DNA from: Halorubrum trapanicum
GTDB lineage: Archaea > Halobacteriota > Halobacteria > Halobacteriales > Haloferacaceae
Assembly (NCBI RefSeq): GCF_002355655.1
Contig: NZ_AP017569.1
Span: forward strand, 1,922,001-1,986,000
DNA: 64,000 nucleotides
Reading direction: 5' to 3'
Below, piece by piece: positions 1 to 64,000 of this stretch. The notes under the pieces are model-generated. The model ran no database searches, was not told the DNA's origin, and saw only the letters and a program-made list of their open reading frames with translations. A program made the position numbers and the translations under genes. Numbering within the stretch: the stretch's first letter is position 1; each line of letters begins with the position of its first letter.

Positions 1-183
1 ACCGACGACCCGGCGGCGTTCGTGGTGTCGATGACGCTCGACGGGACCGAGGTGCGGCGCGTCGAGCTCGACCGGGAGACCGTCGACGCGCTCACCGGCT
101 CCGACTGGGAGGGCGTGTTGACGCTCCCGTTCGGCGAGGAGCGGGTGGCGCGGTCCGTCTACGACCGGCTGGCCGACAGCTGA
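1..183 (+). CDS. C-terminal end of an unidentified protein (partial)
   Basis: The window opens inside an open frame that reads 60 residues to a TGA at 181-183. The visible part is acidic and ends in VYDRLADS. Codon use matches the neighbouring genes, with GC-rich third positions. No motif allows a family call, and the start lies outside the window. That it is coding is inferred from composition and the clean stop about 100 bp before the next small gene. Confidence 0.55.
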   Translation, partial: TDDPAAFVVSMTLDGTEVRRVELDRETVDALTGSDWEGVLTLPFGEERVARSVYDRLADS

Positions 184-284
184 TCGGCCTCGCAGCCGAC
201 CGACCCCGGACGACTGACTGGTCAGGTACTGCGGGACGGGCGACCATCGGACAGGGTTTTGTCTCCCGGCCGCGTGGATCCGCC

Positions 285-416
285 GTGAGCGAGGAATCGA
301 GGAACGACGGCGGCCGCCCGTGTCCGGTCTGCGAGACGCCGATGTACCACCGGCACTGTAAGTACGTCTGCCCGTCTCACGGCGTCGTCTACGACTGTAG
401 CGACACGTTCTATTGA
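285..416 (+). CDS. 43-residue zinc finger protein (HVO_2523-like)
   Basis: This tiny protein starts at GTG 285 and is almost all zinc-binding motif: a CPVC knuckle, then CKYVC with nearby His residues, then a further Cys in VYDCSDTF. Haloarchaea carry a family of such proteins just before the phytoene synthase gene, and the same order is seen here (crtB starts 180 bp downstream), which supports both the call and the GTG start. No function is established from sequence; a structural or nucleic-acid-binding role is only inference. Confidence 0.8.
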   Translation: MSEESRNDGGRPCPVCETPMYHRHCKYVCPSHGVVYDCSDTFY

Positions 417-595
417 CGCCCACGCACGCCTACTGACGCCGAATCCCCCTTCGCGAACCCGTGAGTCGCCGGAATTAACACGGGTGACCGAGAACCAGAC
501 TGGGTCGTGCGAACTGTTATGTTCTTGGAGGCCGACCTTTCTTCCATGATGGGCGACCCGTACGCGACCCTCCACGCCGACCTTCCGAGGTCAGC

Positions 596-1561
596 ATGGT
601 AGAGCAAAAGCAGGTTGCCCGGAGCAAGCGGATCCAGCGCCGCACCGGGAAGACGTTCCACGTCGCCACCCGGCTGCTGCCCCAGCGGATCCGCCATCCG
701 ACGTACGTGCTGTACGGATTCTTCCGTATCGCCGACGAGGTCGTCGACGCCGAGGACACCGCACCGCCCGCCGAGCAGCGGGCCGAACTCGACCGCCTCC
801 GGGCGGCCGCGCTCGGCGAGGAGCCGACCGACGACCCGGTGTTGGAGGCGTTCGCGGAGGTGTGCGAGGAGAACGGTATCCCGGACGAGGACGTCCACTC
901 GTTCGTGGACGCGATGGCGAGCGACATCGATACCGACCGCTACGAGACGTACGCGGACCTGGAGGCGTACATGGACGGCTCCGCGGCCGCCGTCGGCCGG
1001 ATGATGACGGCGATCATGGACCTCGACCCCGAGACCGAGGCCGAGGCGCTCCCCCACGCGACGAAGCTCGGCGAGGCGTTCCAGATGACGAACTTCCTCC
1101 GGGACGTCCGCGAGGACGTCGTCGAGCGCGACCGGATCTACCTCCCCTTGGAGACGCTTCGGCGTCACGGCGTGAGCGAGCAGCAGATCCTCGACTTGGA
1201 GTTCGACGACAGCGTCGCGGCCGCGATCCGCGAGGAGATGGCCCGCACCGAGCGGCTCTACGAGGAGGGCGTCGCGGGGATCAAGTACCTCCCCGAGGAC
1301 TGCCAGCTCGCGGTGCTGCTCGCGGCCGTGCTGTACGTCGACCACCACCGACTCATCCGGAACCGCGGCTACGACACCGTCTCGGCCACTCCCGAGCTGT
1401 CGCTCACCCGGAAGCTGTCGCTGCTCGTCCGCACCCGCTGGAAGTGGCAGTGGAACAGGGACCCGGAGGCGGTGTTCTACGACATGTGTACCGACCTCGA
1501 CCCCGGCCGCGACCGCCACGGGCACGGCCCGCACGGCGCGGGCGTCCCGCAGACGGACTGA
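596..1561 (+). CDS. crtB: Phytoene synthase (squalene/phytoene synthase family)
   Basis: The 321-residue protein is predicted to condense two geranylgeranyl diphosphates to phytoene, the first committed step to C40 and C50 carotenoids such as bacterioruberin. Two aspartate-rich Mg-diphosphate motifs are visible: DEVVDAED at residues 47-54 and DVRED at 170-174, inside the family signature NFLRDVREDVVERDRIYLP. Length fits the family. The start follows a 180-bp gap after the zinc-finger gene. The assignment to phytoene rather than squalene rests on the haloarchaeal context. Confidence 0.9.
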   Translation: MVEQKQVARSKRIQRRTGKTFHVATRLLPQRIRHPTYVLYGFFRIADEVVDAEDTAPPAEQRAELDRLRAAALGEEPTDDPVLEAFAEVCEENGIPDEDVHSFVDAMASDIDTDRYETYADLEAYMDGSAAAVGRMMTAIMDLDPETEAEALPHATKLGEAFQMTNFLRDVREDVVERDRIYLPLETLRRHGVSEQQILDLEFDDSVAAAIREEMARTERLYEEGVAGIKYLPEDCQLAVLLAAVLYVDHHRLIRNRGYDTVSATPELSLTRKLSLLVRTRWKWQWNRDPEAVFYDMCTDLDPGRDRHGHGPHGAGVPQTD

Positions 1562-1567
1562 GCGGCC

Positions 1568-1777
1568 GTGGACCGCTCCCGGTTCGTCGCCCTCGCTGTC
1601 GCCGCCTTCGGGCTCGTGTTCGTCTCCTTCCTCCTCCGCGGCGTGACCCGGCTGGTGGCCCCCTACGAGGTCGCCGTCGCCGTGTCGGCGCCCGTCCTCT
1701 TCGCGGCGGCCGCGCTCTTAGCCGGCCTCGTCGTCCTCGCCGTCCTCGACGTGACCGGGATCCGTCGGCTGGGGTGA
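1568..1777 (+). CDS. Small two-helix membrane protein
   Basis: This 69-residue protein begins at GTG 1568, seven bases after the crtB stop, and is probably cotranscribed with it. Two hydrophobic stretches (about residues 6-24 and 36-60) predict a membrane hairpin with short basic ends (RSR at the start, RRLG at the end). No conserved motif is recognised. Its place behind crtB hints at a link to membrane pigments, but that is inference from position only. Confidence 0.6.
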   Translation: MDRSRFVALAVAAFGLVFVSFLLRGVTRLVAPYEVAVAVSAPVLFAAAALLAGLVVLAVLDVTGIRRLG

Positions 1778-1857
1778 ACGGCGACGGCCCGAGTCGCTCG
1801 GCTCCCGCGCTTCGACCGAGTCGGAACGCCCTTGCCCCGCCGCCTCGGATGGCGCGT

Positions 1858-3135
1858 ATGGACGTACGAACCGTCGCGGACCTCTCGCCGGCCGAGCGGC
1901 GCGCCCTCTTCGAGCGCGACGCCGGCGTCGAGGGGGTCCGCGAAGACGTGCGGGAGATCGTCGAGCGGGTCCGCGAGGAGGGCGACGTCGCGGTCCGCGA
2001 GTTCGCCGAGGAGTTCGACGGCGTCGCGGTCGGCAACGTCGACGTGACGGACGAGGCGGCGCGGGCGCACGACGAGCTGGCGGACGCGAACGACCCCGTC
2101 CTCGACGCCGTTCGGGAGGCCGCCGCGAACGTCCGCGAGTTTCACGAGCGGCAGCACCCCGAGGACTGGCGCGACGACTTCGGCGGCCGAGAGCTGGGGC
2201 GGCGCTTCCGCCCGATCGACCGCGTCGGGGTGTACGTGCCCGGCGGCGCGGCCGCGTACCCCTCCAGCGCGCTGATGGGGATCGTCCCCGCGGTCGTCGC
2301 CGGCGTCGACCACGTCGCCGTCGCCACGCCGCCCGCAGAGGAGCTCAACCGGGTCACCCTCGCGGCGATCCACGAGGCGGGCGCCGACGCGGTGTACCAG
2401 GTCGGCGGCGCGCAGGCAATTTCCGCGCTCGCGTACGGGACGGAGACGGTGACGCGGGTCCAGAAGGTTGTGGGGCCGGGCAACAAGTGGGTCACCGCGG
2501 CCAAGTCGATCGTCCAGGGCGACGTCGAGATCGACTTCCTCGCCGGCCCGAGCGAGGTGCTCGTCCTCGCCGACGAGACCGCCGACCCGGACCTCGTCGC
2601 CGCCGACCTCGTCGCGCAGGCCGAACACGACCCGAATGCCTCGGTCGTCGCGGTCACCGACGACGCTGCCCTCGCCGAGGCGGTCGCCGAGACGGTCGAC
2701 GCGCAGGCGGCCGAGCGCGAGCGCGAGGAGACGATTCGGGCTGCGCTCGACAACGACGCGTCCGGCGTCCTTCACGCGCGCTCGATGCCCGAGGCCGTCC
2801 TGTTCGCCGAGGAGTACGCCGCGGAACACCTCTCGATCGTCGCCGCCGACGACGAGGCGCTGCTCGACCGGATCACGAACGCCGGCTCGGTGTTCCTCGG
2901 GCCGTACTCGCCGGTCGCCGCGGGCGACTACGCGGCCGGGACGAACCACGTGCTGCCGACGAACGGCGGCGCGAAGCGGTACGGCGGGCTCTCCGTGGAC
3001 ACGTTCCTCCGGTCGTCGACGGTCCAGCGGCTCGACCGCGACGCCCTCGACGACCTCTCCGAGACGATCACGACGCTCGCGGAGGCGGAAGGGCTGGAGG
3101 CGCACGCCGAGAGCGTCCGGAAGCGGTTCGACTGA
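1858..3135 (+). CDS. hisD: Histidinol dehydrogenase
   Basis: The 425-residue enzyme oxidises L-histidinol to L-histidine in the last two steps of histidine synthesis, using NAD and zinc. Family motifs appear in order: [47 protein letters not shown] (zinc-ligand region), AAEHLSI (the catalytic Glu-His pair) and [18 protein letters not shown] near the C-terminus. ATG 1858 gives the usual amino terminus; an in-frame ATG at 1849 would add three residues. The gene stands apart from other his genes here. Confidence 0.95.
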
Positions 3136-3183
3136 CTACTCCCCGCCGGCAGGGTTTTGAGTGTCCGTACCGAACGCGTTCGC

Positions 3184-3558
3184 ATGAGTACCGAACCGGC
3201 CGACACCGGGACCGAGGGGAACGACCCGGCGATCGAGGTGACGCCGGACGCCGCGGAGGAGGCGCTCTCGCTCCTCGACGGCGAGGGGCTCGACACCGAC
3301 GTCGCCGGACTGCGGCTGTTCGTCCAGCAGGGCGGCTGCGCGGGGCTGTCGTACGGGATGCGCTTCGACACCGAACCGGAAGACGACGACCTCGTCGTGA
3401 ACCACCACGGGCTCCGGGTGTTCGTCGACCCCGCGAGCAAGAACTACATCGGCGGGAGCACGCTCGACTACGAGCACGGGCTGCAGGCCGCCGGCTTCGA
3501 GGTCGAGAACCCGAACGTCGTCTCGGAGTGCGGCTGCGGCGAGTCGTTCCGGACGTAG
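3184..3558 (+). CDS. A-type iron-sulfur carrier (HesB/IscA family)
   Basis: The 124-residue protein carries the three cysteines of A-type Fe-S carriers: one in GGCAGLSYGM in the middle and two in SECGCGESF at the C-terminus. Members accept iron or an Fe-S cluster and deliver it to target apoproteins in the cytosol. An acidic extension of about 25 residues precedes the core, as is common in haloarchaea. The gene starts about 50 bp after hisD. ErpA and IscA subtypes cannot be separated by eye. Confidence 0.9.
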   Translation: MSTEPADTGTEGNDPAIEVTPDAAEEALSLLDGEGLDTDVAGLRLFVQQGGCAGLSYGMRFDTEPEDDDLVVNHHGLRVFVDPASKNYIGGSTLDYEHGLQAAGFEVENPNVVSECGCGESFRT

Positions 3559-3649
3559 CGATCGCTCGCGGGCCGATTCTCGGATTTTCTTCCGTTTTCG
3601 CCGACGCGCGAGTCCGCCGCTTAAGTCGCTCGGGAGGGTACGGGACGCC

Positions 3650-3895
3650 ATGAGCCTGGAAGCGTCAACGACGCCGAGCGGGGAGCGGGTGTACACCGAC
3701 CGGTCGCGCACCGAGCGCGGCGCGGACGGGCCCTTCTACCTCGTGTTCGAGGACGAGGCGGGCGAGTCCCGCTGGGGGTTCCGCTGCGGCAACTGCGGGT
3801 CGTTCGACACCGCGATGGACACGATGGGGCGGATCCAGTGTACCGAGTGCGGCAACCTCCGGAAGCCGGACGAGTGGGACGCGGCCCACGAGTGA
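3650..3895 (+). CDS. Small zinc-ribbon protein (DUF5816-like)
   Basis: The protein has 81 residues. Its second half holds two CxxC pairs, CGNCGSFDTAMD and CTECGNL, which make a four-cysteine zinc ribbon. The first half is polar and contains FYLVFEDEAGESRWGFRCG. It resembles an uncharacterised haloarchaeal family that I believe is called DUF5816, although I cannot run the profile. No function is known. It lies alone between the Fe-S carrier gene and the next hypothetical gene. Confidence 0.7.
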   Translation: MSLEASTTPSGERVYTDRSRTERGADGPFYLVFEDEAGESRWGFRCGNCGSFDTAMDTMGRIQCTECGNLRKPDEWDAAHE

Positions 3896-4010
3896 GCTCG
3901 CGGTGTGGGTTCCCGCCCGGTGAACGGTCTCCGACGACGAGCCGCGTCCGCGGTTCTCCCGGCTGTTCCCGGCGACCCGTCCGATTCTCCGCGCCCGTAA
4001 TCGTGAGAAA

Positions 4011-4019
4011 GTTTATCAC
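4011..4019 (+). promoter_or_regulatory. TATA box of the 4044 gene
   Basis: GTTTATCAC lies 25-33 nt before the ATG at 4044 and is preceded by a purine stretch (GAGAAA) in the position of a BRE. The spacing fits a leaderless haloarchaeal transcript. Confidence 0.6.
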
Positions 4020-4043
4020 GGATGGTGACGAACTCCGAGGTAG

Positions 4044-4382
4044 ATGGCCACTGCGAGCATCCCCCCGACGACCGAGGCCAGAGACGTCTTCCGCGAACTG
4101 GGATACACCGTCTCCGACGGCGGACGAGAGTTCGTCGCGGAACGCAAGTGGCGGCGCGTGTTCGTGACGGTGCTGTGTATGGACGACGACGAGCTCGACC
4201 CGTATCTCGCAGACGGGGGCGACGCGGCGCGCCTCCGGTGTTTCGTCACGTGGCGCGACCGCGCGAGCGACCTCCAGGATCGGCTCGTCGCCGCGAAACC
4301 CCCCTACGACTGGGCGGTCATCGGCATCGACCGCGACGGCGAGGACTTCGCGGTGATGGAAGGCGCGCCCGGAAGCCCGTAG
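4044..4382 (+). CDS. Hypothetical haloarchaeal protein, 112 aa
   Basis: This is a soluble, acidic protein of 112 residues with an alpha/beta look (REFVAERKWRRVFVTVL, YDWAVIGIDRDGEDFAVME). Conserved tryptophan-rich segments and the absence of signal or membrane segments suggest a small cytosolic domain. I believe similar proteins occur across haloarchaea as an unnamed family; no catalytic motif is visible. A good TATA box sits at leaderless spacing before the ATG, which supports the start. Confidence 0.65.
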   Translation: MATASIPPTTEARDVFRELGYTVSDGGREFVAERKWRRVFVTVLCMDDDELDPYLADGGDAARLRCFVTWRDRASDLQDRLVAAKPPYDWAVIGIDRDGEDFAVMEGAPGSP

Positions 4383-4423
4383 TCGGGCGACGGGTCCGTC
4401 CGCCCGCGCCCTCCGCGGACGCG

Positions 4424-4432
4424 TATTTTTAT
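4424..4432 (+). promoter_or_regulatory. TATA box of the dodecin gene
   Basis: TATTTTTAT lies 29-37 nt before the dodecin ATG (4461), the usual spacing for a leaderless haloarchaeal mRNA. Confidence 0.6.
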
Positions 4433-4460
4433 CTCCCCGTGTTCCCTACCAGCACGCGAC

Positions 4461-4661
4461 ATGGTGTTCAAGAAGATCACGCTGATCGGGACGAGCGAGG
4501 AGAGCTTCGACGCCGCGGCCGACGACGCCATCGACCGCGCCGAGGACACGCTGGACAACGTCTACTGGGCGGAGGTCGAGGAGTTCGGCGTCGAACTGGA
4601 CGGCGCGGCCGACCGCGAGTACCAGGCCGAGGTCGAGGTCGCGTTCGAGCTGGAGGGCTGA
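4461..4661 (+). CDS. Dodecin (flavin-binding protein)
   Basis: This 66-residue protein is a full-length dodecin, a small protein that forms a hollow dodecamer storing riboflavin or related flavins and protecting the cell from light-driven flavin chemistry. It has the family start [11 protein letters not shown], the [10 protein letters not shown] helix and the strand [12 protein letters not shown]. Trp36 sits at the position of the Trp that stacks on the flavin in Halobacterium salinarum dodecin. It is monocistronic and is followed by the structured repeat region. Confidence 0.93.
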
Positions 4662-4682
4662 GCGCGGTCCGCGGTTTTTATG

Positions 4683-5140
4683 GTTTATAAACGGTCGCGA
4701 GCGGTGCCGGTGTCTCTTTATAAGTAGTGGAGCGCGGATCGTCGACTCACACCGCCGTATCCCCGGCCGCCTGCTTATAAATGGTCGACGACGGATCAGT
4801 GACGAACACCACCGAAGCCCCAGCCGCTCGGCTGTGCGATGGTGCGGTTTATAAACGACCGATCGACGCGAACACCGCCGAAGCCCCAGCCGGGCGGCGG
4901 CCTGACGCTCGCTGCGCTCCTCGTCACTCGCTTCGCTCGTTCCTGTGGTGCTTGCGTCGCCTCAGGCCGCCGCCCGGCTGCCCCTTCGAGTCCCGCCCTC
5001 GCACCGCACAGCACCTCACCCTCCCCAGCCTCGTCAGTCGCCTCCGCTTCGCTCCGGCGACTGACTCCCTCGCGCGGTGCTGCTCGGCCGCAAAGCGGCC
5101 TCGCAGGCACGCGCCACCGCACCGCCTCATTTATAAGCGA
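4683..5140 (-). repeat. Structured intergenic repeat, copy A
   Basis: This region between dodecin and alaX holds no credible gene. Read on the minus strand it has the same order as copies B and C. P1 is a GGCCGC/GCGGCC hairpin (5086-5100) inside an outer GCACGCGC arm (5107-5114 with 5072-5080). P2 is a 10-bp stem (5033-5042 with 5056-5065). The linker contains a GGGACTCGAAGGGG-type motif. P3 is a 19-bp perfect stem (4887-4905 with 4962-4980). Its tail has two clear units 66 bp apart (GAAGCCCCAGC at 4814 and 4880) plus a degenerate one. TTTATAA-like palindromes lie at 4684, 4718, 4775, 4848 and 5130. Confidence 0.85.
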
Positions 5141-5156
5141 TAGCGCGGCGGCCACC

Positions 5157-5164
5157 TATTTATC
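5157..5164 (+). promoter_or_regulatory. TATA box of alaX
   Basis: TATTTATC lies 23-30 nt before the ATG at 5187 and just beyond the edge of repeat copy A, so the repeat abuts but does not contain this promoter. Confidence 0.55.
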
Positions 5165-5186
5165 CGCCCGTGCCCACGTCCCGGCA

Positions 5187-6422
5187 ATGACCGCTTCACG
5201 CGCGCCGGCCGAGCCGACGGTCCGGGAGTTCGAAGCGACGGTCGAGTCCGTCGACGGCCGCGAGGTCGTCCTCGACGAGACGTACTTCTACCCCGAGTCG
5301 GGCGGCCAGCCGGCCGACCGGGGGACGCTCGACGGCCACCTCGTCGACGACGTGGTCGAACGGGACGGGGCGGTCGTCCACGCGCTCGCCCCCGACGTCG
5401 AGGTCGATCTCGCGCCCGGCGACGAGGTCACGGGCCTCGTCGACGACGCGTTTCGCACGTACTGTATGCGGGCGCACACGGCCTCGCACGTGCTGTACGG
5501 GGCCGCGCGCCGGATCGCCGACGACCTCGGCTACGCCGGCTTCGACATCTCCGAGACGAAGGTCCGCGTCGACCTGACGACCGCCGAGCCGCTGGGCGAC
5601 GGCGACCTGATCGAGTTAGAGCGGCTCGCCAACCGCGCCGTCTGGGACTCGCTGCCCGTCTCGTGGGAGACCCACTCGGCCGAGGCGGCCCGCGACGTCG
5701 ACGGGATCGCGTTCAACACCAAGACCGAGGAGGGCGCGATGAGCGGCGGCGACGCGGTCCGAGTCGTGACGGTCGGCGACGAGGGTGACCCTTGGGACGT
5801 CGCCGCCTGCGGCGGCACCCACGTCGCGAGCACCGCGGAGATAGGCCCGATAGCGGTGCTTGACCGGTCGAACCCCGGAGAGGGCGTGACCCGCGTCGAG
5901 TTCGCGGTCGGTCCGACGGCCATCGACGAGCTCGGCGCCGTCCACGCCGCCGCGCTCGACGCCGCGACGACGCTCGACGCGCGCGTCGGCGACCTCCCGG
6001 ACGCGGTCGCGCGCCTCCGCGACGAGGCCGACCGGCTGGAGGCGGAGCTCCGAAACGCCCGCGAGGAGCTGCTCGGCGCCCGCCTCCGCGAGTTCCCGAC
6101 CGTCGAGGTCGACGGCGCGCGGTGGGCGATCGGGACCGTCGACGACGCCGATCCGAACGAGCTCCGCGAGCCGGCGCAGGAGGCGCTCGGAGGCGACGAC
6201 GCCCCCGACGCCCTCGCCGCGGTCGGCACCGGCGACGCCCCGTTCGTCGTGGTCGCGGTCGACGGTGACGCTGTCGGGGACCCCGGCGTCGACGCCGGCG
6301 AAGTCGTCGGCGCGGTCACCGACGAGTTCGGCGGCGGGGGCGGCGGCGGCCCGACGTTCGCGCAGGGCGGCGGTCTCGACGCCGATCCCGAGGCCGTCGC
6401 GGCGTGGCTCCGCGAGCGATGA
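5187..6422 (+). CDS. alaX: Alanyl-tRNA editing hydrolase, AlaX long form
   Basis: The 411-residue protein is a free-standing relative of the AlaRS editing half and should hydrolyse mischarged Ser- or Gly-tRNA(Ala). The zinc-binding editing motifs are visible: His97-xxx-His101 in AHTASHVLYG and Cys208-xxx-His212 in AACGGTHVAS. A coiled helical region (about residues 270-300) and a glycine-rich end, FGGGGGGGPTFAQGGG, correspond to a DHHA1-type C-terminal domain. There is no catalytic synthetase core. Its stop overlaps the start of the next gene (ATGA), indicating coupled translation. Confidence 0.9.
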   Translation: MTASRAPAEPTVREFEATVESVDGREVVLDETYFYPESGGQPADRGTLDGHLVDDVVERDGAVVHALAPDVEVDLAPGDEVTGLVDDAFRTYCMRAHTASHVLYGAARRIADDLGYAGFDISETKVRVDLTTAEPLGDGDLIELERLANRAVWDSLPVSWETHSAEAARDVDGIAFNTKTEEGAMSGGDAVRVVTVGDEGDPWDVAACGGTHVASTAEIGPIAVLDRSNPGEGVTRVEFAVGPTAIDELGAVHAAALDAATTLDARVGDLPDAVARLRDEADRLEAELRNAREELLGARLREFPTVEVDGARWAIGTVDDADPNELREPAQEALGGDDAPDALAAVGTGDAPFVVVAVDGDAVGDPGVDAGEVVGAVTDEFGGGGGGGPTFAQGGGLDADPEAVAAWLRER

Positions 6423-7441
6423 CCGGGAAGCTGGGTCCCGACGCGCTCGCGACCGCGCTCGCGGCCACCGGCGCGGCGGACCCGGCCGTGGCGCAGGGAC
6501 CGGCCTACGGCGAGGACGCGGCCGCGATCGATCTCTCGGACGCCGGGGAGACGCTCGTCGTCGCGGCCGACCCCCTCTCGCTGGCCGCGGAGTCGGTCGG
6601 CACCTTGGCCGTTCACGTCGCCTGCAACGACGTCGCCGCGAGCGGTGCCGACCCGCGGTGGCTCACGCACACGCTCTTCTTGCCCGACGACGACCCCGAC
6701 CGGCTCCGGACGGTCGCCGAGCAGGTCGACGCGACCGCCGAGGCCCTCGGCGTCGCGGTCGTCGGCGGCCACACCGAGGTGCTGGACGCGCTCGACCGCC
6801 CGCTCTGCTCGATGACGGCGATGGGGACGACGGACCGCTTCGTGTCGAGCGGCGGCGCCGAGCCGGGCGACCGGCTCCTCCTCACGAAGGGGGCGGCGAT
6901 CGAGGCGACCGCGATCCTCGCGACCGACTTCCGCGAGGAGTGTCTGGAGGCGGGCGTCCCGGCGGCGACGCTCGACGCCGCGGCCGGCTTCCTCGACGAG
7001 GTGAGCGTCGTCCCCGACGCGGCCGCGGTCCGCGACGCCGCGACCGCGCTCCACGACCCGACCGAGGGCGGCGTGGCGACCGCCCTCGTCGAGATGGCGG
7101 CCGCGAGCGGGGCCGCCTTCGCCGTCGAGCGCGACGCGGTCCCGGTCCGCCCCGAGACGCGGGCCTGCTGTGACGCGCTCGGCGTCGACCCCCTCGCGAC
7201 GTTCGGCTCCGGCGCGCTGCTGGCGGCCGTCCCGCCGGATCGGGTCGACGACGCGCTCGGCGCGCTCGACGCGGCCGGGATCGAGGGGGCGGAGATCGGC
7301 GTCGTGGAGGCCGCCGAGAGCGACGGCGACGCCGGCTCGGCCGAGGGCGACGCGGAGCCGGGGACCGTCCGGATCGACGGCGAGGCGCTCGCGGAGCCCC
7401 CGCGGGACGAGCTGTACCCGCTCTGGGAAGCCCGGGAATAG
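6419..7441 (+). CDS. AIR synthase-related protein (HypE/PurM fold)
   Basis: The 340-residue protein has the two-domain PurM/HypE/SelD ATP-binding fold. Its N-terminal half shows GEDAAAI, HVACNDVAASGADP and VVGGHTEV; the second half has DPTEGGVATALVEMA and FGSGALLAAVP. This pattern is closest to HypE-like proteins that occur in organisms without hydrogenases, so the substrate is unknown. The ATG at 6419 overlaps the alaX stop, suggesting a joint role, possibly linked to tRNA or cofactor handling (inference). No hydrogenase genes are in the window. Confidence 0.8.
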   Translation: MTGKLGPDALATALAATGAADPAVAQGPAYGEDAAAIDLSDAGETLVVAADPLSLAAESVGTLAVHVACNDVAASGADPRWLTHTLFLPDDDPDRLRTVAEQVDATAEALGVAVVGGHTEVLDALDRPLCSMTAMGTTDRFVSSGGAEPGDRLLLTKGAAIEATAILATDFREECLEAGVPAATLDAAAGFLDEVSVVPDAAAVRDAATALHDPTEGGVATALVEMAAASGAAFAVERDAVPVRPETRACCDALGVDPLATFGSGALLAAVPPDRVDDALGALDAAGIEGAEIGVVEAAESDGDAGSAEGDAEPGTVRIDGEALAEPPRDELYPLWEARE

Positions 7442-7497
7442 ATTCCCTCCCCCGCCCGATCGCGCACCTTTTTCGGTGAGGGACCGAAGGCGGTGAC

Positions 7498-8685
7498 ATG
7501 ACCGGAGCACGCGTCGGGTCGGCGCTCACCGACGAGCAGGCGGCGGTCCGCGACCTCGTCGAGGAGTTCGCGGCCGAGGAGGTCCGGCCGACCGCGGCGG
7601 AGGCCGACGAGACGGAGACGTTCCCGGAGGAAGTGTGGGACGGCCTCGCGGAGCTGGGGCTGACCGGCCTGACGGTCCCCGAGGAGTACGGCGGGTTCGG
7701 CGCCGACGAGACCACCTACGCGGTCGTCAACGAGGCGCTGGCGCACGGGTCGCTCGCGGTCGCGACCGCCCTCTCCGTCCACTGCCTCGCCACCTCCTGT
7801 ATCGCCGAGTTCGGTACCGAGCCCCAGCGCGAGGCGTGGCTCCCGGAGATGGCCGAGACGGGTCGCCCGGTCGGGATGTTCTGCCTCTCCGAGCCGCACG
7901 CGGGCTCGAACCCGGCCGAGATGTCGACGACCGCGACGTACGACCCCGAGGCCGACGAGTACGTCCTGAACGGCGAGAAGCAGTGGATCACGAACGGTCA
8001 GCGCGGCGGCGTCGCGATCGTCTTCGCGAAGGCCGCCGGGGAGGGCGGCGACAACGGAGAGACCGCCCCCGACGACGACGCGATCACCCAGTTCCTCGTC
8101 CCGGCCGACGCCGACGGGTTCGAGGTCGGAAAGAAGGAGGAGAAGCTCGGCCTCCGCGCCTCGGACACCACCGGGATCACGTTCGACGACTGTCGGGTTC
8201 CCGCCGAGAACCGCCTCACAGAGCCGGGGAAGGGGCTCTCGGCCGCGTTCCGCACGCTCACCGAGGGCCGGATCGGGATCGCGGCGCAGGCGGTCGGCGT
8301 CGCGCAGGCCGCGCTCGACGAGGCGACGTCGTACGCCGAGGAGCGCGAGCAGTTCGACCGGCCGATCGGCGACATTCAGACGATCCGGCACAAGATCGCG
8401 GAGATGTCGACGGACGTGTCGGCCGCGCGGCTGCTCGTCCGCGAGGCGTGCCGGCAGGCCGAGGCGGGCGAGGACTACCGCGTCGCCGCCTCGAAGGCGA
8501 AGTACCGCGCCAGCGAGGCCGCGATGTCGGTGACGAACGAGGCGGTCCAGATCCACGGCGGCTACGGCTACACGACCGAGTTCGACGTCGAGCGGCTCTA
8601 CCGCGACGCGAAGATAACGGAGATCTACGAGGGGACGACCGAGATCCAGAAGACGATCATCGCCCGGGGGGTGTTCGGCGAGTGA
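7498..8685 (+). CDS. Acyl-CoA dehydrogenase
   Basis: This 395-residue flavoenzyme introduces the alpha-beta double bond in acyl-CoA, passing electrons to ETF. Visible signatures are MFCLSEPHAGSNPAEM (FAD and substrate binding), QWITNG, the long C-terminal helices and YEGTTEIQKTIIARGVFGE, whose Glu in the YEG motif is the expected catalytic base. Length is typical. Its stop overlaps the GTG of the following HAD gene. Chain-length preference cannot be read from the sequence. Confidence 0.93.
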   Translation: MTGARVGSALTDEQAAVRDLVEEFAAEEVRPTAAEADETETFPEEVWDGLAELGLTGLTVPEEYGGFGADETTYAVVNEALAHGSLAVATALSVHCLATSCIAEFGTEPQREAWLPEMAETGRPVGMFCLSEPHAGSNPAEMSTTATYDPEADEYVLNGEKQWITNGQRGGVAIVFAKAAGEGGDNGETAPDDDAITQFLVPADADGFEVGKKEEKLGLRASDTTGITFDDCRVPAENRLTEPGKGLSAAFRTLTEGRIGIAAQAVGVAQAALDEATSYAEEREQFDRPIGDIQTIRHKIAEMSTDVSAARLLVREACRQAEAGEDYRVAASKAKYRASEAAMSVTNEAVQIHGGYGYTTEFDVERLYRDAKITEIYEGTTEIQKTIIARGVFGE

Positions 8686-9290
8686 CCGACGGGGATCCGG
8701 AGTCGGCGCTGGCCGGTTCCCGTCTCGCCGGCTACGACGCGGTCGTCTACGACCTCGACGGCACCCTCGTCGAGCTCGCGGTCGACTGGGACGCCGTCGC
8801 CGCCGACGTCCTCGACGTCTACGCCGAGCGCGCGCTCATCCCCCCGACCGAGGAGCTGTGGGACCTGCTCGGCGCGGCCGACGACTACGGGGTCCGCGAC
8901 GAGGTCGAGGAGGCGATCGCGCTCCACGAGCGCCCCGGCGCCCGCGAGTCGACGCGGCTCCCGCTGGGGGATCGGCTGACCGGAACCGCGGCTGGCGCCG
9001 ACGCCGGTTCGCATCCGCCCGCGGGCGTCTGCTCGCTCAACTGCGAGGCGGCGTGTCGCATCGCGGTCGACACTCACGGGCTCGACGACGCGCTCGTCTC
9101 GGACGCGATCGTCGGCCGCGACACGGTCGAGAGCTTCAAGCCGGACCCGGCGTCGCTGCTCGCGGCGATCGACCGGCTCGGCGCCGCCCCGGAGGACGCG
9201 CTGTTCGTCGGCGACTCGCGGACCGACGCGGTCGCCGCCGAGCGCGGCGGCGTCGACTTCGCGTGGGTCTCGGACCTGCTCGCGAAGTAG
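8682..9290 (+). CDS. HAD-superfamily hydrolase
   Basis: The 202-residue protein shows the HAD phosphatase motifs: DLDGTL (nucleophile and acid/base Asp) near residue 24, a Ser in CSLN at the motif II position, the Lys of SFKPDP and GDSRTD near the C-terminus. These indicate a cytosolic phosphatase of the phosphoglycolate phosphatase type, with an unusually large polar cap insert (about residues 65-110). It starts at GTG 8682 inside the end of the acyl-CoA dehydrogenase gene, so the two are coupled. Confidence 0.85.
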   Translation: MTDGDPESALAGSRLAGYDAVVYDLDGTLVELAVDWDAVAADVLDVYAERALIPPTEELWDLLGAADDYGVRDEVEEAIALHERPGARESTRLPLGDRLTGTAAGADAGSHPPAGVCSLNCEAACRIAVDTHGLDDALVSDAIVGRDTVESFKPDPASLLAAIDRLGAAPEDALFVGDSRTDAVAAERGGVDFAWVSDLLAK

Positions 9291-9316
9291 CGCGTATAGA
9301 AAGGCGTCGCGCGCGT

Positions 9317-9829
9317 TCAGTCTCGCTTTCCTGCTTCGTTCGTCGGCGGCTCTCCGTCCTCGGTCGGCTCTCCGTCCTCGGTCGGCTCTCCGTCCTCGGT
9401 CGGCTCTCCGTCCTCGGTCGGCTCGCCGTCGTCGGTCGGCTCTCCGGCCTCGGTCGGCTCTCCGTCGTCGGTCGGCTCGCCGTCGTCGGTCGGCTCGCTG
9501 TTCCCGATCGGCTCTCCGTTCTCGATCGGCTCTCCGCCGCCGGCCGAGCCGATTTTCTCGTCCGAACCGGCTCCGTCGTCCGCACTCGCGCCGCCGTCGC
9601 CGGCCTCCGCCCGCCTCGCGTACAGCGCGACGGCGACCGCGGTGACGAACCAGATGGGGGCGCCGACCCGGACCGCGAACGCGGCGCGCGCGCCCCACGA
9701 CTCCAGCGTCACGAGCGTCGACAGCAGGGCCGCGGCGGGGGCGCCGACGAGGATGGTGACGACGAACGTCGTCTGCATCACCCACGCGTAGTCGACCCCC
9801 TCGTACTCGGCCCGCTCGACTGGTTGCAC
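9317..9829 (-). CDS. Two-helix membrane protein with hexapeptide-repeat tail
   Basis: The 170-residue protein has a short cytosolic start, VDYAWVMQTTFVVTILVG, followed by two membrane helices (about residues 18-40 and 51-70). The rest is a very acidic tail built from repeats of the form GEPTED. The membrane core resembles an uncharacterised haloarchaeal family that I think is DUF5822. GTG 9829 is chosen because it precedes the conserved core; an upstream ATG at 9856 would add nine poorly supported residues. The gene is divergent from panB. Confidence 0.65.
   Translation of the reverse strand: MQPVERAEYEGVDYAWVMQTTFVVTILVGAPAAALLSTLVTLESWGARAAFAVRVGAPIWFVTAVAVALYARRAEAGDGGASADDGAGSDEKIGSAGGGEPIENGEPIGNSEPTDDGEPTDDGEPTEAGEPTDDGEPTEDGEPTEDGEPTEDGEPTEDGEPPTNEAGKRD
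9348..9545. repeat. 18-bp tandem repeat, 11 units, in frame within the 9317 gene
   Basis: GGCTCTCCG or GGCTCGCCG recurs every 18 bp from 9348 to 9528. Units near the centre are identical and those at the edges diverge, which is the pattern of growth by slippage or unequal exchange. Because 18 is a multiple of three, copy-number changes lengthen the acidic tail without breaking the frame. Confidence 0.9.
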
Positions 9830-9973
9830 ACCGCGGACTCCGCGGCCGAACGGCAAATCGGTGGCGGTCGGCCGCGGCGCCGGCGGTCGGCGGTGAGCGC
9901 GGCGTCGGCCGCGCGCCCGCGCTCGCTTCCGGTTCCCGACGAATTTAGGGCGTCGCGGGGGTGACTCCCGAGC

Positions 9974-10780
9974 ATGACCACGACGCGGGGACTCCGGGAC
10001 GCCGAGGATCCGATCACGATGCTGACCGCCTACGACGCCCCGACGGCGGCGGTCGTCGACGAGGCCGGGATCGACGTCGTCCTCGTCGGCGACAGCATGG
10101 GCAACGCCGCCTTAGGCTACGACTCCACGCTCCCCGTGACGTTCGACGAGGTCGCGAGCCGGACCGCGGCGGTCGCGCGCGCGACCGAGGACGCGCTGGT
10201 CGTCGCCGACATGCCGTTCCTCTCCTTCGGCGTCGACGAGGCCGAGTCGGTGCGGAACGCGGGCCGCCTGCTGAAAGAGGCGAACGCGGACGCGGTGAAG
10301 ATCGAGAGCGGGCCACACACGGTCGAGACGACCCGGCGGATGACCGAGGTCGGGATCCCGGTGATGGCGCACCTCGGCTTGACTCCCCAGCACGTGAACC
10401 GGCTCGGCGGCTACACCCGGCAGGGGACCGAGCAGGACGCCGCCGAGGAGATAATCGAGCTGGCGGGGGACCACGCCGACGCCGGGGCGTTCGCGCTCGT
10501 GTTGGAACACGTCCCGGCGAACCTCGCGGGGGCGGTGACCGAGGCGCTCGACGTCCCGACGATCGGCATCGGCGCGGGCCCCGACTGCGACGGCCAGGTC
10601 CTCGTGATCAACGACGCGGTCGGCCTCGGTGAGTGGTCACCGCCGTTCGCGAGGCAGTTCGGCGACGTGCGCGGGGAGATGGTCGACGCCGTCGAGGCGT
10701 ACAGGGAGGCCGTGACGAGCGGCGAGTTCCCGGCCGAGGAGCACTCGCACGTCGAAGAGACTCTCGACGACCTGTACTGA
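9974..10780 (+). CDS. panB: 3-methyl-2-oxobutanoate hydroxymethyltransferase
   Basis: The 268-residue enzyme adds a hydroxymethyl group from methylene-tetrahydrofolate (or a pterin analogue) to ketoisovalerate, making ketopantoate for CoA synthesis. Motifs of the metal-dependent barrel are plain: LTAYDAPTA, VGDSMGN, ADMPFLSFG, VKIESG, MAHLGLTPQHVN, ALVLEHVP with the catalytic Glu, and TIGIGAGPDCDGQVLV. Length matches bacterial and archaeal PanB. An AT-containing segment (GAATTTAGG) about 30 bp before the ATG may serve as a TATA element. Confidence 0.95.
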   Translation: MTTTRGLRDAEDPITMLTAYDAPTAAVVDEAGIDVVLVGDSMGNAALGYDSTLPVTFDEVASRTAAVARATEDALVVADMPFLSFGVDEAESVRNAGRLLKEANADAVKIESGPHTVETTRRMTEVGIPVMAHLGLTPQHVNRLGGYTRQGTEQDAAEEIIELAGDHADAGAFALVLEHVPANLAGAVTEALDVPTIGIGAGPDCDGQVLVINDAVGLGEWSPPFARQFGDVRGEMVDAVEAYREAVTSGEFPAEEHSHVEETLDDLY

Positions 10781-10868
10781 GTCGAAAAATCCTCTCTCAG
10801 CACGTCTGACGGTCTCGAAAAATCCAGTTCGGCCGTCTCTCGACGCAGTGTGCCCCTCTCGGCGGAGT

Positions 10869-11096
10869 TCACACCTTCTTGGTGGCGGTGTGCGGACAGT
10901 TCGGACAGTCCCAGTGGAACTGCGTTCCGCCCGAACTGAACAGGCCGCCGCTGTCGGTCGCACCCTCGCGCATCCACCCCTTGCTCTTCGCACACTGGAG
11001 GTGGAGTTCGATGCCGCAGTTCGAACAGTGGAAGTGCTTCGCGTCAGAGAGCTTGTTCCCGCACGCGTCGCACTTCGGGCTGCTAAACAGTCCCAT
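10869..11096 (-). CDS. Small zinc-ribbon protein, 75 aa
   Basis: The 75-residue protein is rich in metal-binding pairs: CDACGNKL, CSNCGIELHLQC and WDCPNCPHTA, enough cysteines and histidines for two zinc sites. It has no membrane segment and ends in a basic TATKKV. The ATG at 11096 is supported by a strong TATA box at leaderless spacing. It has the look of a treble-clef or ribbon protein of unknown role. Confidence 0.75.
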   Translation of the reverse strand: MGLFSSPKCDACGNKLSDAKHFHCSNCGIELHLQCAKSKGWMREGATDSGGLFSSGGTQFHWDCPNCPHTATKKV

Positions 11097-11123
11097 GGTC
11101 CGATCCCACACTGTTAGCCGCTA

Positions 11124-11132
11124 TTTATAAAT
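11124..11132 (-). promoter_or_regulatory. TATA box of the 75-aa zinc protein gene
   Basis: On the minus strand ATTTATAAA lies 28-36 nt before the ATG at 11096. The match to the archaeal TATA consensus is among the best in the window. Confidence 0.65.
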
Positions 11133-11185
11133 CTATCTTCACATTCGCGAAACGTGTGCCGTGGCCGGGACCGTTCCCGCGGTCT

Positions 11186-11266
11186 TCAGAGGAGCCCGAG
11201 GACGGCCGGCAGCTCGCTCGGGTCCAGCTGCGTGACGGTGACGTAGAGGGCGGTGAATATCACGAC
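11186..11266 (-). pseudogene. Remnant of a membrane-protein C-terminus in a decayed stretch
   Basis: Between 11133 and 11426 there is no intact gene. On the minus strand 11266-11186 reads as a fluent coding tail (VVIFTALYVTVTQLD, then SELPAVLGLL and a stop), but an in-frame stop lies directly upstream and there is no start. A second fluent tail, SDGLAIVDLAV, ends at 11356. Both look like ends of genes whose bodies were deleted. They are short, so chance cannot be excluded. Confidence 0.35.
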
Positions 11267-11426
11267 CTACGGAAGTCTATCTCTTCGCACGCGCTGGCCT
11301 GCCACGAAACGATCTCGTACTCATTCGCCGCCACCTCGCACATTCGGCCGTAGATTCAGGTTACCGCGAGGTCGACGATCGCGAGGCCGTCGCTTATCCC
11401 CGTTTGTCGCTGACGCCACTGCCTGC

Positions 11427-12368
11427 CTATACACCCAATAGCGCTGTTCCCGCCTGCCCTGCGCCCTCTATTTCGGGCCCATACGTAATAGCGATGTAGC
11501 CGAGTGTCAGCAGGAGGCTGTTGTACAGCCCGTGCATCACGGCGACGACAACGAGATTCTCCGTGTATTCGTACACCGCACCGAAGATCAGGCTCGGAAC
11601 GAAGAGGATACTTATCGATGTCAGCACCGCACTCACGCCGCCGGTCAACGAGACTATGTGAGCGGGCGCGAACACAGCGGCTCCAAGGAAGATCGCAGGG
11701 GCCGCCGAGAGTGTCTCTCGCGCCCGGTTTTGTATGACGCCGCGGAACAGGAACTCCTCGCACGGTCCCACGACGAGCAACATGACCGCGATCATTACCG
11801 GGATGATCGACGGATTCTCTAGGGCTACCTGCGCGCCTTGGTTCGAGGCCGGCTCCGTCCCGATGAGGAGGACGAGCGAGCTGATGATAAGTACCGTAAT
11901 TAGTACGAGTACCGGGCCGAAAACGGCGATCACGGAATCAACGATACCCGGCCGTCGAATGCCGAGGTACGCCGTGATCTCCTCACGGGTTAGCCCCCGC
12001 CATCGCAGGTATCCGAGACCCAAACCGACGAACGCAACGACCTGTCCAACGACGAGGGGTGCGACGAACGAGCCGAGAAGTGACGGTTGCCAGCCGGTGG
12101 ACCTCGCCGCGAGGAAGACGGCACTCCCGACGACAGCGCCGACGGCGACGAGGCCGAGGATACCGACGAGTCCCAGCCCGAAGGCGACGCCGACTGTCCG
12201 CAGCGTGGAACCTTTGTCCTGGTCATCCGACGGATCGGTGGTGTCAACCACCGCGTGGGCGTTGTCGGCCTCGCCGCCGTCGCTGACCGCGGCGTCTTTC
12301 TGATCGTTGAGATCTTGTCCGCCGTCATCGGATTCGGCGTTGAACTCAGGAGGATCATTCATTGCCAT
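11427..12368 (-). CDS. CPBP-family intramembrane metalloprotease
   Basis: The protein of about 313 residues has an acidic, unstructured amino end of about 65 residues followed by eight or so membrane helices. The CPBP (Abi/CAAX protease-like) motifs are present: EEFLFRG with the paired Glu and Arg, FAPAHI with the second-motif His, and HGLYNS with the third-motif His. Such enzymes cleave prenylated or other membrane substrates; archaeal targets are largely unknown. The ATG at 12368 is one of two close starts (the other at 12362). The gene lies next to decayed sequence. Confidence 0.88.
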   Translation of the reverse strand: MAMNDPPEFNAESDDGGQDLNDQKDAAVSDGGEADNAHAVVDTTDPSDDQDKGSTLRTVGVAFGLGLVGILGLVAVGAVVGSAVFLAARSTGWQPSLLGSFVAPLVVGQVVAFVGLGLGYLRWRGLTREEITAYLGIRRPGIVDSVIAVFGPVLVLITVLIISSLVLLIGTEPASNQGAQVALENPSIIPVMIAVMLLVVGPCEEFLFRGVIQNRARETLSAAPAIFLGAAVFAPAHIVSLTGGVSAVLTSISILFVPSLIFGAVYEYTENLVVVAVMHGLYNSLLLTLGYIAITYGPEIEGAGQAGTALLGV

Positions 12369-12451
12369 TAGTACGGTCCGGTTGCTCAAAGGCCTGTCTC
12401 TCGTCACTCTTGTCACCGGATTTCAACGGCTCTCGAACACACAATTTCGGC

Positions 12452-13042
12452 TTACCGGTGGAGCAGCTCGTACCACAGCACCGCGGTGACGGCCCGCCCG
12501 TCGCGCAGGCCGTCGTCGACGACCGCGGCGAGCAGGTCGTCGTACGGCACCGTCTCGACCGCGATCGATTCGTTGTGGTCCAGGTCGCGGTCAGCCGTCG
12601 GCTCGCAGCCGGTCGCGAGCACGTGGTGGTGGACCGCGTTCGCCATCCCGTTCGTCGGCTCGACGGTCGTCAGCCGCTCGAATGCGTCGGCCTCGTACCC
12701 CGTCTCCTCGGCGAGCTCGCGCGCCGCGGCGCGCTCGATCGCGTCGTCGGTCGCCCCGCCGTCCGCGCTCGCTTCTCCCTCGTCCGCCGGCTCCATCGTC
12801 CCCGCCGGGATCCCGCGGTTCACCCGCCCGACGGCCTGCCGCCACTCGTCGATGACGACGACGTCGCCGTCGGGCGTCAGCGGGAGCACCACGACCGCCG
12901 GCGGCTCGTCGACGTAGTGGAATCCGTCGGTCTCGCCGCTCGGGAACCGGACTTCGTCGCGGCGCACGTCGAAGCCGGGGCAGGCGTAGTCGACGGCCGA
13001 GTCGAGCGTCTCCCACGAGAGATCGGCGGCTGAATCGTCCAT
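12452..13042 (-). CDS. NUDIX hydrolase (ADP-ribose pyrophosphatase-like)
   Basis: The 196-residue protein has a Nudix box with the core ARELAEETGYEA, where the REx2EE glutamates bind metal. The flanking layout (VVVLPLTPDGDVVVIDEWRQ before the box, EPTNGMANAVHHH after) matches ADP-sugar pyrophosphatases that hydrolyse ADP-ribose to AMP and ribose phosphate. An insert of about 12 acidic residues precedes the box. ATG 13042 is preferred because the upstream in-frame residues are arginine- and proline-rich and not fluent. Confidence 0.87.
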   Translation of the reverse strand: MDDSAADLSWETLDSAVDYACPGFDVRRDEVRFPSGETDGFHYVDEPPAVVVLPLTPDGDVVVIDEWRQAVGRVNRGIPAGTMEPADEGEASADGGATDDAIERAAARELAEETGYEADAFERLTTVEPTNGMANAVHHHVLATGCEPTADRDLDHNESIAVETVPYDDLLAAVVDDGLRDGRAVTAVLWYELLHR

Positions 13043-13125
13043 GGATCGCGGTCGTCGCTCATTGCGTAAATACCCGGCACCCGGGCGTCGGGGGTCGCGG
13101 CCAGGAGGCGGTCGCCTCGACCCGG

Positions 13126-14592
13126 TCACTCCCAGTCCCCGAGCGACGCCTGCCCCTCGTCGGTTCCCCGTCGCTCGCGGTCCGCGCTCGATCCGGCCTC
13201 GTCGCTGTCGCGGTCCGGCGGCCCGTCGACCCAGTCGGTGAGCTTGCCGCCGTCGCCCCCCTCACTCCGGGTCTCCCGTTTTCCGCCGTGCCCCCGGCCG
13301 CCGCCGTCGCCCGCCTCGAACCCGCCGAGCGTCGCCTGGTCGGTCTCGGCGAAGTCGAGCTTGGAGACGCGCACGCCCAGCTTGCGGACCCGCGCGTCGT
13401 CGAACTCGCCGAGCAGGTCGAGCGCCACCTCCTCGACGAGGTCCGGGTCGTCGACCGGCCCGGGGAGGCTCCGCGCGCGGGTGTTGACGTCGAACGGCGG
13501 CTCGACCGCCTTTATCCCGATGGTGCGGTAGAGGCAGCCGCGCTCGCGGGCGCGGCGGGCCACGTCGGCGGCGAGCGCGGAGACGGTCTCCCGCTTCGTC
13601 GACTCGTCGGCGGTCGTCGGCAGCGCCGACTCGCGCGAGAGGCTCTTCGGGAGGCCGGTCGGCGTCACCTCGCGGTCGTCGTCGCCGGCGGCGCGCCGGG
13701 AGAGCTCCGGGCCGCGCTCGCCCAGCGCCTCGGCGAGGCGGTCGCGGTCGGCGGTCGCGAGGTCGCCCGCGGTCTCGATCCCCAGCTCCGCGAGGGTCTC
13801 CTCGGTCACGGGGCCGACCCCGTGGACGTCGGCGGTCGGCAGCGGCGCGAGGAATTCCGCGACCGACCCCGGCGGCACGACGACGAGGCCGTCGGGCTTG
13901 TCGGCGTCGCTGGCGACCTTCGCGGCCGACATGTTCGGCGCGACGCCGACGCTCGCCGGCACGCCCGCCTCCCGCTCGATCCGGTCTTTCACGTGGCGTG
14001 CGTACCCTTCAGCGAGCGTCCGCGCCTCGGCGGGCCCGGCGGCGCCGCTCGGCGGCGGGGCTTCGGAGCCGGCGTCGCCGTCGTCGTCGTCGGTCCCGCC
14101 GCCACCTCCCGCGACCGCCCACGAGGTCCGGTCGGTGACGTCGAGGTACGCCTCGTCGATGCTCACCTCGCGGCGGGTGTCCGCGCAGTCGCGGAGTACC
14201 CCTTTCACCTCGCTCGCGACCTCCTCGTAGAAGTCGAGGTCGACGGGGAGGTACCGGCCCGTCTCTTCCGGATCCGGCGCGTCCGGGTCGTCGGGGGCGG
14301 CGTCGACGCGGCGCGGGAGCAGCTCCAGCGCCTTCGAGATCGGCATCGCGCTGTCGACGCCGAACTCGCGGGCCTCGTAGCTCGCGGTCGCGACCGCGCC
14401 GATCGACTCGCCGGGCTCGTACCCCATCCCGACCACGACGGGCTCGCCCGCGAGGTCGGGGTGTCGCAGCCGCTCGCAGGAGGCGTAAAAGCAGTCCATG
14501 TCGACGTGACAGACGACGCGCTCGGGCGCGTCGTCCCCGTCGTCGCCGGCGCCCGGGAGCGTCTCCCCGGCGGCGGGCGTCCCCCCGGTCAT
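13126..14592 (-). CDS. dinB: Y-family DNA polymerase IV (translesion synthesis)
   Basis: The 488-residue polymerase copies past damaged bases. It has the Y-family entry motif VCHVDMDCFYASCE, the second active-site motif VSIDEAYLDVT, helix-hairpin-helix thumb sequences (DVHGVGPVTEETLAELGI) and a little-finger domain. A polar glycine-rich insert of about 35 residues follows the second motif. The C-terminal 100 residues are disordered and hold two PCNA-binding-like motifs, QATLGGF and QASLGDW, the latter at the extreme end. The protein is longer than typical archaeal Dbh because of these additions. Confidence 0.93.
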   Translation of the reverse strand: MTGGTPAAGETLPGAGDDGDDAPERVVCHVDMDCFYASCERLRHPDLAGEPVVVGMGYEPGESIGAVATASYEAREFGVDSAMPISKALELLPRRVDAAPDDPDAPDPEETGRYLPVDLDFYEEVASEVKGVLRDCADTRREVSIDEAYLDVTDRTSWAVAGGGGGTDDDDGDAGSEAPPPSGAAGPAEARTLAEGYARHVKDRIEREAGVPASVGVAPNMSAAKVASDADKPDGLVVVPPGSVAEFLAPLPTADVHGVGPVTEETLAELGIETAGDLATADRDRLAEALGERGPELSRRAAGDDDREVTPTGLPKSLSRESALPTTADESTKRETVSALAADVARRARERGCLYRTIGIKAVEPPFDVNTRARSLPGPVDDPDLVEEVALDLLGEFDDARVRKLGVRVSKLDFAETDQATLGGFEAGDGGGRGHGGKRETRSEGGDGGKLTDWVDGPPDRDSDEAGSSADRERRGTDEGQASLGDWE

Positions 14593-14706
14593 CGCGTTCG
14601 GGTCCGCGCTCCGCGGCCTTAAGAACCAGCCACGCGGGCCGGAAGTGGACGCGGAGCGCGGTCGGCGTCGCACGCGGATCCAGATCCGATAGCCGGGTCG
14701 GTAGTC

Positions 14707-14714
14707 GTTTATCC
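14707..14714 (+). promoter_or_regulatory. TATA box of the LOV kinase gene
   Basis: GTTTATCC lies 22-29 nt before the ATG at 14736, consistent with leaderless transcription of the sensor gene. Confidence 0.5.
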
Positions 14715-14735
14715 CGTGCGTCTCTGTCCTCCCGT

Positions 14736-16526
14736 ATGCCCGGAGCGATCGACGTGCTACACGTCGACGACGACCCCTCGGTCCTCGACCTCGCGGAGGC
14801 GTACTTCGAGCGGGAGCTCGACGCGGTCGCGGTGACGACCGAGACGGACCCGGAGGCCGCGCTCGAACAGCTCGACGAGACGGCCTTCGACTGTATCGTC
14901 AGCGACTACGACATGCCCGCGATGGACGGGCTGGAGTTCTTTGAGGCGCTGCGCGAGCGCCACCGGAAGGTACCCTTCGTGCTGTACACCGGTAAGGGGT
15001 CCGAGGAGATCGCGAGTCAGGCGCTCAACGCCGGCGTCACCGGCTACTTCCAGAAGGGCGGCCCCGAGCAGCTCCGCCGGCTCGCGAACCGCGTCGACCA
15101 GGCCGTCGAGGAGCACCGGACCAAGGAGATCGCCGACCGCTACTCGACGGTCATCGAGGCGCTCGGCTACCCCGTCTACGTCGTCGACGAGACCGGCGTC
15201 TTCCGGTTCGTCAACGAGCCGTTCGCCGAGCTCATCGGCTACGACCGCGAGGAGATCATCGGCCGGACGCCAGGGTTCATCAAGGACGACGCCGCGGTCA
15301 AGGAGGCCGAAGCGCGGCTCGGCACGATCCTCTCGGACGACGGCCCCGACGTCCAGCACTTCGCGGTCGATATCGTCCCGAAGGAGGGCGACCCGATCCC
15401 CTGTCGCGACCACATGGCGGCGCTGCCGTACGAGGGCGACTCCTTCGACGGCAGCGTCGGCATCCTCCGCGACGTCTCCGACGAGCGCGAGCGCCGCGAG
15501 GAGCTGGAGACGAAGACCCGCGCGCTCGACGAGGCGCCCGTCGGAATCACCATCACGGACCCCGGGCAGGAGGACAACCCGATGGTGTACGTCAACGACC
15601 GGTTCGTCGAGATGACCGGCTACGACCGCGAGGAGTCGATCGGCGTCAACTGCCGGTTCCTTCAGGGCCCGGACACCGAAGCGGAGTCGGTCCGGGCGCT
15701 CCGGGAGGCGATCGACGCCGAGGAGTCGACGAGCGTCGAGCTGCTGAACTACCGGAAGGACGGCACGGAGTTCTGGAACCGGGTGAGCGTCGCCCCCATC
15801 TGCGACGCGGACGGCACCGTGACGCACTGGGTCGGCTTCCAGGAGGACATCACGGCGTTCAAGGAGCGCGAGGCCGCCCTCGAACGGCAGAACGACCGGC
15901 TCGACTCCTTCGCCAGCATCGTCTCGCACGACCTGCGTAACCCCCTCAACGTCGCGCAGGGGCGCGTCCAGCTCGCGCAGGACGCGGCGAACGACGGGGA
16001 CGACGAGAACCTGTCCGCCGCGCTCGACGCGCTGGAGCGGATGGAGTCGATCGTCGAGCGCACGCTCACGCTGGCGCGGGAGGGGGAGACCGTCGGCGAC
16101 CCAGAGCCCGTCGACCTCGCAGACGTCGTCGCCGACAGCTGGTCGACCGTCGACACCGCCGACGCCGCCCTCTCGGTCGAGACCGAGCGCGAGGTGCTCG
16201 CCGACCCGGACCGGCTCCGGAACCTCTTCGAGAACCTGATGCGCAACGCGGTCGACCACGTCGGCCCGGACGTCTCGATCCGCGTCGGCGACCTCCCGGA
16301 CGGCTTCTTCGTCGAGGACGACGGCCCGGGGATCGACCCCGCGGTCGCGGACTCGCTCTTCGAGCCCGGCGAGAGCGGCACCGCGGGCAACACCGGGTTC
16401 GGGCTCGCGATCGTCAAAGAGATCGCCACCGCGCACGGCTGGACGGTCGCGGCGACGACCGGCGAGGACGGCGGCGCGCGCTTCGAGGTCCGCGGGGTCG
16501 ACAAGCGGACGCCAGCGGCTCACTGA
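14736..16526 (+). CDS. Receiver-PAS-LOV histidine kinase (predicted blue-light sensor)
   Basis: The 596-residue protein has an N-terminal receiver domain with Asp57 in SDYDMPAMDG, a PAS domain (about 135-250), a second PAS of LOV type (about 265-375), then HisKA with His398 in SHDLRNPL and a HATPase domain with N and G boxes (LMRNAVDHV, VEDDGPGID, GFGLAIVKEI). The LOV domain has GVNCRFLQG with Cys306, plus Asn338, Asn348 and Gln369. These match the flavin-adduct Cys and flavin-contacting Asn, Asn and Gln of plant phototropin LOV2 at identical spacing (32, 10, 21). No membrane segment is seen, so it is cytosolic. Output partner unknown. Confidence 0.93.
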   Translation: MPGAIDVLHVDDDPSVLDLAEAYFERELDAVAVTTETDPEAALEQLDETAFDCIVSDYDMPAMDGLEFFEALRERHRKVPFVLYTGKGSEEIASQALNAGVTGYFQKGGPEQLRRLANRVDQAVEEHRTKEIADRYSTVIEALGYPVYVVDETGVFRFVNEPFAELIGYDREEIIGRTPGFIKDDAAVKEAEARLGTILSDDGPDVQHFAVDIVPKEGDPIPCRDHMAALPYEGDSFDGSVGILRDVSDERERREELETKTRALDEAPVGITITDPGQEDNPMVYVNDRFVEMTGYDREESIGVNCRFLQGPDTEAESVRALREAIDAEESTSVELLNYRKDGTEFWNRVSVAPICDADGTVTHWVGFQEDITAFKEREAALERQNDRLDSFASIVSHDLRNPLNVAQGRVQLAQDAANDGDDENLSAALDALERMESIVERTLTLAREGETVGDPEPVDLADVVADSWSTVDTADAALSVETEREVLADPDRLRNLFENLMRNAVDHVGPDVSIRVGDLPDGFFVEDDGPGIDPAVADSLFEPGESGTAGNTGFGLAIVKEIATAHGWTVAATTGEDGGARFEVRGVDKRTPAAH

Positions 16527-16623
16527 GCGGTCCCGTTCTGTAACTGCCCCGATTCGCCCGAGAAGCGGATCGACTCCCCCCGTTCAAAAGGGCCTTTATG
16601 CTCCGTTTCGAAGCTCCGAGCGA

Positions 16624-17940
16624 ATGGGGTCCCTCTCCGACATCGCCGAGACCGACCGTCGCGTGATCGTTTTGGCGCTCGCGCGGATGGTCGGCGCTGC
16701 CGGGAACTCCTTCCTCATCGTCGTCCTCCCGCTGTACATCACCAGCGACGTGGTCGACATCGAGGGACTCCTCGGCGCGGAGGTCGGGGTCGGCGCGGCC
16801 GCGGTCACGCTGACCGAGCCGCTGCTCATCGGGGTCGTCCTCTCGCTCTTCGGCTTCCTCAACAGCCTCTCGCAGCCGTTCACGGGACGGCTCTCCGACC
16901 GCATCGGCGCGAGACGCCCGTTCGTTCTCGCCGGTATCCTCCTCTTAGGCACCGCGAGCGGGCTGTACACGGTCGCGACGAGCTATCCGGCGCTGGTCGC
17001 GCTGCGCGCGATCCAGGGGCTCGGCGCGGCGCTCATCATCCCCGCGACGGTCGCCCTCGTCAACGAGTACGCCGCGAGCGACACCGACCGCGGCGGGAAC
17101 TTCGGGGTGTACAACACGTTCCGGCTCATCGGCTTCGGCTTCGGCCCGGTCCTCGCGGGCGCCGTCGTCGAGGCCGGCCCGTACGACCTCTCGCCGGTCG
17201 GGCTCCCGGTCCTCGACGGCTTCGACGCGGCCTTCGTCGCCGCCTGCGCGGGGGCGTACCTCAGCTTCACGCTCGTGTTCCTGCTCGTCCGCGACGCCGA
17301 CGTCGAGGCCGAGGCGGGCGACGACGTCTCGATCCGGGTCCGCGGCGAGGACCGCCTGCTCGACCCCGTGTTCACGCTGGGGCTCGCGACGGTCGCGATG
17401 GGCGCGTGTATCGCGCTGTTCGCGACGCTCCAGAACCAGGTGAACGTCCGCTTAGACCAGGCGCCGATCTGGTTCGGCGCCCAGTTCGCGGCCGTGACGA
17501 TCGCCAACGTGGTCTTCCAGGTGCCGGTGGGGCGCGCCAGCGACCGGATCGGTCGCCGCCCCTTCCTGCTCGCCGGGTTCGTCCTCCTCGTCCCGACGAC
17601 GCTCCTCCAAGGGATCGTGACGGAGCCCGCGCTGATGATGCTCGTCCGCCTCGGGCAGGGGATCGCGGTCGCGTGCGTGTTCGCCCCGTCGCTCGCGCTC
17701 GCCGGCGATCTCGCCCGCGAAGGGGAGTCCGGGACCACCCTCTCCGTGCTCACGATGGGGTTCGGCTTCGGCGTCGCCTTGGGGCCGCTGGCGTCCGGCT
17801 GGCTCTACGGCTTCGGCTTCGTCGTCCCCTTCGCGGTCGGGGCCGCGTCCGCCGTGCTCGCGCTGATCGCCGTCTTCACGCAGGTCGAGGAGACGCTGGA
17901 CGCCGGCGAGGAGCCGGCCGCGGCGGCGGGAGCGGACTGA
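16624..17940 (+). CDS. Major facilitator superfamily transporter
   Basis: The 438-residue protein has about twelve hydrophobic helices in two halves. The MFS loop motif appears in both halves, as GRLSDRIGARRPF and GRASDRIGRRPFLL. An acidic loop separates the halves (about residues 220-245). It resembles drug or metabolite exporters of the Bcr/Tet type, but no substrate can be read. A TATA-like CTTTATGCT lies about 30 bp before the ATG. It follows the LOV kinase by 97 bp with its own promoter. Confidence 0.88.
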   Translation: MGSLSDIAETDRRVIVLALARMVGAAGNSFLIVVLPLYITSDVVDIEGLLGAEVGVGAAAVTLTEPLLIGVVLSLFGFLNSLSQPFTGRLSDRIGARRPFVLAGILLLGTASGLYTVATSYPALVALRAIQGLGAALIIPATVALVNEYAASDTDRGGNFGVYNTFRLIGFGFGPVLAGAVVEAGPYDLSPVGLPVLDGFDAAFVAACAGAYLSFTLVFLLVRDADVEAEAGDDVSIRVRGEDRLLDPVFTLGLATVAMGACIALFATLQNQVNVRLDQAPIWFGAQFAAVTIANVVFQVPVGRASDRIGRRPFLLAGFVLLVPTTLLQGIVTEPALMMLVRLGQGIAVACVFAPSLALAGDLAREGESGTTLSVLTMGFGFGVALGPLASGWLYGFGFVVPFAVGAASAVLALIAVFTQVEETLDAGEEPAAAAGAD

Positions 17941-18079
17941 AGCGGGGACGGGGGGCGGAAAAACGCGCCCGGCACGCGTTCCGCGGGGCAACCGAACCGC
18001 ACTAACTCGGTTAATCCGATAAAAATCGATTTGACGATGCTTCCGATTTATGCCCCTCGCGGCCGTTACGCCGACTGTA

Positions 18080-18682
18080 ATGCCAGTCTCAAGAAGCCTC
18101 CTGGCGGTGCTGGTCGTCTTGCTCGTCGCCGGAAGCGGCGCCGTAGCGACGGGCGTGGCACAGACGGACGCCAGCGCGTCGACGGCGTCGGTGTCCGACC
18201 TCGAGATGGACGCGACGGTCGATAACGAGACCGTCACGGTGACCGTCACGGACGGGGGTGACCCCGTGGAGAACGCCTCGATAGGTGTCGAAGGGGAAGA
18301 ATCGGTTACCCTCACCACCGACGCCGACGGGACCGCGTCGGTCGATCGCTCGGCCCTCTCGGAGGGCGACGAATCGCTCGAGGAGCTCGAAGTCGAGTAC
18401 GAGTCCGACCACGCGGAGGGCGAGTTGGAGTACGTCGTCGAGGACGGCTCGCTGACCCTCGTCGAGGAGGAGTACGAGTACGAAGTCGATGAGGATGCGG
18501 ACGACGAGGGCGACGCGGACGATGACGAGGGCGACGCGGACGACGAGAGCGAGGGGGACGACGACGGTGAGGAAGAGGAAGAAGAAGAGGACGAAGAGGA
18601 AGAAGAAGAGGACGAAGAGGATGATGAAGACGGTGAAGATAACGAAGACGACGAAGACGACGAGGACGACGGAGACGACTGA
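18080..18682 (+). CDS. Secreted protein with Ig-like core and poly-Glu/Asp tail
   Basis: The 200-residue protein begins with a Sec-type signal (basic PVSRS, hydrophobic LLAVLVVLLVAGSGAVATG, cleavage near VAQT). The middle (about residues 40-130) has alternating beta strands with VTDGGDPVENASI and TDADGTASV, typical of secreted carboxypeptidase-regulatory-like or Ig-like domains. The last 65 residues are nearly all Asp and Glu. In that tail the codons shift to GAA, GAC and GAT. An upstream in-frame ATG at 18050 is rejected because the signal peptide starts at 18080. Confidence 0.7.
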   Translation: MPVSRSLLAVLVVLLVAGSGAVATGVAQTDASASTASVSDLEMDATVDNETVTVTVTDGGDPVENASIGVEGEESVTLTTDADGTASVDRSALSEGDESLEELEVEYESDHAEGELEYVVEDGSLTLVEEEYEYEVDEDADDEGDADDDEGDADDESEGDDDGEEEEEEEDEEEEEEDEEDDEDGEDNEDDEDDEDDGDD

Positions 18683-18827
18683 TATCCCGTAGTTCTCCCC
18701 GTCGCACGGACGGCGGGCGCGGTCTTCCCGCCGGGTCCACTCTCGCGTCGACCACGTCCTCCGCGTTCTGCGGGCGACTCCCGTCGGTCCGTACGCAGTC
18801 AACAGAGCCAAACCGGTCGCAGTCGAA

Positions 18828-19115
18828 GTGCCCGGCGTGCCGAGCGACCGCCTCCGCTGCGTCGACTGCCGCGAGCCGATCCCCGCCGACGCGCGGATCT
18901 GCCCGCACTGCCGCGCGATCCAGCCGTCGCCGCTGCTCGACGTCGGCGTCGTCGTCGCGGGCGTGTTCGCGCTGCTGTTCGGCGCCCTCCTCGCGGTGAT
19001 GACCGTCGGGACGAGCCGCCTCCTCGGGTTCCTCCTGCTCGTCGTCGGCTTCGGGCTGGCCGTCGGCGGCTACACGCGCTACATCGACCGGCAGGCCGCG
19101 AGCCGGGCGCGGTGA
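18828..19115 (+). CDS. Zinc-ribbon membrane protein, 95 aa
   Basis: The N-terminal 30 residues hold CVDCREPIPADARICPHC, a zinc ribbon of the CxxC-x10-CxxC type. Two membrane helices follow (about residues 38-58 and 64-82), then a basic end (RYIDRQAASRAR). This ribbon-plus-helices layout is common in archaeal membrane proteins of unknown function. GTG 18828 is used; GTG 18837 three codons on is equally possible. Confidence 0.65.
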   Translation: MPGVPSDRLRCVDCREPIPADARICPHCRAIQPSPLLDVGVVVAGVFALLFGALLAVMTVGTSRLLGFLLLVVGFGLAVGGYTRYIDRQAASRAR

Positions 19116-19170
19116 AAGCGGTCGCCCCCGATCCACCCGACAGCGCGCTTCTCGTCGCCTCGGTCGCGAC

Positions 19171-19180
19171 AATTTAAATA
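19171..19180 (+). promoter_or_regulatory. TATA box of the 19204 gene
   Basis: AATTTAAATA lies 24-33 nt before the ATG at 19204, a strong leaderless-type promoter element. Confidence 0.65.
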
Positions 19181-19203
19181 CCAGCGGCCGCCACGATACC
19201 CAC

Positions 19204-19884
19204 ATGCTCACCCCACTCACCGGCGGCCTGGTCCTCGCGGGGCTGGCGCTCGCGTTCGTCGGCGCGGCGGTCTCCGTCTACGCGGTGACGCTGACGGGGC
19301 TGCTCGTCGGCGCCGGCGCCGGCTACCTGTTCGCGCCGAACGTCGTCGGCCTGATCGCGGTCGATGGGGCCGTCCTCACCGCCGGCGCGGTCGCGGTCGG
19401 CGGCCTCCTCGGCGGCTTCCTCGCGTACGCCGGGCTCTCGTTCGCGGTCCTCGGGATCGGGGCGATCGTCGGCGGCTTCGCCGGGCGGTTCGCGGTCGGC
19501 CCCTTCTACGCCGCCGACGCGGCGGGGATCGAGGGGACGGCGCTGCTCGTCGGCGCGACGCTGGCGGGCGTCGCGGTCGGCGCGCTGTTCGGGTTCGTCC
19601 TCACGCGGACGACGCTCGTGGTCTCGACCGCGCTCATCGGCGCGGCGTTCGCCTCGCGGTCGCTGACACCCGCTGACTTCGAGGCGGCCGCCGCGGAGAC
19701 GACGGTCCAGCCGCTCCTCTTCGACCTGTCCGCGCCCGCGTTCCTCGCGGTGTTCGTCCTCGGGGCGCTCTCGCAGCTGGGACTGTTCAAGTTCGGCTAC
19801 GTGACGAAGCTGGTCGGCTCGCTGCCGGGCGCGCGCCGGTGGACGGCGGACGACGACCGCGACGGCGACGCGGACGCGGCCTGA
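19204..19884 (+). CDS. Polytopic membrane protein (DUF4203-like)
   Basis: The 226-residue protein is a series of about seven hydrophobic Gly/Ala-rich helices (for example LVLAGLALAFVGAAVSVYAVTL and LLVGAGAGYLFAPNVVGL, each at the usual length) with very short loops and a polar acidic tail. The pattern is like the DUF4203/TMEM198-type membrane domain, but I cannot confirm this without a profile. No charged pore or catalytic residues stand out. A strong TATA box supports the start. Confidence 0.6.
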   Translation: MLTPLTGGLVLAGLALAFVGAAVSVYAVTLTGLLVGAGAGYLFAPNVVGLIAVDGAVLTAGAVAVGGLLGGFLAYAGLSFAVLGIGAIVGGFAGRFAVGPFYAADAAGIEGTALLVGATLAGVAVGALFGFVLTRTTLVVSTALIGAAFASRSLTPADFEAAAAETTVQPLLFDLSAPAFLAVFVLGALSQLGLFKFGYVTKLVGSLPGARRWTADDDRDGDADAA

Positions 19885-20093
19885 TTTCTCGCGGCACATC
19901 GCGCTCTCGTGCGCCCTCGCCGTGCCGACGACCGCGCCGACCGCACCGACCGCGCCGTGCGGCGGCCTATCTTTCTACGAGGAGAGAATCCCGGCGTTTA
20001 CGCCGGGAGTGAATTCGACAACGCTGACCCAATCCCTCACGGACGGCAGGTCGGATATTCCACGCACATCCATACCATTAAGTTAGTTTGTCT

Positions 20094-20106
20094 ACATAGT
20101 CTATGT
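20094..20106. promoter_or_regulatory. 13-bp dyad directly before the tnpB start
   Basis: ACATAG-T-CTATGT is a perfect inverted repeat ending one base before the ATG at 20107. The position would let a bound protein block transcription or a structure cover the start. Function is inferred from position only. Confidence 0.35.
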
Positions 20107-21357
20107 ATGGCGATTAAGGCCACACGTACCTACGTTGGTTCCATCCAGAACCACCAACAGGTCTGTGATGGTCTTGATTCGCTCGGAGACTCCGCCTCGA
20201 AAATCTGGAACGTCGCACGATGGACAGCCGACCGTATCTGGGACGCAACCGGTGAGATCCCAAACGGTAGTGTGCTGAAATCGTACATGAAAAACCAGTC
20301 GTGCTGGAAAGATTTGAACGCACAATCCAGTCAGAAAGTCATCGAAGAACTTTCTGACGCTTTCCAGTCGTGGTTCGACCTGCGACAGAAAGATCAAAAG
20401 GTGAATCCGCCCGGCTACCGCAAACACGGCGACACCCGGCCACGTTCCACGGTGACGTTCAAAGAAGACGGGTTCAAACACGATCCTGACAACAATCGGG
20501 TCCGACTCTCAAAAGGCTCGAATCTGAAAGAACACTTCTCAGACTTCCTGCTTTGCGAGTACCAGACCCGGCCAGACGTTGACCTCTCGGAAGTCAACAG
20601 CGTACAGAATGTTCGTGCCGTCTGGAACGGTGACGAATGGGAACTTCATTTCGTGTGTAAGGTCGAACTCGAAACAGTGGATTCAGCTGGCGACGGCATC
20701 GCAGGGATCGACCTCGGCATCACAAACATCGCCACGGTCGCGTTCCCCGATGAATACGTGTTGTACCCCGGTAATTCGCTCAAAGAAGACAAACACTACT
20801 TCACCAGAGCCGAGTACGACACCGAGGGAGAGAGTGGCCCATCAGAGCAGTCGAGGTGGGCGCGTCGGAAACTCTCCGAACGTGAGACACACTACTACCA
20901 CACGCTGACGGACGCCATCATTACGGAGTGTGTCGAACGCGGTGTCGGTACGCTCGCGGTGAGTTGGCCTGAAGACGTGCGTGAGTCAGATTGGGGCAAG
21001 ACCGGTAACAAAAAGCTCCACTCGTGGCCGTTCGACCGCATCTACCAGTACCTCGAATACAAAGGCGAGATGCGCGGTGTGGAGGTGCTGAAAGAGAACG
21101 AGTGGAACACCTCGAAAACGTGTTCCCGCTGTGGAGACGACACGAAGTCGAACCGCGTCGAACGTGGACTGTACGTCTGCTCGTCGTGCGAGTTGGTAGC
21201 CAACGCGGATTGTAACGGGGCGGAGAATATGCGTCAGAAGATAACTCCGAGTCCTCACGGCGAGGATAGGAGTAACGGCTGTGTGGCACAGCCATCGACA
21301 CACTTGTTCGACCGCGAGAGCGGGACGTTTCACACGAGAGAACAGGTCGTGTCGTAG
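20107..21357 (+). CDS. tnpB: TnpB, RNA-guided nuclease family, non-canonical RuvC-II
   Basis: The 416-residue protein starts MAIKATRTYVGSIQNHQQV, typical of haloarchaeal IS1341-type TnpB. The RuvC-I Asp is Asp202 in GIDLGITN and the RuvC-III Asp is Asp368 in NADCNGAEN. A four-Cys zinc knuckle (CSRCG, CSSCE) lies between RuvC-II and III. Where RuvC-II normally reads ED preceded by hydrophobics, this protein has AVSWPEDVRE, with Ser286 at the usual Glu position and Glu289 or Glu293 as possible substitutes. Known TnpBs cut DNA guided by an RNA from the element's right end; activity of this variant is uncertain. Confidence 0.88.
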   Translation: MAIKATRTYVGSIQNHQQVCDGLDSLGDSASKIWNVARWTADRIWDATGEIPNGSVLKSYMKNQSCWKDLNAQSSQKVIEELSDAFQSWFDLRQKDQKVNPPGYRKHGDTRPRSTVTFKEDGFKHDPDNNRVRLSKGSNLKEHFSDFLLCEYQTRPDVDLSEVNSVQNVRAVWNGDEWELHFVCKVELETVDSAGDGIAGIDLGITNIATVAFPDEYVLYPGNSLKEDKHYFTRAEYDTEGESGPSEQSRWARRKLSERETHYYHTLTDAIITECVERGVGTLAVSWPEDVRESDWGKTGNKKLHSWPFDRIYQYLEYKGEMRGVEVLKENEWNTSKTCSRCGDDTKSNRVERGLYVCSSCELVANADCNGAENMRQKITPSPHGEDRSNGCVAQPSTHLFDRESGTFHTREQVVS

Positions 21358-21415
21358 ACCAGCAAATATCCCACCTGCGGGACGGGAAGCCTCGCCGTTT
21401 ACGGCGAGGAGGATG

Positions 21416-22273
21416 TCACTCGTACTCGTAGAACCCTCGCCCCGTCTTCTTTCCGAGGTCGCCGGCCTCCACCTTGCGCTTGAGGAGGTAGGCGGGCTTG
21501 TAGCGGTCGCCCAGCTCGTCGTGGAGCGTCTCGCTGGCGTCGAGCGCCACGTCGAGGCCGATGTGGTCGGCGAGTTCGAGCGGGCCCATCGGGACGTTCG
21601 TGCCGAGCTTCATGCCGCGGTCGATGTCGGCCTTGTCGGCGACCCCCTCGTCGTACGCCCGGATCCCCTCGTTGATCCACGGCATCAGGATCCGGTTGGT
21701 GACGAAGCCGGGCTTGTCGTCCGCCTCCCACGTCTCCTTGCCGAGGTCCTCGGCGAAGGCGTGCGCGAAGTCGACGACCGCGGGGTCGGTCCGTTCGCCC
21801 ACCACGACCTCGACGCCGTCCATGATCGGAACGGGGTTCATGAAGTGGAGGCCGACCACGTCGCTCGCGCGGTCGGTCGCGCTCGCGACGCTCGTGATCG
21901 ACAGCGTGGAGGTGTTCGTCGCGAGGACGACGTCGCCGTCGGTGACGCGGTCGAGGTCGGCGAACACGTCGCGTTTCACGTCGAGGTCCTCGACCACGGC
22001 CTCGACCGCGAGGTCGGCGTCGGCGAGGTCGCCGAGATCGGTCGTGCCCGCGATCCGGTCGCGGATCGCCGCGGGCTCCTCGTCGAGCGCGTCCTTCCCG
22101 GCCAGCCGGTCGAGGCTGTCTTCGACGCTGTCGAGGCCGCGCTCGACGTACTCGGGCTCGACGTCGCGCATCACCACGTCGTAGCCCGCGGTCGCCGCGA
22201 CCTGCGCGATCCCGTTGCCCATCGTCCCGGCGCCGACGACGCCGACGACGTCCACCTCGGAGAGTTCTCGCAT
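21416..22273 (-). CDS. 3-hydroxyacyl-CoA dehydrogenase
   Basis: The 285-residue enzyme oxidises 3-hydroxyacyl-CoA with NAD in beta-oxidation or butyrate-type metabolism. The Rossmann motif VVGVVGAGTMGNGIAQ opens the protein, followed by NTSTLSIT, the catalytic-His segment LHFMNPVPIMDGVEVV, KPGFVTNRILMPWINE and GPLELADHIGLD. Length equals the short 3-hydroxybutyryl-CoA dehydrogenase class. ATG 22273 places the start directly before the nucleotide-binding fold. Its 3' end abuts the right end of the tnpB element. Confidence 0.92.
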   Translation of the reverse strand: MRELSEVDVVGVVGAGTMGNGIAQVAATAGYDVVMRDVEPEYVERGLDSVEDSLDRLAGKDALDEEPAAIRDRIAGTTDLGDLADADLAVEAVVEDLDVKRDVFADLDRVTDGDVVLATNTSTLSITSVASATDRASDVVGLHFMNPVPIMDGVEVVVGERTDPAVVDFAHAFAEDLGKETWEADDKPGFVTNRILMPWINEGIRAYDEGVADKADIDRGMKLGTNVPMGPLELADHIGLDVALDASETLHDELGDRYKPAYLLKRKVEAGDLGKKTGRGFYEYE

Positions 22274-22486
22274 GCGGACCGCTGCCGCGCCGCGGGTGGT
22301 AAGTATTGCGGAAGCCGGGCCGGTTCGCGCTCCGTTCGAAGAAATTAACAATTTGAGTAGTAACGAATCCCCACGCTCTATCGCTCGTTGCTCGCCTCGA
22401 AACGCCCCTCAGACGGCGTCTCTGTTTCTTTACGCTCGGTGAAACGACCATAGCCCTTTTTACGTATGTAACTGAACTACGAACCG

Positions 22487-23290
22487 ATGCTTCCTCACGC
22501 CGCCGACGACATCTCGCGCGACGGCAAATCGCTCATCCTCGCGTACGACCACGGGCTCGAACACGGGCCGGTCGACTTCGAGCCGAACCCGGACACGGCG
22601 GACCCGGAGCGGATCTTCGAGCTCGCCACCCACGAGGCGGTCACCTCGCTGGCCGTCCAGAAGGGGCTCGCGGAGGCGTACTACCCCGACTACGAGGACG
22701 AGGTCAACCTCCTGTTGAAGCTCAACGGGACCTCGAACCTCTGGATGGGAGAGCCGGACAGCGCGGTCAACTGCACGGCGGAGTACGCGGCCGAGCTAGG
22801 CGCGGACGCGGTCGGGTTCACCGTCTACGGCGGGTCGAACCACGAGGTCGAGATGGCCGAGGAGTTCCGCGAGGCGCAGGAGGGCGCCCGCGAACACGAC
22901 ATGGCCGTCGTCATGTGGTCGTACCCGCGGGGGCAGGGGCTCCGCAACGACGGGAGCCCGGACGTGATCTCGTACGGCGCGCGGCTCGGTCTGGAGCTCG
23001 GCGCCGACGTGGTGAAGGTGAAGTACCCCGGCTCCGCCGAGGCGATGGGCGACGCAGTCGAGATGGCCGGCCCCGCGGACGTCGTGATGTCCGGCGGAAC
23101 GATGCGCGACGACGAGGCGTTCCTCCGGAACGTCTCGAACGCCATCGACGCGGGCGCCACCGGCATCGCCGTCGGCCGCAACGTCTTCCAGCGCGACGAG
23201 CCCGAGCGCATCCTCGACGCGCTGGAGGCCGTGATCTTCCAGGAGGTCGATCCGGCCGAGGCGCTGGCCACCGCCGAGAGCGACGACTGA
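22487..23290 (+). CDS. Class I fructose-bisphosphate aldolase (DhnA family)
   Basis: The 267-residue barrel protein shows archaeal class I aldolase features: LILAYDHGLEHGP at the start, VVMWSYPRG, the Schiff-base Lys region DVVKVKYPGS, VMSGG and GIAVGRNVFQ for phosphate binding. It would interconvert fructose bisphosphate with two trioses. The fold is shared with ADTH synthase (AroA'), but its stop overlaps the start of a fructose bisphosphatase gene, which favours the sugar role. A TTTTTACGTA segment lies 21-30 nt before the ATG. Confidence 0.85.
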   Translation: MLPHAADDISRDGKSLILAYDHGLEHGPVDFEPNPDTADPERIFELATHEAVTSLAVQKGLAEAYYPDYEDEVNLLLKLNGTSNLWMGEPDSAVNCTAEYAAELGADAVGFTVYGGSNHEVEMAEEFREAQEGAREHDMAVVMWSYPRGQGLRNDGSPDVISYGARLGLELGADVVKVKYPGSAEAMGDAVEMAGPADVVMSGGTMRDDEAFLRNVSNAIDAGATGIAVGRNVFQRDEPERILDALEAVIFQEVDPAEALATAESDD

Positions 23291-24225
23291 TGTCCGACTC
23301 CGACCCTCGCGCCGACGGCGGCCCCGCCGACTCGACCGTCGCGGCCGTCTTCGACGCGGTCGCGGCGACCGCCCCCGAGATCCGCGCCGCGCTCCCCGGC
23401 CGCCGCGTCGAGAGCGGGACCGAGAACGCCTCCGGCGAGTCGGTGCTGGCGGGCGACCTGTACGCCGACGAGCTGCTCGGCGAGGCGATCACCGCGATCG
23501 ACGGCGTCGGCTCGTTCGTCAGCGAGGAGCGCGAGGAAGCGGTCGACGCGGGCGGCGCCGTGGGGAGCGGGCCGGACGACGCGTACGCGGTCGCGATCGA
23601 CCCCCTCGACGGCTCCTCGAACCTCCGGTCGAACAACGCGATGGGGACCGTCGTCGGGATCTACGACGCCCCGCTGCCCGCGAGCGGCCGGGACCTCGTC
23701 GCCGCGGGATACGTCCTCTACGGCCCGATCACGACGATGGTCGTCGCCGACGAGGCGGGCGTCCGCGAGGAGGTCGTCGAGCGCGACGGCGGCGGTGAGG
23801 ACGGTCCGGCAGTCTCGCGGTCGGTCGTCGAGGCCGACCTGACGCTCCCGAAGGACCCGACCGTCTACGGGTTCGGCGGTCGGGTGCCCGACTGGCCGAG
23901 CGACTTTCGCGCGTTCGCCCGATCGATCGAGGACGAGCTGAAGCTCCGCTACGGCGGCGCGATGGTCGGCGACGTGAACCAGGTGCTCACCTACGGCGGG
24001 GTGTTCGCGTACCCCGCGCTCCGGAGCGCGCCCGAGGGGAAGCTCCGGCTCCAGTTCGAGGCGAACCCGATCGCGTACATCGTCGAGCGCGCGGGCGGCG
24101 CCTCCTCGGACGGAACCGGCTCGATCCTCGACGTCGAGCCCGAGGCGGTCCACCAGCGCGTCCCGCTGTACGTCGGCGACGAGGCGCTGATCGAGCGGCT
24201 GGAAGCCGCCGTCGACGCGGACTGA
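23290..24225 (+). CDS. fbp: Fructose-1,6-bisphosphatase, class I
   Basis: The 311-residue phosphatase completes the aldolase-phosphatase pair of gluconeogenesis, removing the 1-phosphate from fructose bisphosphate. The metal and substrate motif IDPLDGSSNLRSNNAMGT is diagnostic of class I enzymes; other landmarks are SEEREE (metal Glu), VLYGPITTM, LRYGGAMVGDVNQVL and KLRLQFEANPIAYIVE. The ATG at 23290 overlaps the aldolase stop (TGATG), so translation is coupled. Length is close to bacterial FBPase. Confidence 0.92.
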   Translation: MSDSDPRADGGPADSTVAAVFDAVAATAPEIRAALPGRRVESGTENASGESVLAGDLYADELLGEAITAIDGVGSFVSEEREEAVDAGGAVGSGPDDAYAVAIDPLDGSSNLRSNNAMGTVVGIYDAPLPASGRDLVAAGYVLYGPITTMVVADEAGVREEVVERDGGGEDGPAVSRSVVEADLTLPKDPTVYGFGGRVPDWPSDFRAFARSIEDELKLRYGGAMVGDVNQVLTYGGVFAYPALRSAPEGKLRLQFEANPIAYIVERAGGASSDGTGSILDVEPEAVHQRVPLYVGDEALIERLEAAVDAD

Positions 24226-24327
24226 GCCGGGCTGCTCCGCAGCCCCCGAGGCTCGGTCCCGTCGTTCGACGCCCGCCGCCGATCCCGCATGGAAAACTGT
24301 TTAGGACTCTCCGCAAATCTTGCGTCC

Positions 24328-26148
24328 ATGAAAGTCCACGTCGGCGCGGCGGCGACCCCCGAGGAGGCCGAGGCGATAGCGAAGTCGCTCGCCGAGCACC
24401 TCGGCGTCGACGTCGACGTCCACATCGAGGGCGAGGAGACGCCGCTCGCCAGCGCCGAGCCGTCCGAGCCGAGCTACCCGCTCGACGACGACCTCGGCCC
24501 CACGGACCGGGAGCGCGACCTCCGCGCCGAGATCGCCGACATCCGCGAGGGCGGCCCGGAGAAGTACCGCGACCGCCTCTCCGAGCAGGGGAAGCTGTTC
24601 GTCCGCGACCGCCTCGACCTCTGGTTCGGCGGCGAGGGCGGGACGAAGGGGGCCGGCGACGCGAGCGCGGCCGACGGCGACCCGGCCGGGGTGAAGTTCG
24701 AGGACGGGAAGTTCGCCGCGTTCGACGACTGGCACCCGGACGCGCCCGAACGCGGCGATGACGCGGACGGGGAGGACGATGCGGGCGACGGCGACCGCCT
24801 CCCCGGCGACGGGCTACTGACGGGCGCGGCCGAGTTCGAGGGGCGCGACGTCCACTTCATGGCCAACGACTTCACCGTGAAGGCGGGGTCGATGGCGTCG
24901 AAGGGCGTCGAGAAGTTCCTCCGGATGCAACAGCGCGCGCTGAAGACCGGCAACCCCGTCCTCTACCTGATGGACTCCTCGGGCGGCCGGATCGACCAGC
25001 AGACCGGCTTCTTCGCCAACCGCGAGGGGATCGGGAAGTACTACTACAACCACTCGATGCTGTCGGGCGCCGTCCCGCAGATCTGCGTCCTCTACGGCCC
25101 CTGTATCGCCGGCGCCGCCTACACGCCCGTCTTCGCCGACTTCACCGTGATGGTCGAGGACATGTCCGCGATGGCGATCGCCTCGCCGCGGATGGTGGAG
25201 ATGGTCACCGGCGAGGAGATCGACTTAGAGGAGCTCGGCGGCCCGCGCGTCCACGCCGAGGAGTCCGGCTCCGCGGACCTGGTCGCGCGCGACGAGGAGC
25301 ACGCCCGCGAGCTGGTCGCGGACCTGATCGGCTACCTCCCGGACCGAGCGGGCGAGAAGCCGCCGCGACGCGAGACGAAGCCGCCGAAGTTCTCGCCCGA
25401 CGGGATCGACGAGCTGATCCCGGAGGCGCCGAACCGGCCGTACGACGTTCACGACCTCATCGACCGGATCGCGGACGCCGAATCCGTCTTCGAGCTGAAG
25501 GAGGGGTACGGCCCGGAGATCGTCACGGCGTTCTGCCGGATCGACGGGCGGCCCGTCGGCGTCGTCGCCAACCAGCCGACCGAGCGCTCCGGCGCCATCT
25601 TCCCGGACGCGGCGGAGAAGGCCGCGGAGTTCATCTGGACCTGCGACGCCTACGAGATCCCCCTGCTGTACCTCTGTGACACCCCCGGCTTCATGGCCGG
25701 GTCGCAGGTGGAGAAGGACGCCATCCTAGAGAAGGGGAAGAAGATGATCTACGCCACCTCGTCGGCGACGGTGCCGAAGCAGACCGTCGTCGTGCGGAAG
25801 GCGTACGGCGCGGGCATCTACGCGATGGGCGGGCCCGCCTACGACCCCGAGAGCGTGGTCGGGCTCCCCTCGGGCGAGATCGGAATCATGGGCCCCGAGG
25901 CCGCGATCAACGCGGTCTACGCCCGCAAGCTCGCCGAGATCGACGACCCCGAGGAGCGCGCGGCCGAGGAACAGCGCCTGCGCGAGGAGTACCGCGAGGG
26001 GATCGACGTCCACCGGATGGCCAGCGAGGTCGTCATCGACGAGATCGTGCCGCCCTCCGACCTCCGCGCCGAGCTGGCCGCGCGCTTCGACTTCTACGAG
26101 GACGTTCGGAAGGACCTGCCCGACAAGAAGCACGGGACGGTGCTGTGA
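24328..26148 (+). CDS. Acyl-CoA carboxylase, carboxyltransferase subunit
   Basis: The 606-residue protein is the carboxyltransferase (beta) part of an acetyl/propionyl-CoA carboxylase, transferring CO2 from biotin to an acyl-CoA. The crotonase-like halves are clear: MDSSGGRIDQQ and GPCIAGAAYTPVFADF in the first, VANQPTERSGAIFPDAAEKAAEF and LCDTPGFMAGSQVE in the second, then AYGAGIYAMGGPAYDP. An unusual N-terminal extension of about 130 acidic residues precedes the core. ATG 24328 is chosen for fluent sequence and a TTTAGG box just upstream. No biotin carboxylase gene is nearby. Confidence 0.88.
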   Translation: MKVHVGAAATPEEAEAIAKSLAEHLGVDVDVHIEGEETPLASAEPSEPSYPLDDDLGPTDRERDLRAEIADIREGGPEKYRDRLSEQGKLFVRDRLDLWFGGEGGTKGAGDASAADGDPAGVKFEDGKFAAFDDWHPDAPERGDDADGEDDAGDGDRLPGDGLLTGAAEFEGRDVHFMANDFTVKAGSMASKGVEKFLRMQQRALKTGNPVLYLMDSSGGRIDQQTGFFANREGIGKYYYNHSMLSGAVPQICVLYGPCIAGAAYTPVFADFTVMVEDMSAMAIASPRMVEMVTGEEIDLEELGGPRVHAEESGSADLVARDEEHARELVADLIGYLPDRAGEKPPRRETKPPKFSPDGIDELIPEAPNRPYDVHDLIDRIADAESVFELKEGYGPEIVTAFCRIDGRPVGVVANQPTERSGAIFPDAAEKAAEFIWTCDAYEIPLLYLCDTPGFMAGSQVEKDAILEKGKKMIYATSSATVPKQTVVVRKAYGAGIYAMGGPAYDPESVVGLPSGEIGIMGPEAAINAVYARKLAEIDDPEERAAEEQRLREEYREGIDVHRMASEVVIDEIVPPSDLRAELAARFDFYEDVRKDLPDKKHGTVL

Positions 26149-27593
26149 CGTCAGTGACCCACGACTGAAGTCGTGGGCTTGTCAGTGGACTCCCCTTCTG
26201 TCGTCGAATCGACGCTAGCGGTGAATCCGCCGTTCAGGTTCAGCGTCCCTGACTTCAGCGCACACTGACAGGGTGCGCCTCCACTCGAAGACGTCTGCCC
26301 CGAGTGGAGACGTTTTAGTAGTTTCCGAGCGGTGTTCTTGCTCGCGTTGTAGTCCGCGTTCAGCTCGTACTCGCACTTCTGACACGCAAACTGGTGTTTC
26401 GAGCGCCGATTCCTCTCGTGCGTGAAGCCGCACTTCGAACACCGCTGAGACGTATATGCGGGACTCACCTGCTCGACTTCGATATCGAGCATCTCGGCTT
26501 TGTACTCGACGTACTCGTACAAGCGCCGGAACGCCCACGCGTGGAATCTCTTCGCACGAGCCATCCGATCACGGATATCTGTCAGGTTCTCGAACGCGAC
26601 GTGTGTACACCCGTGATCGCGAGCTTCGTCGAGAATCTGGTTGGAAGCACGGTGGAGTTCGTCCTGTATCCAGCGGTGTTCGCGGTCGTCCATCGACTGG
26701 ATCGACAGGTGTGCCGACCGCGTACCCGTCTGTTGCATCGACCCGCGCGTCTTCTCGAACTCGCGGCGTCGATGATTCATCTCGTCGGCGTTCCCGATGA
26801 ACGCGCCCGTCGACGTCACGGCGAGCGAGCCGTCCACGTTCAAGTCGACGCCAAGGACTGTTCTGTGCTTGGCGTCAGAAGACGCAGCCGCGGACTGCTC
26901 GTGTTCGTCTGTGGTGCGGCGCATTCGCGCGTGGAGGTAGAACGCCTCACTCGAGCGGTCGTACTGGAGCGTGGACATCCGGAACTCGTAGTCCCCGTTC
27001 AGCAGGTACTCGCCGATCGGTGTTCCCTCGGGATCGTCAGGGATTATATACTCACACTCGACGCGCCCGTTCACCGTGGAAAGAGAGACGTGGTCGCGGT
27101 GGAACGTCGCGCTGCGTTTGTCGTAGACCACGCTCCACGCGTCGAAGTGCGGTTGGCTGGTAGTTTTGCCCTTTTTGAGTCGGGCGACACCGCTTTTCGT
27201 GGCCTCGATAGCGCGTCGAATTCCCTTCTGAACGAGGTTCGCCGTTAACTCCGTTTCGTCGCGAATTCGGTCGTAGAGCGCGTTTTCGGCCTGTTGTTTC
27301 GAGGTAACGCAATGCTCGTCCGGATGTCGCCACGCCCACGCTGCGGTCGTGTTCGCACAGTGGAGGAACTGCTCTTTGGTCTGATGGAGGTCGTCGCACC
27401 GCTCGTCGGGCACGTCGAGTTTGACTTTGACGGTGCGAATCACATCCCCCATCTGTATCTCACATATTAATCTATTTGTTCATAAATTCTGCGACTGGTA
27501 GTGGGGAGTCAGGGTGCTATCGCTCGTGGTATGTTGCGGGGAGTGTCGGATTCCTCCCACGGTTGAAGCCGTGGGCTTCTTCCTCGTTCCTCT
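26149..27593 (-). mobile_element. IS1341-type element (IS200/IS605 family, tnpB only), second copy
   Basis: A second, unrelated solo tnpB lies between the carboxylase and peroxiredoxin genes. Subterminal hairpins are CCCACGAC-tgaa-GTCGTGGG at 26158-26177 (right end, overlapping the last tnpB codons) and CCCACGG-ttgaag-CCGTGGG at 27556-27575 (left end). There is no tnpA. The right end begins just after the carboxylase stop codon and the left end runs into the start of the peroxiredoxin gene. Exact ends are estimates. Confidence 0.82.
26151..27452 (-). CDS. tnpB: TnpB, RNA-guided nuclease family, canonical catalytic triad
   Basis: The 433-residue protein has all three RuvC acids: Asp203 in LGVDLNVDG, Glu288 in HVAFENLTDIRD and Asp367 in NADYNASKN. 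The zinc knuckle uses Cys338, Cys341, Cys357 and Cys360 (CSKCG, CQKCE). It shares little visible sequence with the tnpB at 20107 and belongs to a different lineage. The reading frame is intact, so it may be an active RNA-guided nuclease. The end of the gene overlaps the right-end hairpin, where the guide RNA of this family is normally produced. Confidence 0.9.
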   Translation of the reverse strand: MGDVIRTVKVKLDVPDERCDDLHQTKEQFLHCANTTAAWAWRHPDEHCVTSKQQAENALYDRIRDETELTANLVQKGIRRAIEATKSGVARLKKGKTTSQPHFDAWSVVYDKRSATFHRDHVSLSTVNGRVECEYIIPDDPEGTPIGEYLLNGDYEFRMSTLQYDRSSEAFYLHARMRRTTDEHEQSAAASSDAKHRTVLGVDLNVDGSLAVTSTGAFIGNADEMNHRRREFEKTRGSMQQTGTRSAHLSIQSMDDREHRWIQDELHRASNQILDEARDHGCTHVAFENLTDIRDRMARAKRFHAWAFRRLYEYVEYKAEMLDIEVEQVSPAYTSQRCSKCGFTHERNRRSKHQFACQKCEYELNADYNASKNTARKLLKRLHSGQTSSSGGAPCQCALKSGTLNLNGGFTASVDSTTEGESTDKPTTSVVGH

Positions 27594-28127
27594 GTGATCG
27601 ACGAGGGAGCCACCGCGCCCGACTTCGCCACTCCCGCCGTCTCGAACGGGAGCGCCGCCGAACTCGCGCTGTTCCGGCTCGTCGAGGCGCACGAGGCGGT
27701 CGCCGTGCTGTTCGCGCCCGCGACGTTCGTGCCGACGTGTACGGCCGAGTTCGCCGCGGTCCGCGACGCCGGCTGGAGCGCCCGCGACGACCTCGCCGTC
27801 GCCGCGCTCACGGGCGACTCGCTGTACGCGGCGTTCGCGTACGTCGACCGGTTCGACCTCCCGTTCTCCGTCGTCGCCGACTTCCACGGCGGCGTCGCCG
27901 AGTCGTACGACCTGCTCGCCGAGTCGTGGGAGGGCCACTCCGAGATCCCGCGCCGCGCGACGGTCGTGGTCGACGGCGATTGGACGGTCCGGTTCGCCGA
28001 GGCGACCGACGACGCGCTGGACCGCGCCGACCCGGCCCCGGTTCAGCGCGCGACCGAGACCCTCCGCGAGGTCGGGGTCGACGCCGACCGCCCGCGGGTG
28101 GAGTACGACGCGGACTGGGAGCGGTGA
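27594..28127 (+). CDS. Peroxiredoxin-like protein (single Cys)
   Basis: The 177-residue protein has the AhpC/TSA fold: a GATAPDFATPA start, the peroxidatic Cys49 in FVPTCTAEF, and FSVVADFHGGVAESYDLL. No other cysteine is present, so it would act as a 1-Cys enzyme that relies on an outside thiol. The sequence before the Cys differs from the usual FYPxxFTPVC, so catalytic competence is not assured. The start codon (GTG 27594) lies at the left end of the second tnpB element, which may now supply the leader region. Confidence 0.78.
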   Translation: MIDEGATAPDFATPAVSNGSAAELALFRLVEAHEAVAVLFAPATFVPTCTAEFAAVRDAGWSARDDLAVAALTGDSLYAAFAYVDRFDLPFSVVADFHGGVAESYDLLAESWEGHSEIPRRATVVVDGDWTVRFAEATDDALDRADPAPVQRATETLREVGVDADRPRVEYDADWER

Positions 28128-28212
28128 CATCGTCGAGCCCGCCGGTCCGGCGGGTCCGCCCGGCCGCGGGCACCTGCGGGGTTATTTGACGCCCCCGGAC
28201 GGAGGGGCGGAT

Positions 28213-29307
28213 ATGGATGCCGCCTTCGCGGAGTACCTCGACGAGTTCACGCGCCGGGACTGGGAGACGCTCGACCCCGGCGCCGTCACCGACCCCGTGC
28301 GAGTCGCGGTCGTCGGCCTCGGCTGGTTCGCGCGCGAGTGGGCGCTGCCCGGCATCGCGCGGTCGGCATATACCGAGGCGGCCGTCGTCACCGACGTCGA
28401 CGCCGCGGCCGTCGAGGCGGTCGCCGCCGAGCGCGACGTGACCGGCGTGACGCCCGAGGCGTTCCGCGCCGGCGACGCCGCGGACGCGTACGACGCGGTC
28501 TATATCGCCACGCCGAACGCGACCCACCTGGAGTACGTCGAGGCCGCCGCGGCGCAGGGGAAGGCCGTCCTCTGCGAGAAGCCGCTGGAGGTGACGCCGG
28601 AGCGCGCCCGTCGACTCGTGGCGGCGTGCCGCGACGCCGACGTCCCGCTGATGGTCGGCTACCGGATGCAGACCGACCCCGCCGTCCGGCGGCTCCGCGA
28701 CCTCCTCGACGCGGGCGTCGCGGGCGAGGTGGTCGGCGTCCACGCGACGATGTCGCAGACGATGCTGGGCGAGCTCGGCAGCGACGCGGACCAGTGGCGG
28801 CTCGACCCCGAGCTCTCCGGCGGCTGCGCGGTCATGGACCTCGGTGTGTACCCGCTCAACACGACCCGGTTCGTCCTCCGCGAGGACCCGGTCCGGGTGT
28901 CGGGCCGCACCCGCTCGGAGCACGAGGCGTTCGCCGAGGTCGACGAGCACGCCACCTTCCGGCTGGAGTTCCCCGGCGACGTCGACGCCTTCTGTACGGT
29001 GAGTCAGAACGCACAGCACGCGAGCCGGCTGGAGGTCACCGGGACGGAGGCCCGACTAATCTTAGACCCCGCGTTCTACGAGCGCGAGGACCGCGGGTTC
29101 GCGGTCGTCCGCGACGGGACCCGGGTCGACCTCGACTTCGACCAGGTCCACCAGATCGAAGCGGAGTTCGCGTACTTCGGCCACCAGCTCCTCGCTGGCG
29201 AGCCGTTCCACGCCGACGGCGAGCACGCCCTGACGGACATGGAGGCGCTCGCCGGCGTCTACGAGTCGGCCGAGGCGGGGGAGCCGGTGGTGCTCGACGG
29301 AGACTGA
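28213..29307 (+). CDS. Gfo/Idh/MocA oxidoreductase, probably D-xylose 1-dehydrogenase type
   Basis: The 364-residue protein combines an NAD(P)-binding fold (VRVAVVGLGWFAREWALPGI), the EKP motif with catalytic Lys (LCEKPLEVTPE) and a C-terminal sheet domain with MDLGVYPLNTTRFVL. The amino end (FTRRDWETLD) resembles the haloarchaeal Gfo6/xylose dehydrogenase group, which oxidises D-xylose to xylonolactone with NADP. No other pentose genes are visible nearby, so the substrate is a moderate-confidence inference. ATG 28213 gives the usual start. Confidence 0.82.
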   Translation: MDAAFAEYLDEFTRRDWETLDPGAVTDPVRVAVVGLGWFAREWALPGIARSAYTEAAVVTDVDAAAVEAVAAERDVTGVTPEAFRAGDAADAYDAVYIATPNATHLEYVEAAAAQGKAVLCEKPLEVTPERARRLVAACRDADVPLMVGYRMQTDPAVRRLRDLLDAGVAGEVVGVHATMSQTMLGELGSDADQWRLDPELSGGCAVMDLGVYPLNTTRFVLREDPVRVSGRTRSEHEAFAEVDEHATFRLEFPGDVDAFCTVSQNAQHASRLEVTGTEARLILDPAFYEREDRGFAVVRDGTRVDLDFDQVHQIEAEFAYFGHQLLAGEPFHADGEHALTDMEALAGVYESAEAGEPVVLDGD

Positions 29308-29319
29308 TTCCGCTTCGGG

Positions 29320-30162
29320 CTACTGCTCGATCCCGTACACGTCGCTCGTCCAGTCGCGGGCCGGGGTGTCGTACACCGGCGCGTCGCGGTCGCGCTCGTC
29401 GAGGCGGCGCCGGTCGGTGTCGTCGAGCTTCCAGTCCGTCTCGGCGTTCGCTCGGACGTGGTCCGGGGTCGACGAGCGCGGGAGCGGAACGACGCCGCGG
29501 TCGACCGCCCACCGGATCACGACCTGCGCCGGGTGCTTGTCGTACTTCTCCGCCAGCTCGGCGACGACCTCGTCGCCGAACACGTCCGTCCGCGCGAGCG
29601 GCGCCGCCGCCTCGACCACGGTGTCGGACTCGCGGCAGTAGTCGACGAGGTCCGGTCGCTGGAGCCACGGATGGAACTCGATCTGGTTGACCGCGATCGG
29701 CACGTCCGAGACGTGATGGGCGCAGCTCAGCTGGTAGGCGCTGAAGTTCGAGACGCCGACGTCGCGGACGAGCCCGCGGTCGCGCAGCTCCGCCATCGCG
29801 CGGAGGGTCTCGCGCAGCGAGATGGCGGGGTTGGGCCAGTGGATGAGGTATAAATCGATGTAGTCGACCCCGAGCCGGTCGAGCGACGCCTCGCACGACT
29901 CGATCACCGACTCGTAGTTGAGGTTCTTCGCGAGCACCTTCGAGGTGAGGAACACGTCCTCGCGGTCGACGCCGCTCGCCGCGAGCGCGTCGCCGACGGC
30001 CGCCTCGTTGTGATACCCCTCGGCCGTGTCGATGTGCGTGTACCCGGCGTCGAGCGCCGCGCGCACGCTGTCGGCCGTCTCGCCGTCGTTGAGGTCGTAC
30101 GTGCCGAGTCCGAGCGCCGGCAGCTCCGCGCCGCTCGGCAGCGTCTTCGTTGGTACGGTCAC
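29320..30162 (-). CDS. Aldo/keto reductase (AKR3/5-like)
   Basis: The 280-residue barrel reductase has the catalytic tetrad: Asp and Tyr in HIDTAEGYHNE, Lys in FLTSKV and His in LIHWPNP. NADP-binding sequences VPLPRSSTPDHV and NAETDWKL lie near the end. It reduces aldehydes or ketones, or 2,5-diketogluconate-type substrates. It is convergent with the Gfo/Idh gene (12 bp between stops), so the two may serve sugar metabolism, which is inference. Confidence 0.88.
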   Translation of the reverse strand: MTVPTKTLPSGAELPALGLGTYDLNDGETADSVRAALDAGYTHIDTAEGYHNEAAVGDALAASGVDREDVFLTSKVLAKNLNYESVIESCEASLDRLGVDYIDLYLIHWPNPAISLRETLRAMAELRDRGLVRDVGVSNFSAYQLSCAHHVSDVPIAVNQIEFHPWLQRPDLVDYCRESDTVVEAAAPLARTDVFGDEVVAELAEKYDKHPAQVVIRWAVDRGVVPLPRSSTPDHVRANAETDWKLDDTDRRRLDERDRDAPVYDTPARDWTSDVYGIEQ

Positions 30163-30276
30163 ACGAACGCCTTCGGGGGATCGCCGATTGAAACTACCGG
30201 TCGGGGAACCCGCCTCGGTCGCGGTTCTCGATGACTGCGTAGCGGTATTTAAATCGCAGGCGGAGTTGCTCGGCAG

Positions 30277-30626
30277 TTTATAAATGACAGGCGGTGGCGC
30301 GTGCCTGCGAGGCCGCTCCGCGGCCGAGCAGCACGCGCGAGGGAGTCGGTCGCCGAGCGAAGCGACGGCGACCGACGAGGCTGGGGAGGCGTGAGGTGCG
30401 GTTGCTGTGCGGGGCGGGACTCAAAGGGGCAGTCGCGAGGGCGAAGCACGGCGACGCAAGCACCGCAGGGAGCGAACGAAGTGAGCGACCGAGGAGCGCA
30501 GCGAGCCGCGCGAGCCCTCGCGGCTGGGGCTTTGGAGGGGTTCGCAGCCGATCTGCTGGCATCTATTTATAAGCAAAGTACCGGGATTTTGGCGGAGTGT
30601 TCCGTCGTCCCGTCGCCCGTTTATAA
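30277..30626 (+). repeat. Structured intergenic repeat, copy B
   Basis: Starting at TTTATAA (30277-30283), it has P1 (outer 30297-30304 with 30331-30338, inner GGCCGC 30311-30316 with 30320-30325). P2 is an 11-bp stem (30345-30355 with 30366-30376) around the loop AGCGAAGCGA. A linker holding GGGACTCAAAGGGG follows, then P3 (30430-30442 with 30514-30526, one G-U type pair), then a tail GGGGCTTTGGAGG ending in TTTATAA at 30566 and again at 30620. Open frames within it are not conserved between copies. It separates the aldo/keto reductase gene from tRNA-Gly. Confidence 0.87.
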
Positions 30627-30655
30627 ATGACTGATAGCGTTCAAATCTCGCGGAG

Positions 30656-30680
30656 ATTTCTCTCACTACGTTCGAGAAAT
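30656..30680 (-). terminator. Hairpin directly 3' of tRNA-Gly
   Basis: On the minus strand ATTTCTC pairs with GAGAAAT around the loop GAACGTAGTGA, starting at the tRNA 3' end. A second small hairpin, AAATCTC-gcg-GAGATTT (30643-30659), follows. It may act in 3' processing or termination. The loop resembles loops in the structured repeats. Confidence 0.4.
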
Positions 30681-30750
30681 GCACCGGCCGAGATTTGAAC
30701 TCGGGTTGCAACCATGGCAAGGTTGCGTGATACCACTACACTACCGGTGC
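30680..30750 (-). tRNA. tRNA-Gly (anticodon GCC)
   Basis: On the minus strand the 71 bases fold as a full cloverleaf. The acceptor stem is GCACCGG with CCGGTGC, and base 30680 provides the discriminator A. The D-arm contains AGTGTAGTGGTATCA, the anticodon stem is CAACC/GGTTG with loop TTGCCAT (anticodon GCC), and the T-arm has GTTCAAATC. No intron is present and CCA is not encoded. Confidence 0.95.
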
Positions 30751-30857
30751 GTGCTTCGCATTCGATCGTAGCCCGGGTCGGAGATATAAGGGTTCCGAAC
30801 GAGAGCCGGCGGAAGGGTCATCGGTGCCGCGTCCGCATGTAGACCCGAACTCGAACG

Positions 30858-32132
30858 ATGGCCGACTTCCCCGACCGCATCGACAGACGCACCGCCCTCC
30901 GCGCGGCTGGCGGCCTCGCCGGAACGACCGCCCTCCCGACCCTTTCGGGCTGTCTCGGCAACACTGGCGGCGACGGGACCGACGACCCCGTCGACGCCCC
31001 GCCCGACGACGGCGGCGACGTCGACTACGCGGTCGAGACCGTCGCCGGGGGGTTCGAGAACCCGTGGGGGCTCGCCTTCCTGCCCGACGACGGCCGCCTG
31101 CTCGTCACCGAACGGCCCGGCCGACTCTCGCTCGTCGACCCCGCGGACGGGACGGTCGAGGCGGTCGCGGGCGCACCCGACGTGTTCGCCGAGGGACAGG
31201 GCGGGCTGCTCGACGTCGCGGTCCACCCCGACTACCCCGACGACGCGCGCGCCTACCTCACCTACTCGGCGGCCGCGGCGGACTCGCCCGCCGGCGACGG
31301 CGCGGACGGCGCGACGACCCACGTCGGCGTCGGTCGGCTCTCGCTCGACGACGACGCGCCCGCACTCGACGACTTCGAGGCGATCTTCGCGGCCGAGCCG
31401 TTCCGCGACACGAACCTCCACTTCGGGTCGCGGGCGACGTTCGGCCCCGAGGGGTCGCTGTTCGTCACGGTCGGCGACCGGCGCGACACCGACTTCGGGC
31501 CGGACCACGTCTCGCAGGACCGGTCGAACGAGCTGGGCGCGACGCTCCGCCTGACCCCGGACGGGGGCGCCCACCCGGACAACCCCTTCGTCGACGACCC
31601 CGACGCGGCCGACGCGCTCTACAGCTACGGCCACCGCAACCCGCAGGCGATGGCGGTGCGACACGAGACAGACGCGCTCTGGCAGTGCGAGCACGGCGAG
31701 CGCGACGGCGACGAGATCAACGTCGTCGAGCGCGGCGGCAACTACGGCTGGCCGATCGCGAGCGAGGCGTGCCGCTACGGGACGGACGACCCCGTCGCGC
31801 CGGGCCACGACGAACGCGACGACGTGATCGCGCCGGTCCACTACTGGCCCTGCGGCTCCGGCGGCTTCCCGCCGAGCGGCGCCGTCTTCTACGACGGCGA
31901 CGCGTTCCCGGAGTGGCGCGGCGACCTGTTCGCGGGCACGCTCGCGGCGCAGTACCTCGGGCGGTTCACGGTCGACGGCGACGGCCTCGACGCGACCGTG
32001 ACCGAGCGCAGCCCGCTGCTCGACGGCCGGGACTGGCGGATGCGCGCGGTCGCGGTCGAGCCGACCACCGGTCACCTCTACGTCGCGGTCGACGCCGGCG
32101 ACGCGCCGGTCGCGCGGATCGTTCCGGCGTGA
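30858..32132 (+). CDS. Exported PQQ-type sugar dehydrogenase (lipoprotein)
   Basis: The 424-residue protein belongs to the soluble aldose sugar dehydrogenase (YliI/sGDH) beta-propeller family. Its start carries a Tat-type RR motif (RIDRRTALRAAGG) and a lipobox, LSGC, so it is probably exported folded and anchored by lipid. Propeller signatures include NPWGLAFLPD, EGQGGLLDVAVHPD, HRNPQAMA, HGERDGDEIN and GGNYGWPIASE. Such enzymes oxidise sugars at the cell surface with PQQ; whether this organism has PQQ is unknown. An acidic linker follows the lipobox. Confidence 0.85.
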   Translation: MADFPDRIDRRTALRAAGGLAGTTALPTLSGCLGNTGGDGTDDPVDAPPDDGGDVDYAVETVAGGFENPWGLAFLPDDGRLLVTERPGRLSLVDPADGTVEAVAGAPDVFAEGQGGLLDVAVHPDYPDDARAYLTYSAAAADSPAGDGADGATTHVGVGRLSLDDDAPALDDFEAIFAAEPFRDTNLHFGSRATFGPEGSLFVTVGDRRDTDFGPDHVSQDRSNELGATLRLTPDGGAHPDNPFVDDPDAADALYSYGHRNPQAMAVRHETDALWQCEHGERDGDEINVVERGGNYGWPIASEACRYGTDDPVAPGHDERDDVIAPVHYWPCGSGGFPPSGAVFYDGDAFPEWRGDLFAGTLAAQYLGRFTVDGDGLDATVTERSPLLDGRDWRMRAVAVEPTTGHLYVAVDAGDAPVARIVPA

Positions 32133-32273
32133 CCTCGATCACCGCGGTGACGGTTCCCACGATCGCCCGGCCAGATCCCGCGGGAAACCCCGTGTGAACG
32201 CGGCACAGCCGAAAATCGGGACCGCTATCCTTTTACGGTGGCGTCCGGAATCGAGGGGTACAGTCTCGCCACG

Positions 32274-33140
32274 ATGCGTACCGAAGACGGACTCACGATA
32301 TGTGTTCCGTCTTCGGTCGTCCGGGAGGCCGAGGACGACCGCGAGGCGACTCGCAAACTCGGCTACGTCGCCCGTGCGGCGGCGGTGTTCCGGGCGGATC
32401 GGCTCGTCGTCTTCCCCGACCGGGAAGGCGACGGCCGACGGGGCGGGGAGTACGTCCGCACCGTGCTGGGGTACGCCGCGACGCCGCCGGAGCTCCGGAA
32501 GGACCTCTGGGGGCAGCGCGACGAGCTCCGGTACGTCGGCGTGCTCCCCCCGCTCCGCGTGCCGTGGCGGACCGGCTCGACCCCTAGCGGGGGAGAGTCG
32601 AAAACACAGGGACTCGTGACCGAGGTCGGACCTGAAGGCCGCGTCCGGGTCAATTCCCCGCTGCGGGAACACCCGATCTCCCTGCTCGTCCCCTCCGGAA
32701 TGGAGGTCGAGCAGGGGGAGCGCGTCACCATCAGGGTCTCTTCGAGAGAACCGGTCCGCGCCCGCATCGCCGGGAAGCCCGAGGAGGGTTTCCAGGTCGT
32801 GGCCGCGGACCTGTCGGAAGCGCTCGCCGGCGACGGACTGGCCGTCGCGACGTCGCGACACGGAGAATCGCTCTCCGTCTCGCGGCTCGGCGACCTCGTC
32901 TCGGACGCCCGCGAGGCCGGCGGTTACACCGTCGCCTTCGGGGCGCCCGAGCGGGGGCTTCCGGAGATGCTCGGGCTTTCGCCCGACCGCATTCGGGCGG
33001 CCGTCGCCGACGGCCGCTCGGTCGAACCCGATCCGGGGTTCGACCTCTGGCTGAACACGATCCCGGCACAGGCGAGCGAGGTCGTCCGGACGGAGGAGGC
33101 TCTGTTCGCGACCCTCGGCTCGCTCACACTCACGGAGTAA
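32274..33140 (+). CDS. SPOUT-fold RNA methyltransferase (DUF171 family)
   Basis: The 288-residue protein matches archaeal SPOUT methyltransferases encoded just before uL3, thought to methylate uridine in rRNA. Visible features are an early strand-helix (LTICVPSSVVREA), an OB-like insert (residues about 115-170, QGLVTEVGPEGRVRVN) and the knotted C-terminal part with VAFGAPERGLPEM and LNTIPAQASEVVRTEEAL. ATG 32274 fits a CTTTTAC box about 40 bp upstream; GTG 32238 is an alternative. It ends 4 bp before rpl3 and probably heads the ribosomal operon. Confidence 0.85.
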   Translation: MRTEDGLTICVPSSVVREAEDDREATRKLGYVARAAAVFRADRLVVFPDREGDGRRGGEYVRTVLGYAATPPELRKDLWGQRDELRYVGVLPPLRVPWRTGSTPSGGESKTQGLVTEVGPEGRVRVNSPLREHPISLLVPSGMEVEQGERVTIRVSSREPVRARIAGKPEEGFQVVAADLSEALAGDGLAVATSRHGESLSVSRLGDLVSDAREAGGYTVAFGAPERGLPEMLGLSPDRIRAAVADGRSVEPDPGFDLWLNTIPAQASEVVRTEEALFATLGSLTLTE

Positions 33141-33144
33141 ACAC

Positions 33145-34161
33145 ATGCCACAACCAAGCCGACCACGAAAAGGCTCGCTGGGCTACGGCCCGCGCACCCG
33201 CGCAGACAGCGAGGTGCCGCGCATCCGTTCGTGGCCAGACGACGACGGGGCCCCTGCGCTGCAGGGATTCGCCGGCTACAAGGCCGGGATGACCCACGTC
33301 ATGATGGTCAACGACGAGGCGAACTCGCCGCGTGAAGGGATGGAAGAGGCCGTCCCCGTCACCGTCGTCGAGACGCCGCAGATGTACGCCGTCGCAGTCC
33401 GAGCCTACGAGGACACGCCGTACGGACAGAAGCCGGTCGAAGAGGTCTGGGCGACCGAGTTCCACGAGGAGCTCGACCGCGCGCTCGACCTCCCGGCCGA
33501 AGAAACATTCGAGGAGGACGCCGACGAGCTGCGCGCGCTGCTCGACGACGACGTCGTCGACGACGTGCGCGTCATCACGCACACGGCCCCCTCGGACCTC
33601 GCGAACGTCCCCAAGAAGAAGCCCGACGTCATGGAGACGCGCGTCGGCGGCGGCTCCTTAGAGGAGCGCGCCGACTTCGCGCTGGACCTGGTCGCCGAAG
33701 GCGGCGCCCACGAGTTCGGCGACGTCTTCCGCGCCGGCCAGTACACCGACGTCTCCGGCATCACGAAGGGGAAGGGGACGCAGGGTCCCGTCAAGCGCTG
33801 GGGCGTTCAGAAGCGGAAGGGCAAACACGCCCGCCAGGGATGGCGGCGCCGGATCGGCAACCTCGGTCCGTGGAACCCCTCCCGCGTCCGCTCCACCGTG
33901 CCCCAGCAGGGGCAGACCGGCTACCACCAGCGCACCGAGCTCAACAAGCGCCTCATCGACTTCGGCGAGGGCGACGACGCCTCCGTCGACGGCGGCTTCG
34001 TCAACTACGGCGAGGTCGACGGCGAGTACGCGCTCATCAAGGGCTCGCTGCCCGGACCGGACCAGCGCCTGCTGCGACTCCGCCCGGCCATCCGGCCGAA
34101 CGACCAGCCGCGCCTCGACCCCGAGGTCCGGTACGTTTCCACCGAATCCAACCAGGGATAA
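33145..34161 (+). CDS. rpl3: Ribosomal protein uL3
   Basis: The 338-residue protein is the first of the ribosomal cluster. It binds 23S rRNA near the peptidyl transferase centre. Archaeal features include the start SRPRKGSLGYGPRTR, AGYKAGMTHVMMVND, KGKGTQGPVKRWG and the basic finger HARQGWRRRIGNLGPWNPSRV. An acidic loop typical of halophiles lies at about residues 105-135. It follows the SPOUT gene by 4 bp and rpl4 follows after 3 bp. Confidence 0.98.
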   Translation: MPQPSRPRKGSLGYGPRTRADSEVPRIRSWPDDDGAPALQGFAGYKAGMTHVMMVNDEANSPREGMEEAVPVTVVETPQMYAVAVRAYEDTPYGQKPVEEVWATEFHEELDRALDLPAEETFEEDADELRALLDDDVVDDVRVITHTAPSDLANVPKKKPDVMETRVGGGSLEERADFALDLVAEGGAHEFGDVFRAGQYTDVSGITKGKGTQGPVKRWGVQKRKGKHARQGWRRRIGNLGPWNPSRVRSTVPQQGQTGYHQRTELNKRLIDFGEGDDASVDGGFVNYGEVDGEYALIKGSLPGPDQRLLRLRPAIRPNDQPRLDPEVRYVSTESNQG

Positions 34162-34164
34162 CCA

Positions 34165-34911
34165 ATGAACGCAACAGTACACGACCTGGACGGCGACGAG
34201 GCGGGCAGCGTCGAGCTGCCGGCCGTCTTCGACACCGCGTTCCGACCGGACCTCATCGGTCGCGCGGTCGGCGCCGCCCAGGCAAACCGGAAGCAGGCCT
34301 ACGGGGCCGACGAGTTCGCCGGGCTGCGGACGCCCGCCGAGTCGTTCGGCTCCGGCCGCGGGCTCGCGCACGTGCCACGTTCCGAGAACGTCGCCCGCCG
34401 CGTCCCGCACGCCGTGTCGGGCCGCGCCGCGCACCCGCCGAAGGCCGAGAAGGACCAGACGAAGAGCCTCAACGACAAGGAGCGACAGCTCGCGATCCGG
34501 TCGGCCATCGCGGCCACGACCGACGCCGAGCTCGTCGCCGAGCGCGGTCACGCGTTCGACGAGGACCTCGACCTCCCGCTCGTCGTGAGCGACGAGTTCG
34601 AGGACCTGAAGAAGACCCAGGAGGCCCTGGGCGTGCTCGAGGCCGTCGGCGTCGACGCCGACATCGAGCGCTCCGAGGAGGGCCGCTCCGTCCGCGCCGG
34701 ACAGGGGAAGGCCCGCGGCCGCAAGTACCGCCAGCCCAAGTCCGTCCTCGTCGTCACCAGCGAGGAGCCGTCGCGCGCCGCCCGCAACCTCGCGGGCGTC
34801 GACGTCGCGACCGCTCGCGAGGTCAACGCGGAGGACCTCGCGCCCGGCGCGCACCCGGGCCGACTCACGCTGTGGACCGAAAGCGCCGTCTCGGAGGTGG
34901 CGGACCGATGA
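34165..34911 (+). CDS. rpl4: Ribosomal protein uL4
   Basis: The 248-residue protein lines the polypeptide exit tunnel. Its extended tunnel loop reads FGSGRGLAHVPRSENVARRVPH (split here for length: FGSGRGLAHVPRS, then ENVARRVPH). The C-terminal half holds GVDVATAREVNAEDLAPGAHPG, also usual for archaeal L4 (written as two runs: GVDVATAREVNAEDL and APGAHPG). The stop overlaps the rpl23 start (ATGA), consistent with coupled translation. Confidence 0.97.
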   Translation: MNATVHDLDGDEAGSVELPAVFDTAFRPDLIGRAVGAAQANRKQAYGADEFAGLRTPAESFGSGRGLAHVPRSENVARRVPHAVSGRAAHPPKAEKDQTKSLNDKERQLAIRSAIAATTDAELVAERGHAFDEDLDLPLVVSDEFEDLKKTQEALGVLEAVGVDADIERSEEGRSVRAGQGKARGRKYRQPKSVLVVTSEEPSRAARNLAGVDVATAREVNAEDLAPGAHPGRLTLWTESAVSEVADR

Positions 34912-35162
34912 ACTCGATCATCGAGCATCCGATCGTCACCGAGCAGGCGATGAACGAGATGGACTTCAACAACAAGCTGCTGTTCCTCGTCGACGTGGAC
35001 GCGACCAAACCGGAGATCGAGTCCGAGGTCGCCGAGCGCTACGACGTGGGCGTCGTCAACGTGAACACGCAGGTGACGCCGCAGGGCGAGAAGAAGGCGA
35101 TCGTCACCCTGTCCGCGGACGACGACGCGACCGAAATCGCCTCGCGCATCGGGGTGTTCTGA
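34908..35162 (+). CDS. rpl23: Ribosomal protein uL23
   Basis: The 84-residue protein sits at the tunnel exit and is the docking site for SRP and other factors. The start IIEHPIVTEQAMNEM and the C-terminal EKKAIVTLS are typical of the archaeal short form, which lacks the long N-terminal tail of eukaryotes. It overlaps rpl4 by 4 bp and is followed by rpl2 after 1 bp. Confidence 0.97.
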   Translation: MNSIIEHPIVTEQAMNEMDFNNKLLFLVDVDATKPEIESEVAERYDVGVVNVNTQVTPQGEKKAIVTLSADDDATEIASRIGVF

Positions 35163-35163
35163 G

Positions 35164-35886
35164 ATGGGACGACGAATTCAAGGACAACGGCGCGGACGCG
35201 GCGGCCCGACGTTCCGGGCCCCCTCCCACCGTTACAAGGCGGAACTGTCGCACAAGAAGCTCGAAGACGTGGACACGATCACCGGCGAGATCGTCGGGAT
35301 CGAACACGACCCGGCCCGCTCGGCCCCCCTCGCGGAGGTCGAGTTCGAGGACGACGACCGTCGGCTCGTGCTCGCGCCGGAAGGCGTTCGCGTGGGCGAG
35401 ACGATCCAGGTCGGCGTCTCGGCGGAGATCAAGCCGGGCAACACGCTCCCGCTGGCGGAGATCCCCGAGGGCGTCCCGGTGTGTAACGTCGAGAGCAACC
35501 GCGGGGACGGCGGGAAGTTCGCGCGCGCCTCCGGCGTGTCCGCGACGCTGCTCACCCACGACCGCGACGTCGCGGTCGTCCAGCTCCCCAGCGGCGAAGT
35601 GAAGCGGCTCGACCCCCAGTGCCGCGCCACGATCGGCGTGGTCGCGGGCGGCGGCCGGACGGAGAAACCCTTCGTCAAGGCCGGCAACAAGCACCACAAG
35701 ATGAAGGCGCGCGGCACCAAATACCCGCGCGTGCGCGGCGTCGCGATGAACGCCGTCGACCACCCCTTCGGTGGCGGTGGTCGCCAACACCCCGGCCAGC
35801 CGAAGTCCGTCTCGCGGAACGCTCCGCCGGGACGCAAGGTCGGTGACATCGCATCCAAGCGCACCGGACGAGGTGGCAACAAATGA
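35164..35886 (+). CDS. rpl2: Ribosomal protein uL2
   Basis: The 240-residue protein helps join the subunits and supports peptidyl transfer. Signatures are the basic start [48 protein letters not shown] (with the conserved His near the active centre) and [17 protein letters not shown]. The stop overlaps the start of rps19 (ATGA). Confidence 0.98.
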
Positions 35887-36308
35887 GTTCAGACTACCGA
35901 ACCGGCCGCGAGGGCAAGGAGTTCGCCTACCGCGGTCACTCGCTCGACGAGCTGCAGGAGATGGACGTAGACGAGGTCGCGGAACTGCTCCCCGCACGCC
36001 AGCGGCGAAGCATCGTTCGCGGACTCGGCACCGAACAGCAGAAGCTGCTGGAGACGGTCCGGAGCCGCGACAAGGAGACGACGGCGGACGACCCGATCCG
36101 GACGCACCTGCGCGACATGCCGGTGCTGCCGGAGTTCGTCGGCGTCACCTTCGCCGTGTACAACGGACACAGCTTCGAGCGCGTTCAGGTCGAGCCCGAG
36201 ATGATCGGCCACTACCTGGGCGAGTTCCACCTGACGCGAAGCACCGTCGAACACGGCCAGGCCGGCATCGGCGCGACCCGGTCCTCGAAGTTCGTGCCCC
36301 TCAAGTAA
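35883..36308 (+). CDS. rps19: Ribosomal protein uS19
   Basis: The 141-residue protein of the small-subunit head is the longer archaeal form, with an N-terminal helix ([21 protein letters not shown]) of about 60 residues before the core. Core motifs are [28 protein letters not shown] and [14 protein letters not shown]. It starts inside the rpl2 stop and is followed by rpl22 after 3 bp. Confidence 0.97.
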
Positions 36309-36311
36309 CCC

Positions 36312-36776
36312 ATGGGAATCAACTACAGCGTCGAGGCCGACCCGGAGACCACCGCCAAGGGGATGCTCCGCGACCGGCCCATCAGCGTGAAGGACAGCAA
36401 GGAGATCTCCCGAGAGATCAAAGGCGAGACGGTCGCCGACGCGGAGGAGTTCCTCCAGGAAGTGATCGACGAGGAGACCTCGGTGCCGATGCGCCAGCAC
36501 AACGCCGGCGCGGGTCACCGCTCCGACATCGACGGCTGGGACGCGGGACGGTACCCCGAGAAGGCCGCCAAGGACTTCCTAAAGCTCTTAGAGAACGTCA
36601 GGAACAACGCCGACGAACAGGGGTTCGACGGCGAGGAGATGGTCATCAAACACGTCGCCCCCCACAAGGTCGGCGAGCGGCCCGGCCGAAACCCCCGCGC
36701 CGCGGGCGCGACGGAGTGGAACACCACCCTCGCGGACGTCGAACTGATCATCGAGGAGCCGGAGGCTGACAACTAA
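36312..36776 (+). CDS. rpl22: Ribosomal protein uL22
   Basis: The 154-residue protein spans the 23S rRNA domains and lines the exit tunnel with a long hairpin ([16 protein letters not shown]). The start [18 protein letters not shown] and the segment [20 protein letters not shown] are characteristic of archaeal L22. Its last base is shared with the rps3 start. Confidence 0.97.
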
Positions 36777-37720
36777 TGGCTGACGAACACCAATTCATCG
36801 AGGACGGCCTTCGCCGTTCCCAGATCAACGAGTTCTTCGCGGACGAGCTCGGCCGCGCCGGCTACGGCGGGATGGACGTCGCCCAGACGCCGATGGGCAC
36901 CCAGATCGTCTTAAAGGCCGAAAAGCCCGGCATGGTGATCGGGAAGGGCGGGAAGAACATCCGCAAGATCACCACCGAGCTCGAGGAGCGCTTCGACATG
37001 GACGACCCGCAGATCGACGTTCAGGAGGTCGACGAGCCCGACCTGAACGCCCAGATCGTCGCGGACCGTCTCGCGAACGCCTTAGAACGCGGCTGGTACT
37101 TCCGGAAGGCCGGTCACACGACGATCGACCGGATCATGGACGCGGGCGCGCTGGGCGCCGAGATCGTCCTGAGCGGGAAGGTCACCGGCGCGCGCTCGCG
37201 CGTCGAGAAGTTCAACCGCGGCTACATCAAGCACAACGGCGAGCCCGCCGAGGAGGTCGTCGACCACGGCCAGGGCGTCGCCGTCATGAAGCTCGGGACG
37301 ATCGGCGTCAACGTGAAGATCATCCCGCCGGGCGCGACGCTCCCGGACGACTTCGACGTCCGCGAGGACGCCGAAGTCCCGGAGGTCGAGCAGGCGGCGG
37401 TCGACGCCGACGCCGACGAGGGCGTCGAGTCGCTCCTCGAGGAGGAGCCCGAGGAGGTGCCCGACGTGGGCGACGACGAGGACGTCGACGTCCCCGACGA
37501 GGACCCCACGGACGTCATCGACGAGGAGGTCGTCGAAGAGGTCGTCGAGGAGACGCAGGAGACGGCCGACGAGGCGACGGACGTCGCCGCGGAGGAACCG
37601 GTCGACGAGGACGTCGACGCCGACGAGCTCGACGAACTCGACGAAGAGATCGAGTCCGAGGCGGCCGACCTCGTCGCGGAGATGGAGGCGGCCGACGAGG
37701 AAGCCGAGGAGGACGAGTAA
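36776..37720 (+). CDS. rps3: Ribosomal protein uS3 with long acidic tail
   Basis: The 314-residue protein lies at the mRNA entry of the small subunit. The KH domain is marked by [15 protein letters not shown]. The core ends near residue 200 and is followed by a tail of about 110 residues, almost entirely Asp, Glu and Val ([17 protein letters not shown]), as in other haloarchaea. The tail is more acidic than anything else in the operon. The ATG overlaps the rpl22 stop by one base. Confidence 0.97.
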
Positions 37721-37936
37721 ATGGCGATCCTCTACACCGACGAGATCCGCGACATGACCGCGGCGGAGCGGGAGGTCGAACTCGAGGAGCTCGAGACCGA
37801 GCTGCTCAACTCGAAGGCGCAGCGGGCCGCCGGCGGCATGCCGGAGAGCCCGGGCCGCGTCAACGAGCTGAAGAAGACCATCGCGCGGATCAAGACGATC
37901 CAGGCGGAAGAAGGCGACTTCGACGACGAACAGTGA
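37721..37936 (+). CDS. rpl29: Ribosomal protein uL29
   Basis: The 71-residue protein is two antiparallel helices near the tunnel exit. Typical sequences are [20 protein letters not shown] and [17 protein letters not shown]. It begins on the base after the rps3 stop and is followed immediately by rnp1. Confidence 0.96.
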
Positions 37937-37937
37937 G

Positions 37938-38396
37938 ATGATCTCCCCCGACAACATCGTTCGACACGAGCTCGTCGGCCTCCCGGTTCGGGTGGCCGAC
38001 GCCGACAGCGACGCCCACGTTGGCGTCGCCGGTCGCGTGCTCGACGAGACGTTCGGCACCCTCGTGGTCCGGACGGCGTCGGGGGACAAGCGCGTGCCCA
38101 AGTCGGGCGCGACGTTCGAGTTCGGCGTCGTCGAGACGCCGACCGCTCGCACAGATGAAGCCGCCGGCGACGGACAGTCGCCGGGGTCCGCGTCCCAACT
38201 CGGGTCGGATACTACGGGGGTCCGCCCCCGTCAGTCTGGCCCGTCCGGGTCCGAAAGCGTCGTCACCGGTGACGGCGCGGGTCCGGCGAGCCGACGAGGC
38301 GAGTGCAAAGACGCGGTCTACGCGACGGTGGATGGCGATCGGTTGCGGCATCGGCCCGCCGAACGCACCGAACGAGGTGCCACACAATGGCGATAG
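37938..38396 (+). CDS. rnp1: RNase P protein component 1 (Rpp29/POP4) with an insertion
   Basis: The 152-residue protein supports RNase P RNA in tRNA 5' maturation. The Sm-like barrel is visible in ELVGLPVRVADADSDAHVG, GRVLDETFGTLVVRT and the end AVYATVDGDRLRHRPAERT. Between the strand FEFGVV and that end is an insert of about 55 polar, glycine- and serine-rich residues not expected in the family. Position between rpl29 and rps17 is conserved in archaea. It overlaps the rps17 start by 10 bp. Confidence 0.9.
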   Translation: MISPDNIVRHELVGLPVRVADADSDAHVGVAGRVLDETFGTLVVRTASGDKRVPKSGATFEFGVVETPTARTDEAAGDGQSPGSASQLGSDTTGVRPRQSGPSGSESVVTGDGAGPASRRGECKDAVYATVDGDRLRHRPAERTERGATQWR

Positions 38397-38731
38397 GAAT
38401 CGACGTACCCACGCCTCCGGAGCCAGACAACCCGGAGGATTACGACTACGAGAAGTGCCCGTTCTACGGGCAGCTCTCCGTCCGCGGCCAGACCCGCGAG
38501 GGGACGGTCGTGTCGACGGATATGGAAAAGACCGTCATCGTCGAGCGAGAGTACGACGTGTTCGTACCGAAATACGACCGGTACATGAAGCGTCGCTCGC
38601 GCATCCCGGCCCACGTGCCGGGCGTGCTCGACTCGCTCGAAGTCGGTGACGAAGTGACGATCGCGGAGACGCGACCGCTCTCGAAGACGAAGTCCCACGT
38701 CGTCGTCGAGATCCGCTCGGGTGATCAGTGA
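38387..38731 (+). CDS. rps17: Ribosomal protein uS17
   Basis: The 114-residue OB-fold protein binds 16S rRNA. Archaeal features are [19 protein letters not shown] before the core, [19 protein letters not shown], and [22 protein letters not shown] 38387 is chosen over an upstream in-frame start at 38303 that would add 28 arginine-rich residues lying in the rnp1 gene. Confidence 0.97.
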
Positions 38732-39129
38732 TGGAGGCGCTCAAGGCCGACGTCACGCAGGGGCTCTCGAAGGGCTCGCTGATCACGTGCGCCGACAACA
38801 CCGGCGCCCGTGAGCTGAAGGTCATCTCCGTGTCGGGCTACTCCGGCACGAAGAACCGCCACCCGAAGGCGGGGATCGGCGACAAGGTGACCGTCTCGGT
38901 CACCAAAGGGACCCCGGAGATGCGGCGGCAGGTGCTGGAGGCGGTCGTCGTCCGCCAGCGCAAGCCGATCCGCCGTCCGGACGGCACGCGCGTGAAGTTC
39001 GAGGACAACGCGGCCGTCATCATCGACGACCTCGAGGAGCCGCGGGGCACGGAGATCAAAGGCCCCGTCGCCCGCGAGGTCGCCGAACGGTTCGGGAGCA
39101 TCGCCTCGACCGCGACGATGATCGTCTAA
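38731..39129 (+). CDS. rpl14: Ribosomal protein uL14
   Basis: The 132-residue protein makes bridges with the small subunit. Motifs include [56 protein letters not shown] and [16 protein letters not shown]. The ATG overlaps the rps17 stop (TGATG). Confidence 0.98.
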
Positions 39130-39131
39130 CT

Positions 39132-39488
39132 ATGACGAAACAGCCACGCAAACAGCGAAAACGGTCGGAGACCGCGCCGCTCCACGAGCGGCAGAACCAG
39201 GTCCGGGCCACCCTCACCGAGGATCTCCGCGAGGAGTACGGACAGCGGAACGTCCGCGTCAACGCCGGCGACACCGTCGAGGTGCTTCGCGGCGACGCGG
39301 CCGGCACGGAGGCGGAGGTCGTCTCCGTCGACCTGTCCGCCGAGCGGATCACGGTCGAGGACGTCACCGTCGAGAAGGCGGACGGGGAGGAGGTTCCCCG
39401 CCCCATCCCGGCGAGCAACGTCCGGGTGACCGAGCTGGACCTGGAAGACGAGCGCCGGGAGGCGCGGCTCCAGGAGGACAACGAATGA
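39132..39488 (+). CDS. rpl24: Ribosomal protein uL24
   Basis: The 118-residue KOW protein starts assembly of the large subunit. It has the basic start [19 protein letters not shown], the KOW strand [20 protein letters not shown] and a polar C-terminus. The stop overlaps the rps4e start (ATGA). Confidence 0.97.
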
Positions 39489-40210
39489 CGCGACACCAGA
39501 AGCGACTGTCGGTACCGAACTCCTGGCCGGTCGAGCGCAAGACGGACACGTTCACCGTGAAGGCGGGCGCGGGCCCGCACGGCGAGGCGGGCGTTCCGCT
39601 CGTCGTCCTGCTGCGGGACGTGCTCGGCTACGTCGACTCGACGAAGGAGGCGCGCTACGCGCTGAACAACGACTCGATCCTCGTCAACGGGGACGCGGTC
39701 TCGGACGAGCAGCGTCCGATCGGGATGTTCGACATCCTGGCGTTCCCCGAGCGCGGGGAGTACTTCCGCGTCTTCCCCGACGAGGGCGGTCGGCTCGCGC
39801 TGACCTCCGTCGACGAGGAGGCCGCGGGTAGCCGGCTCGGGAAGATCACGAACAAGACCGTCGTCCCCGGCGGGGTCGTCCAGCTGACGCTCCACGACGG
39901 GACGAACGTCCGCGTCGACGACGACGCGGACTACGACACGAACGACTCGATCGTCGTCGACAACGAGACGAAGGAGATCGTCGCCCACTTCGAGTACGAG
40001 GAGGGCGCCCTGGTCACCGCCGTCGCCGGCCAGCACGCCGGCCACATCGGCGAGATCGACGACATCGACGTGACGCTCGGCTCCGGAGACAACACCGTGA
40101 CCGTCGCCAGCGACGACGGCGGCTACGAGACCGTCGAGGAGTACGTCGTCGTGATCGACGAGAACTTCACCGACGACGACGCCGACGCGGCGGGTGATTC
40201 GGATGAGTGA
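39485..40210 (+). CDS. rps4e: Ribosomal protein eS4
   Basis: The 241-residue protein belongs to the archaeal and eukaryotic S4e family. It has [19 protein letters not shown] at the start, an S4 RNA-binding region ([19 protein letters not shown]), a central KOW-type barrel ([19 protein letters not shown]) and a second one near the end ([14 protein letters not shown]). It overlaps rpl24 and rpl5 at its ends. Confidence 0.97.
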
Positions 40211-40727
40211 AGCCGAGAGCGCCGACCACGAGATGCGCGAGCCGTACCTCGAGAAGGTCGTCGTGCACATGGGCGTCGGACAGGGCGGTGAACCCCTCGC
40301 CGACGCCGAGCAGATCATCGAGGAGATCACGGGCCAGCAGTCGGTCCGGACCACCTCGAAGCGCACCATCGCCGAGTTCGGGATCCGCAAGGGCGACCCG
40401 ATCGGCGTGAAGGTGACGCTGCGGGGCGAGGACGCGCACGAGTTCCTCGCGACCGCGCTGGATCTGGTCGAGATCGGCCGGAGCCAGTTCGACGACACGG
40501 GTAACCTCAGCTTCGGGGTCGAGGACCACACCGACTTCCCGAGCCAGGAGTACGATCCCAACACCGGGATCTACGGCCTCGACGTGACGACGACGATCGT
40601 CCGTCCCGGCTACCGCGTCTCGAAGCGCGACAAGGCGACGGGGACCATCCCCGCTCGCCACCGGATGACAGCCGAGGACGCGGCCGCGTTCCTCGAAACG
40701 AACTTCGACGTCGAGGTAACCGAATGA
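40203..40727 (+). CDS. rpl5: Ribosomal protein uL5
   Basis: The 174-residue protein binds 5S rRNA in the central protuberance. Signatures are [40 protein letters not shown] and [23 protein letters not shown] 40203 follows the haloarchaeal start MSEAES and overlaps the rps4e stop region by 8 bp; its own stop overlaps rps14. Confidence 0.97.
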
Positions 40728-40897
40728 GCGAAGCGAACAACGACACGGGCGAGCACGCCGCGAAGCGCACCGACTCCCGGCACACGTGCCGGCGGTGCGA
40801 CCGCGAGCAGGGACTCGTCGGCAAGTACGATATCAACCTCTGCCGGCAGTGCTTCCGCGAGGTCGCCCGAGACATGGGATTCGAGAAGTACAGCTGA
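40724..40897 (+). CDS. rps14: Ribosomal protein uS14 (zinc form)
   Basis: This 57-residue protein of the small-subunit head is the zinc-binding form: two CxxC pairs, CRRCDREQG and CRQCFRE, are followed by the typical end RDMGFEKYS. An acidic 18-residue extension precedes the zinc domain. The ATG overlaps the rpl5 stop (ATGA) and rps8 starts 2 bp after its stop. Confidence 0.97.
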
Positions 40898-40899
40898 TC

Positions 40900-41292
40900 A
40901 TGACGGGAAACGATCCATTCACCAACGCGCTCGCCGGCATGGACAACGCCGAGAGCGTTGGCCACCTGTCGTACACGGTAGAGCCCGCTTCGAACATCAT
41001 CGGCTCCGTCCTCGAGGTCCTCTACGACCGCGGGTACGTCGACGGCTTCGAGTACGTCGACGACGGGAAAGCCGGGAAGTTCGAGGTCGAACTGAAAGGC
41101 GCGATCAACGAGTGTGGCGCCGTCAAGCCCCGCTACTCGGCGGGAGCCGACGAGTTCGAGAAGTGGGAGAAGCGATACCTCCCCGCCCGTGACTACGGGA
41201 CGCTCATCGTCACGACGAGCCACGGCGTCATGAGCCACTACGAGGCCCGCGAAGCGGGCATCGGCGGCCAAGTGATCGCATACGTCTACTAA
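40900..41292 (+). CDS. rps8: Ribosomal protein uS8
   Basis: The 130-residue protein binds 16S rRNA helix 21. It shows NDPFTNALAGMDNAESVG at the start, the archaeal KPRYSAGADEFEKWEKRYLP and the C-terminal RNA-binding GTLIVTTSHGVMSHYEARE. It lies 2 bp after rps14 and 2 bp before rpl6. Confidence 0.98.
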   Translation: MTGNDPFTNALAGMDNAESVGHLSYTVEPASNIIGSVLEVLYDRGYVDGFEYVDDGKAGKFEVELKGAINECGAVKPRYSAGADEFEKWEKRYLPARDYGTLIVTTSHGVMSHYEAREAGIGGQVIAYVY

Positions 41293-41294
41293 CA

Positions 41295-41828
41295 ATGAAC
41301 AGAGTCGAAATCGAGATTCCGGACGACGTCTCCGCCGAGACCGACCACCTCGAACTCACCGTCGAGGGGCCCAACGGGAGCGTCACGCGACGCCTCTGGT
41401 ACCCCGACGTCGACGTTGCCGTCGAGGACGGCGCGGTGGTCATCACCTCGGAGAACGAGGACGCGAAGACCAACGCCACGGTCGGCACCTTCGAGAGCCA
41501 CGTCGCCAACATGATCCACGGCGTCACCGACGGGTGGGAGTACACGATGGAAGTGTACTACGCCCACTTCCCGATGCAGGTGAACGTGGAGGGCGACGAG
41601 GTCGTCATCGAGAACTTCCTCGGGGAGAGCGCCGCGCGGCGCACCCCGATCCGCGGAGACACGGACGTACAGGTCGACGGCGAGACGGTCACGCTCTCGG
41701 GCTCCGACAAGGAGGCCGTCGGGCAGACCGCCGCCGACATCGAACAGCTGACGAAGGTGACCGACAAGGACACGCGCGTCTTCCAGGACGGCGTGTACAT
41801 CGTCGAGAAGCCCACCGGAGGTGCCTAA
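41295..41828 (+). CDS. rpl6: Ribosomal protein uL6
   Basis: The 177-residue protein is two repeats of an RNA-binding fold near the factor-binding site. Motifs are VEGPNGSVTRRLWYPD, TVGTFESHVANMIHGVTDGW and the late QTAADIEQLTKVTDKDTRVF with the usual DGVYIVEKP end. Confidence 0.97.
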   Translation: MNRVEIEIPDDVSAETDHLELTVEGPNGSVTRRLWYPDVDVAVEDGAVVITSENEDAKTNATVGTFESHVANMIHGVTDGWEYTMEVYYAHFPMQVNVEGDEVVIENFLGESAARRTPIRGDTDVQVDGETVTLSGSDKEAVGQTAADIEQLTKVTDKDTRVFQDGVYIVEKPTGGA

Positions 41829-41831
41829 CCA

Positions 41832-42539
41832 ATGGCAGACGAACTGGAAGACATCAGCGGCGTCGGTCCCTCGAAGGCGGACGCGCTTCGCGAGGCCGGC
41901 TACGAGACGGTCGAGGACGTGAAGGCCGCCTCCCAGTCGGAGCTCTCCGAGGTCGAGGGCGTCGGCAACGCGCTCGCCGCGCGTATCAAGGCCGACGTCG
42001 GCGGACTGGAGGTCGACGAGGAGGCGGACGCGGAGATCGAAGACGAGACCGACGAGGAGGAGGCCGACGAGGCCGAATCCGACGAGGAGGTCGAGACGGA
42101 GCTTCGTCCCCGCGGCCACGCCGACAAGACGCCGGAGCTGGACGACGAGACCGCTCGCGCGCTCGCACAGAAGCACCGCGAGGGGAAACCGCAGTTCAAC
42201 CGGCAGGACTACCACAAGAAAAAGCGGATCCCGACGTCGTGGCGCAAGCCGCGGGGCGGGCTCTCCAAGCAGCGCCGCCGCATGAAATCGAAGGGGCCGG
42301 TCGTCGAGGCCGGCTTCCGCTCGCCCAAGGCGTCGCGCGACCTGCACCCGAGCGGCTTCGAGGAGGTCCGCGTGCACAACACGGACGACCTCGAGGGCGT
42401 CGACGGCGACACGCAGGCGGTGCGTATCGCCTCGAAGGTCGGCGGTCGCAAGCGCGAACTGATCGAAGACGAGGCGGAGGAGCGCGGCATTCGCGTGCTG
42501 AACCCGACCTACGTCGAGGTGGAGGTCAACGATGAGTGA
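41832..42539 (+). CDS. rpl32e: Ribosomal protein eL32 with N-terminal helix-hairpin-helix domain
   Basis: The 235-residue protein has the L32e core in its second half ([39 protein letters not shown]). The first 55 residues form a helix-hairpin-helix pair ([29 protein letters not shown]), joined by a 45-residue acidic linker. This fusion is known in haloarchaea; the role of the extra DNA/RNA-binding domain is not established. Its end overlaps rpl19e by 8 bp. Confidence 0.96.
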
Positions 42540-42993
42540 TCTGAAGGCGCAGAAACGGCTCGCAGCGGACGAGCTGGACGTCGGCAAGGGCCGCGTCTGG
42601 CTCGACCCCGACGCACAGGAGGAGATCGAAGACGCGATCACCCGCGAGGACGTCCGCGAACTCATCGAACAGGGGACGATCCGCGCGAAAGACGAGAAGA
42701 CGAACTCGCGCGGTCGCGCCCGCGAGCGCGCCGACAAGCGCTCGTACGGGCACCAGTCCGGCGCCGGCTCCCGCAAGGGTCGCTCCGGCGCGCGACAGGA
42801 CACGAAAGACGACTGGAAGGCGCGCATCCGCGCGCAGCGGGCGCGCCTGAAGGAGCTTCGCGACGAGGAAGACGTGCTCGACGCCTCCGAGTACCGCACG
42901 CTGTACAACAAGGCGAGCGGCGGCGACTTCGAGGACGTCGCCCGTCTCGAGGCGTACATTCGGACGCAGTACGGTTACGAGGTGACGGACTAA
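42532..42993 (+). CDS. rpl19e: Ribosomal protein eL19
   Basis: The 153-residue protein is a long, basic helical protein that reaches the subunit interface. Motifs are [56 protein letters not shown] and [16 protein letters not shown]. The last base overlaps the rpl18 start. Confidence 0.97.
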
Positions 42994-43550
42994 TGGCGAC
43001 AGGACCACGATACAAGGTGCCGATGCGGCGCCGCCGCGAGGTCCGGACGGATTACCATCAGAGGTTGCGCCTGCTGAAATCGGGCAAGCCTCGCCTGGTC
43101 GCTCGGGTGAGCAACGCTCACGTCAGGGCGCAGCTGGTGACCCCCGGACCGGACGGCGACGAGACCCACGCGGCCGCCTCCAGCGAGGAGCTCGGCGAGT
43201 ACGGCTGGGACGCCCCCACGGGCAACCTCCCCAGCGCGTACCTCACCGGCTTCCTCGCGGGCGCCCGCGCCGTCGACGCCGGCCTCGACGAGGCCGTCCT
43301 CGACATCGGGCTCAACACGGCGACGCCCGGCAACAAGACGTTCGCGGTACAGGAAGGAGCGATCGACGCGGGCCTCGAGATCCCGCACAACGACGACGTG
43401 CTGGCCGACTGGTCGCGCACGCGCGGCGAGCACATCGCCGACTACGCCGAGCAGCTCGACGAGCCGCTGTACAGCGGTTCGTTCGACGCCAGCGAGCTAC
43501 CCGAGCACTTCGATTCCGTGCTCGAGACAATCCAGGAGGACCATGAGTAG
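42993..43550 (+). CDS. rpl18: Ribosomal protein uL18
   Basis: The 185-residue protein binds 5S rRNA. It has [20 protein letters not shown] at the start, [21 protein letters not shown], and [20 protein letters not shown]. The stop lies inside the first codons of rps5 (8-bp overlap). Confidence 0.97.
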
Positions 43551-44190
43551 ACACAACGACGGCTGGGAGCCGCGGACGCGACTCGGCCGCAAGGTACAAG
43601 ACGGGGAGATCTCGTCGATGGAACAGGCGCTCAACTCCGGCCTCCCGCTGAAGGAGGCGGAGATCGTCGACCAGCTCCTCCCGGGGCTCGAAGACGAGGT
43701 GCTGGACATCAACATGGTCCAGCGCATGACCGACTCCGGCCGCCGCGTGAAGTTCCGCTGCGTGGTCGCCGTGGGCAACCGCGACGGCTACCTCGGCTAC
43801 GCGCAGGCCCGCGACGACCAGGTCGGCGGCGCGATCCAGAAGGCGATCGACGTCGCGAAGCTGAACATCATCTCGGTCGACCGCGGCTCCGGCTCCTGGG
43901 AGGACCAGCCCGGCGGCACCAACTCCCTGACTCGCACGGCGACGGGGAAGGCCGGCTCCGTCACGGTCGAGGTCAAGCCCGCCCCGCAGGGGCTGGGCCT
44001 CGCGGCCGCGGAGACGGTCCGCAACATCTTGGAACTCGCCGGCGTCGAGGACGCTTGGACGAACTCCGACGGCAACACGCGCACCACGGTGAACCTCGCG
44101 AAGGCGACGTTCAACGCTCTGGAGAACGCGGCGCAGTCCCGCACCCCCCAGCACGCGCGTGAGGTCCACTACGACGAGGTGAGCGAGTGA
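43543..44190 (+). CDS. rps5: Ribosomal protein uS5
   Basis: The 215-residue protein lies at the mRNA entry channel and shapes decoding accuracy. The double-stranded RNA-binding half shows [20 protein letters not shown], and the C-terminal half [20 protein letters not shown] with [15 protein letters not shown]. The stop overlaps the rpl30 start (TGATG). Confidence 0.98.
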
Positions 44191-44654
44191 TGCAGGCGCT
44201 CGTTCAACTCCGCGGCGAGGTCAACCTCGGGTCCGGCGTCGAGGACACGCTCGACATGCTGAACATCGGGCGCGTCAACCACGCGACGTTCGTCCCCGAG
44301 ACGGACTCGTACCGCGGCATGATCACGAAGGTCAACGACGTCGTCGCGTTCGGGGAACCGAGCGTCGAGGCCGTCGCGCGGACGATCGCGCGGCGCGGCG
44401 AGCCCGTCGAGGGCTCGGCCGACGTCGACGACGAGTGGATCGACGACAACACCGACTACGCCGACCTGGAGGCGCTGGCCGAGGCGCTCGTCGACGAGGA
44501 GACGACCCTGCGCGAGCAGGGCCTCTCGCCGACGCTCCGGCTCCACGCGCCCCGCGGCGGTCACGAGGGCATCAAACACCCCGTGATCGAGGGCGGCGAG
44601 CTCGGGAAACACACCACCGAGGAGATCGACAGTCTCTTGGAGGCGATGCGATGA
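44190..44654 (+). CDS. rpl30: Ribosomal protein uL30
   Basis: The 154-residue archaeal L30 has the core QALVQLRGEVNLGSGVEDTL, LNIGRVNHATFVPETDSYRG and the C-terminal half with PTLRLHAPRGGHEGIKHPV. ATG 44190 is preferred over GTG 44187 because it overlaps the rps5 stop in the usual TGATG manner. It overlaps rpl15 by 4 bp. Confidence 0.97.
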   Translation: MQALVQLRGEVNLGSGVEDTLDMLNIGRVNHATFVPETDSYRGMITKVNDVVAFGEPSVEAVARTIARRGEPVEGSADVDDEWIDDNTDYADLEALAEALVDEETTLREQGLSPTLRLHAPRGGHEGIKHPVIEGGELGKHTTEEIDSLLEAMR

Positions 44655-45148
44655 CGAGCAAGAAACGACGACAGCGCGGCTCTCGGACGCACGGCGGCGG
44701 CACGCACAAGAACCGGCGCGGCGCCGGACACCGCGGCGGCCGCGGCGCGGCCGGCCGCGCGAAACACGAGTACCACAACTACGGCCCGCTCGGCAAGCAC
44801 GGGTTCAAGCGCCCCGAGGACGCTCAGACGGAGGTCCTCGAAGTGAAGGTCCAGAAGCTCGACGAGGACGCGGCGCTGTACGCCGCGGACGGCCTCGCCG
44901 AGGAGGACGGCGACGCGTACGTCTTCGACGCGCGCGACGTCGTCGAGGACGGTCACGAGGCGGACGTCGTGAAGGTGCTCGGCGGCGGGCAGGTCCGGAG
45001 CGAACTTCACGTCACGGCCGACGCGTTCACGGCCGGTGCGGTCGAGCTCATCGAGGAGGCCGGCGGCGAGGCGACGCTCTCCGAGCGCGCCGAAGAGCCC
45101 GCTGACGAACCGGAAAACACTTCCGACGACGAGAACGACGAGGCGTAA
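44651..45148 (+). CDS. rpl15: Ribosomal protein uL15
   Basis: The 165-residue protein begins with the rRNA-threading tail KKRRQRGSRTHGGGTHKNRR and continues GAGHRGGRGAAGRAKHE. The globular half has FDARDVVEDGHEADVVKVLG. A short acidic tail closes it. secY follows 1 bp after the stop, so the two are cotranscribed. Confidence 0.97.
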   Translation: MTSKKRRQRGSRTHGGGTHKNRRGAGHRGGRGAAGRAKHEYHNYGPLGKHGFKRPEDAQTEVLEVKVQKLDEDAALYAADGLAEEDGDAYVFDARDVVEDGHEADVVKVLGGGQVRSELHVTADAFTAGAVELIEEAGGEATLSERAEEPADEPENTSDDENDEA

Positions 45149-45149
45149 C

Positions 45150-46631
45150 ATGAGCTGGAAGGAGGCCGCCGAACCGGTGCTCTCGCGGATGCCCGTCGTG
45201 GAGCGGCCCGCGGGACACGTCCCGTTCAAACGGAAGCTCACGTGGACGGCCGGAGTCCTGATCGTCTACTTCTTCCTGACCAACATCAACCCGTTCGGGT
45301 TGGCGGTCGGACAGGGGTCGGACTTCTTCGGGCAGTTCCGGTCGGTGCTCGCCGGCTCGTCCGGGTCGCTGTTACAGGTCGGTATCGGACCGATCGTCAC
45401 GGCGTCCATCGTCCTCCAGCTGTTGGGCGGTGCGAACCTCCTCGGGCTCGACACGGAGAACGACCCGCGTGACCAGGTCCTCTACCAGGGCCTCCAGAAG
45501 CTGCTGGTGATCATCGTCTCGGCACTGACGGCGGCGCCGATGGTGTTCACCGGGAGCTTCCTTCCGGCCGACGCCGCCGTCGGTGACGCGCTCGGCATCG
45601 GCACGTTCGGCGTGCAGGTGCTGATCTTCGCGCAGATCTTCGTCGGCGGCATCCTCATCCTGTTCATGGACGAGATCGTGAGCAAGTGGGGCGTCGGTTC
45701 CGGCGTCGGGCTGTTCATCATCGCGTCGGTGAGCCAGCAGATCGTCGGCGGCTTCTTCAGCTTCTCCGCCCTCGGTCCCCCCGGCTTCTTCGCGAGCTGG
45801 TACGGCGTCATCGTCGGCGACGTGCCGGCCTCGCTGTCGCCGTTCACGACGGAGGGGCTCCAGAACCTGCTGTTCGATCCGGGCAGCATTCTGGCGCTTT
45901 TCACCACCGTGTTCATCTTCGGGATCGTCGTGTACGCGGAGTCGGTCCGCGTCGAGATCCCGCTGTCGCACGCCCGCGTGAAGGGCGCCCGCGGCCGCTT
46001 CCCGGTGAAGCTGATCTACGCCTCCGTCCTGCCGATGATCCTCGTTCGCGCGCTGCAGGCGAACATCCAGTTCCTCGGCCAGATCCTCTCCTCGCAGTGG
46101 GCGGGGATGCCGGCGTTCCTGGGCGAGTACAGCGCGCAGGGCCAGCCCATCTCCGGGCTGTTCTACTACCTGAACCCCATCCAGAGCCGCAGCCAGTGGA
46201 TGTGGTTCCTCGGGGAGATCCCGGCGTCGGTCGAACCGTGGATGATCGCGGTCCGGCTCGCCGTCGACCTCACGTTCATGATCGTGGGCGGCGCCATCTT
46301 CGCGATCTTCTGGGTCGAGACCACCGGCATGGGGCCGGAGGCGACCGCGAAACAGATCCAGAACTCCGGGATGCAGATCCCCGGGTTCCGCCGGAACCCG
46401 CAGGTCGTCGAGAAGGTGATGGAGCGGTACATCCCGCAGGTGACCGTCATCGGGGGCGCCCTCGTCGGGTTCCTCGCCGTGATGGCGAACCTGCTCGGCA
46501 CCATCGGACAGGTCTCCGGCACCGGGCTGCTGCTGGCGGTCTCTATCACGTACAAGCTGTACGAGGAGATCGCCGAAGAGCAGCTGATGGAGATGCATCC
46601 GATGATGCGCCAGATGTTCGGCAACGAGTGA
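45150..46631 (+). CDS. secY: Preprotein translocase subunit SecY
   Basis: The 493-residue protein is the channel of the Sec translocon in the cell membrane, working with SecE and Sec-beta, which are not in this window. About ten membrane helices are visible. Landmarks are HVPFKRKLTWTAGVLIVYFF at helix 1, the plug and helix 2b region with IGPIVTASIVLQLLGG, the large cytosolic loop RVEIPLSHARVKGARGRFPV and the C-terminal NSGMQIPGFRRNP. It ends the ribosomal operon and is followed by a hairpin. Confidence 0.97.
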   Translation: MSWKEAAEPVLSRMPVVERPAGHVPFKRKLTWTAGVLIVYFFLTNINPFGLAVGQGSDFFGQFRSVLAGSSGSLLQVGIGPIVTASIVLQLLGGANLLGLDTENDPRDQVLYQGLQKLLVIIVSALTAAPMVFTGSFLPADAAVGDALGIGTFGVQVLIFAQIFVGGILILFMDEIVSKWGVGSGVGLFIIASVSQQIVGGFFSFSALGPPGFFASWYGVIVGDVPASLSPFTTEGLQNLLFDPGSILALFTTVFIFGIVVYAESVRVEIPLSHARVKGARGRFPVKLIYASVLPMILVRALQANIQFLGQILSSQWAGMPAFLGEYSAQGQPISGLFYYLNPIQSRSQWMWFLGEIPASVEPWMIAVRLAVDLTFMIVGGAIFAIFWVETTGMGPEATAKQIQNSGMQIPGFRRNPQVVEKVMERYIPQVTVIGGALVGFLAVMANLLGTIGQVSGTGLLLAVSITYKLYEEIAEEQLMEMHPMMRQMFGNE

Positions 46632-46640
46632 GAACGGCTT

Positions 46641-46658
46641 GAACGCCAGCGGGCGTTC
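46641..46658 (+). terminator. Hairpin with T-rich stretch after secY
   Basis: GAACGCC pairs with GGCGTTC around the loop AGCG, ten bases after the secY stop, and is followed by TTCTTACG and CCCTTTTATT. This is the most likely end of the long ribosomal transcript. Confidence 0.5.
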
Positions 46659-46758
46659 TCGGGGTTCTTACGCCCTTTTATTGGTACGGATTGGCTGACC
46701 CCGAAGCTAGTTTTATTTCGAGTACCGGCTATCCCCCACTCTGGCCGTTGATTGCTCT

Positions 46759-48141
46759 CTACGCGTGTTTCGCGACGTCTTCGAGGTCGAACAGCCGTAC
46801 GTCGTCGCGCTCGGACACGGCTTCCTGAACGGATCGTGTCGCACCGTTTCGAGTGAATAACGCGTACGTGGTGTCCCTCTCACCGCTGTTCGGCGTCCAG
46901 CGGATCTCGGCGGCGTGGTCTTCGAGCGAGGAGAGCGCTCCGTAATCGAGCGGTGCGTTCGTGAACTTACACTCCCCGGCGACCATCGTTCCGTCCGTGG
47001 TGAATCCGACGACGTCGACCTCGTGTTCCTTGTACCACCAGCGGCCGATGTCGAGGAACGTTTCGTCCGGGTAGAGCTCCGGAAGTGCGTCGCGGCAGAG
47101 CCGCTCGAACTCGTGGCTCACGAAGTCCGGGAGTTCGGGTTCGATGACCGCGTCGTAGGCGTCCGCCCCGAGGCGTTCGTATCGATCTTCCTTGCCGTAA
47201 ACGAAGCGGAACCAGAACCGAAACAGCGGATCGAGGATTCGATAGCGTCCGCGGCGTGACTTCGCCTTCTCTTCGGTGATCGGTACCTCGCGCTCGATGA
47301 GCCGCAGCCGTTCCAACTTCTGTGTGTACGTCGATATCTGCTTCCCGTCGATTCCAATCGCTTGCGCGATCTCGTTCGACGTCGTCTTTCCCGCGGCGAT
47401 GGCGGTGAGGATCGCGAAGTATCGGTTCGGGTCCGTGAGTTCGGTGCGGAGCACGTACTCCGGTTCGTTATGTAGGTATCCCTTCTGGGAGAGGAGCTCC
47501 TCGGTGAGAACCGTTCCGAGGTCCCGTCCGAGATCGACGCCGTCGAGATAGTACGGAACGCCGCCGAAGATCCCCCACGTGAAAATCCGCTCTTCGGGCG
47601 AACACGCGTCCGGAACGAACGCCTGTGCGGCAGCGAAATCGAGGGGCCGGAGATCGAGCCGTTCCGTGAATCGGCCGTACAGGGGACTGCTCCCGAGAAG
47701 CGTCGCTTCTTCCATCATACTGATCGACGACCCGACCAGCACGAGCGTTCCCGAGGTGTCCTGGAGCCGTTGGTCCCAGAGTCGCTGAATTACCGAGGGG
47801 AGGCTCTCGTCGGCGTCGATGAGGTAGGGGAATTCGTCGAGGACGACGATGCCGTCCTGATCGCCCAGATACCCGAGCAGCGCTTCCCAGTTCTGTTTGA
47901 TCCGCGTGATTCCGGGGAAGGTTTCGGCGGCGACGTCGACGAACTCGTCGAGCTGTACCTGAGCGGTGGTCTCCGTGGCCTGATAGACCACCGCGTCGTC
48001 ACGATCGGACAGCGAGTGCTGGACGAGCTGCGTCTTCCCGAGGCGTCGCCGGCCGAACACCACGGCCATCTCTGCGTCGTCGGACTCGTAGCAGTCGCGG
48101 AGCCGAGCGAGTTCGTCGTCCCGATTCACGAAGCGGTCCAT
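46759..48141 (-). CDS. Archaeal ATPase with DUF234-type nuclease-like domain
   Basis: The 460-residue protein has an AAA/STAND-type ATPase domain with P-loop GRRRLGKT at residues 30-37 and Walker B IVVLDEF with Asp102-Glu103. A winged-helix segment (about 245-300, TSNEIAQAIGIDGKQISTY) follows, then a C-terminal DUF234-like domain where EVDVVGF and VAGECKF give a PD-(D/E)xK pattern. The family is widespread in archaea and often sits in accessory or defence regions; its role is not known. A leaderless promoter and a four-unit repeat array lie upstream, suggesting tight control. Confidence 0.85.
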   Translation of the reverse strand: MDRFVNRDDELARLRDCYESDDAEMAVVFGRRRLGKTQLVQHSLSDRDDAVVYQATETTAQVQLDEFVDVAAETFPGITRIKQNWEALLGYLGDQDGIVVLDEFPYLIDADESLPSVIQRLWDQRLQDTSGTLVLVGSSISMMEEATLLGSSPLYGRFTERLDLRPLDFAAAQAFVPDACSPEERIFTWGIFGGVPYYLDGVDLGRDLGTVLTEELLSQKGYLHNEPEYVLRTELTDPNRYFAILTAIAAGKTTSNEIAQAIGIDGKQISTYTQKLERLRLIEREVPITEEKAKSRRGRYRILDPLFRFWFRFVYGKEDRYERLGADAYDAVIEPELPDFVSHEFERLCRDALPELYPDETFLDIGRWWYKEHEVDVVGFTTDGTMVAGECKFTNAPLDYGALSSLEDHAAEIRWTPNSGERDTTYALFTRNGATRSVQEAVSERDDVRLFDLEDVAKHA

Positions 48142-48161
48142 ACCCCTCCTCCATCGGGGCG

Positions 48162-48170
48162 AAAAATAAT
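48162..48170 (-). promoter_or_regulatory. TATA box of the ATPase gene
   Basis: On the minus strand ATTATTTTT lies 21-29 nt before the ATG at 48141. The palindromic array begins 8 bp further upstream, where a BRE and activator or repressor sites would be. Confidence 0.6.
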
Positions 48171-48177
48171 ACTTCCG

Positions 48178-48237
48178 AATAGGCTATTTTAAAATAGGCT
48201 ATCTTGAAGTAGGCTATTTTGAAATAGGCTATTTGGG
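48178..48237. repeat. Four tandem 15-bp near-palindromes upstream of the ATPase promoter
   Basis: Four contiguous 15-bp units start at 48178, 48193, 48208 and 48223. The core AATAGGCTATT is an odd palindrome (AATAG-G-CTATT); single-base changes occur in units 2 (ATC for ATT) and 3 (AGT for AAT). The array is AT-rich in a GC-rich background and lies directly upstream of the TATA box, which suggests cooperative binding of a dimeric regulator. It could also be a target recognised by the ATPase itself. Confidence 0.8.
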
Positions 48238-48292
48238 GATCCCAGTCAGGCGGTAGCTCAGACGGCGACCGCTCACGGAAAAAGCTCGACCA

Positions 48293-48323
48293 AAAAGCGC
48301 GACCTCGCTCCGCTCGGTCGCGT
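48293..48323. repeat. 31-bp direct repeat, left copy
   Basis: A 31-bp sequence beginning AAAAGCGCGACC recurs without change at 48784-48814, so the pair brackets structured repeat copy C. Inside it CGCGACC pairs with GGTCGCG around the loop TCGCTCCGCTC. Confidence 0.85.
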
Positions 48324-48377
48324 TCGACCGATCCCATCGCTCAGTACGGACGAATCAATGAGCGCCAGCTATCACGG

Positions 48378-48790
48378 TGGCGCGTGCCTGCGAGCGGCCG
48401 CCCTCGGCGGCCGCGAGACAGCACCGCGCGAGGGAGTCGGTGGTCCGGAGCGAAGCGGAGGACCACCGACGAGGCTGGGGAGGCGTGAGGCTGCGGTGCT
48501 GTGCGGTGCGGGGTGGGACTCAAAGGGGCAGTCGCGAGCGCGACGTAGGCGACGCAAGCACTGGAACGAGGGAGCGAACGCAGTGAGCGACCGAGTAAAG
48601 CGCGCAGCGAGCGTACGTCGCGCTCGCGACTGGGGCTTTGGAGGTTCACCGCCGATCTGTGGTCAACTATTCATAAGCGAGCGACTGGGGCTTTGGAGGT
48701 TCACCGCCGATCTGTGGTCAACTATTCATAAGCGAGCGACTGGGGCTTTGGAGGAGTTCACTGCGGCAACGCCGGTCACTTATAAAAGCG
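48378..48790 (+). repeat. Structured intergenic repeat, copy C
   Basis: P1 inner stem GCGGCCGCC (48394-48402) pairs with 48406-48414. P2 is an 11-bp stem (48436-48446 with 48460-48470) around GGAGCGAAGCGGA. The linker has GGGACTCAAAGGGG. P3 is an 18-bp perfect stem (48529-48546 with 48615-48632). The tail has three units of 55 bp, marked by TGGGGCTTTG at 48631, 48686 and 48741; the first two are identical and the third has changed. The last unit ends in TTATAAAA at 48780. No conserved frame is present. Confidence 0.87.
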
Positions 48791-48814
48791 CGACCTCGCT
48801 CCGCTCGGTCGCGT
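48784..48814. repeat. 31-bp direct repeat, right copy
   Basis: Identical to 48293-48323 over 31 bp. It overlaps the last TATA-like element of repeat copy C and ends just before the stop codon of the type IIG gene (48821), where its hairpin could also act as a 3' end signal. Confidence 0.85.
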
Positions 48815-48820
48815 CGACGA

Positions 48821-51800
48821 CTACTCCGCCACCGCCGCCTCGACGATCTCGATCTCCTCCTCGGTCAGGTCGTAGAGGTCGTAGACGATCTCGTCGATGA
48901 GTCGGTCGGTCTCCGCGATCTTCGCGTCGAGTTCGTCGGCGCGCGCCTTCGTCTCGACGTAGCGGTCGAGGTCGTCGGCCACGTCGTCGGGGTCGGGCAG
49001 CGTGATCGCCTTCAGGCGGTCGACGAGCGAGTTCGTCTTGGTGGCATTGTCGCGGAAGCCCGCGATCTCGTCGTCGACGGCGACGGGGACGAACGCGGCG
49101 ACGAGCGCGGCCTCCGCCTCTGAGCAGTCGACGAGCGTGAACGCCTCGACGAACTCCGTCTCGGTGTAGCCGTACGTGTCGGTCTCGTGGGCGTCCTCGT
49201 CGTCGGGCTTGTAGCGCGCCGTCGCCGAAATCGTGACGCGCGTCCCGTCGCGCTCGGCGCGCACGTCGCCCACGCGGAGCTTCTCGTACTCCTCCGTCGT
49301 CGCGTCGAGGACGTTCGACGCGCTCGGCTGGAAGAGCCCGACGTCGGGGAGCCTCGGGCCGTTCTCGTAGTTGCCGAGGTAATCAAGAATATCAGTGTTA
49401 AGATCTAACACAGCTGACGACAACTTGTTCATTCTATCGCTCAGACTAACCAACATCGTATATTGGTTCAACTCATTTTCATCTGTATCTAAATCTGACA
49501 AAAACTCACGGGGAGCGAGGTTGCTATTTAAATAATCGTCTAATATATCTTGGTATTCCTTGACACTCTCATCTGTCTCACGGCGACTATTTTGTTCAAT
49601 GTCCGGTAGAGGTATCTCCCTGATGTCGGTCGAATATATCGTTTGACTGGTGCTAAATATCATAATATCAAAATATAACTTCATCAACTTGCTATTCAAT
49701 ATCGATAGGATAAATCTGAGATCGTGATTTTTCGATTGGTTGATATTCTCGGTTGAAAATGATATGTCAGATCGACCGATGTCTTTTAAATAGTGCTTCA
49801 GCGTGAGACAGATTGCGGGATATCCTAGATAGTAGCTATCATCGTTGTAAGCAGCCGATATCCCTGAATTCCCGGAAATCCCTTTAATCGCGATGTTTGT
49901 ATTTTCAAACAGTTCTGGGAGACTCGGCCGTCTCAGTATTTCCGGATCGTATTCTAAATACCGTCCATCCCAATCAATCGCATATCTCGATATTTCTTTT
50001 CCTTCGGCGAATGGAACACATTTTTCATTTATTTTCTGTTCAAATATATACTCGTCTTTCCCTTTATCCTCAACCTCACTATGTGCTGCGACCGAATAGC
50101 TCACGTAACAAACATCTCCGATAGTAACTTTTTGTTGATTAAGGTTACTAAGAACTGATTGTAATTCTGGAGTTAATCCGATTCGGTAGGTGTATTGTGG
50201 GGTTTGGTAAAACAGATCCTGCCGAATACTGTATTCTTGATCTGATTGCATCACTCTGATTTGAATCTCGTTTTCTGTTTGAGATCCCTGCTTTTTGCGG
50301 AGAACTGGGATACAATTGATGACACTAACTCCATCAAAAACATCAACACCTAAATAATCAGAAATTGAACTGATCCGGGTTTCGTCGAGCATTTTCTCTC
50401 GTATCTTTTCTCCGTATGATTCAGACAAGAGAGAACGTGGAACGATCATTGAAGACAAACCGTTTGGGTTTATATTCTTTATTGCTAGTTCCAAAAATAA
50501 TACATAAATATCATATGACTTATGGGCTGTCTCGAATTCTTTATTTAAATAAGATTTGTACTCTTCGGGTAAGCTCCGTCCTCGTATATACGGCGGATTC
50601 CCGATTACCGCGTCGAAGCCGGCGTCAGCCTTGCGGCCGCCGTCCTCGTCGTAGAACGCCACCGGGAACTCCAGCTCCCAGTGGAAGAAGCGCTCGTCGG
50701 CGGCCATCGCCTGCGCGCTTGTAAACCAGTCCTGCCCCTCGATGTCGCTCCACGAGTCGGCGCGGAGGGCCTCCGCCATGCGCTTGTCGGCGTCGCTCGG
50801 GACGTCGAGGCCGAAGCGCTCGGCGGTGTGGACGTTCGCCATCGCCAGCAGGTGCTGGTAGAGGGGGTCCTCGCGGACCGCGTCGTACACGTCCTCCATC
50901 TCCTTCGCGTCTTCGAGCGTCTCGTTGTCGATGGCGAGCAGACTCTGGAACCGGTCCATCACGTGTTCGAGGGCCTGCTGGCGAGTGTGCGCGAACGACT
51001 GCTCTAAGGTCAACTGCCCGTCGTTCGCGTCGGCGTCGTCGCCGTTGGCGAGCACGTCCTCGATGTCGCTGCCGACCAGCGAGTTCCCGGTTTTTAAGTG
51101 GTGGTCGAGGAACGCGAGCGGCTGCTCCGCGGCGAGCGTCCGCAGCCACAGCGACACCTTCGCCAGCTCGGTCGCGAGCGGATTCAGGTCCACGCCGTAG
51201 ATGCACCGCTGGGCCACCTTCCGCCGCGCCCAGTTGATGTCGCGCTCCTCGTCGACCGTCTCCACGCCCTGCTGGGCCGCCTGCCGCTCCTGCGCGTCGA
51301 TGATCTCCCGCGCGAGGTAGTCGACCGCGCTCGTGAGGAAGTGCCCGCTCCCCATCGCGGGGTCGAGAATTTTTAAGTCGAACACGCGCTCCGCGAACTC
51401 GTCCGCGAACCCGCCCTCGCTGTACGAGTCGTAGCCGACCAGGTCCTCGCGGATGTCGTCGACCAGCGGCCCGAGCGTCTCGTCGACGATGTACTCGACG
51501 ACGTACTCCGGCGTGTAGTACGACCCCGTCGCCTTGCGCTCGCCGCTCCCGGTCGTGAGGTACACCTCGCCCGGCTCGACCGCGACGTCCTCGGCGTCGG
51601 CGTCCTCGTCGACCGGCGCGTACTCGCCGTCGTCGAGCGTCAGCGGCTCGTCGGCGACGTGAAGCTGGTACTCCAGCAGGCCCTCGTAGATGCTCCCGAG
51701 GTGGCGCACGTCCAGCGAGGAGTAGTCGACGAAGATCTTCCCCTCGCCGTCCCCCTGCCGGCTCCGCGTGAGCAGTTCGACGACTCGGGCCAGGTGCGCG

Positions 51801-52981
51801 TCCCCGACCGTGTGTTCGGCGAGGAACCGCGCCTCCGCGCCGTCGTCCGGGTCCGGGTCGGTGCGGAACAGCCCGCCGTTGTACGCCGGGATGTGGAGGT
51901 CGTCCTCGGGGATCCCGCGCGACTTGCTCCCCTGATCGATCAGCTCGAACAGCTCGTCCAGCCGCGAGCTCAGGTCGTCCTGCCAGTCGCGGTACTTCGG
52001 GTCGCCGCTGTCTAACTCCGCGGCGATCTCCTGTTTCAGCGAGTTCAGGCTGTACGACTCCTCGTAGATCCCGTTGTCCGTGTCCAGCAGGTCCCGCCCC
52101 TCGGCCTCCGCGTACAGCACGAAGATGAGTCGGTAGAGGTAGATGAGCGAGGCGTCGTGGATCAGGTCGAGGTCCCCCTCGTCGAGGTCGTTCTCCGGGT
52201 ACTGGAGGTACCCCTCCGAGAGCACCTTGATCGCCTCGTAGATGTTGTCTTGGAGGTCCTCGCCCAGATCCTGCGCGAAGACGTTCGACTCGTCGTACAC
52301 CTCGTCGAGGAAGCAGTCCCCGCCGGCGTCTTCGAGGAACGCGCCGTGCCGGAAGAAGAGGTAGAAGTATTTGAACTCCTCTAGGTCCCCCGTTTCGAGG
52401 ACGGTAGGAAGATCGATCTCGTAGTAGGAGTCGAGGCGGTGGCTCGTCGGCCCGTAGTAGAGCCGCCACTTCTTCCCGTCCGTCAACACCGCCCAGCGCG
52501 CGGGCGTCTCTTGGAGGTAGACGTGGATCTGGTAGCTCGGATTTTCGAAGTCACGCTCGTGTTCGCCGCTGCCCCGCGTGTCGAGCGGCCGTCCCCAGCG
52601 CTTCGCGTCGGCGACGGCGACCGCGCTCTCGTAGAAATCGCCCCCTTCCTCGCGGCGCTCGAAGGCGCTCCGCGCGGCGTCGTCGCTCTCGAAGAAGCCG
52701 TAGTCAGGCCGGCGCTGCGTCCGGCTCGTGCTCTCCTCGACCTCGAAGGGAATCCCCAGCTTCCGGAACATCGGCCGAATGAACTTCTCCTCTAGCTGGG
52801 ACTCGTTCCGCTTCGGGGCCGTGTCCTTCTCGCGCTCGTAGAGGTCGACGATCTCCTCGTACGCGGCTTCCAGTTCCTCGCTGTCGACTTCCTCCCACGC
52901 CTCGGTCTCGGGGAGGTGTTCGTCGAGGTAGTGGTTCGAGAACAGGTCGCGGTTCGTCCGGTAGGTGAGTGAACGCTGCAT
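48821..52981 (-). CDS. Type IIG restriction-modification enzyme (fused nuclease, N6-adenine methylase, specificity domain)
   Basis: The 1386-residue protein starts with a PD-(D/E)xK nuclease-like domain: RRPDYGFF with Asp93 and VADAKRW with Asp125 and Lys127. A long helical region follows, then an adenine methylase with motif I DPAMGSGHF at 540-546 and motif IV NPPY at 795-798. Residues about 800-1200 form the target-recognition region and the end is coiled coil. One chain would cut and methylate the same site. The DNA for residues about 798-1200 is AT-rich, unlike the GC-rich flanks. No separate R, M or S gene is adjacent. BREX PglX is less likely because no partner genes are present. Confidence 0.88.
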   Translation of the reverse strand: MQRSLTYRTNRDLFSNHYLDEHLPETEAWEEVDSEELEAAYEEIVDLYEREKDTAPKRNESQLEEKFIRPMFRKLGIPFEVEESTSRTQRRPDYGFFESDDAARSAFERREEGGDFYESAVAVADAKRWGRPLDTRGSGEHERDFENPSYQIHVYLQETPARWAVLTDGKKWRLYYGPTSHRLDSYYEIDLPTVLETGDLEEFKYFYLFFRHGAFLEDAGGDCFLDEVYDESNVFAQDLGEDLQDNIYEAIKVLSEGYLQYPENDLDEGDLDLIHDASLIYLYRLIFVLYAEAEGRDLLDTDNGIYEESYSLNSLKQEIAAELDSGDPKYRDWQDDLSSRLDELFELIDQGSKSRGIPEDDLHIPAYNGGLFRTDPDPDDGAEARFLAEHTVGDAHLARVVELLTRSRQGDGEGKIFVDYSSLDVRHLGSIYEGLLEYQLHVADEPLTLDDGEYAPVDEDADAEDVAVEPGEVYLTTGSGERKATGSYYTPEYVVEYIVDETLGPLVDDIREDLVGYDSYSEGGFADEFAERVFDLKILDPAMGSGHFLTSAVDYLAREIIDAQERQAAQQGVETVDEERDINWARRKVAQRCIYGVDLNPLATELAKVSLWLRTLAAEQPLAFLDHHLKTGNSLVGSDIEDVLANGDDADANDGQLTLEQSFAHTRQQALEHVMDRFQSLLAIDNETLEDAKEMEDVYDAVREDPLYQHLLAMANVHTAERFGLDVPSDADKRMAEALRADSWSDIEGQDWFTSAQAMAADERFFHWELEFPVAFYDEDGGRKADAGFDAVIGNPPYIRGRSLPEEYKSYLNKEFETAHKSYDIYVLFLELAIKNINPNGLSSMIVPRSLLSESYGEKIREKMLDETRISSISDYLGVDVFDGVSVINCIPVLRKKQGSQTENEIQIRVMQSDQEYSIRQDLFYQTPQYTYRIGLTPELQSVLSNLNQQKVTIGDVCYVSYSVAAHSEVEDKGKDEYIFEQKINEKCVPFAEGKEISRYAIDWDGRYLEYDPEILRRPSLPELFENTNIAIKGISGNSGISAAYNDDSYYLGYPAICLTLKHYLKDIGRSDISFSTENINQSKNHDLRFILSILNSKLMKLYFDIMIFSTSQTIYSTDIREIPLPDIEQNSRRETDESVKEYQDILDDYLNSNLAPREFLSDLDTDENELNQYTMLVSLSDRMNKLSSAVLDLNTDILDYLGNYENGPRLPDVGLFQPSASNVLDATTEEYEKLRVGDVRAERDGTRVTISATARYKPDDEDAHETDTYGYTETEFVEAFTLVDCSEAEAALVAAFVPVAVDDEIAGFRDNATKTNSLVDRLKAITLPDPDDVADDLDRYVETKARADELDAKIAETDRLIDEIVYDLYDLTEEEIEIVEAAVAE

Positions 52982-52984
52982 CCG

Positions 52985-53176
52985 TCAGTCGTGGGTCGTG
53001 GGGAGGGACTCGTCTGAGTCCGTGCCCTCGATGGAGATCTGTGCGACGTCCGCGGGCCCGACGGGTTCGACGTCGGTCGCGTTACTGGTCGCAGAACTGC
53101 GTCCGCCGAGTCCGGACGAGGAGGCGTCGAGTCGCCTCGGATCTTTGGAACGCTGCCCGACTTGTTTACAGGACAT
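52985..53176 (-). CDS. Possible small leader gene coupled to the type IIG gene
   Basis: A 63-residue frame ends 3 bp before the type IIG start, so ribosomes could pass from one to the other. The protein begins MSCKQVGQRSKDPRR and ends in an acidic DSDESLPTTHD. It has no recognised motif. ATG 53176 is favoured by a GTCTATACGG box 27-38 nt upstream; a GTG at 53227 would add 17 residues. It may be a control gene, or only the untranslated leader of the enzyme gene. Confidence 0.4.
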   Translation of the reverse strand: MSCKQVGQRSKDPRRLDASSSGLGGRSSATSNATDVEPVGPADVAQISIEGTDSDESLPTTHD

Positions 53177-53350
53177 CACGTATGACACGGACGAATACGG
53201 GAGGCCGTATAGACTTTTCCTCGGCACGCGATTGATAATAGTCCGCTGACGGCACCGACCCGGAACGAGGCGTTTCGGCCGCGGCGACCGGCCCGGAATC
53301 CGAGTCGCGCTCGCGGCCGGACCGACGGAACGCGCACAGACCTGAACGGA

Positions 53351-54238
53351 CTACGACCCGCTCGACCGCTCGTCGTCCTCGTCGTCCTCGTCGTCGTCCC
53401 CGTCGCCGACCGTCTCTTCGACGGTCTTCTCGACGGTCTCCTCCACCTTCTCGCCGACCGTCTCCTCGACGGTCTTCTCGACCGTCTCTTCCACCTTTTC
53501 GCCCACTGTCTCCTCGACGGTCTTCTCGACCGTCTCTTCGACCGTCTCTTCCACGGTCTCGCCTACCGTCTCTTCGACGGTCTCCTCGACCGTTTCGCCG
53601 ACCTTCTCTTCGACCGTTTCGCCGACTTTCTCCTCCACGGTTTCGCCCACTTTCTCTTCCACCGTCTCGCCGACCTTCTCCTCGACGGTCTTCTCGACGG
53701 TCTCCTCCACCTTCTCGCCCACCGTCTGCTCGACCGTCTCGCCCACGGTCTCCTCGACTTTCCCCGTGACCTCCTCGCTGACGGTGTCGCTGACGTCGTC
53801 GGCCACCTCGCTGACCTCCTTGTTGACGGTCTCGCCGACGCTCTTCTCGACCTCCTTGCTCACCGTCTCCTCGACCTTCTCGCCGACGGTCTCCTCGACG
53901 GTCTTCTCCACTTCCTTGCTCACCGTCTCGCCGACCGTCTTCTCGACCTCCTTGTTGACGGTCTCCCCGACGGTCTTCTCGACCTCCTTGTCGACGGTCT
54001 CGCCGACGCTCTCCTCGACCTGCTTGCCGACCTGGTCCGCGACCTCGCGGGTCATCCAGTCCGGGTCGAACCGGGCCATCTTCCAGACGACGTGGATCAC
54101 GTACGAGGCGAACACCCCGATCCCGAACGCGATGGCGACGTTGAACACCGGCAGCGTCGCGATGAGCACGATCGACAGGACGATCAGCGCGCCGTACGCG
54201 ATGTCGGTTATCGCGTCCACCCGCGCCGGACTCACCAT
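53351..54238 (-). CDS. Membrane-anchored amphipathic repeat protein
   Basis: The 295-residue protein has two membrane helices at the N-terminus (about residues 10-30 and 33-50). More than 200 residues of a degenerate VEETVGEK-type repeat follow, then a short Asp-rich end. The repeat spaces Val every four residues (VxxTVxxxV), which predicts a long amphipathic helix or coiled coil with Lys and Glu on its faces. I do not recognise the family; LEA-like or apolipoprotein-like lipid binding are possible comparisons. ATG 54238 sits directly before the first helix. Confidence 0.75.
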   Translation of the reverse strand: MVSPARVDAITDIAYGALIVLSIVLIATLPVFNVAIAFGIGVFASYVIHVVWKMARFDPDWMTREVADQVGKQVEESVGETVDKEVEKTVGETVNKEVEKTVGETVSKEVEKTVEETVGEKVEETVSKEVEKSVGETVNKEVSEVADDVSDTVSEEVTGKVEETVGETVEQTVGEKVEETVEKTVEEKVGETVEEKVGETVEEKVGETVEEKVGETVEETVEETVGETVEETVEETVEKTVEETVGEKVEETVEKTVEETVGEKVEETVEKTVEETVGDGDDDEDDEDDERSSGS

Positions 54239-54427
54239 CCTCGTCCCTCCGTGTCGTCGTCGACTGCGCCGGACTGTCTTCGCGTGGCGTCTCCGTTCAT
54301 ACGTTTCAGTTCCGCGCCCACGGCGTAAAAGCCTCTCATTGTCGCCGCCGACCGCCGCGTCCGACGCTCCCGCGGCTCGCCGCCCCCGGAGCGCGGCCCT
54401 TTTAGCCCGGATGACCGAACCGAGCGT

Positions 54428-55558
54428 ATGGACATCGAAGAGGGCGGACTCACCGTCTCCGTCCCGGAGGCCCGCGACGGCGCCAGCGAGGGCACCGGCG
54501 GCGGCGTCTTCTTCAACCCGACCCAGGAGCTGAACCGCGACGTGACGATCGCGACGCTGCGCGCCTACCGCGACCGCGAGCCGCGCGCGGCCTCGTACCT
54601 CGACGCGATGGCCGCCTCGGGGATCCGGGGCGTCCGCGCCGCCGCCGAGGGGTACGACGTCACCTGCGCCGACGTCGACGCGGACGCGGTCGAGCTCGCC
54701 GCCGCCAACCTCGACGCCAACGGCCTCGACGGCGAGGCGGTCCACCGCGACGTCAACGCCCTGCTGTACGACGAGGGCCCGTTCGACGTCGTCGACCTCG
54801 ACCCCTACGGCACGCCGATCCCCTTCGCGGACGCGGCGTTCGCCAACGGCCGCAACCTGGTCTGCGTCACCGCCACCGACACCGCGCCGCTGTGCGGCGC
54901 CCACCTCAACAGCGGGATCAGAAAGTACGGCGCGGTCCCGCGCAACACCGACTACCACCCGGAGATGGGGCTCCGGACGCTGATCTCCGCGCTGGTGCGA
55001 ACCGCCGCCCGCTACGACAAGGCGGCGACGCCGATCCTCTCGCACGTCTCGCGGCACTACGCGCGGACCTACCTCGAACTGGAGTCGGGCGCCCGCGCGG
55101 CCGACGACTGTCTCGACGGCGTGGGGCACGTCGACCACTGCGAGGACTGCCTCTGGCGGGAGGCGACGCCGGGACACGTCGCCGACCCGGTCGACGCCTG
55201 CCCGGAGTGCGGGAGCGACCGCGTCCTCACGGCGGGCCCGATCTGGCTCGGGCCGGTCGCCGACGCCGACTTCGCGCGCGCCGTCCGCCGCGAGGTGACC
55301 GACGACATGGGCGAGGCGAAGCGCGCGCGCAAGCTGCTCGGCACCGTCGCGCGCGAGCTCGACACCCCCACGCACTACGACCAGCACCGGCTGTACAAGG
55401 AGTGGGGCGAGCCCGCGATCGGCATGGAGGAGTTCGTCGAGCGCCTCCGCGGCGCCGGCCACGAGGCGAGCCGCGCGCACTACCGCGGCACCGCCGTCAA
55501 GAGCACGGCCTCGATCCCCGAGATGCGCGAGGCGGTCCTCGGCGACGGCGCGGACTGA
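54428..55558 (+). CDS. trm1: tRNA (guanine26-N2)-dimethyltransferase
   Basis: The 376-residue enzyme methylates G26 (and G10-type sites in some archaea) of tRNA with SAM. Trm1 hallmarks are [18 protein letters not shown], the SAM motif [16 protein letters not shown], the catalytic [16 protein letters not shown] and a zinc-binding insert with CEDC and CPEC. A CCTTTTAGCC box 21-30 nt before the ATG suggests a leaderless transcript. Length is typical. Confidence 0.95.
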
Positions 55559-55639
55559 CGGCGCCGTTCCGGGCGACCGCGGCCGCTTCCCGCGGTCGGC
55601 ACCCCCCTGCTTTTGTCGCGGTCGACCGAAACGCCGGAC

Positions 55640-56953
55640 GTGTCTCGACACTCGCGCACCGCGTTCGGCACGGCTCGGCGCGTCGCCGACCTCGCGATCG
55701 ACCGGCAGGTGACGTTCCTCGCGGCCGCCATCGCCTACTACGCGTTCGTCTCGCTCGTCCCCGCGCTCCTGCTGCTCGTCGTCGTCGCCACCGCCGTCTT
55801 CGGCGAGACTATCGCCGCGGAGCTGGTCGCGTCGACGGGCGAGTTCCTCACGCCGGCCGGCGAGGAGGCGGTCGTCGCCGCCGTCTCCTCCGCCGGCGGC
55901 CGGACCGGCGCGAGCCTGCTCGGGCTCGGCGTGCTGCTGTGGTCGACGCTGAAGGTGTTCCGCGGGCTCGACACGGCGTTCGTCTCCCTCTACGGCGGCG
56001 ACGAGCCGCCGGGCTTCCTCAAGCAGGTCGCCGACGCCGCCTCTGTCGTCGTCGCCGTCGGCGTCGGCATCGGCGTGATGGTCGCCGTCGGCGCGTTCGT
56101 CGCGGCCGCGGACGTGCTTCCCCTGATCGAGGCGGCGAGCGTCCTCGCCCTCCCCCTCTTCCTCGCCGCCGTCTTCCTCCCCATGTACTACGTCCTCCCG
56201 CAGCCGTCGATCGGCGTCCGCGAGGCGCTGCCGGGCGCGGCGTTCGCGGCGGTCTGCTGGACGCTGCTCCAGGCCGGGTTTCAGGTGTACGCCGCGGGCG
56301 CCGCGCAGTACCAGGTGTACGGCGTCATCGGCGGGGTCCTCCTCCTGGTCACCTGGCTGTACCTCGCGGCCGTCGTCGTCGTCCTCGGCGGCGCGATCAA
56401 CGTGGTGATCGCGGGGCGGGGCGACGACGGCGACGGTCTCCGGAACGGCGGGCCGGAGGGCCCCGTCACCCCCTCGGACGACGCCGCGGACCGGCAGTTA
56501 CAACAGGACCGCGACCGACCCACGGGTATGAACGGCGAGTCGGATCCCGACGGGGACGACGGCGAGCGGCCGCGCGGCGCGCCGGACGTCGCCGCCCTCG
56601 AAGCGGAGGTCCGGGAGCTGCGGTCGCAGCTCGACGAGTTCGAGGACGACGTGGAACGCCGCACGGTCGACAAGCCCGAGGTCGAGTCGGAGCTGAAGCG
56701 GTACGTGCGCTCGCGGATGCGCCGCGGCCACGCCCGCGGCTGGGGCCCGTACCTCGTGTTGCTGTACGGCACCGTGCTGACGCTCGCGGCGCTGACCTCC
56801 CTTCAGGGGATCTACGCGATCGGCGCCATCGTCGTCCTCGGGCTCTCGACGCTCGGCCTGTACACGATCTTCGTCGTCGTCGGCATCGGCCTCAACCTGA
56901 TCGAGACGCCCGGCAAGGCGCTCGACTACGCCCGCCGCCGCGGCGATGACTGA
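55640..56953 (+). CDS. YihY/BrkB-family membrane protein with extra C-terminal membrane domain
   Basis: The 437-residue protein begins with the six-helix YihY/BrkB domain (residues about 20-265): FLAAAIAYYAFVSLVPALLL, LWSTLKVFRGLDTAF, PGAAFAAVCWTLLQ and YGVIGGVLLLVTWLYL. A polar linker, a short coiled coil (ALEAEVRELRSQLDEFEDD) and two more membrane helices follow, which are not part of the usual family. An internal ATG at 56528 could start the second part as its own product. GTG 55640 is chosen; a TTG at 55613 is also open. Function of the family is unsettled. Confidence 0.82.
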   Translation: MSRHSRTAFGTARRVADLAIDRQVTFLAAAIAYYAFVSLVPALLLLVVVATAVFGETIAAELVASTGEFLTPAGEEAVVAAVSSAGGRTGASLLGLGVLLWSTLKVFRGLDTAFVSLYGGDEPPGFLKQVADAASVVVAVGVGIGVMVAVGAFVAAADVLPLIEAASVLALPLFLAAVFLPMYYVLPQPSIGVREALPGAAFAAVCWTLLQAGFQVYAAGAAQYQVYGVIGGVLLLVTWLYLAAVVVVLGGAINVVIAGRGDDGDGLRNGGPEGPVTPSDDAADRQLQQDRDRPTGMNGESDPDGDDGERPRGAPDVAALEAEVRELRSQLDEFEDDVERRTVDKPEVESELKRYVRSRMRRGHARGWGPYLVLLYGTVLTLAALTSLQGIYAIGAIVVLGLSTLGLYTIFVVVGIGLNLIETPGKALDYARRRGDD

Positions 56954-56968
56954 CCGGGTGATCGACGC

Positions 56969-57958
56969 GTGACCGGACTCGTCTCCGCCGAGCGCGGGCT
57001 GGGCGAGACCGCGTTCGTCGACGCGCTCCCGGAGTTCGTCGTCGTCGTCTTCGCGGCCGTCACCCACCTCGCGGACCCGTGGTTCCTCTTCGCGCTGCTC
57101 GCGGTCGGCTACTGGTTCGCGAGCGAGGAGGTCGCGGGGTCGCCGCGCCGCGCCGGCGCGACGGCCATCGCGGCCGTCACCTGCGCGTACGCCGCGACGG
57201 CGCTCGGCAAGGCGTGGTTCGCGGTCCCCCGACCGCCCGGCGCGATGCCCCCCGCCGACGTCCCGACGTGGCTCCCCGCGCTCCTGTCCGGGTGGTACGA
57301 GGCGCAGGTGCTCTCCGACGGGTTCGGCTTCCCGAGCGGTCACGCCACCGGCGGCGCGGCGGCGTACCTCGCCGTGGCCCTGTTGTACGACCGGTTCTGG
57401 ACGGACCGTGCCCGCTACGTCGCGGCCGCCGCGGTCGCGGTCGCCGTCGCGGCCTCGCGGGTGGTCATCGAGGTCCACTACCTCGTCGACGTGCTCGCGG
57501 GGCTGGCCGTCGGCGCGGGGACGGTCGCCGTCGCGCTGCGGCTCGCGGGCGACCCGCGCGTCCGTCGCTCGACGAGCACGGAGGAGACGGCGGCCGGCCC
57601 GACCGCCGCGCTGAACCCCGCCCCGGCGTTCCTGCTCGCGGCGGTCGTCTCGACCGGCGCGCTGGGCGTCGCCGTCGCGGGGGGACACACCGGCGAGGTG
57701 GTCGAGGCGGGAATCGGGATCGCCACCGGCGCCGGCGGCGCGGTCGGCTGGCGGCTCGTGGAGGGCGACGAGCCCGCGGTCCCGGTCCGCGTCGCGGTCC
57801 CCGCGCTCGCGGTCACCGGCGGGCTCTGGGTCGGCGCCTACGCGCTCGCCGGGACGCTCCCGGTGACGCTCGTCGCCACGACCGCCGCCGTGGTCGCCGT
57901 CGTCGCGCTGCCCGCGCTGCCGGAGCGGATCGAGGCGATGAACGGCGCCCCGAACTGA
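56969..57958 (+). CDS. PAP2-superfamily phosphatase
   Basis: The 329-residue membrane protein carries the three phosphatase motifs of the PAP2/haloperoxidase fold: KAWFAVPRP, FPSGHATG and SRVVIEVHYLVDVLAG with the catalytic His. About ten hydrophobic helices are visible, including a C-terminal set beyond the PAP2 core. It would remove phosphate from polyprenyl diphosphates or lipid phosphates at the outer face. GTG 56969 starts 15 bp after the BrkB-family gene, so the two are likely cotranscribed. Confidence 0.88.
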   Translation: MTGLVSAERGLGETAFVDALPEFVVVVFAAVTHLADPWFLFALLAVGYWFASEEVAGSPRRAGATAIAAVTCAYAATALGKAWFAVPRPPGAMPPADVPTWLPALLSGWYEAQVLSDGFGFPSGHATGGAAAYLAVALLYDRFWTDRARYVAAAAVAVAVAASRVVIEVHYLVDVLAGLAVGAGTVAVALRLAGDPRVRRSTSTEETAAGPTAALNPAPAFLLAAVVSTGALGVAVAGGHTGEVVEAGIGIATGAGGAVGWRLVEGDEPAVPVRVAVPALAVTGGLWVGAYALAGTLPVTLVATTAAVVAVVALPALPERIEAMNGAPN

Positions 57959-58064
57959 ATCGTTCTCCGAGCGGTCGTCGCGGTTCCCTCCCGACCCCGC
58001 ATCGTCGTCGACCGACGAACTGGGCGCTACGGGGCTTCGGAAAACCGAGAGAGGAGCGGCCGAA

Positions 58065-58508
58065 TCAGTCGTCTTCGAGCGCCTGCGCGATGCGCTGGAG
58101 CTGCCGGGTCGCGTCGCGGACCTCGTCGCGGAGCTGGCGCACCTCGCGGACGAGCTCCTCGTTGCCGCCGTCGTCGCCGCGAGCGCCCTGCTCGCCCTGC
58201 GCCCCGGGGCCGCCGCCCATCCCGGGGGGGCCGCCCGCGCCGCCGGGACCCCCGCCGCCGCCCATCATGCCGGACATCATCTGCGCGAAGGGGTTGCCGC
58301 CGCCCCCGCCGCCCATCCCGGGCGGGCCGCCGCCGCCCATCATCTCCTCGGGTTCGGGTCGGTCGCCCTCCTCGCGCTCCTCTTCGCGTCGCTCGCGGAT
58401 CTCCTCGACGCGCTCGCGGAAGGACTTCTCCTCGCCGTCGCCGTCGGCGGAATCGCCCTGTTCGCCGGCCTCGCCGTTCTCGGGGTCGGTGGCGTCGTCG
58501 TCTGCCAT
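58065..58508 (-). CDS. Gly/Met-rich low-complexity protein with coiled-coil end
   Basis: The 147-residue protein has an acidic, charged start (about residues 1-55, including SFRERVEEIRERREEEREE). A central stretch made largely of Gly, Met and Pro follows (MMGGGGPPGMGGGGGGNPF), then a C-terminal helix with heptad spacing (LVREVRQLRDEVRDATRQL). The layout suggests an oligomerising helix joined to a flexible centre. No family is recognised. Codon use fits the host. Confidence 0.65.
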   Translation of the reverse strand: MADDDATDPENGEAGEQGDSADGDGEEKSFRERVEEIRERREEEREEGDRPEPEEMMGGGGPPGMGGGGGGNPFAQMMSGMMGGGGGPGGAGGPPGMGGGPGAQGEQGARGDDGGNEELVREVRQLRDEVRDATRQLQRIAQALEDD

Positions 58509-58643
58509 GCGCCACGATTCGGCGGCGCCGCCGAAAAGGGTTGTCGTGGCGCCCGCGACGGAGTGTTTATAAGTCGGGGGCGGGCGGCGGCCACCGGACG
58601 GAGCCGCGTCGGCCTCGCGACCGGGCAGCGGTCGGCCCCGCCG

Positions 58644-58799
58644 TCACGCGCGCACGAGGCGGTGGCAGTTCGGGCACTCCGCGGGCTCCCCGTCGCCGCC
58701 GGCCGCCGGGACGCGGTCGCCGCAGTTCGGACAGCGCGTCCGGGTGCGCGCGTACTCGGTGCGCGACCGGACGGCGGATCGGTCGGTGTCGTCCGTCAT
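58644..58799 (-). CDS. 51-residue zinc-ribbon protein
   Basis: The short protein (MTDDTDRSAV at the start) holds CPNCGDRVP and, 17 residues on, CPNCHRLV, a classic four-Cys zinc ribbon, and ends RLVRA. The acidic and arginine-rich first 22 residues are probably disordered. It lies alone between two other minus-strand genes and is too short for routine gene calling. The regular cysteine pattern and host codon use support it. Confidence 0.7.
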   Translation of the reverse strand: MTDDTDRSAVRSRTEYARTRTRCPNCGDRVPAAGGDGEPAECPNCHRLVRA

Positions 58800-58894
58800 A
58801 CCTAATTGTCAACGAATACCATACAAATAGCTTACCCGTGTATTCCTAAAACACGATTTAGGCCGCGAACGGGCCGAAGCGTCGTTCGCGCCGA

Positions 58895-59872
58895 CTACTC
58901 GTGCCCGGAGACGCGGACCGGCTCGTACGGTTCCTCCAGCCACTCGACGTCCGAGTCGGAGAGGTCGACGTCGAGCGCCTCGACCGCGTCTTCGAGGTGT
59001 TCGACGCTCGTCGTGCCGACGATCGGCGCGTCGACCGAGTCCTTCTCGAACAGCCACGCAAGGGCGACCTGGGCCATCTTCACGCCCTTCTCGGCGGCGA
59101 GCTCCTCGACGCGCTCGTTGACCTCGCGCCCGCCGCCCTCGCGGTAGGGGTGCGCGTAGAGGTGCTCCTCCGTCTCGCCGCGGAGGGTGGCGTCCACCTC
59201 CTCGTGCGGGCGCGTCAGGTAGCCGCGCGCGAGCGGGCTCCACGGCATCACGCCGACCCCCTCCTTCTCGCAGAGCGGGAGCATCTCGCGCTCCTCCTCG
59301 CGGTACGCGAGGTTGTAGTGGTTCTGCATCGTCGCGAACCGCTCGTACCCCTCGCGCTCGCTGACGCGGAGCGACTCCGCGAACTGGTGGGCCCACATCG
59401 AGGAGGCGCCGACGTACCGCACGTCGCCGCGCCGGACCGCGTCGTCGAGCGCGGCGAGCGTCTCCTCGATCGGGGTGTCGTCGTCCCATCGATGGATCTG
59501 GTAGAGATCGATCGTGTCCATCCCCAGGCGATCGAGGGAGTTCGACAGCTCCTGTTCGATCGCCTTCCGCGAGAGCCCGCCCGAGTTCGGGTTCGACTCG
59601 TCCATCCGGAAGTACCCCTTCGTGGCGACGACGAACTCGTCGCGGTCGTACCCGTCGAGCGCCTCGCCGAGGACGCGCTCGCTCTCGCCGTTCGAGTACA
59701 TGTTGGCGGTGTCGAAGAAGTTCACCCCGAGGTCGACCGCGCGCTCGACGAGCTCTTTCCCTTCCTCCTCGTCGAGGACCCACTCGCGCCAGTCGGAGTC
59801 CCCGAAGCTCATGCAGCCGAGACAGATCTTCGAGACGGTGGTGCCGGTGTTCCCGAGGGTCGTGTACTCCAT
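58895..59872 (-). CDS. Aldo/keto reductase (YajO/GPR-like)
   Basis: The 325-residue enzyme is a second aldo/keto reductase from a different subgroup than the one at 29320. Catalytic residues are Asp and Tyr in FFDTANMYSNGESER, Lys in VVATKGYF and His in LYQIHRWD. Further markers are GVMPWSPLARGYLT and IVGTTSVEHLEDAV for the cofactor. It would reduce aldehydes with NADPH. The start (TTLGNTGTTVSKICLGCM) is that of potassium-channel-beta-like reductases. Confidence 0.9.
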   Translation of the reverse strand: MEYTTLGNTGTTVSKICLGCMSFGDSDWREWVLDEEEGKELVERAVDLGVNFFDTANMYSNGESERVLGEALDGYDRDEFVVATKGYFRMDESNPNSGGLSRKAIEQELSNSLDRLGMDTIDLYQIHRWDDDTPIEETLAALDDAVRRGDVRYVGASSMWAHQFAESLRVSEREGYERFATMQNHYNLAYREEEREMLPLCEKEGVGVMPWSPLARGYLTRPHEEVDATLRGETEEHLYAHPYREGGGREVNERVEELAAEKGVKMAQVALAWLFEKDSVDAPIVGTTSVEHLEDAVEALDVDLSDSDVEWLEEPYEPVRVSGHE

Positions 59873-59952
59873 ACGTCGATCAGTTCGGGCCGAGACAAAA
59901 AGCTACGCGCGGCGGCGGGGATCGCAGGGTGAGACGGCTCGACCCGGAAATA

Positions 59953-60150
59953 TCAGAGGTCCCGGAACGACGCCGTGTACACGAGGAACGCGCCGGTGAG
60001 GATGACGAACGCGAGGAAGGTGACGAGCGCGAGCACGTTCGCGACCGGCGCGAGCGGGGCGAGGAAGGGCTCGCCGGTCGAGTCGAGCACCAGCACTGCG
60101 AGGAGGGCGGCGATCAGGCCGAGCAGCCAGTTCGTGAGAATGTCGTCCAT
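59953..60150 (-). CDS. Small two-helix membrane protein, 65 aa
   Basis: The protein starts MDDILTNWLLG and has two hydrophobic helices (about residues 7-25 and 36-58) joined by a loop with STGEPFLAPLAPV. Nothing more is recognised. It is divergent from the photolyase gene (106 bp between starts). Confidence 0.6.
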   Translation of the reverse strand: MDDILTNWLLGLIAALLAVLVLDSTGEPFLAPLAPVANVLALVTFLAFVILTGAFLVYTASFRDL

Positions 60151-60256
60151 GGCTCGCCCGTCACGCGGGGGCGACAAAAAGCCGCGGATGCGGCGGCGAC
60201 GCGCGGGAGAGCGGCGGCGGTCGGGAGCCGCGGCCGCGCGGGGCGCCGCCGGAGCT

Positions 60257-62038
60257 ATGGCGCTCGCACCCCTGATACGGGACGTGAGCGACCGGACCAC
60301 TTGCTGGCTGCTCGGCGACCAGCTCAACCCCGACCTCGACGTCCTCGACGCGGCCGACGACGTGCTGCTGATCGAGGCGCACGGCTTCGCCGACCGGAAG
60401 CCGTACCACGCCCACAAGCTGACGCTCGTGTTCTCGGCGATGCGGCACTTCCGCGACGAACTCCGCGAGCGCGGCCGCGACGTGACGTACGTGCGGGCGG
60501 AGTCGTTCGGCGAGGGCCTCGACGAGTTCTTCGCGGAGCGGGAGACGGAAATGGGCGGCCGGGACGGGGACGGCGACGCGGGCGATGACGACGGCCCGCA
60601 CTTGCGACTCATGCGCCCCGCGAGCCACGGCGCCGGCGAGCGGCTCCGCGAACTGGTCGCCGACCGCGGCGGGACCCTCGAACTCGTCGACAACGAGCTG
60701 TTCTGGACGACGCCGAGCGACTGGCGCGAGTGGGCCGGCGAGGGGGAGACGGAAATCGGCGCCGACGGCGCCGCCGACCGGACCTACCGACAGGAGAACT
60801 GGTACCGCCACGTCCGCCGCGAGACGGGGGTGTTGATGGACGGCGAGGAGCCGGTCGGCGGCGAGTGGAACTACGACGACCTGAACCAGGAGACCCCGCC
60901 GGACGACTGGGAGCCGCCCGGGCGGCCGAGGTTCGAGCCGGACGAGCTGACGCGCGGGACCCACGCGTGGGTCCGCGAGCGGTTCGATACGTGGGGGAAC
61001 GACTCGCTCGACGGGTTCGCGTGGCCGGTTACCCGCGAGGGGGCGCGCGAGGCGCTCGACCGCTTCGTGCGCGCGGGGCTCCCGGCGTTCGGTCGGTATC
61101 AGGACGCGATGGTCGGCGGCGAGCCGTTCCTGTCGCACTCGCTGCTCTCGCCGGCGATCAACCTCGGGCTGCTCGACCCGCGCGAGCCCGTCAGGGCGGT
61201 CGAGCGCGCCTACGCGGAGCGCGGGGTCGAGCCGGGCGCGTACGACCCCGCCGAGCACGGCGAAGTCGGCGCGGGTGCGGAGGCGACCTCGCTCGACGAG
61301 TTCGGCGGCGACGAGTTTGACGGCGACGAGGCGGGCGACGGTGCCGGGGAGGAGACGGAAGCGGCGGCGGGCGAGGAGCCCGCCCCCGTCCCGCTCAACG
61401 CCGCGGAGGGGTTCGTCAGACAGGTGATCGGCTGGCGGGAGTTCGTGCGCCACGTCTACCGCGAGGCGATGCCGGAGCTGGCCGAGGCGAACCGGCTGGG
61501 ACAGGAGCGCGACCTCCCGCCCGCCTACTGGGACGGCGACACCGACATGCGGTGTCTCTCGGAGGCGGTCGGCCACGTCCGCGAGTACGGCTACGCCCAC
61601 CACATCGAGCGGCTGATGGTGTTGTCGAACTTCGCGCTGGTGTACGGCGCCGACCCGGCCGAGCTGAACGAGTGGTTCCACCTCGGCTTCGTCGACGCGT
61701 ACCACTGGGTGACGACGCCGAACGTCGTCGCCATGGGGTCGTTCGGCACGGACGTGCTCTCCTCGAAGCCGTACGCCTCCTCGGGGAGCTACGTCAACCG
61801 GATGAGCGACCACTGCGCGGACTGCCGGTACGCCGTCTCGCGGACCACGGGCGAGGGCGCTTGCCCGTTCAACGCGCTCTACTGGGACTTCTTAAAGGAG
61901 AACGAGGAGACGCTGCGGGGCACCGGCCGGATGGGACTGATGTACTCGCACGTCGACGACAAGGACGACGCGGAGTGGGAGTCGATCCGCGAGCGCGCGG
62001 CGCAGGTCCGCGAGCTGGCGGCCGAGGGGTGTTTATAG
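60257..62038 (+). CDS. Fe-S photolyase/cryptochrome (FeS-BCP, PhrB type)
   Basis: The 593-residue flavoprotein belongs to the prokaryotic iron-sulfur photolyase group, whose studied members repair (6-4) photoproducts with blue light. Four cluster cysteines are seen: Cys433 in DMRCLSEA, Cys520 and Cys523 in HCADCRYA and Cys536 in GACPFNALYWDF. Their spacing (87, 3, 13) is almost that of Agrobacterium PhrB (88, 3, 13). The start CWLLGDQLNPDLDVLD is diagnostic. Two acidic inserts (about residues 95-115 and 335-375) are halophile additions. ATG 60257 gives the usual start. Confidence 0.93.
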   Translation: MALAPLIRDVSDRTTCWLLGDQLNPDLDVLDAADDVLLIEAHGFADRKPYHAHKLTLVFSAMRHFRDELRERGRDVTYVRAESFGEGLDEFFAERETEMGGRDGDGDAGDDDGPHLRLMRPASHGAGERLRELVADRGGTLELVDNELFWTTPSDWREWAGEGETEIGADGAADRTYRQENWYRHVRRETGVLMDGEEPVGGEWNYDDLNQETPPDDWEPPGRPRFEPDELTRGTHAWVRERFDTWGNDSLDGFAWPVTREGAREALDRFVRAGLPAFGRYQDAMVGGEPFLSHSLLSPAINLGLLDPREPVRAVERAYAERGVEPGAYDPAEHGEVGAGAEATSLDEFGGDEFDGDEAGDGAGEETEAAAGEEPAPVPLNAAEGFVRQVIGWREFVRHVYREAMPELAEANRLGQERDLPPAYWDGDTDMRCLSEAVGHVREYGYAHHIERLMVLSNFALVYGADPAELNEWFHLGFVDAYHWVTTPNVVAMGSFGTDVLSSKPYASSGSYVNRMSDHCADCRYAVSRTTGEGACPFNALYWDFLKENEETLRGTGRMGLMYSHVDDKDDAEWESIRERAAQVRELAAEGCL

Positions 62039-62041
62039 GCG

Positions 62042-62287
62042 CTACTCGCCGCCCGCGAGCCGGCGCAGCCGCGGGAGCGCCTGCTCGTAGCCCAGCCCGA
62101 CGACCCCGACGTACAGCGCGAGCAGCCCCATGCCGACGGCCCAGGCGCCGAGGACGAGGTCGCCGCCCGAGACCGCGGAGAGTCCGAAGCGTTCGAGGAC
62201 GACGCCGACCGCGGCGGCCGCGCCGGCGCCGAGGGTGACGGCGAGGAGTTCGACGAGTTCGACCGCGACGGCGGGTACTTCGACCAT
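62042..62287 (-). CDS. Small membrane protein, 81 aa
   Basis: The protein has two or three hydrophobic stretches (LLAVTLGAGAAAAVGVVL, LVLGAWAVGMGLLALYVGVV) and a basic end (RLRRLAGGE). It is convergent with the photolyase gene, 3 bp apart. No family is recognised. Confidence 0.6.
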   Translation of the reverse strand: MVEVPAVAVELVELLAVTLGAGAAAAVGVVLERFGLSAVSGGDLVLGAWAVGMGLLALYVGVVGLGYEQALPRLRRLAGGE

Positions 62288-62383
62288 ATCGGAGGGGAAC
62301 GGTCGGCGATTATGACTCTTTCGGGAGAACGGTGAACGGCGGGCGGGCGTCGACGACGGCCGAGGCGCCCGGGTCGCGTGCGG

Positions 62384-62563
62384 TCACTTCAGCCCGAACG
62401 ACCGCATGGCGGTGTCGACGAGCCCCTTCGCGATCAGCGCGAGGCCGGCGATCAGCAGCATCACCGCGCCGGCGATGACGGGGTCGCGAACGGTGATGAT
62501 GCCGACCGCGACGAAGACGACGAGGACGCCGACGATCCCTTCGACTCCCAGTGTGTCGCGCAT
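62384..62563 (-). CDS. Small membrane protein, 59 aa
   Basis: The 59-residue protein begins MRDTLGVEGIVGVLVVFVAV and has two membrane helices (about residues 7-22 and 29-46), ending LVDTAMRSFGLK. Short proteins of this layout are common in haloarchaea. The frame is fluent and the start is clear, but its role is unknown. Confidence 0.6.
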   Translation of the reverse strand: MRDTLGVEGIVGVLVVFVAVGIITVRDPVIAGAVMLLIAGLALIAKGLVDTAMRSFGLK

Positions 62564-62615
62564 GTCGTCGGGTGGCCGTCGGTCGGGCTTAAAACGGAGG
62601 GATATCGGCGGGGCG

Positions 62616-63305
62616 GTGTTCAGATAAGGATTGAAAGGTGAGGCGGTACGTTTTCAAAGTGATTCATGCCCGAAAACGACCGCCTCAGCGGCTGTTTAGA
62701 CGAGATCAACTTAGAGTTTGTGGAGCGAGAGGCAACACCGAAGTTGTTGATGAAGCTCAGTATTCAGCTTCATTTGTCTGGACTATCGCTTTCGAATACT
62801 GTTTCGTTTCTTGAGGTATTCGGTGTTGAACGAGTGCGCTCTACCGTTCACAACTGGGTTCACAAAGCCGATCTACAGCCGGAATCTGGTCGGAGCCCGA
62901 ATCACGTTGCGGTTGATGAGACTGTGATTCGGCTTGATGATGAACAATATTGGCTGTACGCTGCTGTCGATCCGGAAACAAATGATCTGCTTCACACACA
63001 GCTTGAGCCGACGACAAATAACGCTCTCGCAGATCGGTTTTTCGCTGATCTGCGTGATAAACACGACGTGGATGACGCAACCGTTCTCGTAGATGGATCA
63101 GCTTCACTTCAGCGAGCCTGTCGCAAACACGACCTCGATTTCAAATATGAACGACATGGAAATCGGAACAGCGTCGAACGTGTCTTTCGTGAGATAAAAC
63201 GCAGAACTACCAGTTTCTCAAACTGTTTTAGCAACGCCAAAGCAGAAACTGCTGACGAGTGGCTCAGATCGTTCGCTTTCGCATGGAACCAGCTTATCTG
63301 AACAC
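62616..63305 (+). mobile_element. IS6-family insertion sequence, complete
   Basis: The element is 690 bp, bounded by the 13-bp inverted repeats GTGTTCAGATAAG (62616-62628) and CTTATCTGAACAC (63293-63305). It holds one transposase gene. GC content is far lower than in the flanks. The 8 bp next to each end differ, so no target duplication is seen. It lies 60 bp before the aIF1A gene and leaves that gene's TATA box intact. Confidence 0.88.
62666..63301 (+). CDS. IS6-family DDE transposase
   Basis: The 211-residue transposase has the DDE acids in VAVDETVIRLDD, VLVDGSASLQ and NSVERVFREIKRR, with the usual spacing for IS6 members. The N-terminal helix-turn-helix region is represented by TVHNWVHKADLQ. 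The frame is intact from ATG 62666 to the stop inside the right inverted repeat, so it may be active. Replicative cointegrate formation is the known mode of the family. Confidence 0.9.
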   Translation: MPENDRLSGCLDEINLEFVEREATPKLLMKLSIQLHLSGLSLSNTVSFLEVFGVERVRSTVHNWVHKADLQPESGRSPNHVAVDETVIRLDDEQYWLYAAVDPETNDLLHTQLEPTTNNALADRFFADLRDKHDVDDATVLVDGSASLQRACRKHDLDFKYERHGNRNSVERVFREIKRRTTSFSNCFSNAKAETADEWLRSFAFAWNQLI

Positions 63306-63330
63306 TACGATCGGCGGCGGAGAGCGGCCC

Positions 63331-63338
63331 TTTTATTT
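63331..63338 (+). promoter_or_regulatory. TATA box of the aIF1A gene
   Basis: TTTTATTT lies 27-34 nt before the ATG at 63365. The right end of the IS6 element is 25 bp upstream, so the core promoter is preserved. Confidence 0.6.
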
Positions 63339-63364
63339 CCAAGAGCGCGTATCACCGCGTACGC

Positions 63365-63655
63365 ATGAGCAACGGAGACGGCGGCGGTCAGGACGACCTC
63401 CGGATGCCCGACGACGACGAGGTGTTCGCGGAGGTCGTCGAGATGCTCGGCGCGAACCGCGTCAAGGTGCGCTGTGCGGACGGGAAACAGCGGACCGCGC
63501 GCATCCCCGGCCGGATGCAAAAGCGGGTGTGGATCCGCGAAGACGACATCGTTCTCGTCGAGCCGTGGGACTGGCAGGACGAGAAGGCCGACATCTCGTG
63601 GCGCTACGAGAAGAGCGAGGCGGAACGGCTCCGCGAGGAAGGCCACTTACAATAA
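63365..63655 (+). CDS. eif1a: Translation initiation factor aIF1A
   Basis: The 96-residue S1/OB-fold protein binds the ribosomal A site and helps place the initiator tRNA. The core motifs are [39 protein letters not shown] and [16 protein letters not shown] short acidic, glycine-rich start is typical of halophiles. It is a single gene with its own promoter, followed by a structured repeat. Confidence 0.97.
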
Positions 63656-63705
63656 CTCGGTTGGCGTGGATCGACGTGAGACGTCGCGGGGGTTCCGGCC
63701 GCTTA

Positions 63706-64000
63706 TTTATAAATATCTGACTGCGGGCTGGTAGTGACCGTTATCAAAGCCTCGGCCGCCCGTTTTTAAACCGTTGCTGGCGGATCGAGGGCGAACACCG
63801 CCAAAGCTTCGGCCGCTCACTTATAAATAGCTGACAGTAGATCGACGGCGAACACCGCCAAAGCCCCAGTCGCGAGGGCTCGGTGCGCTCGCTGCGGTCC
63901 TCGTCGCTCGCTCCGCTCGCTCCTGCGGTCCTTACGTCGCGCGCCTTCGCCCTCGCGACTGCCCCTTTGAGTCCCGCCCCGCCCCGCAACCGCGCCTCAC
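63706..64000 (-). repeat. Structured intergenic repeat, copy D (cut by window end)
   Basis: Read on the minus strand the visible part has P3 as a 13-bp perfect stem (63867-63879 with 63949-63961) and the conserved linker (TTTGAGTCCCGCCC at 63966, plus strand). Three tail units of 57 bp are marked by CAAAGC at 63745, 63802 and 63859. TTTATAA-like palindromes lie at 63706 and 63821, and a changed one near 63762. P2 and P1 would lie past the window end. No gene is present here. Confidence 0.85.

Follow-up and report, generated by a model that had tools for sequence, protein, structure and literature searches.

The window, by which we mean the whole stretch of 64,000 nucleotides analysed, belongs to the main chromosome (2.84 Mb) of Halorubrum trapanicum, whose genome also includes two smaller contigs that we read as plasmids. 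Four copies of an interspersed repeat, named A to D, lie in the window, and their parts are as follows.

48379..48490, plus strand: 5' module of copy C, with P1, P1b, P2 and the invariant GAGG.TGGGG.GG.G.GAGG (alignment A1, model R1)
48515..48641, plus strand: whole P3 module of copy C, with the frame GGGACTCAAAGGGGC, P3, the P4 rod, P3' and GGGGCTTTGG (alignment A2, model R2)
48529..48546, plus strand: 5' arm of P3 in copy C, the reported feature (18 bp)
48615..48632, plus strand: 3' arm of P3 in copy C (18 bp)
48642..48790, plus strand: tandem tail units of copy C, 55-57 bp, with a TTATAA-type box in each
30296..30396, plus strand: 5' module of copy B
30416..30535, plus strand: P3 module of copy B
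30430-30442 and 30515-30527, plus strand: P3 arms of copy B (13 bp, one T.G)
30536..30640, plus strand: tail units of copy B
5014..5115, minus strand: 5' module of copy A
4878..4994, minus strand: P3 module of copy A
4980-4962 and 4905-4887, minus strand: P3 arms of copy A (19 bp)
4690..4877, minus strand: tail units of copy A
63858..63975, minus strand: P3 module of copy D, whose 5' module extends beyond the window end
63961-63949 and 63879-63867, minus strand: P3 arms of copy D (13 bp)
63700..63857, minus strand: tail units of copy D

Anatomy of the element and its P3 stem

In Halorubrum, the element is made up, in this order, of an AT box, the 5' module, a G-rich linker that varies in length, the P3 module and the tail units. 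The AT box (TTATAA-type) is present 5' of 64 of 107 copies, only ~16-20 nt before the module. The 5' module runs through P1, GAGGGA, P2 and the invariant GAGG.TGGGG.GG.G.GAGG; the arms of P1 are GCGCGTGC and GCACGCGC, and an inner hairpin, P1b, sits above tandem G.A. The P3 module has the form GGGACT.AAAGGGGC-P3-GACG.AAGCAC-P4-GCGCAGCGAG-P3'-GGGGCTTTG, in which CAAAG and CTTTG pair below P3 across a GGG/GGG loop, and P4 forms a rod in which 2-bp steps, themselves covarying, alternate with tandem G.A. Each tail unit of 55-57 bp contains a TTATAA, the first box being located at +40 (61/107), with a period of 57 bp in 61 of 98 intervals.

Two further structures are associated with the element. 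An insert of ~50 nt with two hairpins (GCCGGCG..CGCCGGC-TGCCAGAGGGACC..GGTCCCTCGCTGG), which resembles a second small repeat family, is nested in element junctions and in neighbouring repeats, and was found at the copy B locus (L059, L073 and L077) and also at L030. Furthermore, a second type of inner domain, GGCCCCTATCC..GGATATGTC, occurs within the P3 frame at L182, L183, L185, L186, L188 and L197, and thus two or more loop types can occupy the frame.

The P3 arms had been described in the earlier note as 19 bp long in copy A, 13 bp in copies B and D and 18 bp in copy C, each being the exact reverse complement of its partner except for one G-U-type pair in copy B. Both the lengths and the complementarity were confirmed at the coordinates listed above, the exception in copy B being one T.G, and the gap between the arms, given as 56-71 nt, was measured as 56-72 nt. 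The P3 letters do differ between copies as claimed, but more than the first few bases are shared, about ten (CAGYCGNGAG) being common to the genus; class-wide conservation is limited to the closing C together with a preference for GCT. In copies A and C, the pairing of P3 resumes beyond a conserved G.G mismatch, and therefore the true helix is longer, comprising ~22 positions.

Covariation and exchange between copies

P3 pairs over at least 12 positions in 68 of 69 modules. In the alignment of 62 P3 modules (A2), pairing is seen in 97.0% of the pair cells, and 17 of 26 pairs are altered on both sides, giving a covariation score of 0.353 versus 0.103 when shuffled (0 of 500 shuffles) and at most 0.084 with slid partners, and in the alignment of 66 5' modules (A1), 90.2% are paired and the covariation is 0.271 versus 0.103 when shuffled. 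The compensatory change proposed for P3 is supported by these double changes, which exceed both the shuffled and the slid controls, as is expected of a structurally constrained single strand. Intermediate states were also looked for and are present, e.g. at P3 column 18-118, which contains 27 C-G and 26 T-A pairs together with 8 T-G as the intermediate. As the stem letters vary freely yet stay matched, it is the folded single strand on which selection acts, and the predicted fold energy is -138 kcal/mol for the plus strand and -115 kcal/mol for the minus strand.

Copying of one arm onto the other, or a cruciform formed by both strands, would produce G.T and A.C mismatches equally, whereas selection on the plus strand alone would produce an excess of G.T. 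Over P1, P1b, P2 and P3, the non-Watson-Crick cells amount to 67 G.T versus 18 A.C (P3 27:5, P2 19:4, P1 14:8 and P1b 7:1), counts that are not independent events because the copies are mutually related; the P2 arms were re-read from fixed anchors, since length variants make the P2 counts from the alignment imprecise. One column of A1 (7-49) opposes this trend, with 6 C.A versus 1 T.G. In addition, certain non-pairs are conserved among the 62 P3 modules, namely G.A in 62, A.G in 60 and G.G in 50 of them. Both the G.T excess and the kept mismatches argue against replication slippage, the alternative raised in the earlier note, as the sole cause of the matched arms.

Orthologous loci allow the changes to be followed individually. 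At the orthologous locus L205/L206, compared between two species whose flanking gene is 90.9% identical, the loop is the same at 60 of 62 positions, the two stem arms share 8 of 12 and 6 of 12 letters, and 4 of 12 pairs are altered on both arms. The orthologs L002 and L128 show two double changes in P3 and the same P4, and the differences between copy B and its orthologs are single G.T steps. At the copy B locus, moreover, the whole P3-to-tail block is replaced between H. distributum and Atlit-26R (L060/L061), and some P3 sequences are shared unchanged by different copies. En-bloc exchange between copies thus occurs as well, and the exchange of sequence that the earlier note had considered does explain part of the pattern, in the form of swapped stem-loop-tail blocks. 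If template switching and gene conversion were sufficient to keep the arms matched, no selection would need to be invoked, and the replaced block and the recurring P3 sequences are what such processes would leave. We nevertheless regard this as very improbable in view of the preponderance of G.T over A.C, the conserved G.G and G.A mismatches, the alteration of both arms around an unchanged loop at L205/L206, and the retention of the frame across a class. The alignments rather indicate that a folded single strand is genuinely under selection, that every copy preserves one fixed shape of its plus strand, in which the stem letters are free, and that these letters evolve by single G.T steps and by whole-block exchange between copies. 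The expression 'RNA or single-strand structure' used in the earlier note therefore had the right degree of caution.

As a candidate for alternative folding, a switch between the 3' arm of P1 and the G-rich linker was rejected, the signal being weak (-17.07 vs -16.70, sd 0.15), and the G-rich linker and the AAGCACCGCA segment gave no switch signal.

Genomic placement, distribution and inheritance

Covariance models built from the 5' module (R1) and from the P3 module (R2) each have at least 150 matches in the genome. They define at least 171 separate sites, all of them chromosomal, with R1 and R2 in the right order at no fewer than 126 places; among the R1 and R2 matches listed, there is no site on the smaller contigs. 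At ~300-350 bp per site, the element would account for roughly 2% of the Halorubrum chromosome. Among the R1 matches listed, the mean spacing is 18.4 kb, the strands are mixed, and large-scale strand polarity is absent (81 runs vs 75 expected). A role in replichore polarity or in distinguishing the leading and lagging strands was rejected, as orientation follows no pattern along the chromosome. All 77 copies examined are intergenic, the nearest starting 14 nt after a stop codon (codon-usage gene calls), and a cis-regulatory or terminator role was rejected because their orientation relative to the neighbouring genes is unfixed. A promoter of the element's own at the 5' end of the module was rejected as well, the box spacing being too short.

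When copies lie less than 3 kb apart, they tend to face each other: 9 of 12 such pairs among the matches listed are in inverted orientation, the 3' ends pointing towards each other. Facing pairs enclose 0.8-2.2 kb, e.g. chromosome 406434(+)/407670(-), and the segment between one inverted pair is flipped between species (L013, L115), which together suggest a possible role of the repeats in mediating inversions.

The frame GTGGGACTGAAAGGGGC-stem-GGGGCTTTC is found class-wide, and in Halorubrum the second folded module lies 5' of it. With at most one mismatch allowed, GTGGGACTGAAAGGGGC was detected in 97 of 145 genomes, which represent 39 of 58 genera; a single genome contains as many as 108 occurrences, and the reversed-pattern control gave one match overall. 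All 15 genomes of the same genus have many copies of the 5' module, which is scarce elsewhere (35 of the 145 genomes in the class sample). In other genera, the frame is either solitary or arranged in head-to-head pairs ~25-31 nt apart, and 31 of the 35 stems read there have at least 12 positions, their letters being mostly unrelated. Viral contigs contain no exact frame match, and none was found in phages.

On plasmids of many genera, there is usually one frame place per record. In 8 of 10 plasmid copies inspected, it is located ~540 nt from a divergent gene for an OB-fold protein of ~290 residues similar to replication factor A (RPA-like), and a conserved noncoding stretch of ~450 nt lies in between. 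The RPA-like protein is encoded once on each smaller contig of our genome (G000:C2:75009-75896 and G000:C3:66924-67814), and the one of these loci that was examined in its entirety has a degenerate module next to the gene. The conserved neighbour of the RPA-like gene is the ~450-nt stretch, the adjoining module often being degenerate. The same megaplasmid locus, with the RPA-like gene divergent from the ~450-nt stretch, was seen across haloarchaeal families (L211-L217, L219), including Haloferax mediterranei pHME132; it usually occurs once per plasmid, and the stretch holds a long perfect hairpin.

The element is present at the copy B locus in several Halorubrum species, is cut down to the 5' module in H. 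californiense, H. coriense and H. persicum, and is absent at this locus in H. lipolyticum, H. kocurii and H. saccharovorum. In a MAG (L067), the copy B locus has lost the folded core and kept the AT-box flank and the tail. When about 40 of our own sites were compared with the relative G008, 5 of 20 of its copies matched own copies at orthologous spacers, one match (L136/L126) being inverted in orientation. One clear empty site was found, between own L009 and G006 (34-nt spacer; a comparison between species with one genome per species), and target-site duplication was not significant (p 0.07-0.76). These comparisons indicate that most copies of the family have been inherited at fixed positions and that others were gained or lost. 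Its high copy number, intergenic location and modular build, the empty and the reversed orthologous spacers and the nested hairpin inserts would also suit a PATE- or REP-like element that is mobile but non-autonomous, with an HUH/Y1 transposase working on its single-stranded ends and hairpins that serve transposition only. We consider such an element improbable, because copies shared with G008 at orthologous spacers are old, the smaller contigs (among the matches listed), viral contigs and phages have none, target-site duplication is lacking, and diverged orthologous copies retain perfect stems, unlike dead insertions.

Working form of the element and its relation to known systems

Our best explanation, which we put at slightly under even, is that P3 forms the principal helix of a folded element, interspersed and strand-specific, whose working form is single-stranded DNA recognised as a hairpin. 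We infer its function to be that of a strand-specific hairpin recognition site. The plus strand would be exposed during replication, repair or DNA transfer and would snap into a very stable hairpin; a protein would then recognise this hairpin by its shape together with the conserved frame (GGGACTNAAAGGGGC / GGGGCTTT), and the recognised hairpin would serve as a loading, priming or processing site. Several observations count against this proposal: orientation follows no pattern along the chromosome, RNA can form GNA triloops too, column 7-49 of A1 has more C.A than T.G, and the RPA-like gene near the plasmid copies has the ~450-nt stretch as its conserved neighbour, with a module beside it that is often degenerate.

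The alternative that the copies are transcribed, from their own or a neighbour's promoter, into a structured noncoding RNA family whose fold is selected is a possibility that we take seriously but doubt. It is consistent with the covariation through G.U intermediates, the better fold of the plus strand, the unpaired G-rich linkers that are kept, the tandem G.A, the presence of several domains, and the TTATAA-type box ahead of 64 of 107 copies; the strand sense, however, is compatible with RNA and DNA alike. The number of sites in one genome and the want of a gene-orientation rule speak against it, as does the position of the box. The archaeal promoter box is usually located ~26 nt from the transcription start, and the AT box lies nearer than this to a start at the 5' end; likewise, the gap of ~25-31 nt in the head-to-head pairs, which are almost without spacer, leaves too little room for two archaeal promoters. 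Both arrangements favour DNA. GNA triloops form in RNA too, but the loops at the tip of P4 differ from the usual RNA tetraloops: 83 of 99 copies have a GNA triloop, with all four bases at N, and 4 of 99 have a tetraloop, each of them GNNA and none GNRA, so that GNA and GNNA together make up 87 of 99, the closing pair being C-G in 81 of 91. Extraordinarily stable DNA mini-hairpins have a GNA or GNNA loop, GCGAAGC reaching a Tm of 78 C (PMC4686876). The P4 loops satisfy this DNA rule (GNA/GNNA, G-C closing), which favours DNA again, and on the whole we lean towards single-stranded DNA over RNA. A wider reading, in which the frames, scattered over the chromosomes of some genera in tens to more than 150 copies, are class-wide archaeal single-stranded DNA hairpin loading sites (for priming, single-stranded DNA transcription or restart) with stems recognised by shape alone, is speculative and rather unlikely; we know of no family of such loading sites in Archaea.

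Searches for known relatives were negative within their scope. No Rfam 15 family matched the element at the curated score, and a lax cut-off applied to two copies also returned nothing, a further point against an RNA family. The sotRNA/omega-RNA model (Rfam RF02656) has no match at copies A-D, its match in the window being a separate one at 21239-21410. GGGACTGAAAGGGG was found in no paper of the literature searched, subscription papers lying outside the search, and the literature on PATEs, ncRNAs and repeats in haloarchaea does not describe the P3 frame.

Among bacterial interspersed repeats, BOX and REP/BIME share with the present element the genus-wide spread, intergenic location, modularity, strong hairpins, more than 100 copies and a variable tandem subunit, whereas the present element is archaeal and has a class-wide frame, freely changing stems and strand-specific covariation. 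The PATEs and small mobile repeats of Haloquadratum walsbyi (PMC3119063) are likewise short, intergenic, palindromic, high in copy number and devoid of target duplication; however, PATEs have only near-terminal palindromes related to IS605 ends, while the present element has a conserved multi-helix fold throughout, is mostly old and, among the matches listed, has no sites on its own smaller contigs. The DNA mini-hairpins d(GC-GNA-GC) (PMC4686876) have the GNA/GNNA tips, C-G closed in most P4 hairpins, in common with our copies, but they are synthetic oligonucleotides, whereas the present loops are embedded in long rods with tandem G.A. The Frpo single-stranded DNA promoters of plasmid F (PMC9849209), strand-specific hairpins near an SSB-type gene on plasmids, offer a possible working model and not a membership, as archaeal transcription differs. 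The sotRNA/omega-RNA of IS200/605 is also a haloarchaeal structured element, there as transcripts of mobile elements. Interspersed structured repeats are a known kind, and the present family and its class-wide conservation of shape alone appear new: an element recurring over a whole archaeal class appears undescribed in the literature searched. As it supplies dozens of natural variants with one shape and unrelated stem letters, shape recognition, the choice between RNA and single-stranded DNA, and the relative shares of compensatory mutation and gene conversion become directly testable.

Other features of the window include an accumulation, at 30640-30680 beside the tRNA-Gly gene, of repeated tRNA-Gly 3' fragments and CACCGGCCGAGA..GGCCGGTG hairpins, which is also seen at L059-L078 in many species. 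At 32632-32734, a match to the Rfam L4-Archaeoglobi leader lies inside a methyltransferase-like open frame upstream of the L3 gene, and is possibly due to chance. Finally, a 15-bp repeat, TAGGCTATTTTGAAA, occurs three times at 48180-48232, immediately upstream of an ATPase-like gene, of which it is possibly the operator.
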